Shown here: one piece after another, positions 1 through 64,000 of the stretch
How the letters are laid out: each line of letters begins with the position of its first letter
Position numbering within the stretch: the first letter of the stretch is position 1
NCBI RefSeq assembly: GCF_004168035.1
Contig: NZ_SDPU01000035.1
Coordinates: 186,001 to 250,000 of the forward strand
Direction: 5' to 3'
DNA from: Nocardioides iriomotensis
GTDB lineage: Bacteria; Actinomycetota; Actinomycetes; Propionibacteriales; Nocardioidaceae
Length of the DNA: 64,000 nt
Program-made: the position numbers and the translations under genes
Notes under the pieces: model-generated
Databases searched by the model: none
Seen by the model: the letters and a program-made list of their open reading frames with translations, nothing else
Told to the model about the DNA's origin: nothing

Positions 1-106
1 GGCCTGAGACGGCCGGTCACAACGTGAGACGGGCCGCGGACGGGGGATTGCCGCGGCCGCGGCCGGGTATCGATGAAGCGTCAACCAATGCCAGTGAGGA
101 GAGCAC

Positions 107-664
107 ATGACGACCCAACAGCTCGGATCCCTGACCGGTGAGTACGTCGTCGACGGGACGCACTCCCGACTCGGCTTCGTGGCTCGGCACGCGATGATCA
201 CCAAGGTGCGCGGCCAGTTCAACGAGTTCGAGGGACGGGCCCACATCGACTTCGAGGACCCGGCCAGGTCCACGGTCGAGGCGACCATCACGGTGCAGAG
301 CATCGACACGCACAACGAGCAGCGCGACGGGCACCTGCGGTCCAACGACTTCTTCGACGCGCCGAACCACCCCCAGATCACGTTCCGCTCGACCGGGGTG
401 ACCCGGCAGTCGGACGAGACCTACGAGGTCGAGGGCGACCTGACGATCAAGGGCACCACCAAGCAGGTGTCCATCCCGTTCGAGTTCACCGGCACGGCCA
501 AGGACCCGTTCGGCAACACCCGGGTCGGGTTCGAGGGCAGCCTGACGGTGAACCGCAAGGACTGGGGCATCGAGTGGAACGCCCCGCTCGAGACCGGCGG
601 CGTGCTCGTCTCGGAGAAGGTGACGCTCGAGCTCGAGATCTCCGCGATCAAGACGGAAGGCTGA
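107..664 (+). CDS. YceI family protein
   Basis: 185 aa, the usual length of a single YceI domain, a lipocalin-like barrel that binds a polyprenyl-type lipid. The N-terminal stretch GEYVVDGTHSRLGFVARHAM and the central NDFFDAPNHPQITFRST are family hallmarks, as is the closing segment with DWGIEWN. No signal peptide is visible, so unlike E. coli YceI this one is probably cytoplasmic, as is common in actinobacteria. The ATG follows a good ribosome site (GAGGAGA at 97-103). The biochemical role of the family is poorly defined; members are linked to isoprenoid binding and to acid or osmotic stress. It converges on the acetyltransferase gene, whose stop lies 10 nt away. Confidence 0.93.
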   Translation: MTTQQLGSLTGEYVVDGTHSRLGFVARHAMITKVRGQFNEFEGRAHIDFEDPARSTVEATITVQSIDTHNEQRDGHLRSNDFFDAPNHPQITFRSTGVTRQSDETYEVEGDLTIKGTTKQVSIPFEFTGTAKDPFGNTRVGFEGSLTVNRKDWGIEWNAPLETGGVLVSEKVTLELEISAIKTEG

Positions 665-673
665 GGCTCCGGC

Positions 674-1306
674 TCAGTCCTTCGCCGACCGGGGCGGCGC
701 CGCGTAGAAGTGCACGTGGTGCCGCTCGGTCGCCGACCCCCACGGGTCCACCGCCAGGAGCCGCCAGCCCCGCTTCTCCAGGAACGCCATCCCGTCGACG
801 CTGGTGCTCACCACGTCGGTGACCGGCACGAGGCCGCGTCGACGTACGTCGTCGACCGCCACGTCGAGCAGGTCGGTCGCGATCCCGCGCCGCCGCACCT
901 TCTGACGCACGAACAGCCGGCTGATCCGGGCCAGCTCGGTCGTCTCCTGGCCGGTGATCTCCTGCCAGCGCACCCGGGAGATGCCGTTGCGCGGCACCGT
1001 CGCGACCGCGACGTGGCCGAGGACCTCGCCCTGCACCTCGCACACCCAGGCGTCGAGGACGTCCGGCCCCGCCAGCCACGAGCGCGGCGCGTCCGGCCAG
1101 CGCGCGGGGTACTGGTGCTCGTTGGCCACCACCCGCAGCAGGCGGGCGCAGGCGGGCAGGTCACGCGCCGTGCGTGGCCGGATGCCCTCCGGCAGCCCGG
1201 CACCCTCGGCGTGGGCCTCGGCGGGAGCCTGGTCGCGACGCTGCGTCGGCACGTGCGTGCCCACCGTGCCTCGGCCGGCCACCCAGCTCGCGAGCGTGCG
1301 CCTCAT
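674..1306 (-). CDS. GNAT family N-acetyltransferase
   Basis: 210 aa. After about 40 low-complexity residues the fold begins with RPRTARDLPACARLLRVV and continues to the acetyl-CoA binding strand-turn-helix at about residues 135-155, read as ISRLFVRQKVRRRGIATDLL, the Q/RxxGxG/A motif of GNAT enzymes. It should transfer an acetyl group from acetyl-CoA to an unknown amine or N-terminus in the cytoplasm. The first 30-40 residues are poorly conserved in style, so a downstream start is possible; no strong ribosome site decides it. It lies downstream of accD6 on the same strand with a 94-nt gap, so co-transcription is possible but not shown. The substrate cannot be inferred. Confidence 0.85.
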   Translation of the reverse strand: MRRTLASWVAGRGTVGTHVPTQRRDQAPAEAHAEGAGLPEGIRPRTARDLPACARLLRVVANEHQYPARWPDAPRSWLAGPDVLDAWVCEVQGEVLGHVAVATVPRNGISRVRWQEITGQETTELARISRLFVRQKVRRRGIATDLLDVAVDDVRRRGLVPVTDVVSTSVDGMAFLEKRGWRLLAVDPWGSATERHHVHFYAAPPRSAKD

Positions 1307-1400
1307 CGGCTCTCCCTCCCCGTAAGCGTGACTCTAAGCCTCGGACGAGTCCGCAGGGAGGGGTTTTACCAACGAGTAACCAGAAGCGCGACGAGGCGTG

Positions 1401-2828
1401 CTACAGCGGGATGTTGCCGTGCACGCCGCGCTGCACGATCCCGGCGTCGGCGATGGCCTTCGCCAGGGCGGTGCGGGTGACGGTCGGGTCGACCACCTCG
1501 TCGACCACGCCGATCTCCACGGCCTTGTCGACGCCGCCCGCGATCCGCTCGTGCTCGGCCGCCAGCTCGGCCTCGACCTGGGGCCGGATGTCCGGCGCCA
1601 CCTCGAGGAGCTTGCGCCGGTGCAGGATCCGGATCGCCGCCACGGCGCCCATCACGGCCACCTCCGCGCCCGGCCAGGCGAACACCTTCGTGGCGCCGAG
1701 CGACCGGGAGTTCATCGCGATGTAGGCGCCGCCGTACGTCTTGCGGGTCACCAGTGTCACCCGCGGCACGACCGCCTCGCCGAAGGCGTGCAGGAGCTTC
1801 GCGCCGCGCCGGACCACGCCGTCCCACTCCTGCCCGACACCGGGCAGGTAGCCGGGCACGTCGACCACGACGATCAGCGGCACACCGAACGCGTCGCACA
1901 TCCGCACGAAGCGGGACGCCTTCTCGGCCGAGAGCGAGTCGAGGCAGCCGCCGAGCCGGAGCGGGTTGTTGGCGATGACGCCGACCGTGCGGCCGCCGAA
2001 CCGGCCCAGCGCGGTGACGATGTTGGGCGCCCAGCGGGCGTGCACCTCCTGGGCGGTGCCCTCGTCGAGGATCGCCTCGACGAGCGGGTGCACGTCGTAC
2101 GCCCGCTTCTTCGACTCCGGCAGCATCTGCGACAGGTCGACGTCCTCGACGTGCTTGACGTCGAGGGTGCCCTGGGCGCCCAGGAGCGAGGCGACGCCGC
2201 GGGCGCGCTCGAGCGCCTCGGCCTCCGACTCGGTGAGGATGTGCACCACGCCGGACCGGCGGCCGTGCGGCTCCGGCCCGCCGAGGCGCAGCATGTCGAC
2301 GTCCTCGCCGGTCACCGAGCGGACCACGTCGGGACCGGTCACGAAGATCCGGCCCTCGGGCCCGAGGATGACGATGTCGGTCAGCGCCGGCCCGTACGCC
2401 GCACCACCCGCGGCCGGCCCCAGCACGACCGAGATCTGCGGCACCTTGCCGGACGCCTGTGTCATCGCGTGGAAGATCTCACCGACGGCGTGCAGCGACA
2501 GCACGCCCTCCGCGAGCCGGGCGCCACCGGAGTGCCAGAGGCCCACGATCGGCGCCCGGTCGGCCAGCGCGCGCTCGTAGGCGTGCACGACCGCCTTGCA
2601 GCCGACCTCGCCCATCGCGCCGCCCATGACCGTCGCGTCCGAGCAGAACGCGACCACGTGGGTGCCGGCCACCTTGCCGACCGCCGCGAGCATGCCGCTG
2701 CCGTCGTCCTCGGTGATCAGCTCCAGCGTGCCCTCGTCGAAGAACGCGGCGAGCCGGTGGTTCGGGTTGCGCGGGTCCTCCCCGCGGGGGAGCTTGGCGG
2801 GCTTGGCAGCGGCGGGCGCCTGCGTCAT
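1401..2828 (-). CDS. accD6: Acyl-CoA carboxylase carboxyltransferase beta subunit (AccD6-like)
   Basis: 475 aa, carboxyltransferase (crotonase-like) fold with N and C halves. It transfers carboxylate from biotin on an AccA-type subunit to acetyl-CoA or propionyl-CoA, giving malonyl- or methylmalonyl-CoA. The N-half oxyanion loop is seen in GPAAGGAAYGPALTD and the C-half loop in RKTYGGAYIAMNSR; VDVPGYLPGVGQE is a typical PCC/ACC beta segment. It is the last gene of the fatty acid operon, 53 nt after fabF, as accD6 follows kasB in Mycobacterium. That position makes malonyl-CoA supply for FabD and FabH the likely job. The partner biotin carboxylase subunit is not in this window. Confidence 0.93.
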   Translation of the reverse strand: MTQAPAAAKPAKLPRGEDPRNPNHRLAAFFDEGTLELITEDDGSGMLAAVGKVAGTHVVAFCSDATVMGGAMGEVGCKAVVHAYERALADRAPIVGLWHSGGARLAEGVLSLHAVGEIFHAMTQASGKVPQISVVLGPAAGGAAYGPALTDIVILGPEGRIFVTGPDVVRSVTGEDVDMLRLGGPEPHGRRSGVVHILTESEAEALERARGVASLLGAQGTLDVKHVEDVDLSQMLPESKKRAYDVHPLVEAILDEGTAQEVHARWAPNIVTALGRFGGRTVGVIANNPLRLGGCLDSLSAEKASRFVRMCDAFGVPLIVVVDVPGYLPGVGQEWDGVVRRGAKLLHAFGEAVVPRVTLVTRKTYGGAYIAMNSRSLGATKVFAWPGAEVAVMGAVAAIRILHRRKLLEVAPDIRPQVEAELAAEHERIAGGVDKAVEIGVVDEVVDPTVTRTALAKAIADAGIVQRGVHGNIPL

Positions 2829-2881
2829 GCGGTGGCCTCTCGGTGTGGGTCTCGCGGACGGTCGGGGTCGAGCAGCGTCGG

Positions 2882-4114
2882 TCAGACGGTCGCGAAGGCG
2901 ACGGCGACGTTGGAGCCGCCGAAGCCGAAGGAGTTGTTCATCGCCGCGAAGTCGCCGGCCGGCAGGTCGCGCGGCTTGGTGGCGATGTCGAGGTCGACGG
3001 CGGGGTCCTGCCGGTCGAGGTTGATCGTCGGCGGGACCACCCGGTGGTGGACCGCGAGCACGGTGGCCAGCGACTCCAGCGCCCCGGCGCCACCGAGCAG
3101 GTGACCGGTCATGGACTTCGTCGAGGTGACGACGACCCCGGACGCGGCCTTGCCGAGCGTCGCGTGGATCATCAGGCCCTCGGCGACGTCGCCCTGCGGG
3201 GTCGAGGTCGCGTGGGCGTTGATGTGCTTGATGTCCGAGGCGGACAGGTCGCCCTCGATCAGCGCGCGCGCCATCGCCCGGGCGCCGCCACGACCCTCGG
3301 GGTCGGGCTGCGCGATGTCGTGGGAGTCGTCGGTGAGGCCGGCGCCCCGCACCTCGGCGTAGATCTTCGCGCCGCGAGCCTTGGCGTGCTCCTCGGACTC
3401 GATGATGAGCACGGCCGCGCCCTCACCGAGCACGAAGCCGTCGCGGTCGACGTCCCACGGACGCGAGACCGCGGCCGGGTCGCCCTCCTTCTTCGACAGC
3501 GCCATCATCTGGCCGAACGCCGCCATCGGCAGCGGGTGGATCGCGGCCTCGGTGCCGCCGACGACCACGACGTCGGCGCGGCCGAGCCGGATCTGGTCGA
3601 CGCCGAGCGCGACGCCCTCGTTGCCGGAGGCGCAGGCCGAGACCGGGCTCTGCACCGGGCCCTTGGCGTTGACGAGGAGGCCGACGTTGGCGGCCGGGGC
3701 GTTCGGCATCAGCATGGGTACGGCGAGCGGGGAGACGCGGCGGTAGCCCTTCTCCTTGAGCGCGTCGTAGTTGCTGAGGAGCGTCTGCACGCCACCGATG
3801 CCCGAGGGCAGCGCGACGCCGAGGCGCTCGGGGTCGGGCGGAGCCTGGTCGAGGCCCGCGTCCTTCCAGGCCTCCATGGCCGCGACCATGGCGAACTGGG
3901 TGGACCGGTCGAGGCGGCGGGCCTTGACGCGCTCGAGCACCTCGGTGGGCTCGACCGCGGCGACACCGGCGATCTTGACCGGGATGGTCTCGGCCCAGTC
4001 GTAGGGCATCAGCTTGACGCCGGACTCACCGGCGAGCATGGCGGCCCAGGTGGACGCCACGTCACCGCCGAGCGGCGAGGTGGTGCCGAGGCCGGTCACG
4101 ACGACGCGCTTCAT
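2882..4114 (-). CDS. fabF: Beta-ketoacyl-ACP synthase II
   Basis: 410 aa, the standard FabF length. The enzyme condenses malonyl-ACP with acyl-ACP during chain elongation. The thiolase-fold catalytic triad is visible: Cys161 in VSACASGNEG, a first histidine in INAHATSTPQGD and a second in STKSMTGHLLGGAGALE. The start is ATG at 4114, MKRVVVTGLGTTSPLG, the typical N-terminus. It is separated from acpP by 111 nt that hold a large dyad (4155-4218), unlike the tighter spacing at the other junctions of the operon. Mycobacterial KasA and KasB occupy the same position; here a single copy is present. Confidence 0.96.
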   Translation of the reverse strand: MKRVVVTGLGTTSPLGGDVASTWAAMLAGESGVKLMPYDWAETIPVKIAGVAAVEPTEVLERVKARRLDRSTQFAMVAAMEAWKDAGLDQAPPDPERLGVALPSGIGGVQTLLSNYDALKEKGYRRVSPLAVPMLMPNAPAANVGLLVNAKGPVQSPVSACASGNEGVALGVDQIRLGRADVVVVGGTEAAIHPLPMAAFGQMMALSKKEGDPAAVSRPWDVDRDGFVLGEGAAVLIIESEEHAKARGAKIYAEVRGAGLTDDSHDIAQPDPEGRGGARAMARALIEGDLSASDIKHINAHATSTPQGDVAEGLMIHATLGKAASGVVVTSTKSMTGHLLGGAGALESLATVLAVHHRVVPPTINLDRQDPAVDLDIATKPRDLPAGDFAAMNNSFGFGGSNVAVAFATV

Positions 4115-4154
4115 GGATTGTGCTCCTCAGGATGTGGTGGGGGAGGGCCGGCGT

Positions 4155-4218
4155 CATACCGACATCGGTAGTCCTTGCGTGACCCCTGGGTCACCCTCCG
4201 ACTACCGACATCGGTATG
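4155..4218. promoter_or_regulatory. Large composite dyad between acpP and fabF
   Basis: Two copies of TACCGACATCGGTA (4157-4170 and 4203-4216), each nearly palindromic, lie in inverted arrangement so that 4155-4173 can pair with 4200-4218. Between them GTGACCC (4179-4185) pairs with GGGTCAC (4188-4194) over a 2-nt centre. In the operon mRNA this would fold into a long nested hairpin just after the acpP stop codon. A partial terminator, an mRNA 3'-end protector or a paired protein-binding site are all possible. There is no T-tract. Confidence 0.6.
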
Positions 4219-4225
4219 TCGGAGG

Positions 4226-4471
4226 TCAGCCCTGGGCGCGCTCGATGAACGCGACCGCGTCGCCGACGGTCTTGAGGTTCTTGACCTCGTCGTCGGGGAT
4301 CTTCACGTCGAACTTCTCCTCGGCCGCGACGACGACCTCGACCATCGACAGCGAGTCGACGTCCAGGTCGTCGACGAACGACTTGTCGAGCTGCACCTGG
4401 GCGGCGTCGACTCCGGCGACCTCCTCGACGATCTCGGCAAGGTCGGCGCGGATTTCCTCGGTGGTGGCCAT
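4226..4471 (-). CDS. acpP: Acyl carrier protein
   Basis: 81 aa acidic helical protein. The phosphopantetheine site is Ser40 in DDLDVDSLSMVE, the DSL motif recognised by holo-ACP synthase. It carries growing acyl chains among FabD, FabH, FabF and the reductases. The ATG at 4471 gives the usual N-terminus MATTEEIRADLAEIVEE and has AGGAGAG just upstream. It sits between fabH and fabF, the same order as Streptomyces fabD-fabH-acpP-fabF. The long dyad directly 3' of the gene may help raise its expression above that of its neighbours, which would fit the high cellular demand for ACP; this is inference. Confidence 0.97.
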   Translation of the reverse strand: MATTEEIRADLAEIVEEVAGVDAAQVQLDKSFVDDLDVDSLSMVEVVVAAEEKFDVKIPDDEVKNLKTVGDAVAFIERAQG

Positions 4472-4542
4472 CGGGTGGCTCTCCTTCTCGGTGGGTGGTT
4501 GCGGTGTGTTGCGGTGGTGCGGTGGGCTGACCCGGGGCTGGA

Positions 4543-5544
4543 TCAGGGAACCGTGACGACCTGCGCGGCGTACGCGAGGCCGGCGCCGAACGCGATGAGC
4601 AGGGCGGTGTCGCCGCTCTTGGCGTCGCCCTCCTCGAGCATCCGGTCGAGGGCGAGCGGGATGGACGCGGCGGACGTGTTGCCCTGGTCGGCGATGTCGC
4701 GCGCGATCTTCACCGTGTCGGGCAGCTTCATGGTCCGCGCCATGGCGTCGATGATCCGCATGTTGGCCTGGTGCGGCACGAACACGTCGAGGTCGTCGAC
4801 GGTGATGCCGGTCCGGTCGAGGGTCTGCTGCGCGATCTTGGCCATCTCGAAGGACGCCCAGCGGAAGACCGGGTTGCCCTGCATGACCAGGTGCGGCATG
4901 GAGGGGTTGTCCTGCTCGAGGACGTCGCGCCAGTCCTCCTTCTGCCGGATCAGGTCGAACTGCTCGCCGTCGGAGCCCCAGACCACCGGGCCGATGCCCG
5001 GCTCGTCGCTCGGTCCCACGACGGCGGCACCGGCCCCGTCGGCGAAGATGAACGCCGTACCGCGGTCGCCGACGTCGGTCAGGTCGGAGAGGCGCTCCAC
5101 GCCGATCACCAGGACGTGCTGCGCGCTGCCGGCCTTGACCATGTCGGAGGCGAGCGCGATGCCGTGGCAGAAGCCGGCGCACGCGGCCGAGATGTCGAAC
5201 GCGACCGGCCGGTTGAGGCCGAGCTCGTGGGCGATCATCGTGGCGACGGCCGGGGTCTGCAGCATGTGCGAGACGGTGGCGACGACGACGCCGTCGATCT
5301 GGGCCGGCTCGATCCCGGCGCGCTCCATGGCGATCTTCGAGGACTCGACCGACATCAGCGTGACGGTCTCCTCGGGGGTGGCCCAGCGACGGGTCTTGAT
5401 CCCGGAGCGCTGCTGGATCCACTCGTCGGAGGAGTCGATGGCCTCGACGAGCTCGGCGTTGGGGATCAGCCGCGAGGGACGGTAGGAGCCGACACCGAGG
5501 ATGGTGGCGTGCCGGGCGCCCTCGACGTCCTGGAGCTTGGTCAT
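4543..5544 (-). CDS. fabH: Beta-ketoacyl-ACP synthase III
   Basis: 333 aa. It starts each fatty acid by condensing an acyl-CoA primer with malonyl-ACP; in actinobacteria branched primers are common. Catalytic Cys122 lies in FDISAACAGFCHG, the histidine in VFVPHQANMRI and the asparagine in GNTSAASIPLAL. I chose ATG 5544 because it overlaps the fabD stop as ATGA and gives the typical N-terminus; an upstream in-frame extension of 25 Pro/Arg-rich residues looks non-coding. Translational coupling to fabD is likely. Confidence 0.95.
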   Translation of the reverse strand: MTKLQDVEGARHATILGVGSYRPSRLIPNAELVEAIDSSDEWIQQRSGIKTRRWATPEETVTLMSVESSKIAMERAGIEPAQIDGVVVATVSHMLQTPAVATMIAHELGLNRPVAFDISAACAGFCHGIALASDMVKAGSAQHVLVIGVERLSDLTDVGDRGTAFIFADGAGAAVVGPSDEPGIGPVVWGSDGEQFDLIRQKEDWRDVLEQDNPSMPHLVMQGNPVFRWASFEMAKIAQQTLDRTGITVDDLDVFVPHQANMRIIDAMARTMKLPDTVKIARDIADQGNTSAASIPLALDRMLEEGDAKSGDTALLIAFGAGLAYAAQVVTVP

Positions 5545-6731
5545 GACGGGACTCCCTCGGGGTGGAGGCGGATCAGCGGCTGGCCGGGGGAGACCAGGTC
5601 GCCGTCCTCGACGAGCCACTCGACGACGGTGCCGCCGTGGGGCGCGGTGACCGGGGTCTCGTCGCGCAGGCTGGCGACGGAGCCGATCGTGGCGTCGGCG
5701 GGGATGGCGTCGCCCTCCTCGGCGTCGACCCCGCGCTTGAAGGTGCCCTTGGCCGGTGCAACCAGCATCCGCCAGGTCGGGGCGGTGTCCATGGCGGACG
5801 GCGCGACACCGTGCTTCTCGATGAACGCACGCGCGTCGTCGAGCTGGTCGGGGGTCTTCAGGGCGAAGGTCTCGACGCCCTTCAGGGCGCGCTTCGCGAT
5901 GCCGGTCAGGGTGCCCGCGGGCGGCATCTCGAGGATGCCGGTGACGCCGAGGTCGAGCATGGTCTCCATGCAGAGGTCCCAGCGGACCGGGTTGCTGACC
6001 TGGGTGACGATGCGCTTGAGCGCGTCGCGGCCGTCGTGGACGACCTGCCCGTCGCGGTTGCTGATGATCGGGATGCGCGCATCGTGGGTGGACACCGACC
6101 GGGCGAGCCGGCCGAGCACGTCGACCGCGGGAGCCATGTGCCGGGTGTGGAAGGCGCCGGCCACCGACAGGGGGACCAGCCGGGCCTTGGCCGGGGCGTC
6201 GTCGGCGAGGGCCGCGAGCTCCTCGGCCGTGCCGGCGGCGACGATCTGGCCGGGGCCGTTGTCGTTGGCGGGGGTGAGGCCGTGCTGCTCGAGCTTGGCG
6301 AGCACCTCGTCGCGGTCGCCGCCGAGCACGGCGGTCATGCTCGTCGGGGTCTGCGCGGCCGCCGCGGCCATCGCCCTGCCGCGCTCGCGGACCAGCACCA
6401 TCGCCGACTCGGCGGTGATCGCGCGGGCGCCGGCGGCGGCGGTGAGCTCACCGACGCTGTGCCCGGCGACCGCCCCGATCTTGCCGAACGCGTCGGCCGG
6501 GTGCGGGAACAGCTCCAGCGCGGCCAGCAGGCCGGAGGCGACCAGCAGCGGCTGGGCCACGGCGGTGTCGCGGATCGTGTCGGCGTCGGCCTCGGTGCCG
6601 TAGTGCACCAGGTCCATGCCGGCGACGGCGGAGAGCCAGCCGAGACGCTCGGCGAAGGTCGGGTTCTCCAGCCAGGGAGTCAGGAAACCGGGAGTCTGGG
6701 CCCCTTGTCCGGGGGCGACGATGACGAGCAC
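5541..6731 (-). CDS. fabD: Malonyl-CoA:ACP transacylase with C-terminal biotinyl-like domain
   Basis: 396 aa, against about 310 for a usual FabD. Residues 1 to about 310 form the transacylase: GQGAQ near residue 8, nucleophile Ser92 in GHSVGE, Arg117 and the catalytic histidine in GAFHTRH (about 195). Residues about 319-396 add a domain that resembles a biotin carboxyl carrier or lipoyl hammerhead, ending in APHGGTVVEWLVEDGDLVSP. Where biotin domains carry MKM this one reads SLRD, with Arg near 356 in place of the acceptor lysine, so it should not be biotinylated. The start is GTG. A candidate FasR operator lies 69-85 nt upstream. Confidence 0.94.
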   Translation of the reverse strand: MLVIVAPGQGAQTPGFLTPWLENPTFAERLGWLSAVAGMDLVHYGTEADADTIRDTAVAQPLLVASGLLAALELFPHPADAFGKIGAVAGHSVGELTAAAGARAITAESAMVLVRERGRAMAAAAAQTPTSMTAVLGGDRDEVLAKLEQHGLTPANDNGPGQIVAAGTAEELAALADDAPAKARLVPLSVAGAFHTRHMAPAVDVLGRLARSVSTHDARIPIISNRDGQVVHDGRDALKRIVTQVSNPVRWDLCMETMLDLGVTGILEMPPAGTLTGIAKRALKGVETFALKTPDQLDDARAFIEKHGVAPSAMDTAPTWRMLVAPAKGTFKRGVDAEEGDAIPADATIGSVASLRDETPVTAPHGGTVVEWLVEDGDLVSPGQPLIRLHPEGVPS

Positions 6732-6799
6732 AGGTCCATGCTGCCGGGCCGCGGGCCGGGATCGCGCCTTGGATGCGCACGAAGTTCGACCGCCGTGTC

Positions 6800-6816
6800 T
6801 TGTAGGAACCCTACAA
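6800..6816. promoter_or_regulatory. Candidate FasR operator upstream of fabD
   Basis: TTGTAGG (6800-6806) and CCTACAA (6810-6816) form a perfect 7-bp inverted repeat with a 3-nt spacer. It overlaps the last codons of fasR and lies 69-85 nt before the fabD start, where a regulator of the fab operon would bind. Streptomyces FasR is known to activate the fabD-fabH-acpP-fabF operon from its promoter. The assignment to FasR rests on position. Confidence 0.6.
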
Positions 6817-8022
6817 AGTCTCGGGAGGACTGGCCTCCGGGGCGGCGAGCCGGCCGAGGGTCAGCGCAACCCGGTAGGTGTAGGCGTGACGCGGATCACT
6901 CACCGCCATGCCGGTGATCTCGCCGGCCCGGCGGAGCCGGTAGCGAACCGTGTTGGCGTGCACGAACATCGCGCGCGCGGTGCCCTCGATCGAACCGCCG
7001 TGGTCGAGGAACGCCGCGACCGTTTCGAGCATCGGCGCACCCGCCTCCACGAGCGGGCGGTAGACCTCCTGGACGAGCTGACGCCGGGCGTGGCCGTCGC
7101 CGGACAGGGCGCGCTCGGGGAGCAGGTCGTCGCTGGTCACCGGCCGGGGCGCCTCGGGCCAGCCGGGGGCCGCGCGCAGGCCGGCCACCGCGGCCCGGGC
7201 GGAGACGTGCGCACTGACCAGGTCGGCGACGACCGGTCCGACGACGACCGGGCCCTCGCCGAAGTGTTGAGCGACACTCGCGCCTGCTTTGTCGGGATTG
7301 TCCACTCCGCCGAGGACGACGACGAGCCGGTCGCTCTGCACCGCGCACAGGGCGACGAGGCCCACGTGACGGGCCGACCGGCGCACCTCGTCGAAGAGCG
7401 ACTCGCGGGCGCTGGCGGACTGGTCGGGGTCGGGCGCGCGGCCCAGCACCACGGCGACGTCGCCGCGCGACTCCCAGCCCAGGGCGCTCGCCCGGGACCG
7501 GGTGGTCTCGTCGGCCTCCGCGCGCAGCACCGAGTCGACGACCAGGGCCTCGAGCCGGGCGTCCCAGGCGCCGCGCATCTCGGCGGCGCGCGCGTAGACC
7601 TCGGCGGTGGCGAAGGCGACCTCGCGGGCGTAGCGCACGACCGCCTCGCGGACCGTCCGCGCCGCCTCCTCGTCGTCGTCGCCGACCGCCGTACCGACGT
7701 TCTCCTCGACGACCTCGATGGTCAAACGCACCATCTCGACCGTTTGGTGAAGGCTCACAACGCCGGTGAGCGCGCGCGGCGCGGCGCCGAACACCTCGGC
7801 GGTGATCGGCGTGCGGCCCTCCGGCTCCTTGAACCAGGTGACGAAGGCGTTGATGCCCGCCTGCACGATCATCCCGATCCAGGACCGGTCCTCGGCCGAG
7901 AGCTGCCGGAACCAGGGCATGTCGCGGTCCATCCGGGCCAGCGCCGCGGTGGTGAGCGTTCCCAAGGACGCCTGGAGCCGCCGGGCGACCTCGTCGGCCC
8001 GGTCCTGCTCCTTCCTACCCAT
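6811..8022 (-). CDS. fasR: PucR/CdaR-type transcriptional regulator of fatty acid synthesis (FasR-like)
   Basis: 403 aa. The C-terminus carries the PucR-type helix-turn-helix, read as GSIEGTARAMFVHANTVRYR followed by LRRAGEITG. The middle has the GGDEF-like fold common to CdaR proteins (VVLGRAPDPDQ to VVLGGVDNPDKAG), and the N-terminus is helical. In Streptomyces coelicolor the protein at this position (SCO2386, FasR) activates the fab operon. The gene here is directly upstream of fabD on the same strand, with 79 nt between. I therefore infer control of the operon, perhaps in response to an acyl intermediate. A candidate operator overlaps its 3' end. Confidence 0.85.
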   Translation of the reverse strand: MGRKEQDRADEVARRLQASLGTLTTAALARMDRDMPWFRQLSAEDRSWIGMIVQAGINAFVTWFKEPEGRTPITAEVFGAAPRALTGVVSLHQTVEMVRLTIEVVEENVGTAVGDDDEEAARTVREAVVRYAREVAFATAEVYARAAEMRGAWDARLEALVVDSVLRAEADETTRSRASALGWESRGDVAVVLGRAPDPDQSASARESLFDEVRRSARHVGLVALCAVQSDRLVVVLGGVDNPDKAGASVAQHFGEGPVVVGPVVADLVSAHVSARAAVAGLRAAPGWPEAPRPVTSDDLLPERALSGDGHARRQLVQEVYRPLVEAGAPMLETVAAFLDHGGSIEGTARAMFVHANTVRYRLRRAGEITGMAVSDPRHAYTYRVALTLGRLAAPEASPPETL

Positions 8023-8119
8023 GTGGGGAGCCTAGTGGGACACGCCGGAGGGGAAACGGGTGCCCGAACGGACGGATTGTGTGTGATTCCGTGTAACGAA
8101 GTGCAAACGGGGCACACAT

Positions 8120-8142
8120 CGAGAACTCGTTCTCGCTACAGT
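8120..8142 (+). promoter_or_regulatory. Promoter with CGAGAAC-TC-GTTCTCG dyad before the hydrolase gene
   Basis: CGAGAAC (8120-8126) and GTTCTCG (8129-8135) form a perfect dyad with a 2-nt centre. TACAGT (8137-8142) is a good minus-10 hexamer for the hydrolase gene, whose ATG is at 8182. The dyad would therefore cover the minus-35/spacer region, a repressor position. The AACnnGTT core matches the centre of TetR-family sites such as KstR (TnnAACnnGTTnnA), but the outer T and A are absent. Confidence 0.5.
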
Positions 8143-8181
8143 CACGCTCGGTTCACCGTGCATCAACGTGCAAGGAGCCCC

Positions 8182-9135
8182 ATGGTCAAGGCCCCGGAGG
8201 TTCAGTACCTCACCATCCACGGGCACCGGCGAGCGTTCGTGAAGGAAGGCCAGGGGCCGGCGCTGCTCCTGCTGCACGGCCTGGGCTGCGACCACACCAC
8301 CTGGGCGCCGGTGATCCAGACCCTGGCCCGGCGCTACACGGTAATCGCGCCCGACCTGCTCGGCCACGGCCTGAGCGACAAGCCGCGCGGCGACTACAGC
8401 GTCGGCGGCTACGCCAACGGCATGCGCGACCTGCTCACGGTGCTCGGCATCGACCGGGTCACCGTCGTCGGGCACAGCCTGGGCGGCGGTGTCGCGATGC
8501 AGTTCGCGTACCAGTTCCCCGAGCGCACCGAGCGGATGATCCTGGTCGCCCCCGGCGGCATGGGTCCCGACGTCACCCCGGCGATCCGCGCGATCTCGCT
8601 GCCCGGCTTCAACGCGGCGATGGGCCTCGTGACGCTCCCCGGGGTGCGGCACGTGACGACCGGCTGGCTGCGCACGCTCGCCGCCTCCGGCCTCTCCGCC
8701 GCCCGCGACCTCGACGAGGTCGCGACGATCGTCGACTCGTTCAAGGACGCCAAGGCCCGCTCCGCGATCCGGCAGGTCGTGAGCGCCCTGGTCGACTGGC
8801 GCGGCCAGGTCGTGACGATGGCCGACCGCGCGTACCTCACCGAGGCGATGCCGATGTGCGTCATCTGGGGCACCGACGACAAGGTGATCCCCGTCCGGCA
8901 CGCCGGCCTCGCCGCCGAGATGGCCCCCGGCGCGACCGTCGAGGTGATCGCGAACGCCGGCCACTTCCCGCACAAGGACCACCCGCAGCGGTTCGTGAAG
9001 ATCGTGAGCGACTTCATCCGCACCACCCAGCCGGCGACGTACCACCGCGGCCGCTGGCGCGCCCTGCTCAAGGCCGGCAAGCAGACCCCGCTGCCCGCCG
9101 AGGTCAGCCGCCTCGCCGCGGAGGAGATCGCCTGA
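8182..9135 (+). CDS. Alpha/beta fold hydrolase
   Basis: 317 aa. The nucleophile elbow is VVGHSLGGG (Ser99); an acidic residue in WGTDDKVIP and the histidine in NAGHFPHKDHP complete the triad. The oxyanion region is LLLHGLGCDHTTW. It resembles cytosolic esterases and C-C hydrolases of the epoxide-hydrolase/MhpC group; the substrate is not evident. AAGGAG at 8172-8177 supports the ATG at 8182. The upstream promoter carries a TetR-like dyad, so the gene is probably inducible and may act on a lipid or aromatic ester. It converges on aceE across a strong terminator hairpin. Confidence 0.9.
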   Translation: MVKAPEVQYLTIHGHRRAFVKEGQGPALLLLHGLGCDHTTWAPVIQTLARRYTVIAPDLLGHGLSDKPRGDYSVGGYANGMRDLLTVLGIDRVTVVGHSLGGGVAMQFAYQFPERTERMILVAPGGMGPDVTPAIRAISLPGFNAAMGLVTLPGVRHVTTGWLRTLAASGLSAARDLDEVATIVDSFKDAKARSAIRQVVSALVDWRGQVVTMADRAYLTEAMPMCVIWGTDDKVIPVRHAGLAAEMAPGATVEVIANAGHFPHKDHPQRFVKIVSDFIRTTQPATYHRGRWRALLKAGKQTPLPAEVSRLAAEEIA

Positions 9136-9166
9136 CGGCCTGGCCGCCAAGGCCGACGGAACGAGA

Positions 9167-9221
9167 AACGGGTCACGAACGACGCGCGACACGCCGTGCC
9201 GCTCGTCGTTCGTGACCCGTT
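9167..9221. terminator. Bidirectional terminator hairpin
   Basis: An 18-bp perfect inverted repeat (9167-9184 with 9204-9221, arms AACGGGTCACGAACGACG and its complement) encloses a 19-nt loop, exactly between the stops of the convergent hydrolase and aceE genes. There is no long T-run, as is usual for actinobacterial terminators. Confidence 0.85.
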
Positions 9222-9238
9222 GGTCGGGTCAGCGACGC

Positions 9239-12040
9239 CTACGCGTCGCCGCCCTCCTGCTTCACGCCCGACACCGCGGTCGGGTCGTCGATGCGGTACT
9301 TCGCGAACGCCTCCTGAACGGTCTCCGGCTTGACCTCGCCGCGGGCGGCGAGGGCGGCCAGCGCCTGGACGACGACCGACTGGGCGTCGACCTGGAAGTA
9401 GCGCCGCGCGGCCGGGCGGGTGTCGGCGAAGCCGAAGCCGTCGGTGCCGAGCACGTGGTAGTCGGTCGGGACCCACTTCGCCATCTGGTTCGGGACGGCG
9501 CGCATGTAGTCGCTGACCGCGACGATCGGGCCCTCCGCCTCCTTCAGCTTGTCCGTGATGTACGGCGTCCGTGGCGACTCGCCCGGGTGGTTGAGGTTCC
9601 ACCGCTCGGTCTCGACACCGTCGCGGGCCAGCTCGTTCCACGACGTGACCGACCAGGTGTCGGCCGCGACGCCCCAGTCCTCGGCGAGCAGCCGCGCCGC
9701 CTCGGTGATCCACGGGAAGCCGACGCCCGAGGCGAGCAGCTGCACCCGTGGGGCACCGTCGCGCGCGCTCTCGGGCAGCTCCGGCGGCGTGGCCACGTGG
9801 TAGATGCCCTTGAGCAGACCCTCGACGTCGAGGTTCTCCGGCTCGGCCGGCTGCGCGATCGGCTCGTTGTAGACCGTCATGTAGAAGATGACGTTCTCGC
9901 CCTGCGGGTGGGCCTCCGACTCGCCGTACATCCGGCGCAGGCCGTCCTGCACGATGTGCGCGACCTCGTAGGCCATCGCCGGGTCGTAGTGCACGACCGC
10001 CGGGTTGGTCGCCGCGAGCAGCGGCGAGTGGCCGTCGGCGTGCTGCAGACCCTCACCGGTCAGCGTGGTGCGACCGGCCGTGGCGCCGATCAGGAAGCCG
10101 CGCGACAGCTGGTCGGCCATCGCCCAGATCGAGTCGCCGGTCCGCTGGAACCCGAACATCGAGTAGAAGATGTAGAACGGGATCATGTGCTCGCCGTGCG
10201 TGCTGTACGTCGAGCCGGCGGCCGTCGCCGACGCCATCGCGCCGGCCTCGGAGATGCCCTCGTGCAGGAGCTGGCCCTGCGCGGACTCCTTGTAGGTCAG
10301 CAGGAGCTTGCGGTCGACCGACTCGTAGGTCTGCCCGGCCGGCTGGTAGATCTTCGCCGTCGGGAACATCGAGTCCATGCCGAACGTGCGGAACTCGTCG
10401 GGCGCGATCGGCACGATCCGCTGGCCGATCTCCTTGTCCCGCATCAGGTCGCGCATCAGCCGGACCAGCGCCATCGTGGTCGCGACGGACTGCTTGCCCG
10501 AGCCCTGCTTGAGCTCCTTGTAGACCTCGTCGCCCGGGAGCTTGAGCAGCGTCGAGCGGTCGACCCGCTTGGGCAGCGAGCCGCCGAGCTGCTTGCGGCG
10601 CTCGAGCATGTACTCGATCTCGGGGGAGTCGGCGCCGGGGTGGAAGAACGGCGCGACGTCGCTCTCGTCGATGTCCTTGTCGCTGATCGGCAGGTAGAGC
10701 CGGTCGCGGAACTTCTTGAGGTCGTCCTTGGTCAGCTTCTTCATCTGGTGGGTGGCGTTCTTGCCCTCCAGGGCGTCGATCGTCCAACCCTTGATGGTCT
10801 TGGCCAGGATGACGGTCGGCTGGCCGCTCTGCTTGGTGGCCGCCTCGAACGCGGCGTACACCTTGCGGTAGTCGTGGCCGCCGCGCGGCAGCTTCTCGAT
10901 CTGCACGTCCGTCATGTGCTCGACCATCTTGCGCAGCCGCGGGTCCGCACCGAAGAAGTGGTCGCGGATGTAGCCGCCGTCCTCGACGGAGTAGGTCTGG
11001 AACTGGCCGTCGGGGGTGCTGTTCATCCGGTTGACCAGGACGCCGTCGACGTCGCGGGCGAGCAGGCCGTCCCACTCGCGGCCCCAGACGACCTTGATGA
11101 CGTTCCAGCCGGCGCCGCGGAACTGGGACTCCAGCTCCTGGATGATCTTGCCGTTGCCGCGCACCGGGCCGTCGAGCTGCTGCAGGTTGCAGTTGACGAC
11201 GAAGACCAGGTTGTCGAGCTCCTCGCGCGCGGCCAGGCCGATCGCGCCGAGCGACTCGGGCTCGCCCATCTCGCCGTCGCCGAGGAACGCCCACACGCGC
11301 TGGTCGCTGGTGTCCTTGATGCCGCGGTTCTGCAGGTAGCGGTTGAACCGCGCCTGGTAGATCGCGCCGAGGGCGGTCAGGCCCATCGACACGGTCGGGA
11401 ACTCCCAGAAGTCCGGCATCAGCCGCGGGTGCGGGTACGACGACAGCCCGGCGTGCACGCCGTGCTGGACCTCCTGGCGGAAGTGCGCGAGCTGCTTCTC
11501 GTCGAGCCGGCCCTCGAGGAAGGCGCGGGCGTAGATGCCCGGGGACGCGTGACCCTGGATGTAGATCTGGTCGCCGCCGCCCGGGTGGTCCTTGCCGCGG
11601 AAGAAGTGGTTGAAGCCGACCTCGTAGAGCGAGGCCGACGACTGGTAGGTGGCGATGTGGCCGCCGACCTCGAGGCCCTTGCGGTTGGCCGTCGAGACCA
11701 TCACCGCGGCGTTCCAGCGGATGAACGCGCGGATCCGGCGCTCGATGTCCTCGTCGCCGGGGAACCACGGCTCCCGCTCCGGCGGGATCGTGTTGATGTA
11801 GTCGGTGGACCGGAGGGCCGGCACGCCGACGCTCTGCTCACGCGCGCGCTCGAGGAGGCGCAGCATGACGTAGCGGGCGCGGTCGCGGCCGCGGTCACCG
11901 ATCATGGCGTCGAACGAGTCCAGCCACTCGTTCGTCTCGTCCGGGTCGATGTCGGGCAGCTGCGTGGGCAGGCCCTCGTGGATGACGGAGGGGCGGTTGT
12001 GGCCGCCCTGGCCGGCGGACTGGTCAGAGCCTGAAGCCAT
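9239..12040 (-). CDS. aceE: Pyruvate dehydrogenase E1 component (homodimeric type)
   Basis: 933 aa, the length of single-chain E1 enzymes. It decarboxylates pyruvate with thiamine diphosphate and passes the acetyl group to the lipoyl domain of E2. The ThDP/Mg motif begins at [19 protein letters not shown] and closes near [10 protein letters not shown]. The start is ATG 12040, with AGAGGAA just upstream; in-frame sequence further upstream is repetitive and runs through the promoter region, so I excluded it. E2 and E3 genes are not in the window. The neighbouring DUF3052 and ahpE genes match the aceE neighbourhood of Mycobacterium and Streptomyces. Confidence 0.97.
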
Positions 12041-12356
12041 GGGTTCCTCTGCTCTCGCGCTCGTGTCGAACTCGTCGTCTGCGTCTGGATCGATGTCGGG
12101 CCCGAGCCCCGGGTTCGCCGGCGGCTCCGACCGGACGCCAACCGCAATCGTGTCACGCCTGCCGGGGAGGTGGTATCTACCGCCCAGTAGCGATCGGAGG
12201 GCGCCTCCGCCGCGGGGCTGCGCGTGGTGCCGCAACCGGCTGGGTACCGTGACACGCAGGTCGTACGACGCGCGGATCTTGCTTCCCGGGGGGAGTTCCG
12301 GTGGACTACGCGCAGGCAGTGACCTCGTCAGACGCAGGACGATCGGAGAGATACAC
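12041..12356. other. Divergent promoter region of aceE and the DUF3052 gene
   Basis: This 316-nt gap separates two divergent genes and must hold both promoters. Apart from the ribosome site of aceE next to 12040, I see no convincing sigma-70 hexamer pair and no strong dyad. Confidence 0.5.
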
Positions 12357-12794
12357 GTGAGCGCGACCCCGGGTGGGCAGGACGGTGCCACCCAGACGAC
12401 GCCGGGAGCCGGCCAGAAGCTCGGCCTGTCGAAGGGCATGGTCGTCCAGGAGCTCGGTTGGGACGAGGACGTCGACGACGAGCTCCGTGTGGCCATCGAG
12501 GACGCGATCGACGCCGACATGGTCGACGGCGACTACGGCAACGTGGTCGAGTCCGTGGTGTTCTGGTGGCGCGACGACGACGGCGACCTCGTCGACGGCC
12601 TGATGGACTCCCTCACCGACCTCGTCGGGGGCGGCGTGGTCTGGCTGCTGACCCCCAAGGTGGGGCGGCCCGGGTCCGTCGACCCGGCCGACATCGCCGA
12701 GGCCGCCGAGATCGCCGGCCTGGCCAACACCACGACCGCGGGCGTCAGCAAGGACTGGACCGCCAGCCGGCTGGTCGCCCCCAAGGGTCGCTGA
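12357..12794 (+). CDS. DUF3052 domain-containing protein
   Basis: 145 aa acidic protein of the DUF3052 family (Mycobacterium Rv2239c, next to ahpE). Conserved blocks visible are [33 protein letters not shown] and [13 protein letters not shown]. The GTG start at 12357 follows GGAGAG and gives a short Ser/Gly-rich leader. No enzyme motif is visible. It lies divergent to aceE and 84 nt before an acyl-CoA ligase. The function of the family is not established. Its constant association with aceE hints at a role near central metabolism, but that is only context. Confidence 0.88.
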
Positions 12795-12878
12795 CCCCTC
12801 CCGCGGAGCGCCGGTAACCCGGGGCTACGTTCGTCGTTGGACCGGGTACGACCGGATCCCTCGGCAGGAAGGTGGCTC

Positions 12879-14498
12879 GTGCGAGCCGTGCAGCAGACGC
12901 TCCAGCAGGTGGGCAAGTACCCGACGATGCTCCGGGTGCTGCTCGGCACCGGCATCGTCCGCCCCTACTCACCCGTCGTCCTCGCCCGGATGGCCCGCAC
13001 CCTTCTGGAGTGGGGCACCGGCCCCGCCGGCGGCTTCACCGCGCTCGCCCTGCGTGAGCCCGACCGCACCGGTCTCGTCGACGAGCTCGGTGAGCTCACC
13101 TTCCGCGAGCTGCACGAGCGGAGCAACGCCCTCGCCGCGACCTGGAAGGGCCTCGGCGTCGAGGCCGGCGACGGCGTCGCGATCATGTGCCGCAACCACC
13201 GCGGCTTCGTCGACGCGAGCATCGCGGCGGCCAAGGTCGGGGCCGACCTCGTCTACCTCAACACCGCGTTCGCCGGCCCCCAGCTCGTCGACGTGCTCGA
13301 GCGCGAGTCGCCCGCACTGGTCGTGCACGACCAGGAGTTCACCGGCATGCTCGCCAGGGCCGAGGGCGTCGACCGGGTGCTCGCCTGGGTCGACGACGAG
13401 ACCGAGGTCGGCGACACCCCGACGCTCGAGCAGCAGATCGCCGCCGGCGACACCGCCGACCACCGCGCACCGGAGACGCCCAGCCGGATCATCATCCTGA
13501 CGTCGGGCACCACGGGTACGCCGAAGGGCGCGCCCCGCTCCGAGGCCGGCATCGACTCCGCCGTCGCGCTGCTGTCGCGGCTCCCGCTGCGGCAGGGCTG
13601 GCGCACCCACATCGCCGCCCCGCTGTTCCACACCTGGGGCTGGGCGCACTGGGCGCTGGCGATGCTGCTCGGCTCGACGATCGTGCTGCGCCGGAAGTTC
13701 GACCCGGCCTCGTGCCTGTCGACCGTCGAGGACGAGGGCTGCGACTCGCTGGTGGTCATCCCGGTGATGCTCCAGCGCATCCTCCAGCTCCCGCAGGACG
13801 AGCTCGACAAGCACGACCTGTCGCGGGTGAAGGTCGTCGCCGCCTCCGGCTCGGCACTGCCGGGCGACCTGGGCATCACCTGGATGGACCAGTACGGCGA
13901 CACCCTCTACAACATCTACGGCTCCACCGAGGTCGCCTACGCCACCGTCGCGACGCCCGACGACCTGCGCCGGGCACCGGGCAGCGCCGGCAAGGCGCCG
14001 TGGGCGACGGTCGTGAAGATCTACGACGACGAGGGCCGGGAGGTCCCACCGGGCGAGCCCGGCCGGATCTTCGTCGGGAACACCCTGCTCTTCGAGGGCT
14101 ACACCGGCGGTGGCAGCAAGGACATGCAGGACGGGCTGATGGCCACCGGCGACGTCGGCCGGTTCGACGAGGAGGGCCGGCTCTTCGTCGAGGGGCGCGA
14201 CGACGAGATGATCGTGTCCGGCGGCGAGAACGTCTTCCCCCAAGAGGTCGAGGACTGCCTCGCGCGCCACGACGCCGTCGTCGAGGCCGCCGCGATCGGG
14301 GTGGACGACCCCGAGTTCGGCAAGCGCCTGAGGGCCTTCGTCGTACTCTCGCAGCAGGTCGACGAGGACACCCTCAAGGCCCACGTGAAGGACAACCTCG
14401 CGCGCTACAAGGTGCCGCGCGAGATTGTCGTGGTCGACGAGCTGCCGCGCAACGCGACCGGCAAGGTGCTCAAGCGCGAGCTCGCCGAGCGCGACTGA
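12879..14498 (+). CDS. AMP-forming acyl-CoA ligase (fatty acid-CoA ligase-like)
   Basis: 539 aa. It adenylates a carboxylic acid and transfers it to CoA. Motifs in order: the phosphate-binding loop IIILTSGTTGTPKG (about residues 204-217), YGSTEV (about 346), ATGDVGRFDEEGRLFVEGR with the hinge at about 425-445, and the C-terminal lysine in NATGKVLKREL. GTG 12879 was chosen because AGGAAGG (12866-12872) lies 6 nt upstream. The closest style is the long or medium chain FadD2-like group of actinobacteria; substrate length cannot be read. It is followed closely by ahpE (32 nt) and may share its transcript. Confidence 0.92.
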   Translation: MRAVQQTLQQVGKYPTMLRVLLGTGIVRPYSPVVLARMARTLLEWGTGPAGGFTALALREPDRTGLVDELGELTFRELHERSNALAATWKGLGVEAGDGVAIMCRNHRGFVDASIAAAKVGADLVYLNTAFAGPQLVDVLERESPALVVHDQEFTGMLARAEGVDRVLAWVDDETEVGDTPTLEQQIAAGDTADHRAPETPSRIIILTSGTTGTPKGAPRSEAGIDSAVALLSRLPLRQGWRTHIAAPLFHTWGWAHWALAMLLGSTIVLRRKFDPASCLSTVEDEGCDSLVVIPVMLQRILQLPQDELDKHDLSRVKVVAASGSALPGDLGITWMDQYGDTLYNIYGSTEVAYATVATPDDLRRAPGSAGKAPWATVVKIYDDEGREVPPGEPGRIFVGNTLLFEGYTGGGSKDMQDGLMATGDVGRFDEEGRLFVEGRDDEMIVSGGENVFPQEVEDCLARHDAVVEAAAIGVDDPEFGKRLRAFVVLSQQVDEDTLKAHVKDNLARYKVPREIVVVDELPRNATGKVLKRELAERD

Positions 14499-14530
14499 CC
14501 CGACCAGCAGACCACCGAGGAGCGACGCGG

Positions 14531-14995
14531 ATGGGCATCGAGGCCGGCGACGAGGCCCCCGACTTCGAGCTGCGCGACCAGAACGGCCAGCCGGTCAGGC
14601 TGTCGACGTTCCGCGGGGACAAGACCGTGGTCGTGATGTTCTACCCGTTCGCGTTCAGCCGCGTGTGCACGGGCGAGCTGTGCGCGGTGCGCGACTCGCT
14701 GCCGCAGTGGCAGTCCGACGACGTCCAGCTGCTCGCGGTCTCCTGCGACATGATGTTCTCGCTGCGGGCGTTCGCGGAGCGTGACGGGCTGGAGTTCCCG
14801 CTGCTGTCGGACTTCTGGCCGCACGGCGCCGTGGCGTCGGCGTACGGCGTCTTCAACGAGGCGACCGGGGCGGCCGACCGGTCCACGTTCATCGTCGACC
14901 CCGACGGCGTCGTGCGGTGGGTGGTGCACAACGAGATGCCGGAGGCCCGCGACCTCGCGGAGCAGGTCCGGGTGCTCACCGACCTGGCCTCCTGA
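14531..14995 (+). CDS. ahpE: Peroxiredoxin, AhpE type
   Basis: 154 aa, thioredoxin fold. The peroxidatic cysteine is Cys46 in PFAFSRVCTGE (the PxxxS/TxxC motif). The segment FPLLSDFWPHGAVASAYGVF is close to Mycobacterium AhpE, a one-Cys peroxiredoxin that reduces peroxides and is recycled by mycoredoxin. A second cysteine (Cys51) follows closely; Cys72 is a third. No resolving-cysteine motif of two-Cys enzymes is clear. Location one gene from DUF3052 matches Rv2238c/Rv2239c. It is followed by a strong intrinsic terminator at about 15.12 kb. Confidence 0.93.
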   Translation: MGIEAGDEAPDFELRDQNGQPVRLSTFRGDKTVVVMFYPFAFSRVCTGELCAVRDSLPQWQSDDVQLLAVSCDMMFSLRAFAERDGLEFPLLSDFWPHGAVASAYGVFNEATGAADRSTFIVDPDGVVRWVVHNEMPEARDLAEQVRVLTDLAS

Positions 14996-15117
14996 CCCCG
15001 CGAATCCGGGCAACCAGGACAGGGTGCCGCCGCGATCCCGAGCGCCAGGTAAAGAAATCCTCGATTTCGCGGTTTTCCTGTGACAGTGCGACGGGCGCGG
15101 GGTTGAATATCTCTTGC

Positions 15118-15159
15118 ACGGCCGCTGGTGACCCGAGACGCCAGCGGCCGTCGCTTTTT
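15118..15159 (+). terminator. Intrinsic terminator with T-tract
   Basis: CGGCCGCTGG (15119-15128) pairs perfectly with CCAGCGGCCG (15141-15150), extended by A15118-T15151, and is followed by TTTTT at 15155-15159. It lies 120 nt after ahpE and before tRNA-Val. A possible promoter (GTGACA near 15080, GAATAT near 15105) sits just before it, so a very short transcript is conceivable. Confidence 0.85.
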
Positions 15160-15207
15160 CCCCTCCCGCTCCGGCCCCGGTAGGCTGCGGCCCGCGCGCG
15201 AGCGCCC

Positions 15208-15279
15208 GGGCGTATAGCTCAGCGGTAGAGCACTGGTCTTACAAACCAGCGGTCGCAGGTTCGATCCCTGCTGCGCCCA
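15208..15279 (+). tRNA. tRNA-Val (anticodon TAC)
   Basis: A complete 72-nt cloverleaf. The acceptor stem GGGCGTA pairs with TGCGCCC with one G-T pair. The D-arm is AGCTCAGCGGTAGAGC, the anticodon loop CTTACAA on a CTGGT/ACCAG stem, and the T-arm GCAGGTTCGATCCCTGC. The discriminator is A; CCA is not fully encoded (the genome reads ACCG). Confidence 0.97.
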
Positions 15280-15308
15280 CCGGTCCTCCCGAACCTTTCA
15301 CCTCACCC

Positions 15309-15354
15309 GATGAGACCCGGTGAGACCGGTGAGACCGGTGAGAGCAGTCTCATC
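15309..15354 (+). promoter_or_regulatory. Tandem (G)GTGAGACC repeats and TGAGAG-N3-TCTCATC site
   Basis: Four 9-bp direct repeats run GATGAGACC (15309), GGTGAGACC (15319), GGTGAGACC (15328) and GGTGAGAGC (15337), and then an inverted half AGTCTCATC (15346-15354). The last part, TGAGAGCAGTCTCATC, matches 13 of 16 bases of the dyad at 19257-19272 in front of the two-component operon. Direct repeats at 9-10 bp spacing are typical of OmpR-family binding. The site lies 80-125 nt upstream of the exported-protein gene. Confidence 0.65.
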
Positions 15355-15433
15355 GCGGCCTCACACCACCCTCATCGACGCCTTCCAGGCTGGTGCCCGT
15401 CCAGATCGCACCAACCCGGATAGGGGAACCACG

Positions 15434-15853
15434 ATGAAGAAGATCCTGCTCCCGCTCGGCACGCTCACGGTCGCCGGTGCCGTCGCCCTCGGCCTGCTCG
15501 GCACCGCCGGCGCCAACGCCGCCGACGGCAACGACACCCAGGACAACCCGGCCTTCCTCAAGCGCGAGGACAAGGTCGGAAGCCTGGTGCTCGTCGCCGA
15601 CGACGATGACGACGACGACAACGGCGACACGAGGACCCGGACGCGGACCGGAGACGGGACCGGCACGCAGGGCACCGGGTCCAGCCGCTCGCGCGCCGAC
15701 GGCACCAGCTCGCGCTACAGCAAGGTCAGCCGCGACGCCGACCGCAGCCGCGGCGACCTGACCCGCGACTGGACCCGGGACGGCGGCGACCGCACCCGCG
15801 ACCTGACGCCGAACCTGACCAACGACCGCTCGCGCAACGACACCCGGGGCTGA
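15434..15853 (+). CDS. Exported low-complexity Asp/Arg/Thr-rich protein
   Basis: 139 aa. A Sec signal peptide is clear: MKKILLPLGTLTVAGAVALG, then LLGTAGANA with AxA cleavage near residue 29. The mature part has a run of seven Asp and then Arg/Thr/Asp/Gly repeats (RTRTRT, DLTRDWTRDGGDRTRDLTP) with no cysteine and no recognisable fold. It is probably disordered and may bind metal ions or cell-wall polymers; this is inference. The ribosome site is AGGGGA. The start of the kinase gene lies 5 nt after its stop, so the two are co-transcribed. The upstream TGAGA repeats are shared with the two-component operon 4 kb away. Not recognised as a known family. Confidence 0.8.
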   Translation: MKKILLPLGTLTVAGAVALGLLGTAGANAADGNDTQDNPAFLKREDKVGSLVLVADDDDDDDNGDTRTRTRTGDGTGTQGTGSSRSRADGTSSRYSKVSRDADRSRGDLTRDWTRDGGDRTRDLTPNLTNDRSRNDTRG

Positions 15854-15858
15854 GCCGG

Positions 15859-16749
15859 ATGACCGAGCCCACCGCAGGTGACGAGTCCTGGGGCTTCACC
15901 GAGGGCGATGCCATCACCGACGACCTGACCGCGATCCGGCTGCTGGGCGGCGGTACGTCGTACGAGGCCTACCTGGCCTTCGACGACGTCACGTACGCCC
16001 CGACGGTCGTGAAGGTCGTGCGGCCGCACCGGCGCGACGACACGTCGAGCCTGCGGGGGCTCGCGCGCGAGGTCGACATGCTCGGCTCGGTCAACCACCC
16101 GGTCGTGGCGCGCGGGCTGCGCGCGGTGCTGGAGGGGGAGCGGCCGCACGTGGTGCTGGAGGCGATCGACGGCCCGAGGCTGTCGACGCTGATCCGGCGG
16201 CACGGGCCGCTCCCCGAGCAGCAGTACCTGCCGCTCGGGATCGAGCTCGCGTCGGCGCTGCACTACTTCCGCCGGCGCGGGATCGTGCACCTCGACATCA
16301 AGCCGAGCAACGTCATCATGGGCGCTCCGGCGCGGCTGATCGACCTGAGCGTCGCGCGCACCGTCGAGGACGCGGAGGCGCTGACCTACCCGATCGGGAC
16401 CGACGAGTACATGGCGCCCGAGCAGTGCGACCCTCCGGGCAGCGGCACGCCCGGCTTCGCCTCCGACGTGTGGGGGCTGGGCGCGACGCTGTTCCACGCG
16501 ATCGCGGGCTACCGCCCGTTCGCCGGCGGCGACGCCGCGTCGGACGACGTACGGCGGAGGTTCCCGCAGCTCGCGGACCTCGCCTACGCGCTGCCCGGCA
16601 CGGTCGCCGGCGACGTGGCGAAGGTCGTGCTCGCGTGCCTGGAGCCCGACCCGGCGGACCGGCCGCTGCCGCACGAGCTGGCCGAGGGTCTGCAGCCCGC
16701 GCTGGAGCGTTCGCCGCGCGGCCGGCTGGCCGGTTGGAAGGTCCGCTAG
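15859..16749 (+). CDS. Serine/threonine protein kinase, kinase domain only
   Basis: 296 aa. Kinase motifs in order: glycine-rich loop LLGGGTSYEAY (about 28-38), ATP lysine in TVVKVVRPH (Lys52), catalytic loop HLDIKPSN with Asp146, Lys148 and Asn151, metal site Asp162 in LIDLSVA (in place of DFG), and the activation segment GTDEYMAPEQ. There is no transmembrane helix and no PASTA or other sensor domain, so it is a soluble minimal kinase, unlike PknB. It follows the exported-protein gene by 5 nt and converges on the response regulator. Its substrate could be the adjacent two-component system, but nothing in the sequence proves this. Confidence 0.9.
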   Translation: MTEPTAGDESWGFTEGDAITDDLTAIRLLGGGTSYEAYLAFDDVTYAPTVVKVVRPHRRDDTSSLRGLAREVDMLGSVNHPVVARGLRAVLEGERPHVVLEAIDGPRLSTLIRRHGPLPEQQYLPLGIELASALHYFRRRGIVHLDIKPSNVIMGAPARLIDLSVARTVEDAEALTYPIGTDEYMAPEQCDPPGSGTPGFASDVWGLGATLFHAIAGYRPFAGGDAASDDVRRRFPQLADLAYALPGTVAGDVAKVVLACLEPDPADRPLPHELAEGLQPALERSPRGRLAGWKVR

Positions 16750-16753
16750 CAGG

Positions 16754-17419
16754 TCAGCCGCAGCGGTAGCCGACACCGCGCACGGTCGTGACCACCCCGG
16801 CGCCGAGCTTCTTGCGCAGGTAGCCGACGTACACGTCGACGACGTTGGAGCCGGGGTCGAAGTCGTAGCCCCACACCAGGTCCAGCAGCTGCTCGCGCGA
16901 GAGCACCTGGCCCGGGTTGCGGAAGAAGATCTCCGCGAGGCGGAACTCGCGGGCCGACAGGTCGACCTCACGACCGGCCTGCAGCACCGCGCGGGTCCGG
17001 ACGTCGAGCTGGACGTCGCCCACGGTGAGCACGTCGCCGTCGGGGCCCGAGCCGTCGACCGGCTGCCGGAGCCGGGCCCGCACCCGGGCGAGCAGCTCGG
17101 CGAACCGGAACGGCTTGCTCATGTAGTCGTCGGCGCCGCTGTCGAGCGCCGAGACGGTGTCGGTGACGGAGTCGCGGGCGGTCAGCACGATCACCGGCAT
17201 CCGGCTGCCCTGCGCGCGGAGCTGGTCGAGCACGTCGAACCCGGAGAGGCGTGGCAGCCCGATGTCGAGCACCATCAGGTCGAACTCGCCCGACAGTGCG
17301 TGGTCGAGGCCGACCTGCCCGTCGGCCACCTCGGTCGTCGCGTGCCCCTCGGCCTTGAGGCCCTTGGCGATGAACGACGCGATGCGTTGCTCGTCCTCCA
17401 CGATCAGGATCCGGGCCAT
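16754..17419 (-). CDS. OmpR-family response regulator
   Basis: 221 aa. Receiver domain: acidic pair Glu8/Asp9, phosphorylation site Asp52 in LMVLDIGLP, Thr80 and Lys102. Winged-helix output domain from about 125, with LSAREFRLAEIFFRNPGQVLS and the C-terminal VTTVRGVGYRCG. ATG 17419 lies 16 nt inside the kinase gene, so the pair is translationally coupled. It would be phosphorylated by the histidine kinase and bind tandem repeats; the TGAGA sites at 15309-15354 and 19257-19272 are the best candidates. It converges on the Ser/Thr kinase gene with only 4 nt between the stops. Confidence 0.94.
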   Translation of the reverse strand: MARILIVEDEQRIASFIAKGLKAEGHATTEVADGQVGLDHALSGEFDLMVLDIGLPRLSGFDVLDQLRAQGSRMPVIVLTARDSVTDTVSALDSGADDYMSKPFRFAELLARVRARLRQPVDGSGPDGDVLTVGDVQLDVRTRAVLQAGREVDLSAREFRLAEIFFRNPGQVLSREQLLDLVWGYDFDPGSNVVDVYVGYLRKKLGAGVVTTVRGVGYRCG

Positions 17420-18843
17420 GGTTCGTCCTTCCGTCGGTGGGGCAGCACGAGCGTGAAGACCGCGCCGCGGCCGGGGGCGTCGTCGACGCGGACGGTCCCG
17501 CCGTGCGCGCGGGCGATCGCCGCGACGATGGACAGGCCGAGGCCGAACCCCTCGTCGTCGTCGCGCACCCGGGCGCGGCTGAACCGGTCGAAGATGTGTG
17601 CCTTGTCCGCGTCGTCGACACCGCGGCCGGTGTCGCGCACCCACAGCCGGACACCGCGCTCGTCGACGTGGGCCCCGAGACCGATCTCGTCGCCGTCGTC
17701 GGTGTGCTTCACGGCGTTCTGCGCCAGCTGCAGCATCGCCTGGGTGACCCGCTGCTCGTCGAGCTGCGCGACGTGGGCACCGGCGTCGTCGACGACCCAG
17801 CAGCGCGGGCCGAGCGCGCGGCACTTCTCCAGCAGCGTCTCCACGTACGGCGCCAGCTCGACGGCGTCGATGCGGTAGTAGTCCGGCCGGTCCGTCTTGG
17901 CCAGCGTGATCAGCTCGTCGACCAGCCGCGACATCCGGTCGACCTCGTCGAGCAGCAACGCCCGGGTCGCCTCGACCTCGTCGGCGTCGTCGCTGTCGAG
18001 GAGCTCGAGGTGACCCTGGAGCACGGTGAGGGGTGTCTTGAGCTCGTGGCCGGCGTCGTCGAGGAACTGCCGCTGCCCGCGGAACGCCGCGTCGAGCCGG
18101 CCGAGCATCTGGTTGAACGTTCGGGTCAGCGCGGTGATGTCGTCGTTGCCGGTCTCGGGGATGCGCCGGGAGAGGTCGGTCTCGGAGATGTCCTGGGCGG
18201 TCTCGCGCAGCGTGCGCAGCGGCGACAGCAGGCGCCCGGCCTGCCACGCGGCCGCGCCGGAGATCAGCAGGAGCAGCAGGGCGGAGACGAGGGCGTACGT
18301 CGTGATCGTCTGGTTGAGCTCGCCGTACTCCTCGCGCATGAAGTTCACGATCACCAGCGCGCCGGAGGTCGAGGAGTTGGCGGCGGGCACCACGGTGACG
18401 ACGACCTCGCCGTGCTGCGACTCGAAGCGTTCCGTGCCGCCCGAGTCGAGCCGACGCGTGACGACCTCGGACAGCTCCGGGGAGCGGGCGTACCCCTCGT
18501 GCGGGGACTCCGACTGCAGCCGGGCCCGGCCGCCCCAGAAGCCGATCAGCGTCTCGTCGTCGTCGGGCACGTTGCGCGAGAGGAACAGGTCGATCAGCGC
18601 CTCGACGCTGGTGAACGGCTCGCCGGTGGCCGGGTCGGTGCCCTCGGCCTGGAGCGTGCGGAACTCCTCGACCTCCTGGTCGACCTGGGTGGCGACCGCC
18701 TCCTCGATCCGCCCCGCCTCGTAGGTGTAGACGAAGACACCGGCGCTCGCGAGGGCGAGGCCGGTGAGGGCGGCGACGGCGGTGATCAGCCGGCTCCGGA
18801 CGGAGACCCCCCGGAGCCCCGCCGCTCCCGGGTCAGTCGTCAT
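17404..18843 (-). CDS. Sensor histidine kinase with extracytoplasmic sensor loop
   Basis: 479 aa. The first membrane helix is at about 18-41; an external domain of about 140 residues follows; the second helix is at about 182-200; then come HAMP to about 255 and the dimerisation domain with His266 in DDAGHELKTPL. The ATPase part shows Asn375 (NAVKHT), DTGRG (about 403) and GFGLGL (about 431). It senses an unknown envelope signal and phosphorylates the response regulator that overlaps its 3' end. Its start overlaps the upstream Asp-rich protein gene by 11 nt, so that protein may be an accessory sensor component. Confidence 0.94.
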   Translation of the reverse strand: MTTDPGAAGLRGVSVRSRLITAVAALTGLALASAGVFVYTYEAGRIEEAVATQVDQEVEEFRTLQAEGTDPATGEPFTSVEALIDLFLSRNVPDDDETLIGFWGGRARLQSESPHEGYARSPELSEVVTRRLDSGGTERFESQHGEVVVTVVPAANSSTSGALVIVNFMREEYGELNQTITTYALVSALLLLLISGAAAWQAGRLLSPLRTLRETAQDISETDLSRRIPETGNDDITALTRTFNQMLGRLDAAFRGQRQFLDDAGHELKTPLTVLQGHLELLDSDDADEVEATRALLLDEVDRMSRLVDELITLAKTDRPDYYRIDAVELAPYVETLLEKCRALGPRCWVVDDAGAHVAQLDEQRVTQAMLQLAQNAVKHTDDGDEIGLGAHVDERGVRLWVRDTGRGVDDADKAHIFDRFSRARVRDDDEGFGLGLSIVAAIARAHGGTVRVDDAPGRGAVFTLVLPHRRKDEPWPGS

Positions 18844-19210
18844 CCGTCACGTCGTCGCCCGGGTGGTCACGGTCGTTCTCGTCGTCGAGGTCGCGACCGT
18901 CGTCGTCGGAGTCGTCGTCGAGGTCGTCGGGGTCGGGCCGGACGACCTCCACCTCGTCACGGTCGTCGCCCTCGTCCCGGCCGTCGCGGTCGTCCCGGTC
19001 GTCGTCGCGGTCGCCCGTGGCGCCGTCGTTGCGCGGCCCCTCCGAGTGCGACGGCTCGGGCGCGGTGTCCCCGGAGGACGGGTCCTGGACGACCACGGGC
19101 TCGAGGCGGTCGGGCAGGTCGGCGGGCGCGCCGGCGAGGCTGCCGGTCACGTAGGCGCCGACCGGGAGTGCCAGGAGCAGCACCACCAGTCCCTTCCAGA
19201 ACCACGACAT
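18833..19210 (-). CDS. Membrane-anchored Asp-rich protein heading the two-component operon
   Basis: 125 aa. MSWFWKGLVVLLLALPVGAY is a signal anchor or signal peptide. The rest is strongly acidic, with dense Asp, Arg and Glu from about residue 65 to the end (DDRDDRDGRDEGDDRDE, and a DDVTDDD tail). No domain is recognised. The composition resembles the exported protein at 15434, which has similar upstream sites. Overlap with the histidine kinase start indicates one operon. The acidic tail could bind cations or cationic peptides outside the membrane; this is inference. ATG 19210 is chosen; a GTG 30 nt upstream is an alternative. Confidence 0.72.
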   Translation of the reverse strand: MSWFWKGLVVLLLALPVGAYVTGSLAGAPADLPDRLEPVVVQDPSSGDTAPEPSHSEGPRNDGATGDRDDDRDDRDGRDEGDDRDEVEVVRPDPDDLDDDSDDDGRDLDDENDRDHPGDDVTDDD

Positions 19211-19256
19211 GCGGGCAATTCTGCCGGTCGTTCGTGGCACCGGCGTGAGACGACCA

Positions 19257-19272
19257 TGAGAGTGCTCTCATC
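19257..19272. promoter_or_regulatory. TGAGAG-N3-TCTCATC dyad in the divergent region
   Basis: TGAGAGTGCTCTCATC is a near-perfect palindrome (ATGAGAG and CTCTCAT arms). It lies 47 nt before the Asp-rich gene start (19210) and 14 nt before the nif3-like start (19286). It shares 13 of 16 bases with the site at 15339-15354, and another GTGAGA lies at 19245-19250. A probable target of the adjacent response regulator. Confidence 0.6.
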
Positions 19273-19285
19273 TATCCTCACGGGC

Positions 19286-20443
19286 ATGCCGATCGCGCTG
19301 CGAGACGTCGTGAGCCTGCTCGACGGGTGGTACGACCCGGCCTGGGCGGAGTCGTGGGACGCCGTGGGGCTGGTCACCGGCGACCCGGAGCAGCCGGTGC
19401 GCAAGGTGCTGTTCGCGGTGGACCCGGCACCCGCCGTCGTCGAGGAGGCGGTCGCGTGGGGGGCCGACCTCGTCGTCGTCCACCACCCCTTGCTGCTGAC
19501 ACCGGTGAGCTCGATCGCCGCGACCACGCCGAAGGGCCGGGTCCTGCACACGCTGGCCCGGCACGGCATCGCGCTGCTCACCGCCCACACCAACGCCGAC
19601 GTACCGGCGGACGGGGTGAACGAGTCGCTCGCCCGCGCCGTCGGCATCGCCGACCCGCGCGTGGTGGTCGACGAGGGACGCAGTGCCGACAACGCGCTCG
19701 ACAAGCTCACCTACTTCGTCCCGCGGGGGCAGGCCGACGTCGTGCGCGACGCGGTGGCCGATGCCGGCGCCGGGCAGGTCGGCGACTACGACCGCTGCTC
19801 GTTCTCGTCGCCGGGGGAGGGCCGGTTCCGGCCGCTCGAGGGCGCGAACCCGACGCTCGGCGCGGTTGGGGAGGTCGAGACCGTCGAGGAGGTGCGGGTC
19901 GAGTGCGTGCTGCGCCGGTCGCAGCGCCGCGCCGTCGTGGCCGCCCTGCTGGCTGCGCACCCCTACGAGACCCCGGCGTACGACGTCGTCGCCCTGGCGA
20001 ACGACGACGGCCCGTCGGACCGCGGGCACGGCCGGATCGGCAGGCTGGCGGCGCCGACGACCCTGCGGGAGTTCGCCGACCGGGTCCGTGACGCGCTGCC
20101 CGGCACCGCGCACGGCGTACGGGTGTCCGGCGACCCGGACCGGCGCGTGGAGACGGTGGTGGTCGGCAGCGGCGCGGGCGACTACCTGCTCGACGTGGTA
20201 CTGGGCACCGGAGCCGACGTCTACGTCACCTCCGACCTGCGGCACCACCGGGCGGCGGAGTTCCGCGAGCACGACGGCCCGGCCCTGGTCGACGTCGCGC
20301 ACTGGGCGGCGGAGTGGACCTGGCTGCCGGTGGCCGCGCGCAAGCTGGCCGCCGCGCTCGAGGAGCGCGGCGGGGCAGGGGCTACGGTGGAGACCCGCGT
20401 GAGCACGACCGTGACCGACCCGTGGACGTTCCGGGTCGACTGA
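19286..20443 (+). CDS. Nif3-like dinuclear metal centre protein (GTP cyclohydrolase 1 type 2 family)
   Basis: 385 aa, the long form with a central PII-like insert. Metal-binding blocks visible: LVVVHHPLLLTPV near residue 70, TAHTNADVPADGVNESLA (about 108), and the C-terminal DLRHHRAAEF with VDVAHWAAEW. It corresponds to Mycobacterium Rv2230c and is followed by the zinc-ribbon gene and RNase H gene in the same order. The family is conserved in nearly all life, but its substrate is uncertain. The TGAGAG dyad lies just upstream, but control of this gene by it is doubtful. Confidence 0.93.
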   Translation: MPIALRDVVSLLDGWYDPAWAESWDAVGLVTGDPEQPVRKVLFAVDPAPAVVEEAVAWGADLVVVHHPLLLTPVSSIAATTPKGRVLHTLARHGIALLTAHTNADVPADGVNESLARAVGIADPRVVVDEGRSADNALDKLTYFVPRGQADVVRDAVADAGAGQVGDYDRCSFSSPGEGRFRPLEGANPTLGAVGEVETVEEVRVECVLRRSQRRAVVAALLAAHPYETPAYDVVALANDDGPSDRGHGRIGRLAAPTTLREFADRVRDALPGTAHGVRVSGDPDRRVETVVVGSGAGDYLLDVVLGTGADVYVTSDLRHHRAAEFREHDGPALVDVAHWAAEWTWLPVAARKLAAALEERGGAGATVETRVSTTVTDPWTFRVD

Positions 20444-20481
20444 GCCACCGACCGACACACCGAACCGACCAGGAGCCTCCG

Positions 20482-21225
20482 CTGAAAGCCGACGCCTTCT
20501 CCCAGCTCCGGCTGCTCGACCTCCAGGAGCTCGACTCCCGGGCCGACCAGCTCCGGCACCAGCTCGCCAGCATCCCCGAGGCCAAGGAGCTGGCCGCGCT
20601 GAAGACGCAGCGCGGCACGGTGGACACCGCGGCGCGCGACGCTCGGATCCTCGTCGAGGACCTCACCCGGGAGCAGCGCAAGGCCGATGCCGACGTCGAG
20701 CAGGTCAAGGCGCGCCGCGTCCGCGACCAGCAGCGGATGGACCAGGGCCTGGTCACCAACCCCAAGGACCTCGAGCGCATGCAGGGCGAGCTGGTCTCGC
20801 TGGAGCGCCGGATCTCCAATCTCGAGGACGTCGAGCTCGACGTGATGCAGCGGCTCGAGGACGCCCAGGCCGAGCTCGACCGGCTGACCGCCGACCTCGA
20901 GCAGATGGACCGCCGAGCGGCGGACCTGTCGGCGACCCGCGACGAGAAGGCGGGCAAGCTCGACGCCGAGGTCGCCGAGGTGGCCCTCCAGCGCAAGCCG
21001 CTGGCCGACGGGCTGCCCGCGGACCTCGTCGCCCTCTACGACCGGCTGCGCACCCAGAAGGGCGGCGTCGGCGCCGCGGCGCTGCGGGCCCGTCGCTGCG
21101 GCGGCTGCTCGCTGGAGCTGACCGCCGCCGACCTCTCCGTGATCAGCAAGGCGCCGACCGACGAGGTGCTGCGCTGCGAGGAGTGCAACCGGATCCTCGT
21201 GCGGACGTCGGAGTCCGGCATCTGA
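20482..21225 (+). CDS. Coiled-coil protein with C4 zinc ribbon; apparent CTG start
   Basis: 247 aa. A long coiled coil (about residues 10-185, heptads rich in Leu, Glu, Arg) precedes a C-terminal zinc ribbon with CGGCSLEL and CEEC about 25 residues apart. It corresponds to Mycobacterium Rv2229c. Function is unknown; nucleic-acid binding is often suggested. The family N-terminus MKADxxxQLRLLDLQ aligns to LKADAFSQLRLLDLQELD here, and the first codon is CTG at 20482, 6 nt after AGGAG (20471-20475). No ATG, GTG or TTG fits as well; in-frame alternatives lie inside the nif3-like gene. It overlaps the RNase H start by 1 nt (TGATG). Confidence 0.88.
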   Translation: MKADAFSQLRLLDLQELDSRADQLRHQLASIPEAKELAALKTQRGTVDTAARDARILVEDLTREQRKADADVEQVKARRVRDQQRMDQGLVTNPKDLERMQGELVSLERRISNLEDVELDVMQRLEDAQAELDRLTADLEQMDRRAADLSATRDEKAGKLDAEVAEVALQRKPLADGLPADLVALYDRLRTQKGGVGAAALRARRCGGCSLELTAADLSVISKAPTDEVLRCEECNRILVRTSESGI

Positions 21226-22358
21226 TGACCGATGCCTACACGTCGGTCGTCATCGAGGCCGACGGCGGTTCGCGGGGCAACCCCGGGGCGGCGGCGTACG
21301 GCGCCGTGCTCAAGGACGCGACCACCGGAGCCGTGATCGCCGAGGCCGCGGAGACCATCGGCGTCGCCACCAACAACGTCGCGGAGTACCGCGGCCTGAT
21401 CGCCGGCCTGGAGCTGTACCACGACCACGCCCCCGAGGCGGACCTCGAGGTGCGGATGGACTCCAAGCTCGTCGTCGAGCAGATGTCGGGCCGCTGGAAG
21501 ATCAAGCACCCCGACATGAAGCCGCTGGCGTCGGCCGCCCACCGGCTGGCGCCGTTCGGGACGACGTTCACCTGGATCCCGCGCGAGCAGAACAAGCACG
21601 CCGACCGGATCCTCAACGCGGCGCTCGACGCCGCGGCGGGCAAGCCGGTGAAGGCCGCGCGCACCGCCACACCCGAGCAAGGGGAGCGCAAGCCGCTGCG
21701 GCCGCTCCCCGAGATGGGCGAGCCGACCACGCTGATCCTGGTTCGGCACGGCGAGACCGCACACACCAAGGACCGCCGGTTCAGCGGCACCGGCGGCGAC
21801 GACCCCGGGCTCGACGCCGACGGGGAGGCGCAGGTGCGCGCCACCGCCGAGTGGCTCGCCCCCCTCGCCCGCGACATCGACGCGCTGGTGTCGTCCCCGC
21901 TGCGGCGCACCCGCGAGTCCGCGGCGATCCTCGGCGAGGTGCTCGGCATGGAGGTCGCGATCGAGGAGGGGCTGGCCGAGGCGGCCTTCGGGGTCTGGGA
22001 CGGGCTGACCTTCGCGGAGGTGCAGGAGGCGCACGCCGACGACCTCGACGCGTGGCTCGGCGCCTTCGACGTCGAGCCCACCGGTGGCGGCGAGTCGCTG
22101 GAGACCGTCGACAACCGCGTGCGGCGGGCGCGGGACCGGCTGATCGCGGCGTACCCGGGCAAGACCGTGCTCGCGGTCACCCACGTCACCCCGATCACCG
22201 TGCTCGTCCGGCTCGCGCTCGGCGCGCCGATGGAGTCCCTGTTCAAGCTGCAGCTCGCCCCGGCCTCGGTCACCGTCGTGTCGTGGTACCCCGAGGGCCA
22301 GTCGACGCTGCGCATGTTCAACGCCCGACCGACGGAGGCCGCCTTCCTCGGGCGGTGA
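21225..22358 (+). CDS. Bifunctional RNase H / acid phosphatase
   Basis: 377 aa, a fusion typical of actinobacteria (Mycobacterium Rv2228c). Residues 1-140 form an RNase HI fold: IEADGGSRGNPGAAAYGAVL with catalytic Asp, NNVAEYRGLIAGL with Glu, MDSKLVVEQMSG with Asp and HADRILNAA with Asp. Residues about 165-377 form a histidine phosphatase domain with LVRHGETAHT and SSPLRRTRESA. The first part removes RNA from RNA-DNA hybrids; the second resembles CobC alpha-ribazole phosphatase. ATG 21225 shares one base with the stop of the zinc-ribbon gene, so translation is coupled. Confidence 0.95.
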   Translation: MTDAYTSVVIEADGGSRGNPGAAAYGAVLKDATTGAVIAEAAETIGVATNNVAEYRGLIAGLELYHDHAPEADLEVRMDSKLVVEQMSGRWKIKHPDMKPLASAAHRLAPFGTTFTWIPREQNKHADRILNAALDAAAGKPVKAARTATPEQGERKPLRPLPEMGEPTTLILVRHGETAHTKDRRFSGTGGDDPGLDADGEAQVRATAEWLAPLARDIDALVSSPLRRTRESAAILGEVLGMEVAIEEGLAEAAFGVWDGLTFAEVQEAHADDLDAWLGAFDVEPTGGGESLETVDNRVRRARDRLIAAYPGKTVLAVTHVTPITVLVRLALGAPMESLFKLQLAPASVTVVSWYPEGQSTLRMFNARPTEAAFLGR

Positions 22359-22370
22359 CGAGAGAGAGCC

Positions 22371-23120
22371 ATGAGCCCCAGCACCAGCAACAGCAACAGC
22401 AGCAAGGCCACGATCGCGGCCGTCCTCGCCGTCGCCGTCGTCGTGGTGGCGACGCTCGTCCTCGTGCAGACGCTCGGCGGCGGGGGAGACGAGCAGCAGG
22501 GCGCCACGACGGCCACCGAGGCGCCGCCCACCGACGGCACCTGCAACGAGCCGCCGGCACTGCCCGAGAAGCCCCTGCAGTTCGACGAGGTGCCGCCGAA
22601 GTCGCTGGCCGAGAACACCACCTGGACCGCGACCGTGCACACCAACTGCGGTGACATCGTCATGGAGCTCGACGGCAAGAAGGCTCCGCAGACCGTGTCG
22701 TCGTTCATCTCGCTGGCCCGTGAGGGCTACTGGGACGACAGCGCCTGCCACCGGCTCACCACCGCGGAGACCGACGGGCTGTCGGTCCTGCAGTGCGGCG
22801 ACCCGACCGGCACCGGCTCCGGCAACCCGGGCTACGGGTACGGCGTCGAGAACGCGCCCAAGGACTACCAGTACCCCCGCGGCACCCTCGCGATGGCGCG
22901 CACCCAGGACCCGAACTCCAACGGCGGCCAGTTCTTCATCGTCTACGACCAGACCGAGCTGCAGGACCCCACCGGCTACTCGATCTTCGGCAAGGTCACC
23001 GAGGGCATGGACATCGTCGACCGGGTCGCCGAGCAGGGCATCGGCGGCACCCTCGGCCCGGCCGCGCCGAAGCAGCCGATCAGCATCCTGTCGGTCGACG
23101 TGGAGAAGACTGCTTCCTGA
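22371..23120 (+). CDS. Membrane-anchored cyclophilin-type peptidyl-prolyl isomerase
   Basis: 249 aa. A single N-terminal membrane helix at about 13-35 (AAVLAVAVVVVATLVLV) is followed by a linker and a cyclophilin domain from about 85. Family motifs: FISLAREGYWDDSACHRLT, GTLAMARTQDPNSNGGQFFI and SIFGKVTEGMDIVDR. It should catalyse proline isomerisation of exported proteins outside the membrane. The active-site Arg of the FHR motif is Arg in CHRL here. It follows the RNase H gene by 12 nt and is probably in the same transcript. Confidence 0.93.
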   Translation: MSPSTSNSNSSKATIAAVLAVAVVVVATLVLVQTLGGGGDEQQGATTATEAPPTDGTCNEPPALPEKPLQFDEVPPKSLAENTTWTATVHTNCGDIVMELDGKKAPQTVSSFISLAREGYWDDSACHRLTTAETDGLSVLQCGDPTGTGSGNPGYGYGVENAPKDYQYPRGTLAMARTQDPNSNGGQFFIVYDQTELQDPTGYSIFGKVTEGMDIVDRVAEQGIGGTLGPAAPKQPISILSVDVEKTAS

Positions 23121-23150
23121 CCACCGGGCGGTCGAGCCTGTCGAGACCCC

Positions 23151-23939
23151 TCAGAGCTCGGCGACGACGACGTCGAGCCGGGTGCCGGTCTTCGTGGCGT
23201 CGCCCAGCTCGACCTTCCAGCCGAGCCCGGTGAGGTGGTCGGCGAAGCGCGCCGGCGACGACGGCGCGGTGCCGTCCTCCAGCAGCGCGCGCACCAGCCG
23301 GCCCTTCGTCGCCTTGTTGAAGTGCGACACGACCTTGCGCACGCCTCCGACCTCGTGCAGCACCCGGACGGTGACGACCTTCGGCGCCAGGTCGGGGCCC
23401 GGCCGCCAGAACGGCACGTAGGTCGACGAGCGCAGGTCGACCACCAGGCCGCGCCCGGCGGCCTCGCGGACGGCGGGGTCGAGGTGCTTGCTCCAGTACG
23501 TCGCGACGGGTCCGGTGCCGGGCAGCGAGACGCCGCCGGCGAGCCGGTAGGCCGGGATCCGGTCACCGGGGCGGACCAGCCCGAACAGCGACGACGTGAC
23601 CGCGAGCCACGACGTGGCCCGGCGCCGCGCGGCCGCGTCCAGGCTCGCGACGTCGAGCGCCTCGTAGACGACGCCCGAGTAGACCTGGTCGGCCCGCGCG
23701 GTCGGGGCCTCCCGGAGCGCGGCGTTGCGCGCCACCTCGTCGAGCTGGGTGGTGCCGAGGCCCAGCACCGTGGCCGCGACGGCGGCGTCCCCGCGGCACA
23801 CGTCGGTGAGGGCGTCGAGCATCGTGCCGCGGGCGTCGTACAGGGCCGGGAAGGCGAGGTCGTCGAGCCGCAGCGGGCGACCGCGCCGGGGAGCGGCCTT
23901 GCCCTCGGACGGGGGCAGCAGGATCAGCACGCGGGTCAC
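23151..23939 (-). CDS. yaaA: YaaA family peroxide stress protein
   Basis: 262 aa. N-terminal LILLPPSEGKAAP and C-terminal VVSHFNKATKGRLVRALL are signatures of the YaaA (DUF328) family. In E. coli YaaA lowers intracellular free iron during peroxide stress and binds DNA. Further family segments are YSGVVYEALD and VTSSLFGLVRPGDRIPAYRLAGG. The gene converges on the cyclophilin gene and diverges from the RNB nuclease gene; only 56 nt lie upstream, so both promoters are compact. No regulatory motif is evident there. Confidence 0.92.
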   Translation of the reverse strand: MTRVLILLPPSEGKAAPRRGRPLRLDDLAFPALYDARGTMLDALTDVCRGDAAVAATVLGLGTTQLDEVARNAALREAPTARADQVYSGVVYEALDVASLDAAARRRATSWLAVTSSLFGLVRPGDRIPAYRLAGGVSLPGTGPVATYWSKHLDPAVREAAGRGLVVDLRSSTYVPFWRPGPDLAPKVVTVRVLHEVGGVRKVVSHFNKATKGRLVRALLEDGTAPSSPARFADHLTGLGWKVELGDATKTGTRLDVVVAEL

Positions 23940-23995
23940 CCTATGCCCGGCCCTATGCTGGGCCGGGACCAGTCGATCCGAGGGGTGACCGAGCT

Positions 23996-25432
23996 GTGCC
24001 GAGACGAGTCGTGAAGGTCCTGCACACCGACGGCGACGAGCTGCGCGACGGGATCGCGCAGATCCAGGAGGAGCTCGGCGTGACGCCGTCGTTCCCCGCC
24101 GAGGTGGAGGACGCCGCCGCCCAGGCCGCCGACGGTGCGGTGCTGCCCGGGCTCGACCGCACCGACATCCCGTTCGTGACGATCGACCCCGAGGGCGCCC
24201 GCGACCTCGACCAGGCGCTGCACCTCGAGCGCGACGGCGACGGCTACGTCGTCCACTACGCCATCGCCGACGTCGCGGCGTTCGTGAAGCCGGGCGACCC
24301 CGTCGACGTCGAGGCCCACCGCCGTGGCGAGACGCTGTACGGCGCCGACTCGAAGGTGCCGCTCCACCCGACCGTGCTCTCGGAGGGGGCGGCCTCGCTG
24401 CTGCCCGACCAGGAGCGGCCCGCCCTGCTCTGGACGATCAAGGTCGACGAAACCGGCGAGGGCACCGACGTCGACGTCGTCCGGGCCCGGGTGCGCAGCC
24501 GCGCGCAGCTCGACTACGCGGGCGTGCAGGCACAGGTCGACGCCGGCACCGCCGACGAGATGATCGGCCTGCTCCGCGAGGTCGGCGAGCTGCGGATGAA
24601 GCGCGAGGCCGCCCGCGGCGGCGTCTCGCTGCCGCTGCCCGAGCAGGAGATCGACATCGACGGCGACCGGTGGACGCTGTCGTTCCGCGACCTGCTGCCG
24701 GTCGAGCAGTGGAACGCCCAGATCTCCCTGCTCACCGGCATGGCCGCGGCGTCGCTGATGGTCTACGCGCGCGTCGGCCTGCTGCGCACGCTGCCTCCGC
24801 CGGAGCCGGGCGAGGTGCAGCGGCTGCACCGCACCGCCAAGGCGCTCGACATCGACTGGCCGGCCGAGCAGCTCTACCCCGACTTCATCCGGTCGCTCGA
24901 CCCGGCGAAGCCGCAGCACGCGGCGATGCTGCTGGCCTGCACGCGGCTGCTGCGCGGCGCCGGCTACGTCGGCTTCGACGGCGAGGTGCCGGAGCAGCCC
25001 GAGCACGCCGCGCTGGCGTCGGAGTACGCGCACGTCACCGCGCCGCTGCGTCGCCTCGCCGACCGCTACGCCTCCGAGGTGTGCGTCGCGCTCTGCGCCG
25101 GCGACGACGTACCTGGGTGGGTGCTGGCGAAGCTGCACGACCTGCCCGCCACCATGCAGGGGAGCGGGCAGAAGGCCAACGCCTACGAGAGCGCGGTGGT
25201 CGACCTGGTCGAGTCCGCCGTGCTGCGCCCGCACGTCGGGCAGGGCTTCCCCGGTGTCGTGGTCGCCGTCGACGACGAGGAGCCCGCCCAGGGCGAGGTC
25301 GTCGTCCAGGACCCCGCTATCGAGGCCCGGGTGTCGTCGAAGTCGGGCGACCCGCTGCCGCTCGGCACCCACGTCGAGGCTGTTCTCGCCGAGGCCGACC
25401 CCGGCACCCGCACGGTGCGCTTCGAGGTCTGA
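23996..25432 (+). CDS. RNB-domain ribonuclease (RNase II/R family, short form)
   Basis: 478 aa, about half the length of RNase R; the S1 and cold-shock domains seem absent. The catalytic RNB block begins FVTIDPEGARDLDQALHLER (about 60-80), with the Asp cluster that binds Mg, and VHYAIADVAAFVKPGDPVD follows; ASEYAHVTAPLRRLADRYASE is the conserved C-terminal block. It degrades RNA 3' to 5'. GTG 23996 is the start, giving VPRRVVKVLHTDG, a typical actinobacterial N-terminus. The lipoprotein gene begins 4 nt after its stop. Confidence 0.93.
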   Translation: MPRRVVKVLHTDGDELRDGIAQIQEELGVTPSFPAEVEDAAAQAADGAVLPGLDRTDIPFVTIDPEGARDLDQALHLERDGDGYVVHYAIADVAAFVKPGDPVDVEAHRRGETLYGADSKVPLHPTVLSEGAASLLPDQERPALLWTIKVDETGEGTDVDVVRARVRSRAQLDYAGVQAQVDAGTADEMIGLLREVGELRMKREAARGGVSLPLPEQEIDIDGDRWTLSFRDLLPVEQWNAQISLLTGMAAASLMVYARVGLLRTLPPPEPGEVQRLHRTAKALDIDWPAEQLYPDFIRSLDPAKPQHAAMLLACTRLLRGAGYVGFDGEVPEQPEHAALASEYAHVTAPLRRLADRYASEVCVALCAGDDVPGWVLAKLHDLPATMQGSGQKANAYESAVVDLVESAVLRPHVGQGFPGVVVAVDDEEPAQGEVVVQDPAIEARVSSKSGDPLPLGTHVEAVLAEADPGTRTVRFEV

Positions 25433-25436
25433 CTTG

Positions 25437-26255
25437 GTGCGGACGGTCCTCGCGGCGATGCTGCTGGTCGCGGGGGCCGGCTGCTCCGCCGCCGACGAGG
25501 CGCCCGCGCCGACCTCGACCATCCACGTCTCGCTCGGCTTCACCCAGCTGCTGCCCGACGAGGGCACGCCGAAGGGCCTGCTCCGCGTGGTGAACGAGGG
25601 CGACGAGCCGCTCGCCGTCACCGGCGCGGGACTGCGCTGGAGCGGCTACGGGCCTGAGTTCACCCGGGCGCAGGACGCCACGCTCGCGCCGGGCCAGACC
25701 CTCGATCTGCACGTGCTGCTGCCCGAGGCTCGCTGCGACGAGGGGCAGGAGCCGATCTCCGGCGTGGTGTCCACGGCGGGGGAGACGAAGGTTCAGCGGC
25801 TGACGACGAGCGGCCAGCAGTTCCTGCGCCGCCTCTGGAAGCGCGGCTGCGACGATGCGCTGGTGGCAGACAACGTCGCGATCTCGTACGCGCCGGGGTG
25901 GCGGACCACGCCGGACGCCACGTCGCTCGACGGGGCGCTGCGGCTGGTCAGGAGGACCGGCGGCGAGCCCGTCACCGTGACGTACGCCGACGGCTCGGTC
26001 CTCTACGACCTGGTGCTACCGGGCGAGGTCACGATCGGTGCCGACCAGCGCAGCGCCGACGTGCCCCTGTCGATCCAGCCCGGCAACCGCTGCGACGAGC
26101 ACGCCATCGGGCAGGCGACGGCACCGTTCGCCTTCCGCGTCGGTGTCCGGGTCGGGGTCGGCCCGGACGCGACGGAGACGCTTGTGCTCGTCCCGCCGCC
26201 GGTCAGGGTGCAGGCGCAGGCGACGAGGATGCTGCTCGCCTACTGCCGGGCGTAG
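25437..26255 (+). CDS. Probable lipoprotein of unknown function
   Basis: 272 aa. The N-terminus VRTVLAAMLLVAGAGCSAAD looks like a lipoprotein signal; the lipobox (G-A-G-C) is not canonical at position -3. Two similar halves are suggested by conserved CDE and GCDD cysteines: C-DEGQEP near 102 and RCDEHAIGQ near 220, plus RWSGYGPEF. No known domain is recognised. GTG 25437 is used; TTG directly before it is possible. It overlaps the RNB transcript and ends before a double hairpin. A role outside the membrane is likely; its substrate is not known. Confidence 0.75.
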   Translation: MRTVLAAMLLVAGAGCSAADEAPAPTSTIHVSLGFTQLLPDEGTPKGLLRVVNEGDEPLAVTGAGLRWSGYGPEFTRAQDATLAPGQTLDLHVLLPEARCDEGQEPISGVVSTAGETKVQRLTTSGQQFLRRLWKRGCDDALVADNVAISYAPGWRTTPDATSLDGALRLVRRTGGEPVTVTYADGSVLYDLVLPGEVTIGADQRSADVPLSIQPGNRCDEHAIGQATAPFAFRVGVRVGVGPDATETLVLVPPPVRVQAQATRMLLAYCRA

Positions 26256-26274
26256 GCCGGGTAGGCCGTCAGGC

Positions 26275-26340
26275 GTGCCGGAGTCCCTGGTTCACCAGGG
26301 ACTCCGGCACTTCCAGGGTGTTGCAACGCCCTGGAAGTGC
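26275..26340. terminator. Two overlapping hairpins between convergent genes
   Basis: 26275-26290 pairs perfectly with 26295-26310 (16 bp, loop TTCA). A second stem pairs 26307-26318 (GCACTTCCAGGG) with 26329-26340. The two share GCAC at 26307-26310, so they compete for that part. They lie between the stops of the lipoprotein and reductase genes and should stop transcription from both sides. Confidence 0.8.
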
Positions 26341-26365
26341 ATGACTTGCCCGGGCAGTTGCGGGA

Positions 26366-27541
26366 TCAGCCGTCCAACAGCGGCTTGCCGACCTGCTCCT
26401 TGATCCCGTCGATGGCGTCCCAGTCGTTGGCGTGCATCGCCGCAGCGACGACGCCGTCCTTGACCCAGTAAGCCCGGAACACGCGCTCGCCGCTCGTGTC
26501 GCCCCGCACGACGACGTCGTCCGCCGCTGCCGGGTCGACGTGTCCGACGTACTCCATGCCGAGGTCGTACTGGTCGGTGAAGAAGTACGGCAGCCGGTCG
26601 TAGCTGACGTCCTCGCCGAGCATCGCCCGGGCCGCGGCCTTGCCCTGCTCGATCGCGTTGTCCCAGTGCTCGACGCGCACGCGGCGGCCGAGGACCGGGT
26701 GGTCGGCGTTGGCGATGTCGCCGGCGGCGAACACGTCAGGAGCAGAGCTGCGCAGCGACGCGTCGACGAGGACGCCGTTGTCGACGTCGAGGCCGGCCGC
26801 CTCGGCGAGCGAGGTGTCGGGTGCCGCGCCGATGCCGACGACGAGCAGGTCGGCGTCGACGGTGCCGCCGTCCTCGAGGGTGAGGCGGACCCCGTCGCCG
26901 TTCTTCTCGATGCGGCCGACCGACGCGCCCAGCCGCAGGTCGACACCGTGCTCGCGGTGCAGGTCGGCGAAGACCGACGCCACCGCCGGACCGAGCACGC
27001 GCAGCAGTGGCTGGTCGAGCGACTCGACGACCGTCACCTCCGCGCCGGCCTTGCGCGCGGCCGAGGTGGCCTCGAGGCCGATCCAGCCGGCGCCGAGCAC
27101 GGCGATGCGTGCGCCGTCGGTGAACGCCTTCTGCAGGCGCTCGGTGTCCTCGAGCGTGCGGAGGTAGGCGACGGGCGCCCCGGACGCGTCGGCGTCCGCG
27201 AGCCGGCGCGGCTGCGACCCGGTGGCCAGGAGCAGCTTGGAGTAGCCCTGCGGGTCGCCGGTCGCGGTGACGGTGTGCGACCCCGGGTCGATCGCGCCGA
27301 CGCGCACCCCGAGCCGGAGGTCGACGTCGTGGTCGGCGTACCACTGCGCGTCGTGGACGAAGACGCTGTCACGCTCGTCGTCGCCCATCAGGTAGCCCTT
27401 GGACAGCGGCGGGCGTTCGTAGGGGAGGTGCTGCTCGGCGGCGTACACGACGAGTCCTCCGTCGTACCCACTCTCGCGCAGCTGCTCGACGGCCTTCGCG
27501 GCGGTCAGCCCGCCACCTACGATCACGAACGGTTCGCTCAT
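26366..27541 (-). CDS. FAD-dependent pyridine nucleotide-disulphide oxidoreductase (ferredoxin reductase-like)
   Basis: 391 aa. The FAD site is FVIVGGGLTAAKAVEQLRE at the N-terminus; the NAD(P)H site IAVLGAGWIGLEATSAARK at about 145-163; the second FAD motif DVFAAGDIAN near 275. The overall layout matches rubredoxin/ferredoxin reductases such as those serving P450 or dioxygenase systems. YLRTLEDTERL and VEHWDNAIEQGKAAARAML are family blocks. No ferredoxin gene is adjacent. It may be a general redox or NADH-ferredoxin reductase; the partner is unknown. Confidence 0.9.
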   Translation of the reverse strand: MSEPFVIVGGGLTAAKAVEQLRESGYDGGLVVYAAEQHLPYERPPLSKGYLMGDDERDSVFVHDAQWYADHDVDLRLGVRVGAIDPGSHTVTATGDPQGYSKLLLATGSQPRRLADADASGAPVAYLRTLEDTERLQKAFTDGARIAVLGAGWIGLEATSAARKAGAEVTVVESLDQPLLRVLGPAVASVFADLHREHGVDLRLGASVGRIEKNGDGVRLTLEDGGTVDADLLVVGIGAAPDTSLAEAAGLDVDNGVLVDASLRSSAPDVFAAGDIANADHPVLGRRVRVEHWDNAIEQGKAAARAMLGEDVSYDRLPYFFTDQYDLGMEYVGHVDPAAADDVVVRGDTSGERVFRAYWVKDGVVAAAMHANDWDAIDGIKEQVGKPLLDG

Positions 27542-27721
27542 GCCCCGAACCTAGTACCCCGACCCCATCGGCGGCCCGCTCCGCGGCGCCCGGCGGGCGC
27601 CCGGCGGCGTTGTCGAGGACTCGACGATGCTTCGCATCGCCTTCGCCTCTTCGCCTTGCCGGCCATCCCGCCAGACGCCGCTCGCCGGGGCCGACGATGG
27701 GGCCGCGGCACTTGCGCGGGA

Positions 27722-27727
27722 TAGGAT
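27722..27727 (+). promoter_or_regulatory. Minus-10 element of rnpB
   Basis: TAGGAT (27722-27727) fits TAnnnT and lies 6 nt before the first base of the rnpB P1 helix. No clear minus-35 is seen. The 180 nt between 27542 and this point shows no gene. Confidence 0.5.
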
Positions 27728-27733
27728 CCTGCT

Positions 27734-28130
27734 GGATGAGCTGGCCGGGCGGCCGCGAGGAGGTGACTCCTCGAGGAAGGTCCGGGCTCCGAAGGGCAAG
27801 GGTGGTGGGTAACGCCCACCCGGGGTGACCCGCGGGACAGTGCCACAGAAAGCAAACCGCCGCCGCGCTTGCGCGGAGGTAAGGGTGAAACGGTGGTGTA
27901 AGAGACCACCAGCGTTCCGGGTGACCGGAACGGCTCGGTAAACCCCACCCGGAGCAAGGTCAAGAAGGACCGTCGCGAGACGGTCTGCGCGGATGTTCGA
28001 GGGCGGCCCGCCCGAGTCCGCGGGTAGACCGCACGAGGCTGTCGGCAACGGCAGCCCTAGATGGATGGTCGCCGACCGCGACGCCGCGAGGCGCGCGGGG
28101 ACAGAACCCGGCCTACAGGCCAGCTCATCC
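27734..28130 (+). ncRNA. rnpB: RNase P RNA (class A)
   Basis: 397 nt. The P1 helix is a perfect 13-bp pairing of 27734-27746 (GGATGAGCTGGCC) with 28118-28130. Conserved cores are present: GAGGAAGGTCCGGGCTCC after P3, ACAGTGCCACAGAAA, GGTAAGGGTGAAACGGTG, AGATGGATGGTCG, and the 3' block ACAGAACCCGGCCTACAGGCC. It is the catalytic subunit that matures tRNA 5' ends. Open reading frames across this stretch are not real genes. A 71-nt repeat element begins 23 nt after its end. Confidence 0.97.
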
Positions 28131-28153
28131 CTCGTCCCGGCGGCCATCGCCTG

Positions 28154-28224
28154 CTGTAACGCGGGGTTGTGGACGCTTCACAAGGCGCATGCCGCTGGGG
28201 AAGCGTCCGTACGCCTGGGGAAGT
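28154..28224. repeat. 71-nt stem-loop element, copy A
   Basis: Matches 43810-43880 at 61 of 71 positions with no gap. GGACGCTT (28171-28178) pairs with AAGCGTCC (28201-28208), extended by two wobble pairs; in copy B the same two positions are Watson-Crick pairs, so pairing is conserved. A small inner hairpin is present but in another register. A second hairpin follows directly (CCGCCGTACGGCGG, 28226-28239). Confidence 0.75.
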
Positions 28225-28259
28225 GCCGCCGTACGGCGGTCGTCAACGTCACCTGTGAG

Positions 28260-28419
28260 GGGCAAGACGCGCCGACTCGGCAGGTCTGAAGGGGCAGGAC
28301 GCGCCGACTCGGCAGGGCTGGGAGGGCAAGATGCGCCGACTCGCGCTCTCGCGGCGCGAGGTTCGAGCCGGGTCGGCGGGTCTGCGTGGGAGGTTCGAGC
28401 CGGGTCGGCGGAAGCGGGC
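28260..28419. repeat. Array of five 32-bp dyad units
   Basis: Units begin at 28260, 28292, 28324, 28356 and 28388, exact 32-bp steps. The first three read GGGCA(A/G)GA(C/T)GCGCCGACTCG; the last two are diverged (GAGGTTCGAGCCGGGTCGGC) but keep the register. Each holds an imperfect CGCCGA-C-TCGGCG dyad. The array abuts the M3 peptidase stop at 28421. Confidence 0.75.
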
Positions 28420-28420
28420 G

Positions 28421-30343
28421 TCAGCCGGTGAGCCAGCGGTCGAAGGCGTCGGTGTTCGTCGGGCGGCCGAGGAACGACTCGACCAGGTCGGCGGCGTCGC
28501 GCGAGCCGCCGGCGGCCAGGACCGTGTCGCGGTAGCGTCGCGCGACGTCGGGCGCCAACAGGTCGTCGTGGTCGAACGCCGAGAACAGGTCCTTCGCGAT
28601 GACCAGGCTCCAGAGGTACGTGTAGTACGACGACCCGTAGCCCTCGTCGGCGAGGTGGCCGAACGACGTGTGCTTGTGCGTGCCGTCGAGTCGCTCGAAC
28701 GGCATGTAGTGCTTCGCGAGGTCGTCGATGTACGACGTGAGGTCGTCGGGCACGTCGGCGTGGATGCCGACCGAGATCGCGGCGTAGAAGATCTGCACCC
28801 GGACGTCGAAGCCGCGGCCGAACTCCTGCGCGGCGCGCATCGTGGCGACCAGCTCGGCCGGGATGGGCGTGCCGGCGTCGTCGGTGGCGAACGACGCGAG
28901 AACGTCGGCGTCCCAGGCCCACTCCTCGAGCATCTGGCTCGGCGCCTCGATGAAGTCGCGCTCGGTCGCGACGCCGCTGAACCGCGCCCAGTGCTGCCGG
29001 CCGCCGACCACGGCGTGGATCAGGTGGCCGAACTCGTGGAAGAGCGTGACCACGTCGCCGTGCGTCATCAGCCCGCGCGGCAGGTTGCACAGCAGCGCCG
29101 ACTGCGGCAGCTGCACGTCGCGCACGCCCTTGACCAGCGGGAAGTGCGCGGCGTGCTTGAACTTCCCGTCCCGCGGGTGCAGGTCGAGGTAGATCCGGCC
29201 GAGCAGGGCGCCCTCGGCGGAGACGTCGTACGTCGTCACGTCCTCGTGCCAGGTGGGAACGTCGGGGCGCTCGGTGTACTCGAGCCCGAAGAGCCGCGAT
29301 GTCACATCCAGCAGTCCCGCACGCACCTTGTCGAAGGCGAAGTAGCGGCGCACTTCCTGGGCGTCCAGCCCGAGGCGCTCACGGCACACGACCTGGGCGT
29401 AGTAGTTGACGTCGGCCCAGCTCATCGACGCCAGGTCGGGAAGGTCCTCGCACTGCCGCTCGACGAGCGTCGCGAGGTCGCGGTCGGAGGCCGGCCCGGC
29501 GGCCCGGTCGAGCCGCTCGACGAAGTCGCGGATCGCGGCCTCGGAGCCGATCATCCGGACCTCGGCGTCGTAGTCGGGCCAGCCGTCGTAGCCGAGCAGG
29601 CGGGCGCGCTCGCGCCGGATCTCGGTCAGCTCCCGAAGGATCGGGTCGTTGACCGGCCAGCCCCGGTTGTCGAACTGCTCGTACAGCGCGTGCCGCGCGT
29701 CGCGGTCCGTCGCGAACGTGCGGAACGGGAACACGTCCGGGTAGTCGGTCGTGATCGTCACGAGCCCGTCGTCGCCCACCGGGTGCGCCTCGACGTAGTC
29801 GTCGGGCAGCCCGTCGAGCTGCTCGGGCCGCAGCCGCACCTCACGCACGTCGTCGCTCACGTTGCGCTCGAACGTCTGGGACAGCGTCTTGTCTCGCTCT
29901 GCGAGGTCGCGCAGCCGTTCGCGCGTCGTGTCGTCGCGGTCGACGCCGGCCCGACGGAAGTCGCGCAGCGCCATCTCCAGCATCCGGGTCGCGTCGTCGT
30001 CGAGACCGTCGGCGTCGACGGCGGAGAGCGCGTCGTAGAGGCGGCGGTCCTGGCGCACCTCGTTGGTCGTGGCCGCGACGGCCTGCTCCGCGGCGTCCGC
30101 GCGGTCGCGGATCGCGGCGTCGGGGTGGGCCTGGCCCAGCAGCCCGGCGGCGGTGGTGGCGTTGAGCAGCGCGACGGTCAGCTCGTTCCAGCGCTCCAGC
30201 ACGCGCGCCGCGTCGCCGGGCTCGGCCGCGATCGCGTCAGCGGTACGCCGCACGGCGTCGAGGTTGTCGTCGCAGCGGGAGACCAGGAAGGAGGCCCAGG
30301 CGTCACGGTCGTCGGGGCGGGCGGGGAGCTCGAGCGGCAGCAC
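28421..30343 (-). CDS. M3 family zinc metallopeptidase (oligopeptidase)
   Basis: 640 aa, the typical length of thimet/oligopeptidase A-like enzymes. The zinc motif is HEFGH at residues 436-440 in VVTLFHEFGHLIHAVV; the third ligand Glu lies in the following helix (FIEAPSQMLEEW). It cleaves short peptides in the cytoplasm. YYTYLWSLVIAKDLFSAF near the C-terminus is a conserved M3 block. No signal peptide. It ends one base after the 32-bp repeat array, which may serve as its terminator. Confidence 0.95.
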   Translation of the reverse strand: MLPLELPARPDDRDAWASFLVSRCDDNLDAVRRTADAIAAEPGDAARVLERWNELTVALLNATTAAGLLGQAHPDAAIRDRADAAEQAVAATTNEVRQDRRLYDALSAVDADGLDDDATRMLEMALRDFRRAGVDRDDTTRERLRDLAERDKTLSQTFERNVSDDVREVRLRPEQLDGLPDDYVEAHPVGDDGLVTITTDYPDVFPFRTFATDRDARHALYEQFDNRGWPVNDPILRELTEIRRERARLLGYDGWPDYDAEVRMIGSEAAIRDFVERLDRAAGPASDRDLATLVERQCEDLPDLASMSWADVNYYAQVVCRERLGLDAQEVRRYFAFDKVRAGLLDVTSRLFGLEYTERPDVPTWHEDVTTYDVSAEGALLGRIYLDLHPRDGKFKHAAHFPLVKGVRDVQLPQSALLCNLPRGLMTHGDVVTLFHEFGHLIHAVVGGRQHWARFSGVATERDFIEAPSQMLEEWAWDADVLASFATDDAGTPIPAELVATMRAAQEFGRGFDVRVQIFYAAISVGIHADVPDDLTSYIDDLAKHYMPFERLDGTHKHTSFGHLADEGYGSSYYTYLWSLVIAKDLFSAFDHDDLLAPDVARRYRDTVLAAGGSRDAADLVESFLGRPTNTDAFDRWLTG

Positions 30344-30441
30344 GCTGGCACCCTACGCGGCGCCGGGGCCGCAGGTGCGCGGGAATGCCGTGGGCGCGGA
30401 GTACGTTCGAGAGGACACCGGGACGAGAGGGAGGAGTCACC

Positions 30442-30882
30442 GTGTCGCTGCCACCGTTCGAGCTTCCTCAGGGGATGCGAGCTCCCGAGGGCGACCGCCA
30501 CCCGGCGGACGCGTACCAGGAGGCCTGGCGCCTGCTCGAGGCGTCCGCTCCGCTCGAGGCGATCGAGCTGCTCGACCCCGCCGTCGCGGCCGAGCCGATG
30601 TCGACGGGGCTGCGCACGCTGCGCGCCTGGGCGTACTTCAAGAGCGCCCAGCTGGGCCGCGCGGAGGCCGACCTGACCCGCATCGTCGAGCTCGACCCGA
30701 GCGACGTGTGGGCGCGCTTCGCGCTCGGTCGCGTGCTGGAGCGCCAGTCCCGGTACGCCGACGCGCTGCCGCACCTCCGTCTGGCCGCCGTGATGTCGGG
30801 CGACGCCGAGCACGAGGCCGGGGTGCTGCGCGTGGAGCGTCGCCTCGCCGAGCGGCAGGGCACGCTCGACAAGCTGTCCTGA
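30442..30882 (+). CDS. Tetratricopeptide repeat protein
   Basis: 146 aa. Two to three TPR units: YQEAWRLLEASAPLEAIELL (about 22-42), LRTLRAWAYFKSAQLGRAEA with DLTRIVELDPSD (about 55-85), and VWARFALGRVLERQSRYADA (about 87-107). GTG 30442 has GGGAGGAG upstream. TPRs mediate protein contacts; the partner is not known. The gene is divergent from the M3 peptidase and converges on the methionine aminopeptidase gene, with 16 nt between stops. Confidence 0.88.
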   Translation: MSLPPFELPQGMRAPEGDRHPADAYQEAWRLLEASAPLEAIELLDPAVAAEPMSTGLRTLRAWAYFKSAQLGRAEADLTRIVELDPSDVWARFALGRVLERQSRYADALPHLRLAAVMSGDAEHEAGVLRVERRLAERQGTLDKLS

Positions 30883-30898
30883 CGGAACCCTGACGGCG

Positions 30899-31747
30899 TC
30901 AGGGGAGCGTGAGCACCTCCGCGCCCGTCTCGGTCACGAGCAGGGTGTGCTCGAACTGCGCGCTCGCCTTGCCGTCCTTGGTGACGACCGTCCAGTCGTC
31001 GTCCCACATCTCCCACTCGTGAGTGCCCAGGCAGAGCATCGGCTCGATGGTGAACGTCATGCCCGGTTCGATCACCGTGTCGTAGGTGGGGTTGTCGAAG
31101 TGCGGGACGATCAGGCCGCTGTGGAACGTCGTGCCGATGCCGTGCCCGGTGAACTCGCGCACGACGCCATAGCCGAAGCGCTTGGCGTAGGACTCGATGA
31201 CCCGGCCGATCACGTTCATCCGCCGCCCCGGGCGGACGGCCTTGATCGCCCGGCGCAGGGACTCCTCGGTGCGCTCGACGAGCAGCCGCGTCTGCTCGTC
31301 GACGTCACCGGCGAGGAACGTCGCGTTGGTGTCGCCGTGCACGCCGTCGACGTACGCGGTGATGTCGATGTTGACGATGTCGCCGTCCTCGACCACCCGG
31401 CTGTCGGGGATGCCGTGGCAGATCACCTCGTTGACGCTGCTGCACAGCGACTTGGGAAAGCCCTTGTAACCGAGCGTGGAGGGGTAGGCGCCGTTCTCCA
31501 CCAGGAAGTCGTGGCCGATCGCGTCGAGCTCGTCGGTCGTGATGCCCGGCGCGACGTGCTTGCCGACCAGCTGCAGCGCCTGGGCGGCCAGCCGCCCCGC
31601 GACGCGCATCCGGGCGATCGTGTCGGCGTCCTTGACCTCGGAGCCGCGGAACGGAAGCGGGGCCGGCTGGTCGACGTACTCCGGCCGGTCGATGTGCGCG
31701 GGCACGGGACGCCGAGGAGAGATCGCGGCGGGGGAGATGGGGGACAC
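30899..31747 (-). CDS. map: Methionine aminopeptidase, type I
   Basis: 282 aa. It removes the initiator methionine from new proteins. Metal-binding residues are in [20 protein letters not shown] (two Asp), [11 protein letters not shown] (His), FTIEPML (Glu) and QFEHTLLVT (Glu). An N-terminal extension of about 40 residues with [15 protein letters not shown] is the SH3-binding-like segment of actinobacterial type Ic enzymes. GTG 31747 is preceded by TACACT (31754-31759) with only 6 nt between, so the mRNA is likely leaderless; a longer frame upstream would cross this promoter. Confidence 0.95.
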
Positions 31748-31753
31748 GCGTCG

Positions 31754-31759
31754 AGTGTA
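31754..31759 (-). promoter_or_regulatory. Minus-10 for leaderless map transcript
   Basis: TACACT on the minus strand ends 6 nt before the GTG of map, so transcription should begin at or next to the start codon. No minus-35 is evident. Confidence 0.5.
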
Positions 31760-31832
31760 GTTTCCGAGGCATCGGGAACGATCGGGTCGTCCGCGTCGCC
31801 GACGCGGACCGGACCAACGAGGAGGACGGGTC

Positions 31833-32027
31833 ATGAGTGACGACGGCGACTACTGGTTCTGCCTCAAGCACCACACGGTGGAGGGCCGCGACGGCTGTCG
31901 CAACGCCGATCGGCTCGGCCCCTACGCGACGGCCGAGGAGGCCGGTCGGGCGCTCGAGAAGGTCGAGGAGCGCAACGAGGAGTGGGACAACGATCCCAAC
32001 TGGAACGACGAGAACCTGGAGGACTGA
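31833..32027 (+). CDS. Small conserved acidic protein ([11 protein letters not shown] family)
   Basis: 64 aa. The sequence begins [20 protein letters not shown] and has two cysteines (in WFCLKHH and [11 protein letters not shown]) that could bind metal together with the two histidines; the C-terminal half is a helix rich in Glu, then Trp/Asn/Asp. I recognise this as a small protein widespread in actinobacteria, often of unknown function. Its ribosome site is GAGGAGGACGG. It is divergent from map and ends just before a strong terminator. Function is unknown. Confidence 0.82.
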
Positions 32028-32056
32028 GCCGGGCCGCCGAGCGTTACGGGCACAGC

Positions 32057-32093
32057 ACGAGGCCCCGGCACCCTGAGGGTGCCGGGGCCTCGT
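32057..32093. terminator. Bidirectional terminator hairpin
   Basis: 32057-32074 is the exact complement of 32076-32093 (18 nt each, ACGAGGCCCCGGCACCCT and its complement) around a CCTGAGG turn. It lies between the small acidic protein gene and the convergent histone-like gene. Confidence 0.88.
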
Positions 32094-32102
32094 CGCGTCC
32101 GG

Positions 32103-32579
32103 TCAGGCCTTCTTCGCGGTCCGCTTCGCAGCGGTCTTCTTCGCGGCCCCGGTCTTCTTGGCCGCCGCGACCTTCTTGGTGGCGGTCTTCTTCGCGGCCG
32201 TCGTCTTGGCGGGCGCCTTCTTGGTGGCCGTCTTCTTCGCCGCCGTGGTCTTCTTGGCCGCGGTCTTCTTCGCCGGAGCCTTCTTGGCCGCGGTCTTCCT
32301 GGTGGCGGTCTTCTTCGCGGCGGTCTTCTTCGCCGTCGCCTTCTTCGCGGTCTTCTTGGCGGTCGTCGCGGCCTTCTTCACGGCCTTCTTCGCGACCTTC
32401 TTGGCCGGTGCCTTCTTCGCAGTCGTCTTCTTGGCGGGGGCCTTCTTCGCCGCGACCTTCTTGGTGGTGGTCTTCTTGGCGGGCGCCTTCTTGGCCGCCG
32501 TCTTCTTCGCCGTGGACTTCGTGGCGGCGGCCTTCTTGGCCGGCGACTTCTTTGCCGCGGTCTTCGTTGCTGCAGGCAC
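32103..32579 (-). CDS. Histone H1-like Ala/Lys/Pro-rich DNA-binding protein
   Basis: 158 aa made almost wholly of Ala, Lys, Thr and Pro in AAKK, PAKK and TAKK repeats, with no folded domain visible. The composition matches bacterial histone H1-like (Hc-type) tails and the C-terminal tails of actinobacterial HU proteins, but no HU domain precedes it here. It should bind DNA or RNA by charge. GTG 32579 is preceded by AGGAGG with a 7-nt gap. An in-frame extension upstream without these repeats is less likely. Such repeats vary in length between strains by replication slippage. Confidence 0.85.
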   Translation of the reverse strand: MPAATKTAAKKSPAKKAAATKSTAKKTAAKKAPAKKTTTKKVAAKKAPAKKTTAKKAPAKKVAKKAVKKAATTAKKTAKKATAKKTAAKKTATRKTAAKKAPAKKTAAKKTTAAKKTATKKAPAKTTAAKKTATKKVAAAKKTGAAKKTAAKRTAKKA

Positions 32580-32837
32580 CTTGCTGCCTCCTGGTTCGAG
32601 AGTCCGACCCGGTGTCGGCTTCACTGTTCCCTCTTGGTAGGCGGCCTCTGGTCGCCCTTCGCAGAGAATCTTGCCGACAAAGACAAGCGAGGTAAACGAA
32701 ATCGCAAAAGTACGTGCGCGTGTCGCGATTGCCGACATCAACGGATTGGGATAGAGGCCAGCAATGGGAGTTGCTCAGAACCCCTTGTTTTGTTGATGAT
32801 TCTCACACGACAGTCACACGCACGACGAAAGCGAACG

Positions 32838-33086
32838 ATGAAGCAGGACTTCGAGAAGTCGGGACCGTTCTTCGCGGTCGGCGGGCTCGCCGTCGCCTTC
32901 TTCCTCTATGCGTACGTCGCGATCGCGATGCCGAGCTTCGTCCACACGGTCGTGCTCCCACTCGTCTGGCTGGCGCTCCTCGTCCTGTCAGTGCGCTGGT
33001 TCACCCGTCGGCCGAAGGCCGCGATGGCACTGCCCGTCGTCGCGATCGCCGTGTGGTTCGCGGTGATGCTGCTCGTGCCGCGCTGA
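32838..33086 (+). CDS. Small three-helix membrane protein
   Basis: 82 aa. Hydrophobic helices at about 9-31, 35-52 and 61-80 (GPFFAVGGLAVAFFLYAYVA; VVLPLVWLALLVLSV; MALPVVAIAVWFAVMLLV), separated by a RWFTRRPKAA loop. No family recognised. The start ATG 32838 is not supported by a strong ribosome site. It stands alone between the divergent histone-like gene and convergent panB. The 258 nt before it hold no other gene and are AT-richer than the surroundings (a TGTTGATGATTCTC stretch near 32.79 kb). Confidence 0.68.
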   Translation: MKQDFEKSGPFFAVGGLAVAFFLYAYVAIAMPSFVHTVVLPLVWLALLVLSVRWFTRRPKAAMALPVVAIAVWFAVMLLVPR

Positions 33087-33111
33087 TCGCACGATCTCCT
33101 TGCCCAGCGGG

Positions 33112-33966
33112 TCAGAACGTGTGCTCGGGACCGGGGAACGAGCCGTCGGCGACGTCGGCGGCGTAGCGCCTCGCCGCGTCGAGCAGCACACCGTGCACGT
33201 CGGCGTACTGCTTGACGAACTTGGCCATCCGTCCCGTGCGCAGGCCGAACGCGTCCTGCCACACCAGCACCTGTCCGTCGCAGTGCGGGCCGGCGCCGAT
33301 GCCGATCGTCGGGATCGTGAGCTCCGCGGTGACCTTCTCCGCCACGTCGCCGGGCACCATCTCCATGACGAGCGCGAACGCGCCGGCGGCCTCCATCGCC
33401 TTGGCGGAGTCGAGCACGCGGGTGGCGGTGTCGCCCCGACCCTGTACGCGGTAGCCGCCGAGGGTGTGCTCGGACTGCGGCGTGAAGCCGATGTGCGCCA
33501 TCACCGGGATGCCCGACTGGGTGAGCTTCTCGACCTGCGGCACCATCTCGGTCCCGCCCTCGAGCTTCACCGCGTGGGCGTTGGCCTCCTTCATGAACCG
33601 CACCGCGGTGTGGAAGGCCTGCTCGGGCGAGGCCTGGTAGGAGCCGAACGGCAGGTCGGCGACGACGAGGGCACGGCGCGCCGACCGGGTGACGGCGCGC
33701 ACCAGCGGCACGAGCTCGTCGACGGTGACGGGCAGCGAGGTCTCGTTGCCGTAGACGTTGTTCGAGGCGGAGTCGCCCACCAGCAGCACCTGGATGCCGG
33801 CCTCGTCGAAGGTCTGCGCGGCGTACATCTCGTACGCCGTCAGCATGGCGAAGCGCTCGCCCCGCTCCTTCATCTCGCGCAGGTGGTGCGTGCGCACGCG
33901 ACGCACCGGCGCGCTGGTCTGCTGGGCCGTCGGGCCGGTGCCGTAGGGGGCAGCCGTCTCGCTCAT
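33112..33966 (-). CDS. panB: 3-methyl-2-oxobutanoate hydroxymethyltransferase
   Basis: 284 aa. It makes ketopantoate from 2-oxoisovalerate and methylene-tetrahydrofolate, the first step of pantothenate and CoA synthesis. Metal-binding residues are in [14 protein letters not shown] and [10 protein letters not shown]; the ligand Glu lies in KLEGG and the catalytic Glu in [32 protein letters not shown] is a family block. ATG 33966 has GGAGGA upstream. PanC and PanD are not in the window. In Mycobacterium panB lies near glnA2, as here. Confidence 0.95.
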
Positions 33967-34106
33967 GGGTTCCTCCGCTGACGTGTTCTCGTGGCTCCCT
34001 GATGGAGTCCCCGGACCGTCTCTCAGGCTAGTCCCGGCACGGCGTGCGGCACCTGTGTCGCCTGTCACGTCGGGACGTGCCTCGCCCGGGCTGGCAGACT
34101 CGTGAC

Positions 34107-36152
<2,046 letters not shown>

Positions 36153-36170
36153 CCCCAGGGGAGGGCGCGA

Positions 36171-36746
36171 TCAGTCCAGCGGTCGCAGCTCGTCGGCGTA
36201 CGACACGGAGATCCGGCGCAGCACGCCGTCGTCGCTCACGGCGTACTGGCCCATCCGCCACAGGGGCGGGCTGTAGACGTGCACGGACACCGAGCCCGCC
36301 CGCGCACCGTTGAGCCGGTGGATGTGGTCGGGGCCGAAGCAGAACGCCAGCCCCTCGGTGACCGGCGTCTCGACGCCGCCCCCAGGGCCGGTGCCGAGCG
36401 CGAGGTTGTTCTCGACGAGCTCGCCCGCGACGACGGCGACCGCGCCGGAGGAGATGTCGTGGTCGTGCCAGCCGGTGTCGTTGGCCGGTGTCCAGCACAG
36501 CAGCCAGACGTCGACGTGCGCGTCACGGTGGAGGGACGCGTAGACCCGCTCGTCGTCGTCGAAGCCGACGAGGTGCGTCCACGTGTCCGGGTCGTCCGCG
36601 ACGCTCGCGGCCAGCGCACGGCACTCCTCGGGGGTCAGGTCGCGGCCCGGGAGACCGCTCAGCGAGAGGCTCCCGGCGGCTTCGCCGACCGGCACCGCGG
36701 CGGCCGCCGGGACCGCCGCGGTGCGGGTCAGCTGGCTCGTCGCCAC
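36171..36746 (-). CDS. Cysteine dioxygenase family protein
   Basis: 191 aa cupin. The iron site HDHD lies in DTGWHDHDISSGAVAVVAGELVE and a further His in FGPDHIHRLNG, matching type I cysteine dioxygenase, which oxidises cysteine to cysteine sulphinate. Arg in VYASLHRDAHVDVW may bind the substrate carboxylate. GTG 36746 is preceded by GGGAGG and overlaps the 3' end of the amidohydrolase gene by 19 nt, so the two form one operon. Other thiol substrates such as mercaptopropionate are possible. Confidence 0.88.
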   Translation of the reverse strand: MATSQLTRTAAVPAAAAVPVGEAAGSLSLSGLPGRDLTPEECRALAASVADDPDTWTHLVGFDDDERVYASLHRDAHVDVWLLCWTPANDTGWHDHDISSGAVAVVAGELVENNLALGTGPGGGVETPVTEGLAFCFGPDHIHRLNGARAGSVSVHVYSPPLWRMGQYAVSDDGVLRRISVSYADELRPLD

Positions 36747-37693
36747 GTGGGCACCTCCCGCTCGGGGACGGGCAGCGTCAGGGGCGTGTCGTGGCCGGTG
36801 AGCACGCGGCGCGGGTTGGCCTCGCGGACGGCGTACGTCGCCGCCTCCCCGAGCAGCCGGTCGACCGGCAGGCCGTAGGGGCGGTCGCTGCCCAGTGCCA
36901 GGGCGTCGATGCCGAGCACGCGGACCAGCGCGTCGAGCGCCTGCGGACCGTAGGACGAGGTGTCGACGTAGACGTCGGGGTCGACCGTCGTGGCCACGCC
37001 GCCGCGGGCGAGGTGGCGCTCCTGGTGAACCGGTGCGAGGCCGGCGCCCGCGCCGAACAGCACCCGCAGCCGCGGGAACAGCTCGCGCCCGCCGGCCGCG
37101 TGCCAGCCCCACCACGCCGTCTGCATCTGGGTGGCGTAGCCGACCACCGGCGCCCACCACGACGGCAGGCTGCCGGTCAGCGGCCGGGTCACCTCCGGCC
37201 CCGGGTGCACGAACACCGGCTTGCCGGCGCGCTCGGCCACCCGCAGCACCGACCCGGCACGCTCCCACGCAGCGGGGGAGGCGAGGTCGGTGGCGGGCAC
37301 CTGGAGACCGACGAAGACGTCCTCGGCGAGCAGCCCGGCCAGGTCGTCGAGGTCCGGGTCGACCACCGGGACCGACGCCCAGGCACGGAAGTGCTCGGGC
37401 AGGTCGCGGACGCTCTCGTGCCAGACGTCGAGCAGGGCGCCCGCCTCGGGGCGGACGAGGTACTCCACGCCCAGCGGGGCGGAGAGGGAGACGCAGGCGA
37501 GGCCCACCCCGGCGGCCTCGTCGGCGGAGGTCCGCGCGGTGGCGTCGTGGTCCCCCGGCGTGACGTCGTACGGCGCCTCACCCCGGGTGTGCAGGGTCCA
37601 GCCCCGCAGGAACGGTGCGCGGGCGCGCGCCCGCAGCCGGTCCACGAGCGGCTCCGGCCACAGGTGCTGGTGCAGATCGACGGCAGATGGCAT
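36728..37693 (-). CDS. Amidohydrolase family protein (metal-dependent, TIM barrel)
   Basis: 321 aa. MPSAVDLHQHLWPEPLVDRL holds the first metal motif (HxH); later PVFVHPGPEVTRP gives another histidine and LALGSDRPYG the terminal Asp. This matches the Amidohydro_2 group, which includes decarboxylases and lactone hydrolases. ATG 37693 is preceded by GGAGGGAGGACCCC. The gene is upstream of and overlaps the cysteine dioxygenase gene. The substrate is unknown; the pairing suggests a sulphur-compound pathway, but this is inference. Confidence 0.85.
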   Translation of the reverse strand: MPSAVDLHQHLWPEPLVDRLRARARAPFLRGWTLHTRGEAPYDVTPGDHDATARTSADEAAGVGLACVSLSAPLGVEYLVRPEAGALLDVWHESVRDLPEHFRAWASVPVVDPDLDDLAGLLAEDVFVGLQVPATDLASPAAWERAGSVLRVAERAGKPVFVHPGPEVTRPLTGSLPSWWAPVVGYATQMQTAWWGWHAAGGRELFPRLRVLFGAGAGLAPVHQERHLARGGVATTVDPDVYVDTSSYGPQALDALVRVLGIDALALGSDRPYGLPVDRLLGEAATYAVREANPRRVLTGHDTPLTLPVPEREVPTWRRAS

Positions 37694-37720
37694 GGGGTCC
37701 TCCCTCCAGGTCCTCGGATA

Positions 37721-37728
37721 ACTATAGT
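37721..37728. promoter_or_regulatory. ACTATAGT palindrome in AT-rich upstream region
   Basis: An AT-rich island (37717-37745) unlike the flanking GC-rich DNA contains the perfect palindrome ACTATAGT, 28 nt upstream of the amidohydrolase start. On the minus strand TATAGT can serve as a minus-10. A regulator site is possible. Confidence 0.4.
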
Positions 37729-37818
37729 AAATCACTCGACTTAACTGGGAAGGAGCGACGCGCCGAAGGACCTCAGGATCGGACGTCGGCGCGTGCCCAC
37801 GGGGGCGAGGCGGTGCCC

Positions 37819-37834
37819 GTCACCGCTGCGAAAC
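37819..37834 (+). promoter_or_regulatory. GlnR box upstream of glnA2
   Basis: GTCAC-CGCTGC-GAAAC (37819-37834) matches the actinobacterial GlnR consensus GTnAC-N6-GAAAC exactly, 57 nt before the glnA2 start. It predicts nitrogen control. Only one clear box is seen. Confidence 0.7.
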
Positions 37835-37890
37835 ATGGGAGAGTCAGACTGTCCGGCGGTCAAGGCATCTCGTGCGAGACAGGAGCATCG

Positions 37891-39228
37891 ATGGGCAAGC
37901 AGGAAGACTTCGTACTCCGCGCTCTGGAGGAGCGCGACGTGCGCTTCGTCCGGCTGTGGTTCACCGACGTCCTGGGGTCGCTGAAGTCCGTCGCGATCGC
38001 CCCCGCCGAGCTCGAGGGCGCGTTCTCCGAGGGCATCGGCTTCGACGGGTCGGCGATCGAGGGCTTCGCCCGCGTCTACGAGGCCGACATGCTGGCCAAG
38101 CCCGACCCGTCGACGTTCCAGATCCTGCCGTGGCGCGGTGAGGGCCCGGCCACGGCTCGCATGTTCTGCGACATCGTGATGCCCGACGGGTCCCCGTCGT
38201 ACGCCGACCCGCGGTTCGTGCTCAAGCGCACGCTGTCGAAGGCGGCCGAGGCGGGCTTCACCTTCTACACGCACCCCGAGGTCGAGTTCTACCTGTTCAA
38301 GGACACCCCGGAGCCGGGCGCCGAGCCGGTGCCGGTGGACCGCAGCGGCTACTTCGACCACACCGCGCAGAGCATGGGCTCCGACTTCCGTCGCGAGGCC
38401 ATCACGATGCTCGAGGCGATGGGAATCTCGGTGGAGTTCAGCCACCACGAGGGCGGGCCGGGTCAGCAGGAGATCGACCTCCGGTACGCCGACGCGCTGT
38501 CGACCGCCGACAACATCATGACCTTCCGCACCGTCGTGCGTGAGGTCGCGCTGTCGCAGGGCATCTGGGCGACGTTCATGCCCAAGCCGTTCACCACGCA
38601 CCCCGGCTCCGGCATGCACACCCACGTGTCGCTTTTCGAGGGCGACCGCAACGCCTTCTTCGCCGCCGGCTCGGAGTACCAGCTCTCGACGGTCGGACGG
38701 CAGTTCATCGCCGGTGTCCTCCGGCACGCCTCCGAGATCACCGTCGTCACCAACCAGTGGGTGAACTCCTACAAGCGGCTGATGTGGGGCGGCGAGGCGC
38801 CGTCGTACATCTGCTGGGGGCACAACAACCGCTCCGCGATGATCCGGGTGCCGATGTACAAGCCCAACAAGGGCCAGTCGACCCGCATGGAGCTGCGGAC
38901 GATCGACTCCGCCTGCAACCCGTACCTCTCCTTCGCGGTGATCCTCGCCGCCGGCCTCAAGGGCATCGAGGAGGGCTACGAGCTGCCGCGCGAGGCCGAG
39001 GACGACGTCTGGTCGCTGACCGAGCGCGAACGCAAGTCGCTGGGCATCGACCCGCTGCCCAAGAGCCTGTACGACGCGATCCAGGTGGCCGAGTCCTCGG
39101 AGCTGCTGGCGGAGACGCTCGGCGAGCACGTCTACGACTTCTTCCTGCGCAACAAGCGCAAGGAGTGGGAGGAGTACCGCATCCAGGTCTCGACCTTCGA
39201 GCGCGACCTGATGCTGCCGGTGCTCTGA
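37891..39228 (+). CDS. glnA2: Glutamine synthetase, GlnA2 type
   Basis: 445 aa. It forms glutamine from glutamate, ammonia and ATP. Very close in pattern to Mycobacterium GlnA2 (446 aa): FVLRALEERDVRFVRLWFTD at the start, EGIGFDGSAIEGFARV, MPKPFTTHPGSGMHTHVSLFE, NPYLSFAVILAAGL and HVYDFFLRNKRKEWEEYR. The adenylylation region typical of GlnA1 (NLYDLPPE) is missing and reads differently here. ATG 37891 follows AGGAG. glnE lies downstream with three genes between. The primary GlnA1 is not in the window. Confidence 0.94.
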   Translation: MGKQEDFVLRALEERDVRFVRLWFTDVLGSLKSVAIAPAELEGAFSEGIGFDGSAIEGFARVYEADMLAKPDPSTFQILPWRGEGPATARMFCDIVMPDGSPSYADPRFVLKRTLSKAAEAGFTFYTHPEVEFYLFKDTPEPGAEPVPVDRSGYFDHTAQSMGSDFRREAITMLEAMGISVEFSHHEGGPGQQEIDLRYADALSTADNIMTFRTVVREVALSQGIWATFMPKPFTTHPGSGMHTHVSLFEGDRNAFFAAGSEYQLSTVGRQFIAGVLRHASEITVVTNQWVNSYKRLMWGGEAPSYICWGHNNRSAMIRVPMYKPNKGQSTRMELRTIDSACNPYLSFAVILAAGLKGIEEGYELPREAEDDVWSLTERERKSLGIDPLPKSLYDAIQVAESSELLAETLGEHVYDFFLRNKRKEWEEYRIQVSTFERDLMLPVL

Positions 39229-39299
39229 CGCGTCGCACCCGGTCGATCTGAGTACCCGTACGGATCCGCCCGCGGGTCGCGCGGGCGCACTCTGAGGGC

Positions 39300-39677
39300 A
39301 TGACACGCGCAGTCGACCGCTACCTCGCCGGGCTCCTCGTCCTGCTCCTGCTGGCTGCGCTGGCCGGCGCCGTGCCGGGCCTCTGGATGGTGGGCGACGA
39401 CCTGCAGTACTCGGGGGAGATGTTCGACGGGCTCGGCCTCGGCCTGGGCCTGGCCGCGCTGGGGGTCGTGGCGGTGCCGGCGACGGTCGCGGTGCTGGCG
39501 CTGCGTCGGCTGTGGTCCGGCCGCCCGACCGCCCACCGGTGGGCGCTCGCGGCGGGGGTGCTCGGGGTCCTGGCCGTTGTGCCGTTCGGGGTGTTCTACC
39601 ACCCGCTGTTCGCCCTGCTGGTGGTCCCGGGCCTGCTGGTCGTCTCCGCGATCGGCACCGAAGCGGGCAGGCCGTGA
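39300..39677 (+). CDS. Small membrane protein
   Basis: 125 aa with four hydrophobic stretches (about 8-28, 44-67, 82-100, 100-120), few charges outside the loops and no recognised family. It starts MTRAVDRYLAGLLVLLLLAA. Its TGA overlaps the GTG of the next gene (GTGA at 39674-39677), so the two are coupled. Both encode membrane proteins of similar size, which may form a complex. It follows glnA2 by 71 nt; a role in nitrogen metabolism is not shown. Confidence 0.72.
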   Translation: MTRAVDRYLAGLLVLLLLAALAGAVPGLWMVGDDLQYSGEMFDGLGLGLGLAALGVVAVPATVAVLALRRLWSGRPTAHRWALAAGVLGVLAVVPFGVFYHPLFALLVVPGLLVVSAIGTEAGRP

Positions 39678-40054
39678 CGACGCTGCGTGGCCGGCTCGCC
39701 ACCCTGCTCCTGGTCGGGTACGCCGTGTCCGGCCTCTGGGTCGTGGTCGGCGCCCTCGTGCTCGCCGCGGCCGTGTCCGGGCTCGGTGGGCTGGGCGACC
39801 TGCTGGCAGACCTGCTCACCTGGGCCGCGGTCCTCGTGGGCGTCCTGGCGGTGCTGCCGGGCGTCGCGCTGGCGGTCCGCGTCCGGAACAGGAGGGCCGG
39901 CGACGTGGTCGCCACGCTGTACGGCGCGCTCGTCGTGGCGCTGACCGCCGGCCAGGTCCGCGAGGACACGATGTTCCTCGTCCCGCACCTCGCCGGCCTG
40001 GTCCTGGTCGTGTGCGCGTTCCCGTGGGAGGAACCAGTAGATTCGGCCGCGTGA
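39674..40054 (+). CDS. Small membrane protein, second of a coupled pair
   Basis: 126 aa with four hydrophobic stretches (about 9-33, 40-65, 78-95, 100-116). No family recognised. It begins VTTLRGRLATLLLVGYAVSG. GTG overlaps the stop of the upstream membrane protein and its own stop overlaps the GTG of the amidotransferase gene (GTGA at 40051-40054). The three-gene run with two 4-nt overlaps suggests fixed co-translation. The sequence does not indicate a transport motif. Confidence 0.72.
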   Translation: MTTLRGRLATLLLVGYAVSGLWVVVGALVLAAAVSGLGGLGDLLADLLTWAAVLVGVLAVLPGVALAVRVRNRRAGDVVATLYGALVVALTAGQVREDTMFLVPHLAGLVLVVCAFPWEEPVDSAA

Positions 40055-40794
40055 GCGCCCCGATCCTCGTCGTGCAGCACGAGACCGACTGCCCCACCGG
40101 CTGGGTCGGTGACTGGCTGACCGAGGCCGGCGCCACGCTCGACGTACGCCACCCGTACCTCGGCGACGACCTGCCGGCGTCGCTCGCCGGCTACGCCGGT
40201 CTGCTCGTGCTCGGCGGCTCGATGGGCGCCGACGACGACGCCGACCACGCCTGGCTGACCGCGACGAAGGCGCTGATCCGCGAGGGCGCCGACCGCGGCG
40301 TACCCACCTGGGGCATCTGCCTCGGTCACCAGCTCTGCGCGGTCGCGCTGGGCGGGGAGGTCGTGCGCAACCCGCGTGGGCAGCAGATCGGCGTGCTCGA
40401 CGTCGGCTGGCACGACGAGGCCGTCGCGGACGAGCTGTTCGGGGCGACCGCCGGACCGGTGCGCGCCGTGCAGTGGAACAACGACATCGTGACGCGGCTG
40501 CCCGACGGTGCCGTCCTGCTCGCGGAAACCGCCGCCGGCGAGGTGCAGGCCGCCCGGTTCGCCCCCACGGTGTGGGGCGTGCAGTGGCACCCCGAGGCCG
40601 GCCACGAGATCATCCGGACCTGGGTCGACGAGGACCGCGACGACGCCGCCGAGCGCGGGATCGACGTCGACTTCCACGTCGCTGCGGTCGCCGACGCCGA
40701 GCAGGAGATGCGCCGGACCTGGCGCCCGCTCGCCGAGCGGTTCCTCGCCCTCACCCGGAGCGGGCGACCGCAGCCGACCTCCGCGGTGTCGTGA
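40051..40794 (+). CDS. Class I glutamine amidotransferase domain protein
   Basis: 247 aa, GMP synthase GATase-like fold. The nucleophile Cys lies in TWGICLGHQLCAVALGG (about residue 90); the His-Glu pair in WGVQWHPEAGHEII (about 177). It would hydrolyse glutamine and pass ammonia to a partner, or cleave a gamma-glutamyl bond, as in PuuD-like proteins. The lack of a fused synthetase domain leaves the acceptor open. Start GTG overlaps the preceding membrane protein. Next to glnA2 and glnE, a role in glutamine turnover is plausible but unproven. Confidence 0.88.
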   Translation: MSAPILVVQHETDCPTGWVGDWLTEAGATLDVRHPYLGDDLPASLAGYAGLLVLGGSMGADDDADHAWLTATKALIREGADRGVPTWGICLGHQLCAVALGGEVVRNPRGQQIGVLDVGWHDEAVADELFGATAGPVRAVQWNNDIVTRLPDGAVLLAETAAGEVQAARFAPTVWGVQWHPEAGHEIIRTWVDEDRDDAAERGIDVDFHVAAVADAEQEMRRTWRPLAERFLALTRSGRPQPTSAVS

Positions 40795-40806
40795 GGTCCT
40801 GAGGTC

Positions 40807-43791
40807 GTGAGCGACGGGCGGCTGTCCACGGCGGCCGGGCAGCTCGCCCGGCTGGGCTTCCGTGACGTCGAGCGGTCGACGGCCGCCCTGGAACGGATCG
40901 GCCCGCACGCCGACGTGCTGATGCACCTCGGCTCGGTCGCGGCCGACCCCGACCAGGCCGCGTGGTACCTGGCCGACCTCGCCGACCGGGTCGACGAGCG
41001 CGACGCGATGCTCGAGGCCGTGGCCTCCGACGAGGGCACCGCGATGCGGCTGCTGGGGGTGCTCGGCGCGAGCTCGGCCCTGGGCGACCACCTGCTGCGG
41101 CACCCGGAGCACTGGCGCGACCTCACCGACCCGACGCTCGGCTCGACGAGGCCGGCGGCGTTCCACGTGCGCGGCCGGATGCTCGAGGCCGTCGGCGCCG
41201 ACCCGGCCGACGAGACCCCTGTCGCCACCCTGCCGGACGGAGAGGCGGTCGACGTGCTGCGCGTGCAGTACCGGCGGCTGCTGCTGCGCCTCGCCGCGCG
41301 CGACCTCTCCCACGACGTCGGCGTGGACGACGTCGCCGCGGAGCTCTCCGACCTGGCGGCCGCGACCCTCGAGGCGGCCCTCGCGATCGCGCGGGCCCGG
41401 ATGGGGGAGGCGGCCGAGTCCGTCCGTCTCGCGGTCGTCGCGATGGGCAAGTGCGGCGGGCACGAGCTCAACTACGTCAGCGACGTCGACGTGATCTTCG
41501 TGGCCGAGCCGGCCGAGGGGCACGACGAGGTCGCCGCGCTGCGGGCCGGCACCCAGCTCGCCTCGCACCTGATGCGGATCTGCTCCGACCACACCGGCGA
41601 GGGCACGATCTGGCCGGTCGACGCCGCGCTGCGCCCCGAGGGCAAGGCCGGCCCGCTGGTCCGCACGCTGGCCAGCCACCAGGGCTACTACGGGCGGTGG
41701 GCCAAGACCTGGGAGTTCCAGGCCCTGCTCAAGGCGCGGCCGGTGGCCGGCGACCTGGCCCTCGGGCGGGAGTACGTCGAGATCGTCTCGCCGATGGTGT
41801 GGACCGCCGCCGAGCGCGAGGGCTTCGTCACCGACGTGCAGTCGATGCGCCGCCGGGTCATCGAGCACATCCCGGCCGCCCATGCCGACCGGCAGCTGAA
41901 GCTCGGTGCGGGCGGCCTGCGGGACGTGGAGTTCGCGGTCCAGCTGCTGCAGATGGTGCACGGCCGCGCCGATGTCGACGTCCGCTGGCCCACGACGCTG
42001 AGCGCGCTCGCCCACCTCACCCGCGGCGGGTACGTCGGGCGGGAGGACGGCGCGGCCCTCGACGAGTCCTACCGGTTCCTGCGCGCCCTCGAGCACCGCA
42101 TGCAGCTCGCCCAGCTCCGCCGGACGCACGTCGTACCGACAGACGAGCACGCGCTGCGCTGCCTCGGCCGCGCGATGGGGCTGCGGAAGGACCCGGCCGA
42201 CGAGCTCGAGCGGCAGTGGAAGCGGCACAAGCGCGAGGTCCGCCGGCTGCACGAGAAGCTCTTCTACCGCCCCCTTCTCGCGGCCGTCGCCAAGCTCCCC
42301 GGGGACGAGGTGCGGCTGTCGCCGGAGGCGGCGCAGACCCGGCTGGCGGCGCTCGGCTACGAGGACCCGGTCGCCGCGATGCGCCACCTCGAGGCGCTCA
42401 CCGCCGGGGTGAGCCGGACCGCCAGCATCCAGCGGACCCTGCTGCCGGCGATGCTGGAGTGGTTCGCGGAGTCGCCCAACCCCGACGCGGGGCTGCTCGG
42501 CTTCCGGCGGATCTCCGACGCGCTCGGGTCCACGCACTGGTACCTCAAGACGCTGCGTGACGAGGGGCAGGTCGCGCAGCGGCTCGCCACCGTGCTGGCC
42601 TCCAGCCGCTTCGGCACCGACCTGCTGCAGCGTGCGCCCGAGGGCGTCCGGATGCTCGGCGAGGACGACGGCCTCGTGCCGCTGACCCGCGAGGCGCTCG
42701 ACAAGGAGATGGACGCCGCCGCGCGCCGGCACGACGACCCGGTGGAGGCGATCACGGCGCTGCGCGCGATCCGGCGGCGCGAGCTGTTCCGGATCGCGGT
42801 GGCCGACCTCGTCGAGGACCTCGACGTGGCCGACATCGGCTACGCGCTGAGCGACATCACCAGCGCGACGCTCGACGCCGCGCTCACCGTGGCGACGTCG
42901 GCGATCGAGGCCGAGCGGCGTGCCCCGCTGCCGACACGGATGGCGATCATCGCGATGGGACGGTTCGGCGGAGCCGAGCTCGGGTTCGGCAGCGATGCCG
43001 ACGTCATGTTCGTGCACGACCCGCTCGAGGGCGCGTCGTCGCAGGAGGCGTCCCGGGCGGCCCACGAGGTGGTCCAGGAGCTGCGGCGGCTGCTCGCGCT
43101 GCCCGGCACCGACCCCGAGCTCGCCGTCGACGCGGACCTGCGGCCCGAGGGCCGGTCGGGCCCGCTGGTGCGCACCATCGAGTCGTACGCCGGCTACTAC
43201 GCGAAGTGGTCGGCGGTGTGGGAGGCACAGGCGCTGCTGCGGGCCGACCCGTCGATCGGCGACCCAGACCTGCGTCGGCGCTTCCGCGAGCTGATCGACC
43301 CGCTGCGCTTCCCGGCCCAGGGCATCGCCACGGACGACGTACGCGAGGTGCAGCGGATCAAGGCCCGCGTCGACGCCGAGCGCCTGCCTCGCGGCGCCGA
43401 CCCCGCCACCCACCTCAAGCTCGGCCGCGGTGGGCTCGCCGACGTCGAGTGGACGGTCCAGCTGCTGCAGATGCAGCACGCCGGCCGGGTCGAGGGCCTG
43501 CGCACCACGCGCACCCTCGACGCGCTCGAGGCCGCCGTCGAGGCCGAGCTGATCGGGCTCGCCGACGCGCAGTCGCTCGCCGCGGCGTGGCGGATGGCGA
43601 GCGGCCTGCGCAACGCGATCGTGCAGGTGCGCGGCAAGGGCTCCGACCAGCTGCCGCGTGACACCCGCGAGCGCGCCGCCGTCGCGCACATCCGCGGCTA
43701 CGCGCCCGGACAGTCCGACAAGCTCGTCGACGACTACCTCCGGGTCACCCGCCGGGCCCGCCAGGTCGTCGAGCGCGTGTTCTGGGGCTGA
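40807..43791 (+). CDS. glnE: Bifunctional glutamine synthetase adenylyltransferase/adenylyl-removing enzyme
   Basis: 994 aa, with two nucleotidyltransferase domains. The first has AMGKCGGHELNYVSDVDVIF (about 213-232), the second AMGRFGGAELGFGSDADVMF (about 716-736); each carries the GxxxGxELxxxSDxD metal site. The N-half removes AMP from glutamine synthetase and the C-half adds it, according to nitrogen supply. The length and layout match Mycobacterium GlnE (Rv2221c), which is next to glnA2 (Rv2222c). GTG 40807 is the start. A long reading frame on the opposite strand is a GC artefact. Confidence 0.96.
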   Translation: MSDGRLSTAAGQLARLGFRDVERSTAALERIGPHADVLMHLGSVAADPDQAAWYLADLADRVDERDAMLEAVASDEGTAMRLLGVLGASSALGDHLLRHPEHWRDLTDPTLGSTRPAAFHVRGRMLEAVGADPADETPVATLPDGEAVDVLRVQYRRLLLRLAARDLSHDVGVDDVAAELSDLAAATLEAALAIARARMGEAAESVRLAVVAMGKCGGHELNYVSDVDVIFVAEPAEGHDEVAALRAGTQLASHLMRICSDHTGEGTIWPVDAALRPEGKAGPLVRTLASHQGYYGRWAKTWEFQALLKARPVAGDLALGREYVEIVSPMVWTAAEREGFVTDVQSMRRRVIEHIPAAHADRQLKLGAGGLRDVEFAVQLLQMVHGRADVDVRWPTTLSALAHLTRGGYVGREDGAALDESYRFLRALEHRMQLAQLRRTHVVPTDEHALRCLGRAMGLRKDPADELERQWKRHKREVRRLHEKLFYRPLLAAVAKLPGDEVRLSPEAAQTRLAALGYEDPVAAMRHLEALTAGVSRTASIQRTLLPAMLEWFAESPNPDAGLLGFRRISDALGSTHWYLKTLRDEGQVAQRLATVLASSRFGTDLLQRAPEGVRMLGEDDGLVPLTREALDKEMDAAARRHDDPVEAITALRAIRRRELFRIAVADLVEDLDVADIGYALSDITSATLDAALTVATSAIEAERRAPLPTRMAIIAMGRFGGAELGFGSDADVMFVHDPLEGASSQEASRAAHEVVQELRRLLALPGTDPELAVDADLRPEGRSGPLVRTIESYAGYYAKWSAVWEAQALLRADPSIGDPDLRRRFRELIDPLRFPAQGIATDDVREVQRIKARVDAERLPRGADPATHLKLGRGGLADVEWTVQLLQMQHAGRVEGLRTTRTLDALEAAVEAELIGLADAQSLAAAWRMASGLRNAIVQVRGKGSDQLPRDTRERAAVAHIRGYAPGQSDKLVDDYLRVTRRARQVVERVFWG

Positions 43792-43809
43792 GCCCGTCCG
43801 ACGGACCGG

Positions 43810-43880
43810 CTGTAACGCGGGGTTATGGACGCTCAACAAGCGGCATTCCGCGTGGGAAGCGTCCATCCGCCTGGGGAAGT
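43810..43880. repeat. 71-nt stem-loop element, copy B
   Basis: Aligns without gap to 28154-28224 (61 of 71 identical). ATGGACGCT (43825-43833) pairs with AGCGTCCAT (43858-43866) over 9 Watson-Crick pairs; inside, GCGG-CATT-CCGC forms a second stem. A separate hairpin GTCCG-CTC-CGGAC (43886-43898) follows. It begins 18 nt after the glnE stop. Confidence 0.75.
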
Positions 43881-43905
43881 ACGGCGTCCGCTCCGGACGA
43901 GCCAC

Positions 43906-43937
43906 CGGCAGGATGCGCCGACTCGGCGGTCCGCCCG
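43906..43937. repeat. Single 32-bp dyad unit
   Basis: CGGCAGGATGCGCCGACTCG and onward matches units of the arrays at 28260 and 45266; CGCCGA-C-TCGGCG here is a perfect dyad. It lies 25 nt after stem-loop copy B, in the same order as at 28.2 kb. Confidence 0.7.
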
Positions 43938-44050
43938 GGGCGGGACGAGCCCGGTCGGGCCATGGCCGGCCGCCACCGAGCAGGCGCACGGTGGGAGTGA
44001 ACCCGTCGTCGTCGCCCATCGCGACGGACCGCGAGCCACAGGAGGCCGTG

Positions 44051-44458
44051 ATGCTCGACGAACCCCAGCTCCTCGCTGCCTTGCGCCGGCACTGGGAGTA
44101 CTCCGGCAAGGACGAGGACCGCGCCCACGAGATCTACCACGAGAACGCGGTGCTCGAGTTCCCGCAGTCGGGGGAGCGCTTCGAGGGTGTCGCGAACTTC
44201 CGCGAGTGGCGGCGCCAGTACCCGGCCGAGCTCGCGTTCCACCTGCGTCGCATCTCGCACCGCGACGACCTCGTGGTCACCGAGTACCTGATCAGCTACG
44301 ACCGCGCGCCGTGGATGTTCACCGTCAGCATCATGGAGCTCGAGGGCGATCGTGTGGCCCACGAGCGGATCTACATCATGGACGGCTGGGAGCCCGCTCC
44401 CTGGCGAGCACCCTGGCGCGCCGAGGCGAGGGCGGACCCGGCGCCGCCGCCCCCGTGA
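44051..44458 (+). CDS. SnoaL/NTF2-like domain protein
   Basis: 135 aa, a single cone-shaped NTF2-like domain: DRAHEIYHENAVLEFPQSGE near residues 25-45 and GVANFREWRRQYPAEL after it are typical of the SnoaL-like group. Such proteins are small-molecule isomerases, hydrolases or binding proteins; no catalytic residue is clear. AGGAGG at 44040-44045 supports ATG 44051. It lies 260 nt after glnE and is not obviously part of that operon; the repeat elements lie between. The C-terminus is Pro/Ala-rich. Confidence 0.82.
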   Translation: MLDEPQLLAALRRHWEYSGKDEDRAHEIYHENAVLEFPQSGERFEGVANFREWRRQYPAELAFHLRRISHRDDLVVTEYLISYDRAPWMFTVSIMELEGDRVAHERIYIMDGWEPAPWRAPWRAEARADPAPPPP

Positions 44459-44596
44459 AGCCGGGGCAGGCCCGACGTACCGACCGGGCCCTTGGCCTCT
44501 GGGCGGGACGAGGTGGTCGCGGTTGTCTAGGAGCAGTCGGCGCCCCCAGGACGGGTGACGGGCGCCGAGCCCGAGCCGACCGGGAGGAGCTCCCCG

Positions 44597-45265
44597 ATGA
44601 CGACGACCTACGAGAAGCGGCGTCCCCGGCCGACCGCGACGGAGCTCGCCCGGGAGGTCGGGTCCGTGATCGCCGACCTGCCTCGGTTCGCGACCGCGCC
44701 CCTCGTGCGCTCCTGGCACCAACGCTGGGGAGCCACCGATCACGAGGTGGGCGCGGAGATGCCGGGTGACGAGCTGATCACCGAAGTGGCTTCCGTGGCC
44801 ACCCGCGCGATCACCATCGACGCGCCACCTGAGGCCGTCTGGCCGTGGCTGGTCCAGATCGGATGCCTCAAGGCCGGCTTCTACGCCAACGACCTCCTCG
44901 ACAACCTCGGCCACCCCAGTGCCCGCGAGATCCTGCCGGAGTTCCAGCACCTCGAGATCGGTCAGTGGGTTCCGATGTCGCCCAACCCCAGCGACACGAC
45001 GGCGTTCAGGGTCGCCGGCTTCGAGACGAATCGGTGGCTGCTCTGGCAGCAACCGCTGAGCACCTGGTCGTGGAAGCTCACGGAGCTCCCCGGTGGCCGC
45101 ACCCGGGTCGTGACCCGGTTGCGCGCGCACCTCGACTGGAGCCACAAGACCGTCTCGGTCTTCTCGCTGCTCCTGCTCGAGCTCGGCGACTTCCCGATGA
45201 TGCGTCGGATGCTCCTCGGGATCCGGCAGCGAGCGGAGGCGGCCTCGAGCGGCCGTGCACCGTGA
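44597..45265 (+). CDS. SRPBCC family protein
   Basis: 222 aa. From about residue 74 a START/Bet v1-like domain: ITIDAPPEAVWPWLVQIGC, WQQPLSTWSWKLTELPGGRT and RLRAHLDW. The family binds hydrophobic ligands. A related gene at 58756 has VWPWLAQMGWHLGGYY and the same order of blocks. ATG 44597 follows GGGAGGAG. The 3' end abuts a 32-bp repeat array. The substrate is unknown. Confidence 0.8.
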   Translation: MTTTYEKRRPRPTATELAREVGSVIADLPRFATAPLVRSWHQRWGATDHEVGAEMPGDELITEVASVATRAITIDAPPEAVWPWLVQIGCLKAGFYANDLLDNLGHPSAREILPEFQHLEIGQWVPMSPNPSDTTAFRVAGFETNRWLLWQQPLSTWSWKLTELPGGRTRVVTRLRAHLDWSHKTVSVFSLLLLELGDFPMMRRMLLGIRQRAEAASSGRAP

Positions 45266-45361
45266 GGGTGAGACACGCCGACTCGACGGGTCTGAGAGGG
45301 CAAGACGCGCCGACTCGACGCGTTTGAGAGGGCAAGATGCGCCGACTCGGCGGGGTGGGGG
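45266..45361. repeat. Array of three 32-bp dyad units
   Basis: Units at 45266, 45298 and 45330, each 32 bp (GGG(T/C)(G/A)AGA(C/T)(A/G)CGCCGACTCG). The third has a perfect CGCCGA-C-TCGGCG dyad. The array fills the gap between the SRPBCC stop (45265) and the ABC permease stop (45364) almost exactly, and may act as a bidirectional terminator. Confidence 0.8.
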
Positions 45362-45363
45362 GG

Positions 45364-46548
45364 TCAGGCGGAGAGGCGGAAGGCGTCGCGGTACCTGATC
45401 CGGCCGCCGGTGCGCAGCAGGGTGCGCTCGTAGAGCCGGCTGCCGACGCGGACGAACACCACCGCGGCCGCGAGGGTCGCCAGGATCGCGACCGCGACCT
45501 GCCACCACGGCACGTCGCCCTGCGCCATCCGGCCGGGCATGATCATCGTCGAGACGATCGGCAGCATCGAGACGACGGTCTGCACCTTGTCGCTGGCCAT
45601 CACCGAGACGAAGTACGGGATGATCAGGATCAGCTGGCCGGGCATGGTCGTCGACTGCAGGTCCTCCTGGCGCGAGGCGAGGGAGCCCGCGACCGACCAC
45701 AGCGCGGCCAGGGCCAGGAAGCCGAGCACGAAGAACGCGACGTACCACAGCGCCGCCCAGGTGATGCCGGACAGCAGCTCCCGCCGGCCGGTGACCGCCA
45801 GCCCGACGAGGCCGACGAGGACGATCAGCACGACCTGGCCGAGGGCGAGCAGGGTGTTGCCGATGATCTTGCCCCAGAGCAGCGCGCGGATCGGTACGGC
45901 GGCGGCGAGGATCTCGACGACGCGGGACTCCTTCTCCTGCGTCACGCTCTGCGCGATGGACATGCCGAACCCCAGCGCGGTCATGAAGAAGACCAGGGCG
46001 AACGCGAAGGCGACGACGCCGCGAGCGCCGCTCTGGTCGGCGTTCTCGTCGAGCAGCCGGACGGCGAGGGTGGTGCCCTCGTTGAGCGCCTCGAGGTCGA
46101 CGTCCTGCGCGGCGGCGTTCTCCTCCAGCACGTCCTGCGCGACCGCGGTGGTGAGCGCGACCCGCAGGCCGGTGTCGACGTCGTCGTCGCCGACGAGCTC
46201 GTACCCGTCCTCGCCGCTGACAACGGCGGCGTCGACGTCCCCGGCGCGCACCAGGGCCTCGGCCGCGTCTGCGTCGTCGACCTCCTCGACGGTGATCGAG
46301 CCGTCGGGGGAGTCCGCCTGCAGCACCGTCTCGGCCTGCTCGACGAGCGCGGTGTCGGCGCTGCCGACGACGGCCACGTCGAAGTCGTCCGACCGTCCCT
46401 CGACGAACGAGCCGATCACGAAGAAGCCGACCAGGAACAGCAGGGTGAAGATGGTGGCGCCGATGAACGTCTTGTCGCGGATCTTGGTCGTGAACTCCCG
46501 CTCGGCGACGATCCGCCACACGGGCGTGCTGCGGGTGCTGCTGCTCAT
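45364..46548 (-). CDS. ABC transporter permease, NatB-like
   Basis: 394 aa. A first helix at about 27-47, a large external loop with many acidic residues (about 50-185), then five helices between about 190 and 375. The block QSVTQEKESRVVEILAAAVP follows helix 2 and is typical of NatB-type (ABC-2) permeases. ATG 46548 overlaps the ATPase stop as ATGA. With the ATPase it should export sodium ions or a peptide/drug; the substrate is not readable. Its 3' end meets a 32-bp repeat array. Confidence 0.9.
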   Translation of the reverse strand: MSSSTRSTPVWRIVAEREFTTKIRDKTFIGATIFTLLFLVGFFVIGSFVEGRSDDFDVAVVGSADTALVEQAETVLQADSPDGSITVEEVDDADAAEALVRAGDVDAAVVSGEDGYELVGDDDVDTGLRVALTTAVAQDVLEENAAAQDVDLEALNEGTTLAVRLLDENADQSGARGVVAFAFALVFFMTALGFGMSIAQSVTQEKESRVVEILAAAVPIRALLWGKIIGNTLLALGQVVLIVLVGLVGLAVTGRRELLSGITWAALWYVAFFVLGFLALAALWSVAGSLASRQEDLQSTTMPGQLILIIPYFVSVMASDKVQTVVSMLPIVSTMIMPGRMAQGDVPWWQVAVAILATLAAAVVFVRVGSRLYERTLLRTGGRIRYRDAFRLSA

Positions 46549-47429
46549 CTGACGGCCTCCCGGTAGATCTGGGCGAGCGGGCGGACGACGCGCGCGAACT
46601 CCGCGACCTGGGCCGTGCCCTGGATGATCTCGAGCGCCTTCTCCGGGGTTCCGTCGATGATCTCGACGAGCGCCTCGGCCCCCTGGGCGTCGAGGACGGA
46701 CAGCTGGGGTACGTCGCGCAGCGTGCCCGCGTCGGCGCCTCCGGTGAGCACGACGCGGTAGCGGACCGCGTGCCGGCCGCGCAGGTCGTCGACCGCGCCG
46801 GAGGCCACGAGCCTGCCCCGCGACAGGATGACCAGGTCGTCGCAGAGGTTCTCGACGAGCTCGAGCTGGTGCGACGAGAACAGCACCGGCATCTGCGGCG
46901 ACACCTCGTCGCGCAGCAGCGAGACCATCGAGTCGACCGCGATCGGGTCGAGGCCGCTGAACGGCTCGTCCATCACCAGCGCGTCGGGGCTGTGCACCAG
47001 CGCGGCGGCGATCTGCACGCGCTGCTGGTTGCCGAGCGACAGTGTCTCGAGCACGTCGCCGGCCCGCTCGTCGAGGCCGAGCCGGTCGAGCAGGTCGTGG
47101 GCACGGGCGGCCGCCGCGGCGGTGTCCATGCCGTGCAGGCGGCCGAAGAAGACCAGCTGGTCGAGCACCTTCATCTTCGGGTAGAGGCCGCGCTCCTCGG
47201 GCATGTAGCCGATCCGGCGGCGCTGCTCGGCGCCGATCGGGGCACCGTCCCAGGTCACGGACCCGCGAGTGGCGGCGAGGACACCGACGATGATCCGCAT
47301 CGTGGTGGTCTTGCCGGCCCCGTTGGCGCCGACGAAGCCGGTCATCCGGCCGGGACGGACGTCGAACGAGACGCCGTCGAGCACGGTGGTCGTGTCGTAG
47401 ACGCGGGTCAGGTCGCGCACGCTGAGCAT
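46545..47429 (-). CDS. ABC transporter ATP-binding protein, NatA-like
   Basis: 294 aa. Walker A is GANGAGKTTTM (about 35-45), the signature LSLGNQQRVQIAAAL (about 130), Walker B ALVMDEPFSGLDP (about 150) and the switch SSHQLELVENL (about 190). A C-terminal domain of about 80 residues follows, as in DrrA/NatA proteins. It powers the permease whose gene overlaps its 3' end. A NarL-type two-component system lies 78 nt upstream in the same direction; control by it is possible. Confidence 0.93.
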   Translation of the reverse strand: MLSVRDLTRVYDTTTVLDGVSFDVRPGRMTGFVGANGAGKTTTMRIIVGVLAATRGSVTWDGAPIGAEQRRRIGYMPEERGLYPKMKVLDQLVFFGRLHGMDTAAAAARAHDLLDRLGLDERAGDVLETLSLGNQQRVQIAAALVHSPDALVMDEPFSGLDPIAVDSMVSLLRDEVSPQMPVLFSSHQLELVENLCDDLVILSRGRLVASGAVDDLRGRHAVRYRVVLTGGADAGTLRDVPQLSVLDAQGAEALVEIIDGTPEKALEIIQGTAQVAEFARVVRPLAQIYREAVR

Positions 47430-47507
47430 GCGCCGAGCCTAGAGAGCCGGCGGCCGCGTCGTCGTCCGTCGCGAGAGTGATCCTGGGGCGGTCCGGGCCC
47501 GCCGGCG

Positions 47508-48182
47508 TCAGTCCTGAGGTGGACCCACGAGGCCGGAGCGGTACGCCAGCACGACGGCCTGCACCCGGTCGCGCAGGCCCAGCTTGGTGAGGATGCGCGA
47601 GACGTGCGTCTTGACCGTCGCGGTGCCGACGACGAGCTCCTCGGCGATCTCGGCGTTGCTCTTGCCCTCCGCGACCAGCGCGAGCACGTCGCGCTCGCGA
47701 TCAGTCAGCTCCGCGAGCGCCGGGTGGTGGTCGGCCGGCTCCGCCGCCGCGGGGGTACGGCGGTCGGCGGTGAACCGGTCGATGAGGCTGCGGGTCATCT
47801 TCGGGGCGAGCAGCGCGTGGCCGTCGGCGACGTTCCGGATCGCGCCGACGAGCTCGTCGGCCGAGCAGCTCTTGAGGAGAAAGCCGGACGCGCCGGCTTC
47901 GAGCGCAGCGAACAGGTAGTCGTCGCGCTCGAACGTGGTGAGGATGACGACGCGGGCGTCGGACCGCTGGACGATCCGCCGGGTCGCCTCGATCCCGTCC
48001 ATCGTCGGCATCTGCACGTCCATCAGCACGACGTGCGGGGCGAGCTCCTCGACCAGCCGGGTGGCGGCCAGCCCGTCGGCCGCCTCGCCGACGAGCTCGA
48101 TGTCGTCCTCGACGGAGAGGATCATCCGGAAGCCGGTGCGCACCAGGTCCTGGTCGTCCACCAGGGCGACGGTCGTGGTCAC
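47508..48182 (-). CDS. NarL/FixJ-type response regulator
   Basis: 224 aa. Receiver with Asp9/Asp10 and phosphorylation site Asp55 in VVLMDVQMPTMDG; LuxR-type helix-turn-helix from about 158, LTDRERDVLALVAEGKSNAE with IAEELVVGTATVKTHVSRIL. GTG 48182 overlaps the kinase stop by 4 nt (GTGA). It would act with the overlapping histidine kinase. The NatAB-type genes downstream are the nearest possible targets. Confidence 0.94.
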   Translation of the reverse strand: MTTTVALVDDQDLVRTGFRMILSVEDDIELVGEAADGLAATRLVEELAPHVVLMDVQMPTMDGIEATRRIVQRSDARVVILTTFERDDYLFAALEAGASGFLLKSCSADELVGAIRNVADGHALLAPKMTRSLIDRFTADRRTPAAAEPADHHPALAELTDRERDVLALVAEGKSNAEIAEELVVGTATVKTHVSRILTKLGLRDRVQAVVLAYRSGLVGPPQD

Positions 48183-49441
48183 GAGGCGGCCTCCTGCTCG
48201 ACGGGCAGTCGCACGCGCACCCGGAAGCCGCCGTCGGGCCGCGGCCCGATCTCGCACTCGCCGCCGTGCAGGCCCACACGTTCGCGCACCCCGGTCAGCC
48301 CGTAGCCGGTGCGGCCGTCCCGGGCCGCCGGCCGCGGCGTGCCCTGGTCGAGCACCTCCACCTCCACGGCGTCCCCGCCGCCGAGGTACCGCAGGACGAC
48401 CTCGGCGCGCCGTGCGGTCGAGTGCCGGCGGACGTTGGTCAGTGCCTCCTGCACCGTGCGGTAGGCCGACGTCCCGACGACCGGAGGAACCGGGAACGCG
48501 TCGCCGACGACGCGGTAGTCGACCGCGAGGCCGTCGTCGGACGCGGCGCCGGCGAGGTCGCGCAGGCCGGTCAACGACGGCTGCGCCCCTCCGTCACCGT
48601 CCGCGTCGCGGAGCAGGCCGACCATCTGGTGCATCTCCCGGACGGCGGACCGGCTCGAGGACTCGATCGCGGCGAGCGCCTCGCGGCTGGCGGCCGGGTC
48701 GCGGTCGAGCACGTGCCTGGCGGCCGCCGCCTGGACGCCGATGCCGGTGACGTGGTGGGCGACGACGTCGTGCAGGTCGCGGGCGATCCGCAGGCGCTCG
48801 TCGACGACGGCCCGTTGCGCGCTGAGGTCGCGCTCGGCGCGCAGCTCGTCGGCCTGCTGCGCGAGCAGCTCGCGCTGGTGGGCGGAGCGGTGGGCCGCGA
48901 GACCCCAGGCCATCGCCCCGAAGAAGTAGACGATGTTGACGCCGAACGTGATCAGCGTCAGAGCGACCGCCGGGCTGGTGATGCCGGACGCGTCGGGCAC
49001 GTCCGGGAACGGCGAGGTGACGATGATGTGCACGAGCCACGCGAACATCCCGACGATGACCGCCGCGCTGGCGACGTACAACGCCCGCCGGTTGCGGGCC
49101 CACGCCCAGGCGGAGTAGATCGACATGAAGTAGCCGATCTGCACGACGACCGAGGCGTTCACCGGCGTCACCCGCTCGCCGACGCCGTAGAACGCCAGCG
49201 AGCACAGCAGCATCACGGTGATGGGGAAGCGGCGGCGCACCACCAGCGGCAGCACCGCGGCGACGCCCCAGCCGAACGCCTCGGCGGTCCGGCCGCCGAA
49301 GTCCTCGACCGCCGGGGTCGAGCGCAGCAGCTCCACCATGAGCAGCGACAGGACGACGAGGCCGGTGCCGACGAGGGCGTCGGTGCGCTGCTGGTCGCGC
49401 GTCGGTGGCGGACGCAGCCAGTCGTCGTCGAGGGCGAGCAC
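48179..49441 (-). CDS. NarL-type sensor histidine kinase (HisKA_3)
   Basis: 420 aa. Five or six membrane helices lie in residues about 21-185 with no large loop, so the sensor is probably within or near the membrane. The HisKA_3 phosphoacceptor is His224 in ARDLHDVVAHHVTGIGVQAA. The ATPase domain follows with TVQEALTNVRRHS and GYGLTGVRERV. It has a GTG start at 49441, with GATAGT about 8 nt upstream as a possible leaderless promoter. Stimulus unknown. Confidence 0.93.
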   Translation of the reverse strand: MLALDDDWLRPPPTRDQQRTDALVGTGLVVLSLLMVELLRSTPAVEDFGGRTAEAFGWGVAAVLPLVVRRRFPITVMLLCSLAFYGVGERVTPVNASVVVQIGYFMSIYSAWAWARNRRALYVASAAVIVGMFAWLVHIIVTSPFPDVPDASGITSPAVALTLITFGVNIVYFFGAMAWGLAAHRSAHQRELLAQQADELRAERDLSAQRAVVDERLRIARDLHDVVAHHVTGIGVQAAAARHVLDRDPAASREALAAIESSSRSAVREMHQMVGLLRDADGDGGAQPSLTGLRDLAGAASDDGLAVDYRVVGDAFPVPPVVGTSAYRTVQEALTNVRRHSTARRAEVVLRYLGGGDAVEVEVLDQGTPRPAARDGRTGYGLTGVRERVGLHGGECEIGPRPDGGFRVRVRLPVEQEAAS

Positions 49442-49471
49442 GCGCCGAGACTATCCAGCCACCGGCGGGCC

Positions 49472-49477
49472 TACTGT
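49472..49477 (+). promoter_or_regulatory. Minus-10 for leaderless transcript
   Basis: TACTGT (49472-49477) precedes ATG 49485 by 7 nt, so the mRNA of the PEP mutase-like gene probably begins at its start codon. Confidence 0.45.
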
Positions 49478-49484
49478 CGACGAC

Positions 49485-50261
49485 ATGACCACTGCGGACA
49501 AGGCCACCCGATTGCTGGCGCTGCACCAGGCACCCGAGATCCTCACCGTCGTCAACGTGTGGGACGTCGTCAGCGCCCGCGTCGTCGCGGACGTCGAGGG
49601 CACGACGGCGCTGGCGACCGCGAGCCACTCCATCGCCGCGTCGCTCGGCTACGAGGACGGCGAGCGCATCCCGGTCGACGAGATGGTCGACGCTGTGGCG
49701 CGGATCGTGCGCGCCACCGAGCTTCCCGTGTCGGCCGACCTCGAGGCGGGGTACGGCGACCCGGCCGAGACGATCCGCAAGGCCATCGGGGTCGGCGTGG
49801 TCGGGGCCAACCTCGAGGACCGGATGCGGCCGCTGCCGGAGGCGGTGGCGGCGGTCGAGGCCGCGATCGGGGCGGCCCGCGCCGAGGGCGTGCCCGACTT
49901 CGTGCTCAACGCGCGCACCGACGCGTTCCTCGTGGCCGGCGACCGCGACCCGGCCGACGTGCTGGCGGACGCGGTCGAGCGCGGCCGGGCGTTCCTCGAG
50001 GCCGGGGCGCCGGTGGTGTTCGTGCCCGGCCGCCTCGACGAGGCGCAGGTGTCCACCCTGGTCGACGCGCTCGGGCCGCAGCGGCTGACCCTGATCTGCG
50101 TGCCCGGATCGCTCAGCCCACGACGGATGGAGGAGCTCGGCGTGGCCCGGGTGTCGTTCGGGCCGTGGTCGCAGCGGGTCGCGCTGACGGCGCTCAAGCA
50201 CCTCGTGGGCCGGGCGCGACAGGGACAGGGCCTGCCCGACCACGTGGAGGCGCTCAACTGA
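49485..50261 (+). CDS. Isocitrate lyase/PEP mutase family protein
   Basis: 258 aa TIM barrel. VSADLEAGYGDPAETIRKAI carries the metal-binding Asp/Glu of the family; FVLNARTDAFLVAG is a second block. VVNVWDVVSARVVAD near the start matches the phosphonomutase-like proteins of actinobacteria. The key loop of true isocitrate lyases (KKCGH) is absent, so a lyase acting on another small acid, or phosphonopyruvate metabolism, is more likely. Divergent from the histidine kinase. Confidence 0.86.
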   Translation: MTTADKATRLLALHQAPEILTVVNVWDVVSARVVADVEGTTALATASHSIAASLGYEDGERIPVDEMVDAVARIVRATELPVSADLEAGYGDPAETIRKAIGVGVVGANLEDRMRPLPEAVAAVEAAIGAARAEGVPDFVLNARTDAFLVAGDRDPADVLADAVERGRAFLEAGAPVVFVPGRLDEAQVSTLVDALGPQRLTLICVPGSLSPRRMEELGVARVSFGPWSQRVALTALKHLVGRARQGQGLPDHVEALN

Positions 50262-50283
50262 CGCGATGGTCCACACTGGCCCC

Positions 50284-51237
50284 ATGCTCCGGCTGGGGAC
50301 CTGGAACCTGGAGAACCTCTTCCGGCCCGACGCCGGGTCCGGTGCGCCGACGACGAGCACGGCCTACGAGTCCAAGCTCACCCGGCTCGCGGCGACGATC
50401 GACGCGCTGGGTCTCGACGCGGTGGCGGTGCAGGAGGTCGGGTCGCCGGAGGCGCTCGACGACCTGCGCGACCGGCTGAGCGGGCGCTGGCGCGCGGAGA
50501 CCGCCGACCCCGACGCCCGGGGCATCCGGTGCGGCGTGCTGTCGCGGCTCCCGGTGCTCGGCACCGCGCAGGTGCGGGACTTCCCGGAGCTGCTGCTGCC
50601 CGTCCAGGTCGACGACGACGGCACCACCCTCGCCGAGCTCGGCCGGCCGGCGCTGCGCGTGCGGGTCGGGGTGCCGGACCCGGTCGGTGCCGTGACCGCG
50701 GTCGACCTGGTGTCGGTGCACCTGAAGTCCAAGCTGCTGACCTTTCCCGGCGGACGCTTCTCCCCGCGCGACGAGGACGAGCGGGCGCGGTACGCCGTCT
50801 ACGCGCTGCACCGCCGCGCGGCGGAGTCGGCCGGCGTGCGCGCCGCCGCGACCGCGCTGCTGGCCGCGCCGGACGCCGTACCCGTGGTGGTGGCGGGAGA
50901 CCTCAACGACGAGCCGACCGCCGCGACGACGCAGATCCTGCTCGGCCCGCCGGGATCGGAGATCGGCACCGGTGGCTTCGACCAGCCCGACCGGGGGGAC
51001 CCGCAGCGGCTGTGGAACCTCGCCGCCTTGATCCCGGAGGAGGACCGGTACTCCCGCGTGTACCGGGGCAGGCGCGAGCTGATCGACCACCTCCTGGTCT
51101 CGCACGCGCTGGTGACCCGGGTGGTGACGGCGACGACCGGCGGGCCGACACCGCCGTCCGTGGTCGACAACCCCAACGTCCGGGTGGACGACCCGGTCTC
51201 CGACCATCGGCCGGTCCTGGTGACGCTCGACGTCTGA
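50284..51237 (+). CDS. Endonuclease/exonuclease/phosphatase family protein
   Basis: 317 aa. The EEP fold is seen in LRLGTWNLENLFRP (first metal Asn), VAVQEVGSPEAL (Glu), VVAGDLNDEPTA (Asp-Asn) and VSDHRPVLVTLDV (His at the C-terminus). It could act on nucleic acids or phosphorylated lipids; no signal peptide is present. The ATG at 50284 gives a compact N-terminus; an in-frame ATG or GTG 18 nt upstream is possible. It starts 23 nt after the PEP mutase-like gene. Confidence 0.88.
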   Translation: MLRLGTWNLENLFRPDAGSGAPTTSTAYESKLTRLAATIDALGLDAVAVQEVGSPEALDDLRDRLSGRWRAETADPDARGIRCGVLSRLPVLGTAQVRDFPELLLPVQVDDDGTTLAELGRPALRVRVGVPDPVGAVTAVDLVSVHLKSKLLTFPGGRFSPRDEDERARYAVYALHRRAAESAGVRAAATALLAAPDAVPVVVAGDLNDEPTAATTQILLGPPGSEIGTGGFDQPDRGDPQRLWNLAALIPEEDRYSRVYRGRRELIDHLLVSHALVTRVVTATTGGPTPPSVVDNPNVRVDDPVSDHRPVLVTLDV

Positions 51238-51316
51238 CGGCCCGCGTGGCCGGTTGGCCGGCCGGGTTTTCCGGCGGAAGATGGCACCGGACGGTACGGC
51301 GACAGGAGGGGACCCG

Positions 51317-51634
51317 GTGACGGACAAGAAGCAGAAGCGGAAGGGCCGGTCGCCGGTCAAGAACCTGATCGGCCTGGTGAGCCTCGGGCTGCTCGTGACC
51401 GCGTTCGTCAAGGAGCTGCGCACACCGACCGAGACGCGCACCTGGCACGGCGAGCTGTTCGGTGTCGTGCCGTACGACCTGCGGCCGCCCACACCCACCC
51501 GCATCCGGCAGAGCCTGTGGCAGCCGGAGTCGGACCGGCTGATCCTGCCGCGGTCGTTCGGCGTGGGCTGGTCGGTGAACTTCGCGCGCGTCGTCGAGCT
51601 CGCCAACCGGCGCACCGGCGACGACCACGCCTGA
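51317..51634 (+). CDS. DUF5808-type small membrane protein
   Basis: 105 aa. One hydrophobic stretch at about 15-30 (VKNLIGLVSLGLLVTAFV), then a soluble part VVPYDLRPPTPTRIRQSLWQ ... LPRSFGVGWSVNF that I recognise as the DUF5808 pattern. GTG 51317 follows GGAGGGGACC. Function is unknown. It ends before a decayed hydrolase gene. Confidence 0.75.
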   Translation: MTDKKQKRKGRSPVKNLIGLVSLGLLVTAFVKELRTPTETRTWHGELFGVVPYDLRPPTPTRIRQSLWQPESDRLILPRSFGVGWSVNFARVVELANRRTGDDHA

Positions 51635-51664
51635 ACCGCTACGCGGCGAACACACCGCCCGCGG

Positions 51665-51800
51665 CGAACGACGGGGCAGAGGACGGGGGAGATCAGCAGC
51701 AGCGGGGTGGTGGGGTGCCCGTCGCGGATGGTGTCGAGGAACCCGTGCACCGCGGCGGTGAACGCCCGCAGCCGCATGACGTCCTGGTTGGTGTATTTCC
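51665..51800 (-). pseudogene. Fragment of an SGNH/GDSL hydrolase gene
   Basis: On the minus strand the sequence reads YTNQDVMRLRAFTAAVHGFL followed by DTIRDGHPTTPLLLISPVLCPV, a middle segment of actinobacterial GDSL/SGNH hydrolases. No start codon context, catalytic GDS block or C-terminal block accompanies it, so both ends are lost. An unusual AT-rich patch (ATTTCCCTAGAGCCTTTAG, from 51798) marks the upstream edge and may be a deletion or insertion scar. Confidence 0.7.
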
Positions 51801-52037
51801 CTAGAGCCTTTAGACAAATCGACTGTCCAGGGGAGGTTGTCCCCGGGCAACGAGAAAGGCCCCGACGCTGTCGCGTCGGGGCCGAACTCGGGGTGGTGCT
51901 ACCACCGTGTGCGACCGTCAGGGGGGCTTGACGGCTGCGGGCGAAGGATCGGGGGGCTGACCCTTCACCACGATTCTCGGCAGGGCGGCGGGGCGACTTG
52001 AGGCCGGCCGCCCACTGGTCTGGACCAGGCGGCTCCC
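51801..52037. other. Intergenic stretch with terminator
   Basis: Apart from the hairpin at 51858-51883, nothing gene-like is visible between the hydrolase fragment and the IclR gene. Several G-runs (GGGGGGCTT near 51920) occur. Confidence 0.5.
51858..51883. terminator. Terminator hairpin
   Basis: GGCCCCGACGC (51858-51868) pairs perfectly with GCGTCGGGGCC (51873-51883) over a TGTC loop; AAA precedes it. It probably ended the lost hydrolase gene's neighbours or ends the IclR transcript. Confidence 0.75.
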
Positions 52038-52865
52038 TCAGAAGAACCCGTCCCGCGCCCGCGGGTCGACCGCCCGACGCCCGGCCGAGACCTGCGCCAG
52101 GTCGCGGCTGATCGCGTCGGCCACCTCGACCAGGTGCGGGACCACCTCGTCGAGGACGGTTTGCGGCTCGGTGCGGCCGCGGGACGTGGAGTAGGCGAGT
52201 GCGGCGACGACCTCGCCCGAGGGGTCCCGGACCGGCGCGGCGGCGGAGAGGAAGCCGGGCTCGAGCTCGCCGTCCACGACCGCGAAGCCGTCCTGGCGGA
52301 CGGCGTGCAGCGCGTCGCGGAAGGCCACGGGGTCGGTGACGGTGGTCGGGGTGAGCTGCTCGAGACCGGCCGCGATGACGCGCTCGACGACGCCGGGGTC
52401 CGCCCACGCGACCAGCACCCGGCCCATCGACGTGGGGTGCACGGGCAGCCGGCTGCCGACGTCGACGTTGAGGCTCATCACCCGGCGCACGTGCACCCGG
52501 GCGACGTAGACCACGTCGGTGCCGTCGAGCTGGGACAGCGACGCCGACTCGTGCGTGAGCTCGGTGAGCCGCAGCAGGTGCGGCTGGGCGACCTCGGCGA
52601 CCCCGTGCGTGGCGGCGTAGTGCTGGCCGATCGTCAGCACCCGCGGCGTGAGCCGCCAGCGGCGGCCGTGCGCGGCGACGTACCCCAGCTGCTGCAGGGT
52701 GAGCAGGATCCGGCGGACGGCCGGCCGGGACAGGCCGGTCGCCGCCGCGAGCTCGGCCAGCGTGGGGTCGGGCAGGTCGCGGTCGAAGGCGAGCAGGACA
52801 GCGAAGCCGCGCTCGATGCTCTGGATGAAGTCCCGGTCGCTGACGGTCCCGTCCGCCTCACTCAT
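52038..52865 (-). CDS. IclR-family transcriptional regulator of the phenol cluster
   Basis: 275 aa. N-terminal winged helix: SIERGFAVLLAFDRDLPDPT and LAELAAATGLSRPAVRRILL. The effector-binding domain follows (HESASLSQLDGTDVVYVAR; PVHPTSMGRVLVAWADP). It matches PcaR/CatR-type regulators of aromatic degradation. ATG 52865 has AGGAGG upstream. It is divergent from the flavin reductase gene, with two similar dyads between them that are probable operators. A phenol, catechol or muconate effector is likely. Confidence 0.93.
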   Translation of the reverse strand: MSEADGTVSDRDFIQSIERGFAVLLAFDRDLPDPTLAELAAATGLSRPAVRRILLTLQQLGYVAAHGRRWRLTPRVLTIGQHYAATHGVAEVAQPHLLRLTELTHESASLSQLDGTDVVYVARVHVRRVMSLNVDVGSRLPVHPTSMGRVLVAWADPGVVERVIAAGLEQLTPTTVTDPVAFRDALHAVRQDGFAVVDGELEPGFLSAAAPVRDPSGEVVAALAYSTSRGRTEPQTVLDEVVPHLVEVADAISRDLAQVSAGRRAVDPRARDGFF

Positions 52866-52920
52866 AGCCCCGTCCTCCTGATTGATCGCAACTGGGTACC
52901 GATGGGGGTGGTCCGACCCG

Positions 52921-52950
52921 TTGACGCGGGCCTGTGACCACAGCCACAGT
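52921..52950 (+). promoter_or_regulatory. Candidate promoter of the phenol operon
   Basis: TTGACG (52921-52926) and CACAGT (52945-52950) with 18 nt between form a plausible sigma-70 promoter facing the flavin reductase gene. The two IclR-type dyads lie just downstream, where bound repressor would block transcription. Confidence 0.45.
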
Positions 52951-52955
52951 CGTGT

Positions 52956-52990
52956 GAACGCAAAGCGTGCAGAGAGTACGCAGAGCGTAC
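52956..52990. promoter_or_regulatory. Two tandem IclR-type operators
   Basis: GAACGCAAAGCGTGC (52956-52970) and GTACGCAGAGCGTAC (52976-52990) are two dyads of the same form, G(A/T)ACGC-A(A/G)A-GCGT(G/A)C, 12 of 15 identical and 20 bp apart (about two helix turns). They lie between the IclR gene and the flavin reductase gene. Confidence 0.7.
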
Positions 52991-53006
52991 ACCGGAGGTG
53001 GGATCC

Positions 53007-53567
53007 ATGGACGCACGAACGCTCCGGAACGCGTTCGGCCAGTTCGCCACGGGCGTCACCGTGGTCACCTGCAGCACCGACGGCGGCGAGCCGCACGGCG
53101 CCACCGTCAACGCGTTCACCGCGGTCTCGCTCGAGCCGGCCCTGGCCCAGGTCACCCTGGGCCGCTCGTCGCGGGCGTGCGAGTACCTGAAGGGGCAGCC
53201 CTTCACGATCAACGTGCTCGCCGCCGACCAGCTCGACGTGGCCTGGCACTTCGCCGGCCGCCCGGCCGACGAGCCGCCGCGCTGGGCGGACGGGCCCACC
53301 GCCCCGCTTCTCGAGGGCACCGCCACGACGATCTCGTGCCGGCCCTGGCGCACCTACGACGGGGGCGACCACCTCATCGTGATCGGCGAGGTCGCCGACG
53401 TCGGCATCCACGACCGCGACCCGCTGCTCTTCCACGGCGGCACGTTCCGTCACCTCTCACCCGTCGAGACCGGCGTGCACTGGGGCGGCTCCCTGGACTG
53501 CCCCCACCGCGGCTGGTTCGACGCCACCGCCACCTTCACGCCCCTCACCACCGCCGGGCTCTCCTGA
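53007..53567 (+). CDS. pheA2: Flavin reductase, phenol hydroxylase small component
   Basis: 186 aa. Flavin reductase-like domain with [20 protein letters not shown] near residues 9-28, [20 protein letters not shown] after it, and HFAGRP later. It reduces FAD with NADH and hands FADH2 to the oxygenase encoded next. The length matches Rhodococcus PheA2 (189 aa). ATG 53007 has GGAGG upstream. The order regulator, reductase, oxygenase, dioxygenase suggests one operon. HpaC is a homologue with the same role. Confidence 0.88.
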
Positions 53568-53596
53568 GCCCCGCAACCGACCCAAGGAGCATCCGT

Positions 53597-56024
<2,428 letters not shown>

Positions 56025-56031
56025 CGGTGTG

Positions 56032-56631
56032 ATGGAGCCACGCCGACGCGTCTGGGGCAGCTGGCCGGAGCCCGGAGAGCTGGAACGCTCCGTGGTGACG
56101 ATCGGGGTCTTCGACGGCTTCCACCGCGGCCACGTCGCGCTCGTCGAGGCGGCGCTGGCCGCGGGCACCAGGCGGGGGTCCCCGACGGTTCTGCTCACCT
56201 TCGACCCGCACCCGCTGGCCGTGCTCGCACCCGCGCAGGCCCCGCGCCAGCTGCTTCCCGTGGACGACCGCGTCGAGCATGCGTTCGCCCTGGGGGTGGA
56301 CTGCGTCGTCGTGCTGCCGTTCACGGCGGAGCTGGCCGAGCAGTCGGCCACTGACTTCGTCGAGCAGGGTCTGGTCGGACGGATGGGCGTCGAGTCGCTG
56401 GTCGTCGGCAGCAACTTCAGGTGCGGCCGCGGCGGCGAGGGCGACGTCGACCACCTGCGCCGTGCGGGTCGCCGGCACGGCTTCGACGTGCGGGTCGTGG
56501 ACCTGGTACGGCGGGGCGAGCGGACGTGCTCGTCGACCGAGGTGCGCCGGGCGCTGGCGGCCGGCGACGTCCACGACGCGTTCGACGTGCTGGGCCGGCA
56601 CGACCCGCGCATCGCGGCGGCGGCCGGCTGA
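56032..56631 (+). CDS. FAD synthetase-like nucleotidyltransferase (RibF N-terminal domain only)
   Basis: 199 aa. The adenylyltransferase motif is TIGVFDGFHRGHVALVEAAL (about 24-43), LTFDPHPLAVLAP follows and SSTEVRRALAAGDVHDAFDV ends the domain. It should form FAD from FMN and ATP. The riboflavin kinase domain of normal bifunctional RibF (about 310 aa) is missing. It begins 7 nt after catA, so it is co-transcribed with the phenol genes. A supply of FAD to the flavin-dependent hydroxylase is a sensible role. A housekeeping ribF must exist elsewhere. Confidence 0.82.
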   Translation: MEPRRRVWGSWPEPGELERSVVTIGVFDGFHRGHVALVEAALAAGTRRGSPTVLLTFDPHPLAVLAPAQAPRQLLPVDDRVEHAFALGVDCVVVLPFTAELAEQSATDFVEQGLVGRMGVESLVVGSNFRCGRGGEGDVDHLRRAGRRHGFDVRVVDLVRRGERTCSSTEVRRALAAGDVHDAFDVLGRHDPRIAAAAG

Positions 56632-56634
56632 GCT

Positions 56635-57348
56635 CTACCAGAGCCCGTAGAAGGGGCCGAACAGGTAGAACCAGACGAAGCCGATCGTGTCGTCGAAGCC
56701 GTGCGCCAGCACCGGCGCCCACAGCGTGCCGGTCCACAGCCGGAGCAGGGCGAACACGACGCCGCCGAGCGCGCTCGCCACCACGCCGACCACCCCCTGC
56801 TCGGTGTGCAGCAGTCCGAACAGCGCCGAGGACAGCACGACCGCGGCGACGACCGCCGCCCGGCCGCCGCCGAGCAGGTCGCGCAGCCGGGTGAGCAGGT
56901 AGCCGCGGAACGCCGTCTCCTCGGCCAGGGCCGCGACCACCCAGGACAGCACCAGGTAGGCGGCGAGCAGGCCCAGGTCGCCCTCGAGGTGCGCGAACGC
57001 ACTGACGTCCTGGCGCTGCCCGCTGAGGTGGTTGGTCACCGGGATCAGCAGCGCGACGTTCAGCAACGTCCACCCGGCCGCGAACGCCAGCATCCGGCCG
57101 GCGAGCCGCCACGGGTGGGCCGGGCGGTGGAACCCCAGCGACGACGGGCGCTGCCGGCGGACCACGAGAGACACCCCGGCCATCACCACCAGCACCAGCG
57201 AGGGGATGAACCAGTCGGCGACGACCGCGACCGTGGCCGCGGCCACCTCCACGAGAGTGAGCACGGTCCACCACGGGCGCCGGCCGCTGCGGCCTGGGGG
57301 TCGCGCGCCGGTGCCGCCGCTCGGTGAGGTCTCGGCTTTGGTGGTCAT
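56635..57348 (-). CDS. CPBP family intramembrane protease-like protein
   Basis: 237 aa, six to seven helices. The first motif EExxxR is in ALAEETAFRGYLLTRLRDLL and the second His in SSALFGLLHTEQGVVG, as in CAAX/bacteriocin-processing proteases (ABI family). It is embedded in the membrane. The 3' end faces the FAD synthetase-like gene with 3 nt between. ATG 57348 overlaps the upstream CPBP stop as ATGA. The substrate is unknown; some members give immunity to self-made bacteriocins. Confidence 0.88.
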   Translation of the reverse strand: MTTKAETSPSGGTGARPPGRSGRRPWWTVLTLVEVAAATVAVVADWFIPSLVLVVMAGVSLVVRRQRPSSLGFHRPAHPWRLAGRMLAFAAGWTLLNVALLIPVTNHLSGQRQDVSAFAHLEGDLGLLAAYLVLSWVVAALAEETAFRGYLLTRLRDLLGGGRAAVVAAVVLSSALFGLLHTEQGVVGVVASALGGVVFALLRLWTGTLWAPVLAHGFDDTIGFVWFYLFGPFYGLW

Positions 57349-58199
57349 GGCGTCGCCCCGGTGCCCGTCGCGCGCGCATCACTGGCCGCGACCTCGTCGA
57401 GGACCGGAGACGACCTGGGCGGCGGCACCACCGCGGTGGCCCCGGTGGCCCGGTCGAGCAGGGCACGGCGGTGGAACCAGGCGACGGCGAGCGCCACGAG
57501 CACGAACCCGACCATGTCCCACGGCTGCGCGTCGGGCCAGGCGGGGCCGTTCATCTGCGCGTGGAAGAGGACGGCGACCAGCAGGCTGCCGCCCGCGGCG
57601 TTGAACATCGCGGTGAGGATGACCGAGATCGCGACCACGCCGAGGAAGAACGGCCAGAAGCTCCACGCGGCCTGCTTCGTGCCCGAGAGGAAGAAGGCCG
57701 GCGTGTGCCAGACGGCGGACACGACGCCTACGACGAGTGCCGCCACCAAGGGCGTGAACCGCCGCTGCAGCAGCGGCAGCGCGACGCCCCGCCAGCCGAG
57801 CTCCTCGAACGGGCCGATCAGGAACGCCGGGAGCAACGCGGGCAGGACGCCGTACCAGGGGTCGAAGGGGAAGTCCCCGGCGGAACCGCTCGCGGCCGCG
57901 CCCAGGTAGAAGACCGCGGGCATGCCCAGCGCCAGCAGCAGCCACCAGCCCAGGCCCATGCGCCAGAGCCGGAGGCGCCGGAGCAGCCCGACCACGCCGG
58001 CGCGACCGTGGTGCCGCCACACGAGGAACAGGGCGACGAGACCGGGCGCCCAGACCGTGACGACGAACGCCGGGTTGGTGTACCCCATGGGCCCGAGGAG
58101 CGCCTCGACCTGGTCCATGAACAGGACCACCACGACGCCCAGGCCCCAGCTCAGGGCGAACGTCCCGGCGAAGAACCACCACGCGGTCCGGGCGGTCAT
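57345..58199 (-). CDS. CPBP family intramembrane protease-like protein, second copy
   Basis: 284 aa, about eight helices. EExxxR appears as FEELGWRGVALPLLQRRFTP, the second motif as VVSAVWHTPAFFL, and N in LTAMFNAAGGSLL. It differs from its neighbour in length and sequence, so the pair is ancient or the two have different roles. The start and stop overlap both neighbours by 4 nt. The C-terminal 45 residues are hydrophilic and lie in the cytoplasm. Confidence 0.88.
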   Translation of the reverse strand: MTARTAWWFFAGTFALSWGLGVVVVLFMDQVEALLGPMGYTNPAFVVTVWAPGLVALFLVWRHHGRAGVVGLLRRLRLWRMGLGWWLLLALGMPAVFYLGAAASGSAGDFPFDPWYGVLPALLPAFLIGPFEELGWRGVALPLLQRRFTPLVAALVVGVVSAVWHTPAFFLSGTKQAAWSFWPFFLGVVAISVILTAMFNAAGGSLLVAVLFHAQMNGPAWPDAQPWDMVGFVLVALAVAWFHRRALLDRATGATAVVPPPRSSPVLDEVAASDARATGTGATP

Positions 58200-58630
58200 C
58201 GGGATCCTTCTTGCCGACGCGAGAGCAGCCCGAGCACGACCAGCAGGCCGGCCACGGTCCCCATCACCGCCTGCAGCATGCTCGGCCCGACGAACGGGAC
58301 CTGCACGACGAGCTCGAGGGCCAGCAGCAGACCGGCCACGACCGCCGCGGTCCCGAGGCGCCGCGAGCGACGCCAGGCGAGCACCGCGACCACGCCGCAC
58401 GGCACGGCGACCGAGGTCGCGAGCCAGAGACCGGGCAGCACCCACGAGTCCAGGCCCAGCGGGTCCAGGTCGCTGACCGGCGGCGTGAAGGTTCCGGTGA
58501 CGAGCTGGACGGCGCCGGCCAGCCCAGCCAGGGCGGTGACGCCCGCGACGATCCCGAGCGTCCGCCGCCACGCGACCGGCCGCGCGACGGTGGGGGAGGT
58601 GGTTGCGGTGCTGACGTCGTGCACGCTCAT
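58196..58630 (-). CDS. Small membrane protein heading the CPBP operon
   Basis: 144 aa with four helices (about 24-43, 60-80, 86-104, 112-132). No family recognised. ATG 58630 has AGGAG upstream, and its stop overlaps the next start by 4 nt (ATGA), so it belongs with the two CPBP genes. It may be a substrate or partner of the proteases; this is inference. Confidence 0.75.
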   Translation of the reverse strand: MSVHDVSTATTSPTVARPVAWRRTLGIVAGVTALAGLAGAVQLVTGTFTPPVSDLDPLGLDSWVLPGLWLATSVAVPCGVVAVLAWRRSRRLGTAAVVAGLLLALELVVQVPFVGPSMLQAVMGTVAGLLVVLGLLSRRQEGSR

Positions 58631-58755
58631 GGCGACTCCTCGGCTCTCACTCCGACTCTCCTCGCGCGGCGACCGCCCGGGCAGGGCTGGAGTCCCCGCC
58701 GTCGACGGTCCTCCGGCCCTGTCCCGGCGTGGCCCGGTGCCGCCAGGCTCGGGGC

Positions 58756-59451
58756 ATGAAGGCAACGCTCCCTGCGCTCGCCGGCGCGTCCGTGCTCTCG
58801 GCGTACGCCGCGCTGCAGGTGCTGGGGCGGACGTCGGGAAGCACGCCGGCGGAGCGTCGCGCGGCGCTGCCCGGGGACGCGCTGGTGCCCGACGCGCACC
58901 TCGTCACGGACCACGCCGTGAACGTCGCGGCGTCGCCGGACCAGGTCTGGCCCTGGCTGGCGCAGATGGGCTGGCACCTCGGCGGCTACTACACCCCGCG
59001 CTGGGTCGACCGGCTGATGTTCCCGGACAACCGGCCGAGCCTCGACCACCTCGACCCGATGCTGGTGCGCGACCTCGGACCCGGCGACGTGATCCCCGAC
59101 GGCCCGCCCGGCACGGCGGCGTACGTCGTGGTCGAGGCCGAGGCGCCGCACCTCCTGCTGCTGCACTCGACCACCCACGTGCCGCCGGGCTGGGGCGAGA
59201 GGTACGGCGCCCGGATCAGCTGGACCTGGTGCTTCCTGCTCACGGCGACCGCCGGCGGGACCCGGCTGCACACGCGCGTGCGTGGGCACATGCAGCCGCG
59301 GTGGTTCGCCGCGTTCTACGTCGCGACGATCGTCCCGGCCGACCACCTGATGGCCACCGGGATGCTGCGCGGCATCAGGTGCCGCGCCGAGGAGTCGGCG
59401 TGCCGGGCCCGGCTGCAGCCGGACCCGACGTCCCCTGTCCCGAGGGGCTGA
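58756..59451 (+). CDS. SRPBCC family protein
   Basis: 231 aa. An N-terminal hydrophobic stretch (PALAGASVLSAYAALQVLG) is followed by a START-like domain: VNVAASPDQVWPWLAQMGWH, LLLLHSTTHVPPGWG, ISWTWCFLLTATAGGTRLHT, and a hydrophobic region near 195. It resembles the gene at 44597 in length and block order. The ligand is unknown. It is divergent from the CPBP operon. Confidence 0.82.
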   Translation: MKATLPALAGASVLSAYAALQVLGRTSGSTPAERRAALPGDALVPDAHLVTDHAVNVAASPDQVWPWLAQMGWHLGGYYTPRWVDRLMFPDNRPSLDHLDPMLVRDLGPGDVIPDGPPGTAAYVVVEAEAPHLLLLHSTTHVPPGWGERYGARISWTWCFLLTATAGGTRLHTRVRGHMQPRWFAAFYVATIVPADHLMATGMLRGIRCRAEESACRARLQPDPTSPVPRG

Positions 59452-59678
59452 CGCGCCCGCGGCGGTACCCCCGACCCCGGCGCACATGCGCGTCCCGTGC
59501 GGCCGCCGACGAAGCGAGCACAGGCATGCCGACGAGCGAGGTGGGCACCGCCCCCACATGCCCGTGGACCTCGCGCCCTCCGTCTGCTCCGCCAGGCACG
59601 TCGTACGAGGTGCTCAGCCCGCGCACGATGCCGTCCGGTGGATCGCGGGGCCCTTGTCAGGAGAGGAGTGAGACCACG

Positions 59679-59792
59679 ATGCCGAGCATGTCGAGCAACG
59701 TGAAGAACGAGAAGCAGTACGAGGCGCTCGAGGACAAGGGCATGCGCACGGAGCGGAGCTCCGAGGGTGCGTCCATGAGTCGAGACGCGTGA
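59679..59792 (+). CDS. Very small protein, truncated DUF7218-like
   Basis: 37 aa, MPSMSSNVKNEKQYEALEDK and 17 more residues. It matches the N-terminal core of a small actinobacterial stress protein family (MPxxxVKNxKQYEALxDKGMSKERAA..) of about 60-90 residues, but after KGM the sequence departs and ends early. A ribosome site GAGGAG lies upstream. Its stop overlaps the GTG of the next gene by 4 nt, so it may serve translational coupling. Whether the short product is functional is unclear. Confidence 0.6.
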   Translation: MPSMSSNVKNEKQYEALEDKGMRTERSSEGASMSRDA

Positions 59793-60481
59793 AACCCGTC
59801 CCCGAGACCGTCGAGGCGCTGCGCGCGCTGCACCTCGGCGACGGCGAACGCGGCGACCTCGCCGACCTGGAGAGGCTCTCGTGCCGCGTGGAGGCGCTGG
59901 TGCCGACCTGCACGGGCATGAGCATCGCGCAGTCGCCAACCGGCATCACGTTGACGTTCGTCACTCCGGGAACACCGTTGCAGAGGACGGACCCGCTGGA
60001 CTTCCTCATCCGGTCGCGGGACGGCGAGGGGGCGACCCGGCTCCGCGCCGTGCCGGACGACCCGACCGACGAGGAGGCCTGGCGCCTCCACGCCACCGCC
60101 GATGCCTCAGCCGGGGTGCGCAGCACGCTGTCGCTCCCGCTGGTCGAGGAGGGCGAGGTGCTGGGCAGCGTCACCCTGTACGGCGAGCACCCGGACACCT
60201 TCGCCGGCAGGGAGGAGGAGCTGGCGGCCGTCGTCGGTGCCTGGGCTCCCGGCGCCACCAGCAACGACGACCTGTGGTTCTCCTCCCGGCTGCGCGCCGC
60301 GGCCGCTCCGACGATCGTCGCCGAGCAGGAGACCATCGACGTCGCGGTCGGTGTCGCGGCGGCGCGGTTGAACCTCCGTCTCACGGAGGCACGGCGGCGG
60401 CTCCGCGAGGCGTCCTCGCGCGCGGGCATCAGCGAGCCCACGCTCGCGCGGATGCTGCTGAACGGGCAGCGGGGCTCCTGA
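59789..60481 (+). CDS. GAF-like protein with a divergent ANTAR domain
   Basis: 230 aa. The N-terminal 150 residues have a GAF-like layout (LPLVEEGEVLGSVTLYGE near residues 113-130). The C-terminal helical segment IDVAVGVAAARLNLRLTEAR, extended by RRLREASSRAGISEPTLA, follows the ANTAR helix pattern but lacks some usual residues (AKG and M). ANTAR domains bind RNA hairpins to control transcription termination. Start GTG 59789. It converges on a sigma-factor gene. A second, canonical GAF-ANTAR protein lies at 63080. Confidence 0.72.
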   Translation: MKPVPETVEALRALHLGDGERGDLADLERLSCRVEALVPTCTGMSIAQSPTGITLTFVTPGTPLQRTDPLDFLIRSRDGEGATRLRAVPDDPTDEEAWRLHATADASAGVRSTLSLPLVEEGEVLGSVTLYGEHPDTFAGREEELAAVVGAWAPGATSNDDLWFSSRLRAAAAPTIVAEQETIDVAVGVAAARLNLRLTEARRRLREASSRAGISEPTLARMLLNGQRGS

Positions 60482-60488
60482 GCGACGG

Positions 60489-61301
60489 TCAGGCTCCCGG
60501 GTCCTCCGTCGCTGCGTCGTCTGCGTCGTCCAGGTCCTCGCGGAGGTTCCCGAGGATCCGCGTGATGAGCCGGGACACGTGCATCTGCGTGACCCCGATG
60601 TCCTCGGCGATCTCCTGCTGCGTGGCCTGGTGGAAGAACCGCAGCTCCACGATGCGGCGGTCCCGCTCGCCGAGCCGGCGCACCAACGGAGCAAGGGTCA
60701 TCCGCGCCTCCGCGCTGGCCAGGTCGTGCGACTCGTCGGTGAGGCGCTCGCCGACCGTCGTGGTCGAGTCCTCGACCAGAGGCCGGTCGAGTGACGTCGG
60801 CTGGAAGCACCCGTCCGCCGACATCGCCTCGTCCAGGTCGACGCCGTCGACGTGCAGCTCGTCGGCGAGCTCGTCCCGGTCGGGAGAGCGCCCGAGCTGC
60901 TGGGCCATGTCCGAGCGTGCGCTCGAGATCCGTGCCTGCAGCTCCTGCACGCGTCGGGGCGGACGGACGGACCAGCCGCTGTCGCGGAAGTGCTTCTTCA
61001 GCTCGCCCCGGATGCAGGGGACGGCGTACGAGAGGAAGTCCGACGACAGCTCGGTGTCGTAGTTCTGCGCAGCGCGCGTCAGCGCCAGGTAGGCCACCTG
61101 GTCGAGGTCGTCCTCGTGGAGCCCGCGGTCGCGGTAGCGCTGGGCGACGGAGCGGGCGACAGGCATGTTGAGCAGCACGACCTGCTCGACCAGGTTGTCC
61201 CTCCTGGCGGGTCGGGCATGGCGGGCCTCGTCGAGGCAGTCGGCGGTGCGGGCCATGCGCTCCGCACGTGGAAGTTCGGTGGTAGGTGCGGCGGACGTCA
61301 T
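60489..61301 (-). CDS. SigB/SigF-type RNA polymerase sigma factor
   Basis: 270 aa, group 3 sigma. Region 2 is DNLVEQVVLLNMPVARSVAQ to FLSYAVPCIRGELKKHFRDS; region 3 and region 4 (TQQEIAEDIGVTQMHVSRLI) follow. It should direct stress or development promoters of the GTTT-N15-GGGTAT type. No anti-sigma or anti-anti-sigma gene is adjacent. It is a paralogue of the sigma factor that starts 257 nt away in the opposite direction; both have VLLNMPVARSVA/VVLNMPVARSVA and ELKKHFRDSGW. Confidence 0.93.
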   Translation of the reverse strand: MTSAAPTTELPRAERMARTADCLDEARHARPARRDNLVEQVVLLNMPVARSVAQRYRDRGLHEDDLDQVAYLALTRAAQNYDTELSSDFLSYAVPCIRGELKKHFRDSGWSVRPPRRVQELQARISSARSDMAQQLGRSPDRDELADELHVDGVDLDEAMSADGCFQPTSLDRPLVEDSTTTVGERLTDESHDLASAEARMTLAPLVRRLGERDRRIVELRFFHQATQQEIAEDIGVTQMHVSRLITRILGNLREDLDDADDAATEDPGA

Positions 61302-61467
61302 GTCGTTGCTCCTGGGGGTGTGCGTCCGAGACGCCGCCGGTGAGCTCCAGCGACCCTGTGCACGGGACGACCGCTCGCGGTCGCGCTTCTTCGCACGCTA
61401 CCCCGCGGACACACCAGGGCAAGTCGGGCGTCGTCGACCACACCGCGATACCGGCGCGCCAGGCGAG

Positions 61468-61492
61468 GTTCGGACGGTGCAGATCTGGGTAG
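61468..61492 (+). promoter_or_regulatory. Candidate SigF-type promoter
   Basis: GTTC (61468-61471), 15 nt, then GGGTAG (61487-61492) resembles GTTT-N15-GGGTAT of SigF-group promoters and points at the sigma gene at 61558. GGGTAG also occurs on the minus strand (CTACCC 61398-61403) facing the other sigma gene, with a weaker minus-35. Confidence 0.45.
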
Positions 61493-61557
61493 GGCCTCGG
61501 GTATAGCCATCACCGCTGGAGAGAACGGCGGGGCCGAGACGCACGACGGAGCAGTAC

Positions 61558-62406
61558 ATGTCGACGTCGCACCGAGCCCGACGCACGCCGTCCGGGGTCA
61601 CCGAACAACCGCTCACCCGCTCCCAGCGCATCGAGCGCACCGCCCACCTGCTGGAGCAGGCCCAGACATCGAGACCCGCTCAGCGACACCGCCTGCTCGA
61701 CGAGGTCGTCGTGCTCAACATGCCGGTGGCCCGCTCGGTGGCGCACCGCTACCGCAGCAAGGGCATCGCCGAGGACGACCTTGACCAGGTCGCCTTCATG
61801 GCCCTGGTCCGCGCGGCCCACCAGTTCGATCCCGGCTTCGAACGTGACTTCCTCTCCTACGCGGTGCCGACCATCCGCGGGGAGCTGAAGAAGCACTTCC
61901 GGGACTCGGGATGGACGGTCCGGCCACCCCGCTGGATCCAGGAGCTGCAGGGCCGCATCGCCGAGGCGGCCGCGGAGCTCACCCAGGAGCTCGGCCGGTC
62001 GCCGCGTCCGTCCGAGATCGCCGACGTGTTGGAGGAGGACCCCGAGCGGGTGCTGGAGGCGCTGAGCACCGACGGCTGCTACCTCCCGGACTCGCTGGAC
62101 CGTCCGGTGCGCGAGGACGAGTCGAGCGGCTCGAGCCTCGGGGACCACCTCGGCGACGAGGCCGCCGCGTACGACGCGGCCGAGGCCCGGCTCCTCCTCG
62201 CGCCCGTCGTACGGCGGCTCGGCGAGCGGGACCGCCGGATCCTGGACCTGCGCTTCTTCCACGACCGCACGCAGCAGGAGATCGCCGACGAGATCGGCGT
62301 GACCCAGATGCACGTGTCGCGCCTGCTCGCGCGCATCCTCGACGACCTGCGCTCGCAGCTCGACGAGGACGACGCGGCCGCCGAGCACCTGGCGCTGAGC
62401 GGCTGA
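61558..62406 (+). CDS. SigB/SigF-type RNA polymerase sigma factor, second copy
   Basis: 282 aa. Regions 2 (LLDEVVVLNMPVARSVAHRY; FLSYAVPTIRGELKKHF), 3 (RWIQELQGRIAEAAAELTQE) and 4 (TQQEIADEIGVTQMHVSRLL) are present. Close to the divergent gene in sequence and length. It has an N-terminal basic leader of about 25 residues. An SigF-type promoter is proposed upstream, so autoregulation or control by its twin is possible. Confidence 0.94.
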   Translation: MSTSHRARRTPSGVTEQPLTRSQRIERTAHLLEQAQTSRPAQRHRLLDEVVVLNMPVARSVAHRYRSKGIAEDDLDQVAFMALVRAAHQFDPGFERDFLSYAVPTIRGELKKHFRDSGWTVRPPRWIQELQGRIAEAAAELTQELGRSPRPSEIADVLEEDPERVLEALSTDGCYLPDSLDRPVREDESSGSSLGDHLGDEAAAYDAAEARLLLAPVVRRLGERDRRILDLRFFHDRTQQEIADEIGVTQMHVSRLLARILDDLRSQLDEDDAAAEHLALSG

Positions 62407-62458
62407 GCCCGGGGGAACAGAGAGGACTACCTGGCGGGCACGTGGGCACCGCCGGCGC

Positions 62459-63067
62459 ATGAGCGAACTCAGCGCCCTGGTCCTCAACTGCAGCCTGAAG
62501 CCGGCACCGACCGCCTCCAGCAGCGAGACGCTGGGGCAGGAGCTGCTCGACGCCCTCGCCGAGCACGACGTGCGCGGAGAGCAGGTGCGCGTGGTCGACG
62601 AGCGGGTGAGCTTCGGTGTCCAGACCGACGAGGGAGACGGTGACGGGTGGCCCTCGATCCGCCGGCGCATGCTCGACAGCGACATCGTGGTCATCGCGAC
62701 ACCGATCTGGCTGGGACAGCCCTCGTCGGTGTGCAAGGTCGTGCTGGAGCGGCTCGACGCGGAGCTGTCCGAGACCGACGACGAGGGCCGCATGCTCACG
62801 TACGGCAAGGTGGGCTGCCTGGCCGTCGTCGGCAACGAGGACGGCGCCCACCACGTGACCGCGGAGGTCTACCAGGCGATGAGCGATGTCGGCTTCACGA
62901 TCCCCGCGAACGGCGTCACCTACTGGGTCGGCGAGGCGATGCAGCCGACCGACTACGCAGATGTGGACCCGCGGCCGCAGAAGACGGCGCAGACGACCAA
63001 GACTCTCGCGGCGAACGCCGCGCACCTGGCCCGTCTGCTGCGCTCCTCGAGCTACCCCGCCGCCTGA
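62459..63067 (+). CDS. Flavodoxin-like/NADPH-dependent FMN reductase family protein
   Basis: 202 aa. N-terminal ALVLNCSLKPAPTASSSETL is an FMN phosphate loop; DIVVIATPIWLGQPSSVCKV and GCLAVVGNEDGAHHV are the other flavodoxin-fold blocks. It likely binds FMN and reduces quinones or other acceptors. It lies between a sigma factor and a GAF-ANTAR gene and may belong to the same stress group. ATG 62459; the upstream site is weak. Confidence 0.86.
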   Translation: MSELSALVLNCSLKPAPTASSSETLGQELLDALAEHDVRGEQVRVVDERVSFGVQTDEGDGDGWPSIRRRMLDSDIVVIATPIWLGQPSSVCKVVLERLDAELSETDDEGRMLTYGKVGCLAVVGNEDGAHHVTAEVYQAMSDVGFTIPANGVTYWVGEAMQPTDYADVDPRPQKTAQTTKTLAANAAHLARLLRSSSYPAA

Positions 63068-63079
63068 GGAGGGACCGAC

Positions 63080-63769
63080 ATGGATGCCCGTGCCTTCGCC
63101 GAGCTGGCCCGTGAGCTGGCGGCTCAGCCGGACGAGGTCGTCACGTTCGAGCAGGTCGTCAAGCGAGCTCTGGAGGTCGTGCCCGGGTGCACCCACGCGG
63201 GCGTCACGCTGCGGACGCGCCGCGGACGCCTCGAGTCGACCGCCACGAGCGACGGCGTCGTCGTCGCCTGCGACGAGCTTCAGTACGAGCTCGGTGAGGG
63301 GCCGTGCCTCGAGGCGGTGACCGAGGACTTCTCGTACGTCTCCAACGACCTGGCGCACGACGACCGGTGGCCGCGGTGGGGGCCGCGGGCCGCCGAGCTC
63401 GGGGTCGGCTCGGTGATCGCCGTCCAGCTCACGGACACGACGAACGTGCTGGGCGCGCTCAACATGTACGGCGACGGCCCGCGGGCGTTCAGCACGAACG
63501 ACGTGGACCTCGCGATCACCTACGGCATCCACGCCACCACCGCCATGCGCACGGCCCGGTTGATCACCGGGCTGGAGTCGGCACTCCGGTCGCGGCACGA
63601 CATCGGCCTGGCCCAGGGGATCCTCATGCAGAAGTTCCGCCTCACGCCCGACCGGTCGTTCGAGGCGCTGCGGCGGGTGTCCAACGACCGCAACGTCCCG
63701 CTGCGGGACCTGGCGCGGCAGGTCGTGGAGCACGGCGGGATCCCGACGGCCGGTGACGACCCCGGCTGA
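63080..63769 (+). CDS. GAF and ANTAR domain-containing protein
   Basis: 229 aa. GAF domain from about 18 to 150 with LGEGPCLEAVTEDFSYVSND and VQLTDTTNVLGALNMYGDGP; ANTAR at about 165-220 with IGLAQGILMQKFRLTPDRSF and EALRRVSNDRNVPLRDLARQ, all canonical. It should sense a small ligand in GAF and use ANTAR to bind paired RNA hexaloops and prevent termination. It begins 12 nt after the flavodoxin-like gene. Targets are not evident in this window. Confidence 0.93.
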   Translation: MDARAFAELARELAAQPDEVVTFEQVVKRALEVVPGCTHAGVTLRTRRGRLESTATSDGVVVACDELQYELGEGPCLEAVTEDFSYVSNDLAHDDRWPRWGPRAAELGVGSVIAVQLTDTTNVLGALNMYGDGPRAFSTNDVDLAITYGIHATTAMRTARLITGLESALRSRHDIGLAQGILMQKFRLTPDRSFEALRRVSNDRNVPLRDLARQVVEHGGIPTAGDDPG

Positions 63770-63957
63770 CGACGCCGGGTGGAAGCCGGCCTCGAGCCCG
63801 AGGCGCATGGTCACTGTGCGACCGGGTACCGCAACCCGTGGAGCCCGCTCCGACGCCGAGCCCACTCGACCCCGACCTGCCCGGGCCGGACCCGACCGAG
63901 CCGCAGACCGAGCCCTCCACTCCGCCGCCGCCTCCGGGCTGACCGGACGGAGCGAGG

Positions 63958-64000
63958 ATGACGACCGAGGTCCTGCCCGCACGGCAGGACCCGGACGGAC
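63958..64000 (+). CDS. Start of an incomplete reading frame at the window edge
   Basis: ATG 63958, preceded by GGAGCGAGG, opens MTTEVLPARQDPDG before the window ends. Too short to name. It is listed because a ribosome site and codon pattern suggest a real start. Confidence 0.35.
   Translation, partial: MTTEVLPARQDPDG

Follow-up and report, generated by a model that had tools for sequence, protein, structure and literature searches.

Two composite repeats in intergenic DNA

The window, a stretch of 64,000 nt from the Nocardioides iriomotensis genome (G000; 4.71 Mb in 47 contigs), holds two related composite repeats in intergenic DNA. Copy A was confirmed to follow rnpB, and copy B starts 18 nt past a TGA at 43789-43791, downstream of a gene that we take, with the first-pass annotation, to be glnE. 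The features are as follows:

27737-28131, + strand: rnpB, for class A RNase P RNA, lying upstream of copy A
28154-28226, + strand: copy A, family 1; REP-like end CTGTAACGCGGGGTTGTGGACGC..., imperfect hairpin and CCTGGGGAAGTGC tail
28226-28239, no strand assigned: palindrome 2 of copy A, CCGCCGTACGGCGG, as read from the sequence
28260-28343, + strand: family 2, three 32-bp-spaced units, GGGCARGAYGCGCCGACTCG
28357-28409, + strand: family 3, two units, GGAGGTTCGAGCCGGGTCGGC; the terminal repeat of the paralogue at C21:114329-115186
43810-43880, + strand: copy B, family 1, sub-type 2, CTCAACAAGCGG...CCGCGTGGGAAG
43886-43898, no strand assigned: palindrome 3′ of copy B, GTCCGCTCCGGAC, not conserved among copies
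43906-43925, + strand: family 2, one unit after copy B
45298-45349, + strand: family 2, two units without a family 1 core

The cores of the two copies (28154-28224 and 43810-43880) aligned without gaps at 61 of 71 identical positions, as had been reported, and the resemblance was beyond chance expectation. The 22-nt 5′ part of family 1 occurred exactly twice in the window, with no occurrence expected from 100 dinucleotide shuffles. The end of copy A is the same end that flanks a nuclease-like gene at C13:128336-129588. The 32-bp units claimed after both copies were present, and the differing second hairpins of A and B read as described. As a conserved part of the layout, however, the second hairpin did not rise above shuffles, the mean best stem in genomic copies being 4.1 against 3.8. 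Many copies have the motif GTACGGCGG in common at this position.

Dispersal of family 1 in the genome

A BLAST search with the 73-nt core found about 36 copies of family 1 in the genome, and the pattern TGTAACGCGGGGTTRTGGACGC, allowing up to three mismatches, gave 34 matches against none for the reversed pattern. Family 1 is therefore a dispersed repeat rather than a two-copy RNA. The first-pass annotation had set its reading against the case that related genomes hold no more copies; the opposite was found, as relatives do carry them.

The 5′ end of family 1, TGTAACGCGGGGTTATGGACGC, is a terminal inverted repeat. The 22-nt 5′ part is almost invariant, whereas the remainder varies and falls into two sub-types, of which A and B represent one each. 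Copies were arranged as singlets and as inverted doublets. At C2:80628-80698 and C16:172296-172366, 70-bp palindromes are built from two facing family 1 5′ ends, and several further copies form convergent pairs spaced by 0.2-1.25 kb. In the copies at C28:71080 and C28:108824 (L049, L052), another 5′ hairpin (GGTTGCCACGGCCAAC, GCTTGCCACGGCCAAG) replaces TGTAACGCGGGGTTAT.

Tests for RNA structure and for a peptide

A structured RNA had been proposed as one reading of the element, which could then be a 3′UTR element, a terminator or a riboregulator. The imperfect hairpin is stable, covariation weakly exceeds that in shuffles, and the two C28 copies have exchanged the first hairpin for another complementary pair. 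The two changes from wobble to Watson-Crick pairs that had been noted were real for A against B, but one of these two pairs, between columns 16 and 58, formed in only 15 of 32 genomic copies. Covariation within the genome was weak, with seven of 18 pairs covarying, mostly through one to three sequences, and no Rfam family matched the element. Pairing within copies was no better than pairing across copies, both in G007 (0.812 against 0.794) and in G012 (0.742 against 0.749), and no covarying helix beyond the consensus was found in these two Nocardioides genomes. The same ends also frame genes. A structured RNA is thus not supported and would seem highly improbable.

The alternative of a short conserved peptide, starting MDASQGACRWGSV, fared worse. 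Its frame was open in 24 of 32 copies, with stops in the other eight and the start codon missing in several. Variability among the 32 family 1 copies was lowest at the third codon position (0.187, against 0.215 and 0.270 at the other two). On codon-position variability and stops the peptide was ruled out; it is likewise unsupported and has virtually no chance of being correct.

A gene framed by family 1 ends

At C13:128336-129588, a single gene of 329 codons (L061; C13:128415-129401) lies between two convergent family 1 copies. The related genome G002 has 16 copies of the 22-nt family 1 end, with a different body sequence, and a homologous gene whose protein is 61% identical and which is framed by convergent TGTAAC ends in the same manner. 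The two frames adjoin different genes, i.e. they occupy different loci. When the elements were aligned in one orientation, similarity was found at positions 1-64 and from position 202 to the very end, and no credible similarity was found in the 1 kb on either side. This indicates that gene and ends behave as one movable unit. By reading, the ORFs that adjoin the two genes looked FtsK/EccC-like, SAF-like, aldolase and LuxR-like, unrelated to the AbiEii nucleotidyltransferase toxin, and no AbiEii-like neighbour was noticed at either locus.

Pfam gave no hits for the C13 protein itself. Its homologues matched AbiEi_4 (winged helix; PF13338 in several), a second sub-group of them matched REase MTES_1575/DUF559, and no Pfam transposase domain was found in the framed proteins. 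An AlphaFold model made from seven homologues (mean pLDDT 86.9) matched the AbiEi antitoxin 6y8q with E 1.5e-4. Matches that were weak by E-value were to the catalytic domain of the homing endonuclease I-Bth0305I (3r3p; probability 0.99, E 0.11) and, further down the list, to Vsr (1vsr; E 3.7). Judged from match lengths and the Pfam positions in homologues, the 6y8q match would cover the N-terminal and middle part and the 3r3p match the C-terminal part. A viral structure library returned no strong match, but its higher-ranking entries included Vsr-type homing endonucleases and DUF559. Residues D242, E251 and D253 were invariant in eleven homologues. In the model, the protein combines an AbiEi-type winged helix with a C-terminal Vsr/I-Bth0305I-like (PD-(D/E)XK-related) domain; nuclease activity is a prediction from this fold and the conserved acidic residues.

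A gene for a matrixin-like metalloprotease also lies between two convergent family 1 copies (C20:105902-106939, L062), by chance or as possible cargo. It was considered as a homologue of the nuclease-like protein and is not one.

Three repeat families at copy A

Family 2, the 32-bp units, gave 72 hits in the genome and contains GACGCGCCGACTCGGC. The reverse complement of GACGCGCCGACTCGGC frames a paralogue in the relative G001 (C1:1679925-1680806), where it has 99 copies, and another in the relative G004 (C180:14847-15722), with 25 copies. In the N. iriomotensis genome, no partner gene was found adjacent to family 2 repeats, and this gene may have been lost or may lie in an assembly gap. A 32-bp pair at C15:255215-256864 had been predicted to frame a homologue, wrongly, as the protein in between is unrelated. 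Family 3 gave 41 hits and flanks the C21 paralogue on both sides. Since each of families 1-3 has its own paralogue frames, copy A is a composite of three repeat families, tied to different paralogue groups and stacked in one intergenic site.

Pairing of genes and repeats across Actinomycetota

Each of seven genomes of the genus contained four to eight homologues. An inverted-repeat score of at least 20 across the gene was found at 18 of 25 scored loci in the genus, where the control had a median of 11.5 and a 95th percentile of 15.5. Over a wider set of actinobacterial homologues, 46 of 76 reached this score, compared with one of 563 control intervals shifted within these loci; the remaining 30 lacked a strong inverted repeat. 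Further loci came from Nocardioides, Kribbella, Jiangella, Rhodococcus, Blastococcus, Geodermatophilus, Nocardia and others. The end sequences were clade-specific (TGTAACGCGGGG, GATTACCA, ATGATCA and others), and the repeat 3′ of the gene typically lay 0-50 nt beyond the stop codon.

The gene-flanking repeat was dispersed in 15 further genomes, at 9-56 copies, and was almost or fully absent from genomes of other clades. As the patterns were picked after viewing the gene flanks, reversed patterns and other genomes serve as the controls. G001 had 23 copies of GATTACCACGGGATG-type ends and G006 had 56 of the GATTACCAGGGGATG type, each matching the variant at its own gene, and other members of the genus had 0-3 copies of these types. 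Nine Nocardioides genomes with TGTAAC gene ends held 9-32 copies, against none in two other-clade genomes and none for the reversed pattern. For ATGATCAYGTTCANC, 34, 27 and 17 copies were found in two Jiangella genomes and one MAG, and none in two other-clade genomes. The L177 genome also had none, and its own ends match the pattern only partly.

In N. guangzhouensis and N. islandensis, the majority of copies were exact 70-bp inverted doublets. At six N. guangzhouensis loci (L225, L226, L228, L230, L232 and L235), CTATCGGACACC lay at most a few bases away from several of the 70-bp doublets, forming composites like those of the window. In N. pelophilus (G011), TGTAACACGCTGTTC ends also occurred as 40-bp-spaced direct repeats (C99:7333-7427 and C281:20210-20264).

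Repeat type and protein phylogeny agree. Of the 12 proteins with the TGTAAC label, 11 fell in one clade (support 99), and the twelfth, from Rhodococcoides, owed its label to a chance hexamer. Four repeat labels required 10 changes on the tree, compared with a mean of 27.8 when shuffled. These data bear on whether the nuclease-like gene is a passenger and the repeats are conventional MITEs or REPs, mobilised by an IS transposase or a RAYT that escaped notice. Terminal inverted repeats are indeed a property of MITEs. A passenger, however, would not readily account for one protein family being bracketed by unrelated repeats from each clade to the next, for repeat type tracking the protein tree, or for framed proteins without a Pfam transposase hit, and this explanation appears quite improbable.

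Mobility and proposed mechanism

Syntenic intergenic sites without the element were found in relatives, at rnpB in G001 and at two sites in G002 (C47:143840 and C47:155899). No empty site was base-exact among the relatives compared, whose divergence is too great for junctions to be placed to the base, and the flanks held no consistent target-site duplication. In one MAG, two separate sites carried the gene with its inverted repeats (L201/L205), and the two units were 78.6% identical. Members at L150/L155 and L167/L170 were vertically inherited in place across species, so the gene itself would seldom transpose. Carriage by plasmids or phages was considered and rejected, with one weak hit in plasmids and none in phages.

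The first-pass annotation had also raised a REP-type mobile element, and this reading is well supported by the dispersed family, its inverted doublets and the terminal inverted repeats around a partner gene, with further support from the syntenic sites that lack the element. Together with the observed clade-specific pairing and the different loci, this points to copies A and B probably belonging to a REP/REPIN-like family of miniature mobile DNA, mobilised with a nuclease-like partner. That the nuclease-like protein itself mobilises the repeats is what we infer from these observations.

AbiEi antitoxins bind inverted repeats and autoregulate, so the AbiEi-like part of the protein may recognise the repeat. 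It would bind the terminal repeat, and the nuclease domain would nick or cut there, possibly with the palindrome extruded or single-stranded. A copy of the element would then be made at another intergenic position, possibly by way of repair, with the protein acting in trans on the small copies. If positions next to a resident repeat are tolerated or preferred by new copies, stacking would result.

The same behaviour of AbiEi antitoxins, and the structural match of the protein model to AbiEi, would also fit repeats that are binding sites of an AbiEi-like regulator or nucleoid protein, with the flanking repeats as operators and the dispersed copies as its regulon. A regulator with a regulon would explain poorly why both gene ends are framed, one repeat typically lying just past the stop codon, or why related genomes have gene and repeats at different loci. 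Nor would it readily explain the 70-bp inverted doublets of some genomes, the doubled gene unit in one MAG and the missing copy at orthologous sites. We regard it as possible, if unlikely.

Comparison with known systems

The mobile family proposed here most resembles REPIN-RAYT systems (PMC3116915, PMC8266576). In both, short intergenic palindromic repeats occur singly and as inverted doublets of ~70 bp, a gene present in one copy has its own repeats on either side, gene and repeat descend together, and there are several families per genome. RAYT is thought to recognise, cut and copy REPINs (PMC3116915), and the mechanism proposed above would be this supposed role carried out by another enzyme. 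In contrast to RAYTs, which are HUH tyrosine transposases, the partner has an AbiEi-like winged helix and a Vsr-like nuclease fold, and Pfam searches of the protein and its homologues gave no match to a Y1 (HUH) transposase. The ends are TGTAAC or other clade-specific sequences rather than GTAG at the foot of the palindrome, and the system occurs in Actinomycetota. With no HUH transposase, the arrangement, though REPIN-RAYT-like, was not classed there.

CGTC-tagged REPs are likewise REP families without a RAYT partner (PMC3733652), but the CGTC tag is absent from the ends seen here. In a 2013 survey they apparently lacked a dedicated transposase, and none was listed in Actinobacteria (PMC3733652). 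MITEs and insertion sequences share terminal inverted repeats and forms with and without a gene, whereas here the framed gene has no transposase domain and no target-site duplication was seen. EDxHD/Vsr-type homing endonucleases (I-Bth0305I, PDB 3r3p) share the predicted fold of the C-terminal domain; the present genes differ in their inverted-repeat frame and many dispersed copies, and were not found inside an intron or intein. The AbiEi antitoxin of type IV toxin-antitoxin systems (PDB 6y8q) resembles the N-terminal and middle fold, with PF13338 in several homologues, and differs in lacking the nuclease-like domain and the several diverged paralogues per genome found here.

Wider distribution and significance

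REP-like repeats are among the commonest repeats of bacterial genomes, and to our knowledge RAYTs are their only dedicated partner enzymes. The pairing of one gene with its own repeat in many actinobacteria suggests an unrecognised class of mobile DNA. Its newness depends on the inferred function being right and rests on the enzyme class having no relation to known mobilisers. In a literature search that covered few subscription journals and no preprints, no report joining DUF559 or AbiEi with REP or palindromic repeats was found. If true, a partner enzyme of a second kind, unrelated to RAYTs, would explain orphan repeats, give a role to a very large family annotated as AbiEi-antitoxin-like or as DUF559 'endonuclease domain-containing', and mean that small DNA can also spread by a nuclease-based route. 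As gene and repeat are both defined, direct binding, nicking and deletion tests are feasible.

With a DUF559-like query, 16 loci with small DUF559 genes were collected from Proteobacteria, Deinococcus and a cyanobacterium, a small sample that includes near relatives. At least one strong palindrome lay within about 160 nt in 15 of the 16, nearly all of the CCCTCTCCC/CCTCCCC type, and palindrome density was 5.1 per kb near the genes and 0.21 per kb farther off. On balance, we lean towards AbiEi-like and DUF559/MTES_1575-type (Vsr-like) endonucleases being an unrecognised class of mobile-DNA enzymes, in Actinomycetota and probably in Proteobacteria and Deinococcus, each mobilising its own palindromic family by cutting and not by known transposase chemistry.

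Several of the small DUF559 genes lie within conserved operons (sufB-sufC, paaD-paaZ and NAD(P) transhydrogenase). Palindromes of the CCCTCTCCC type stand beside the DUF559 genes of L304-L319, for example at L305:2302-2403 and 2906, at L307:2406, and at L313:2403 and 2786.
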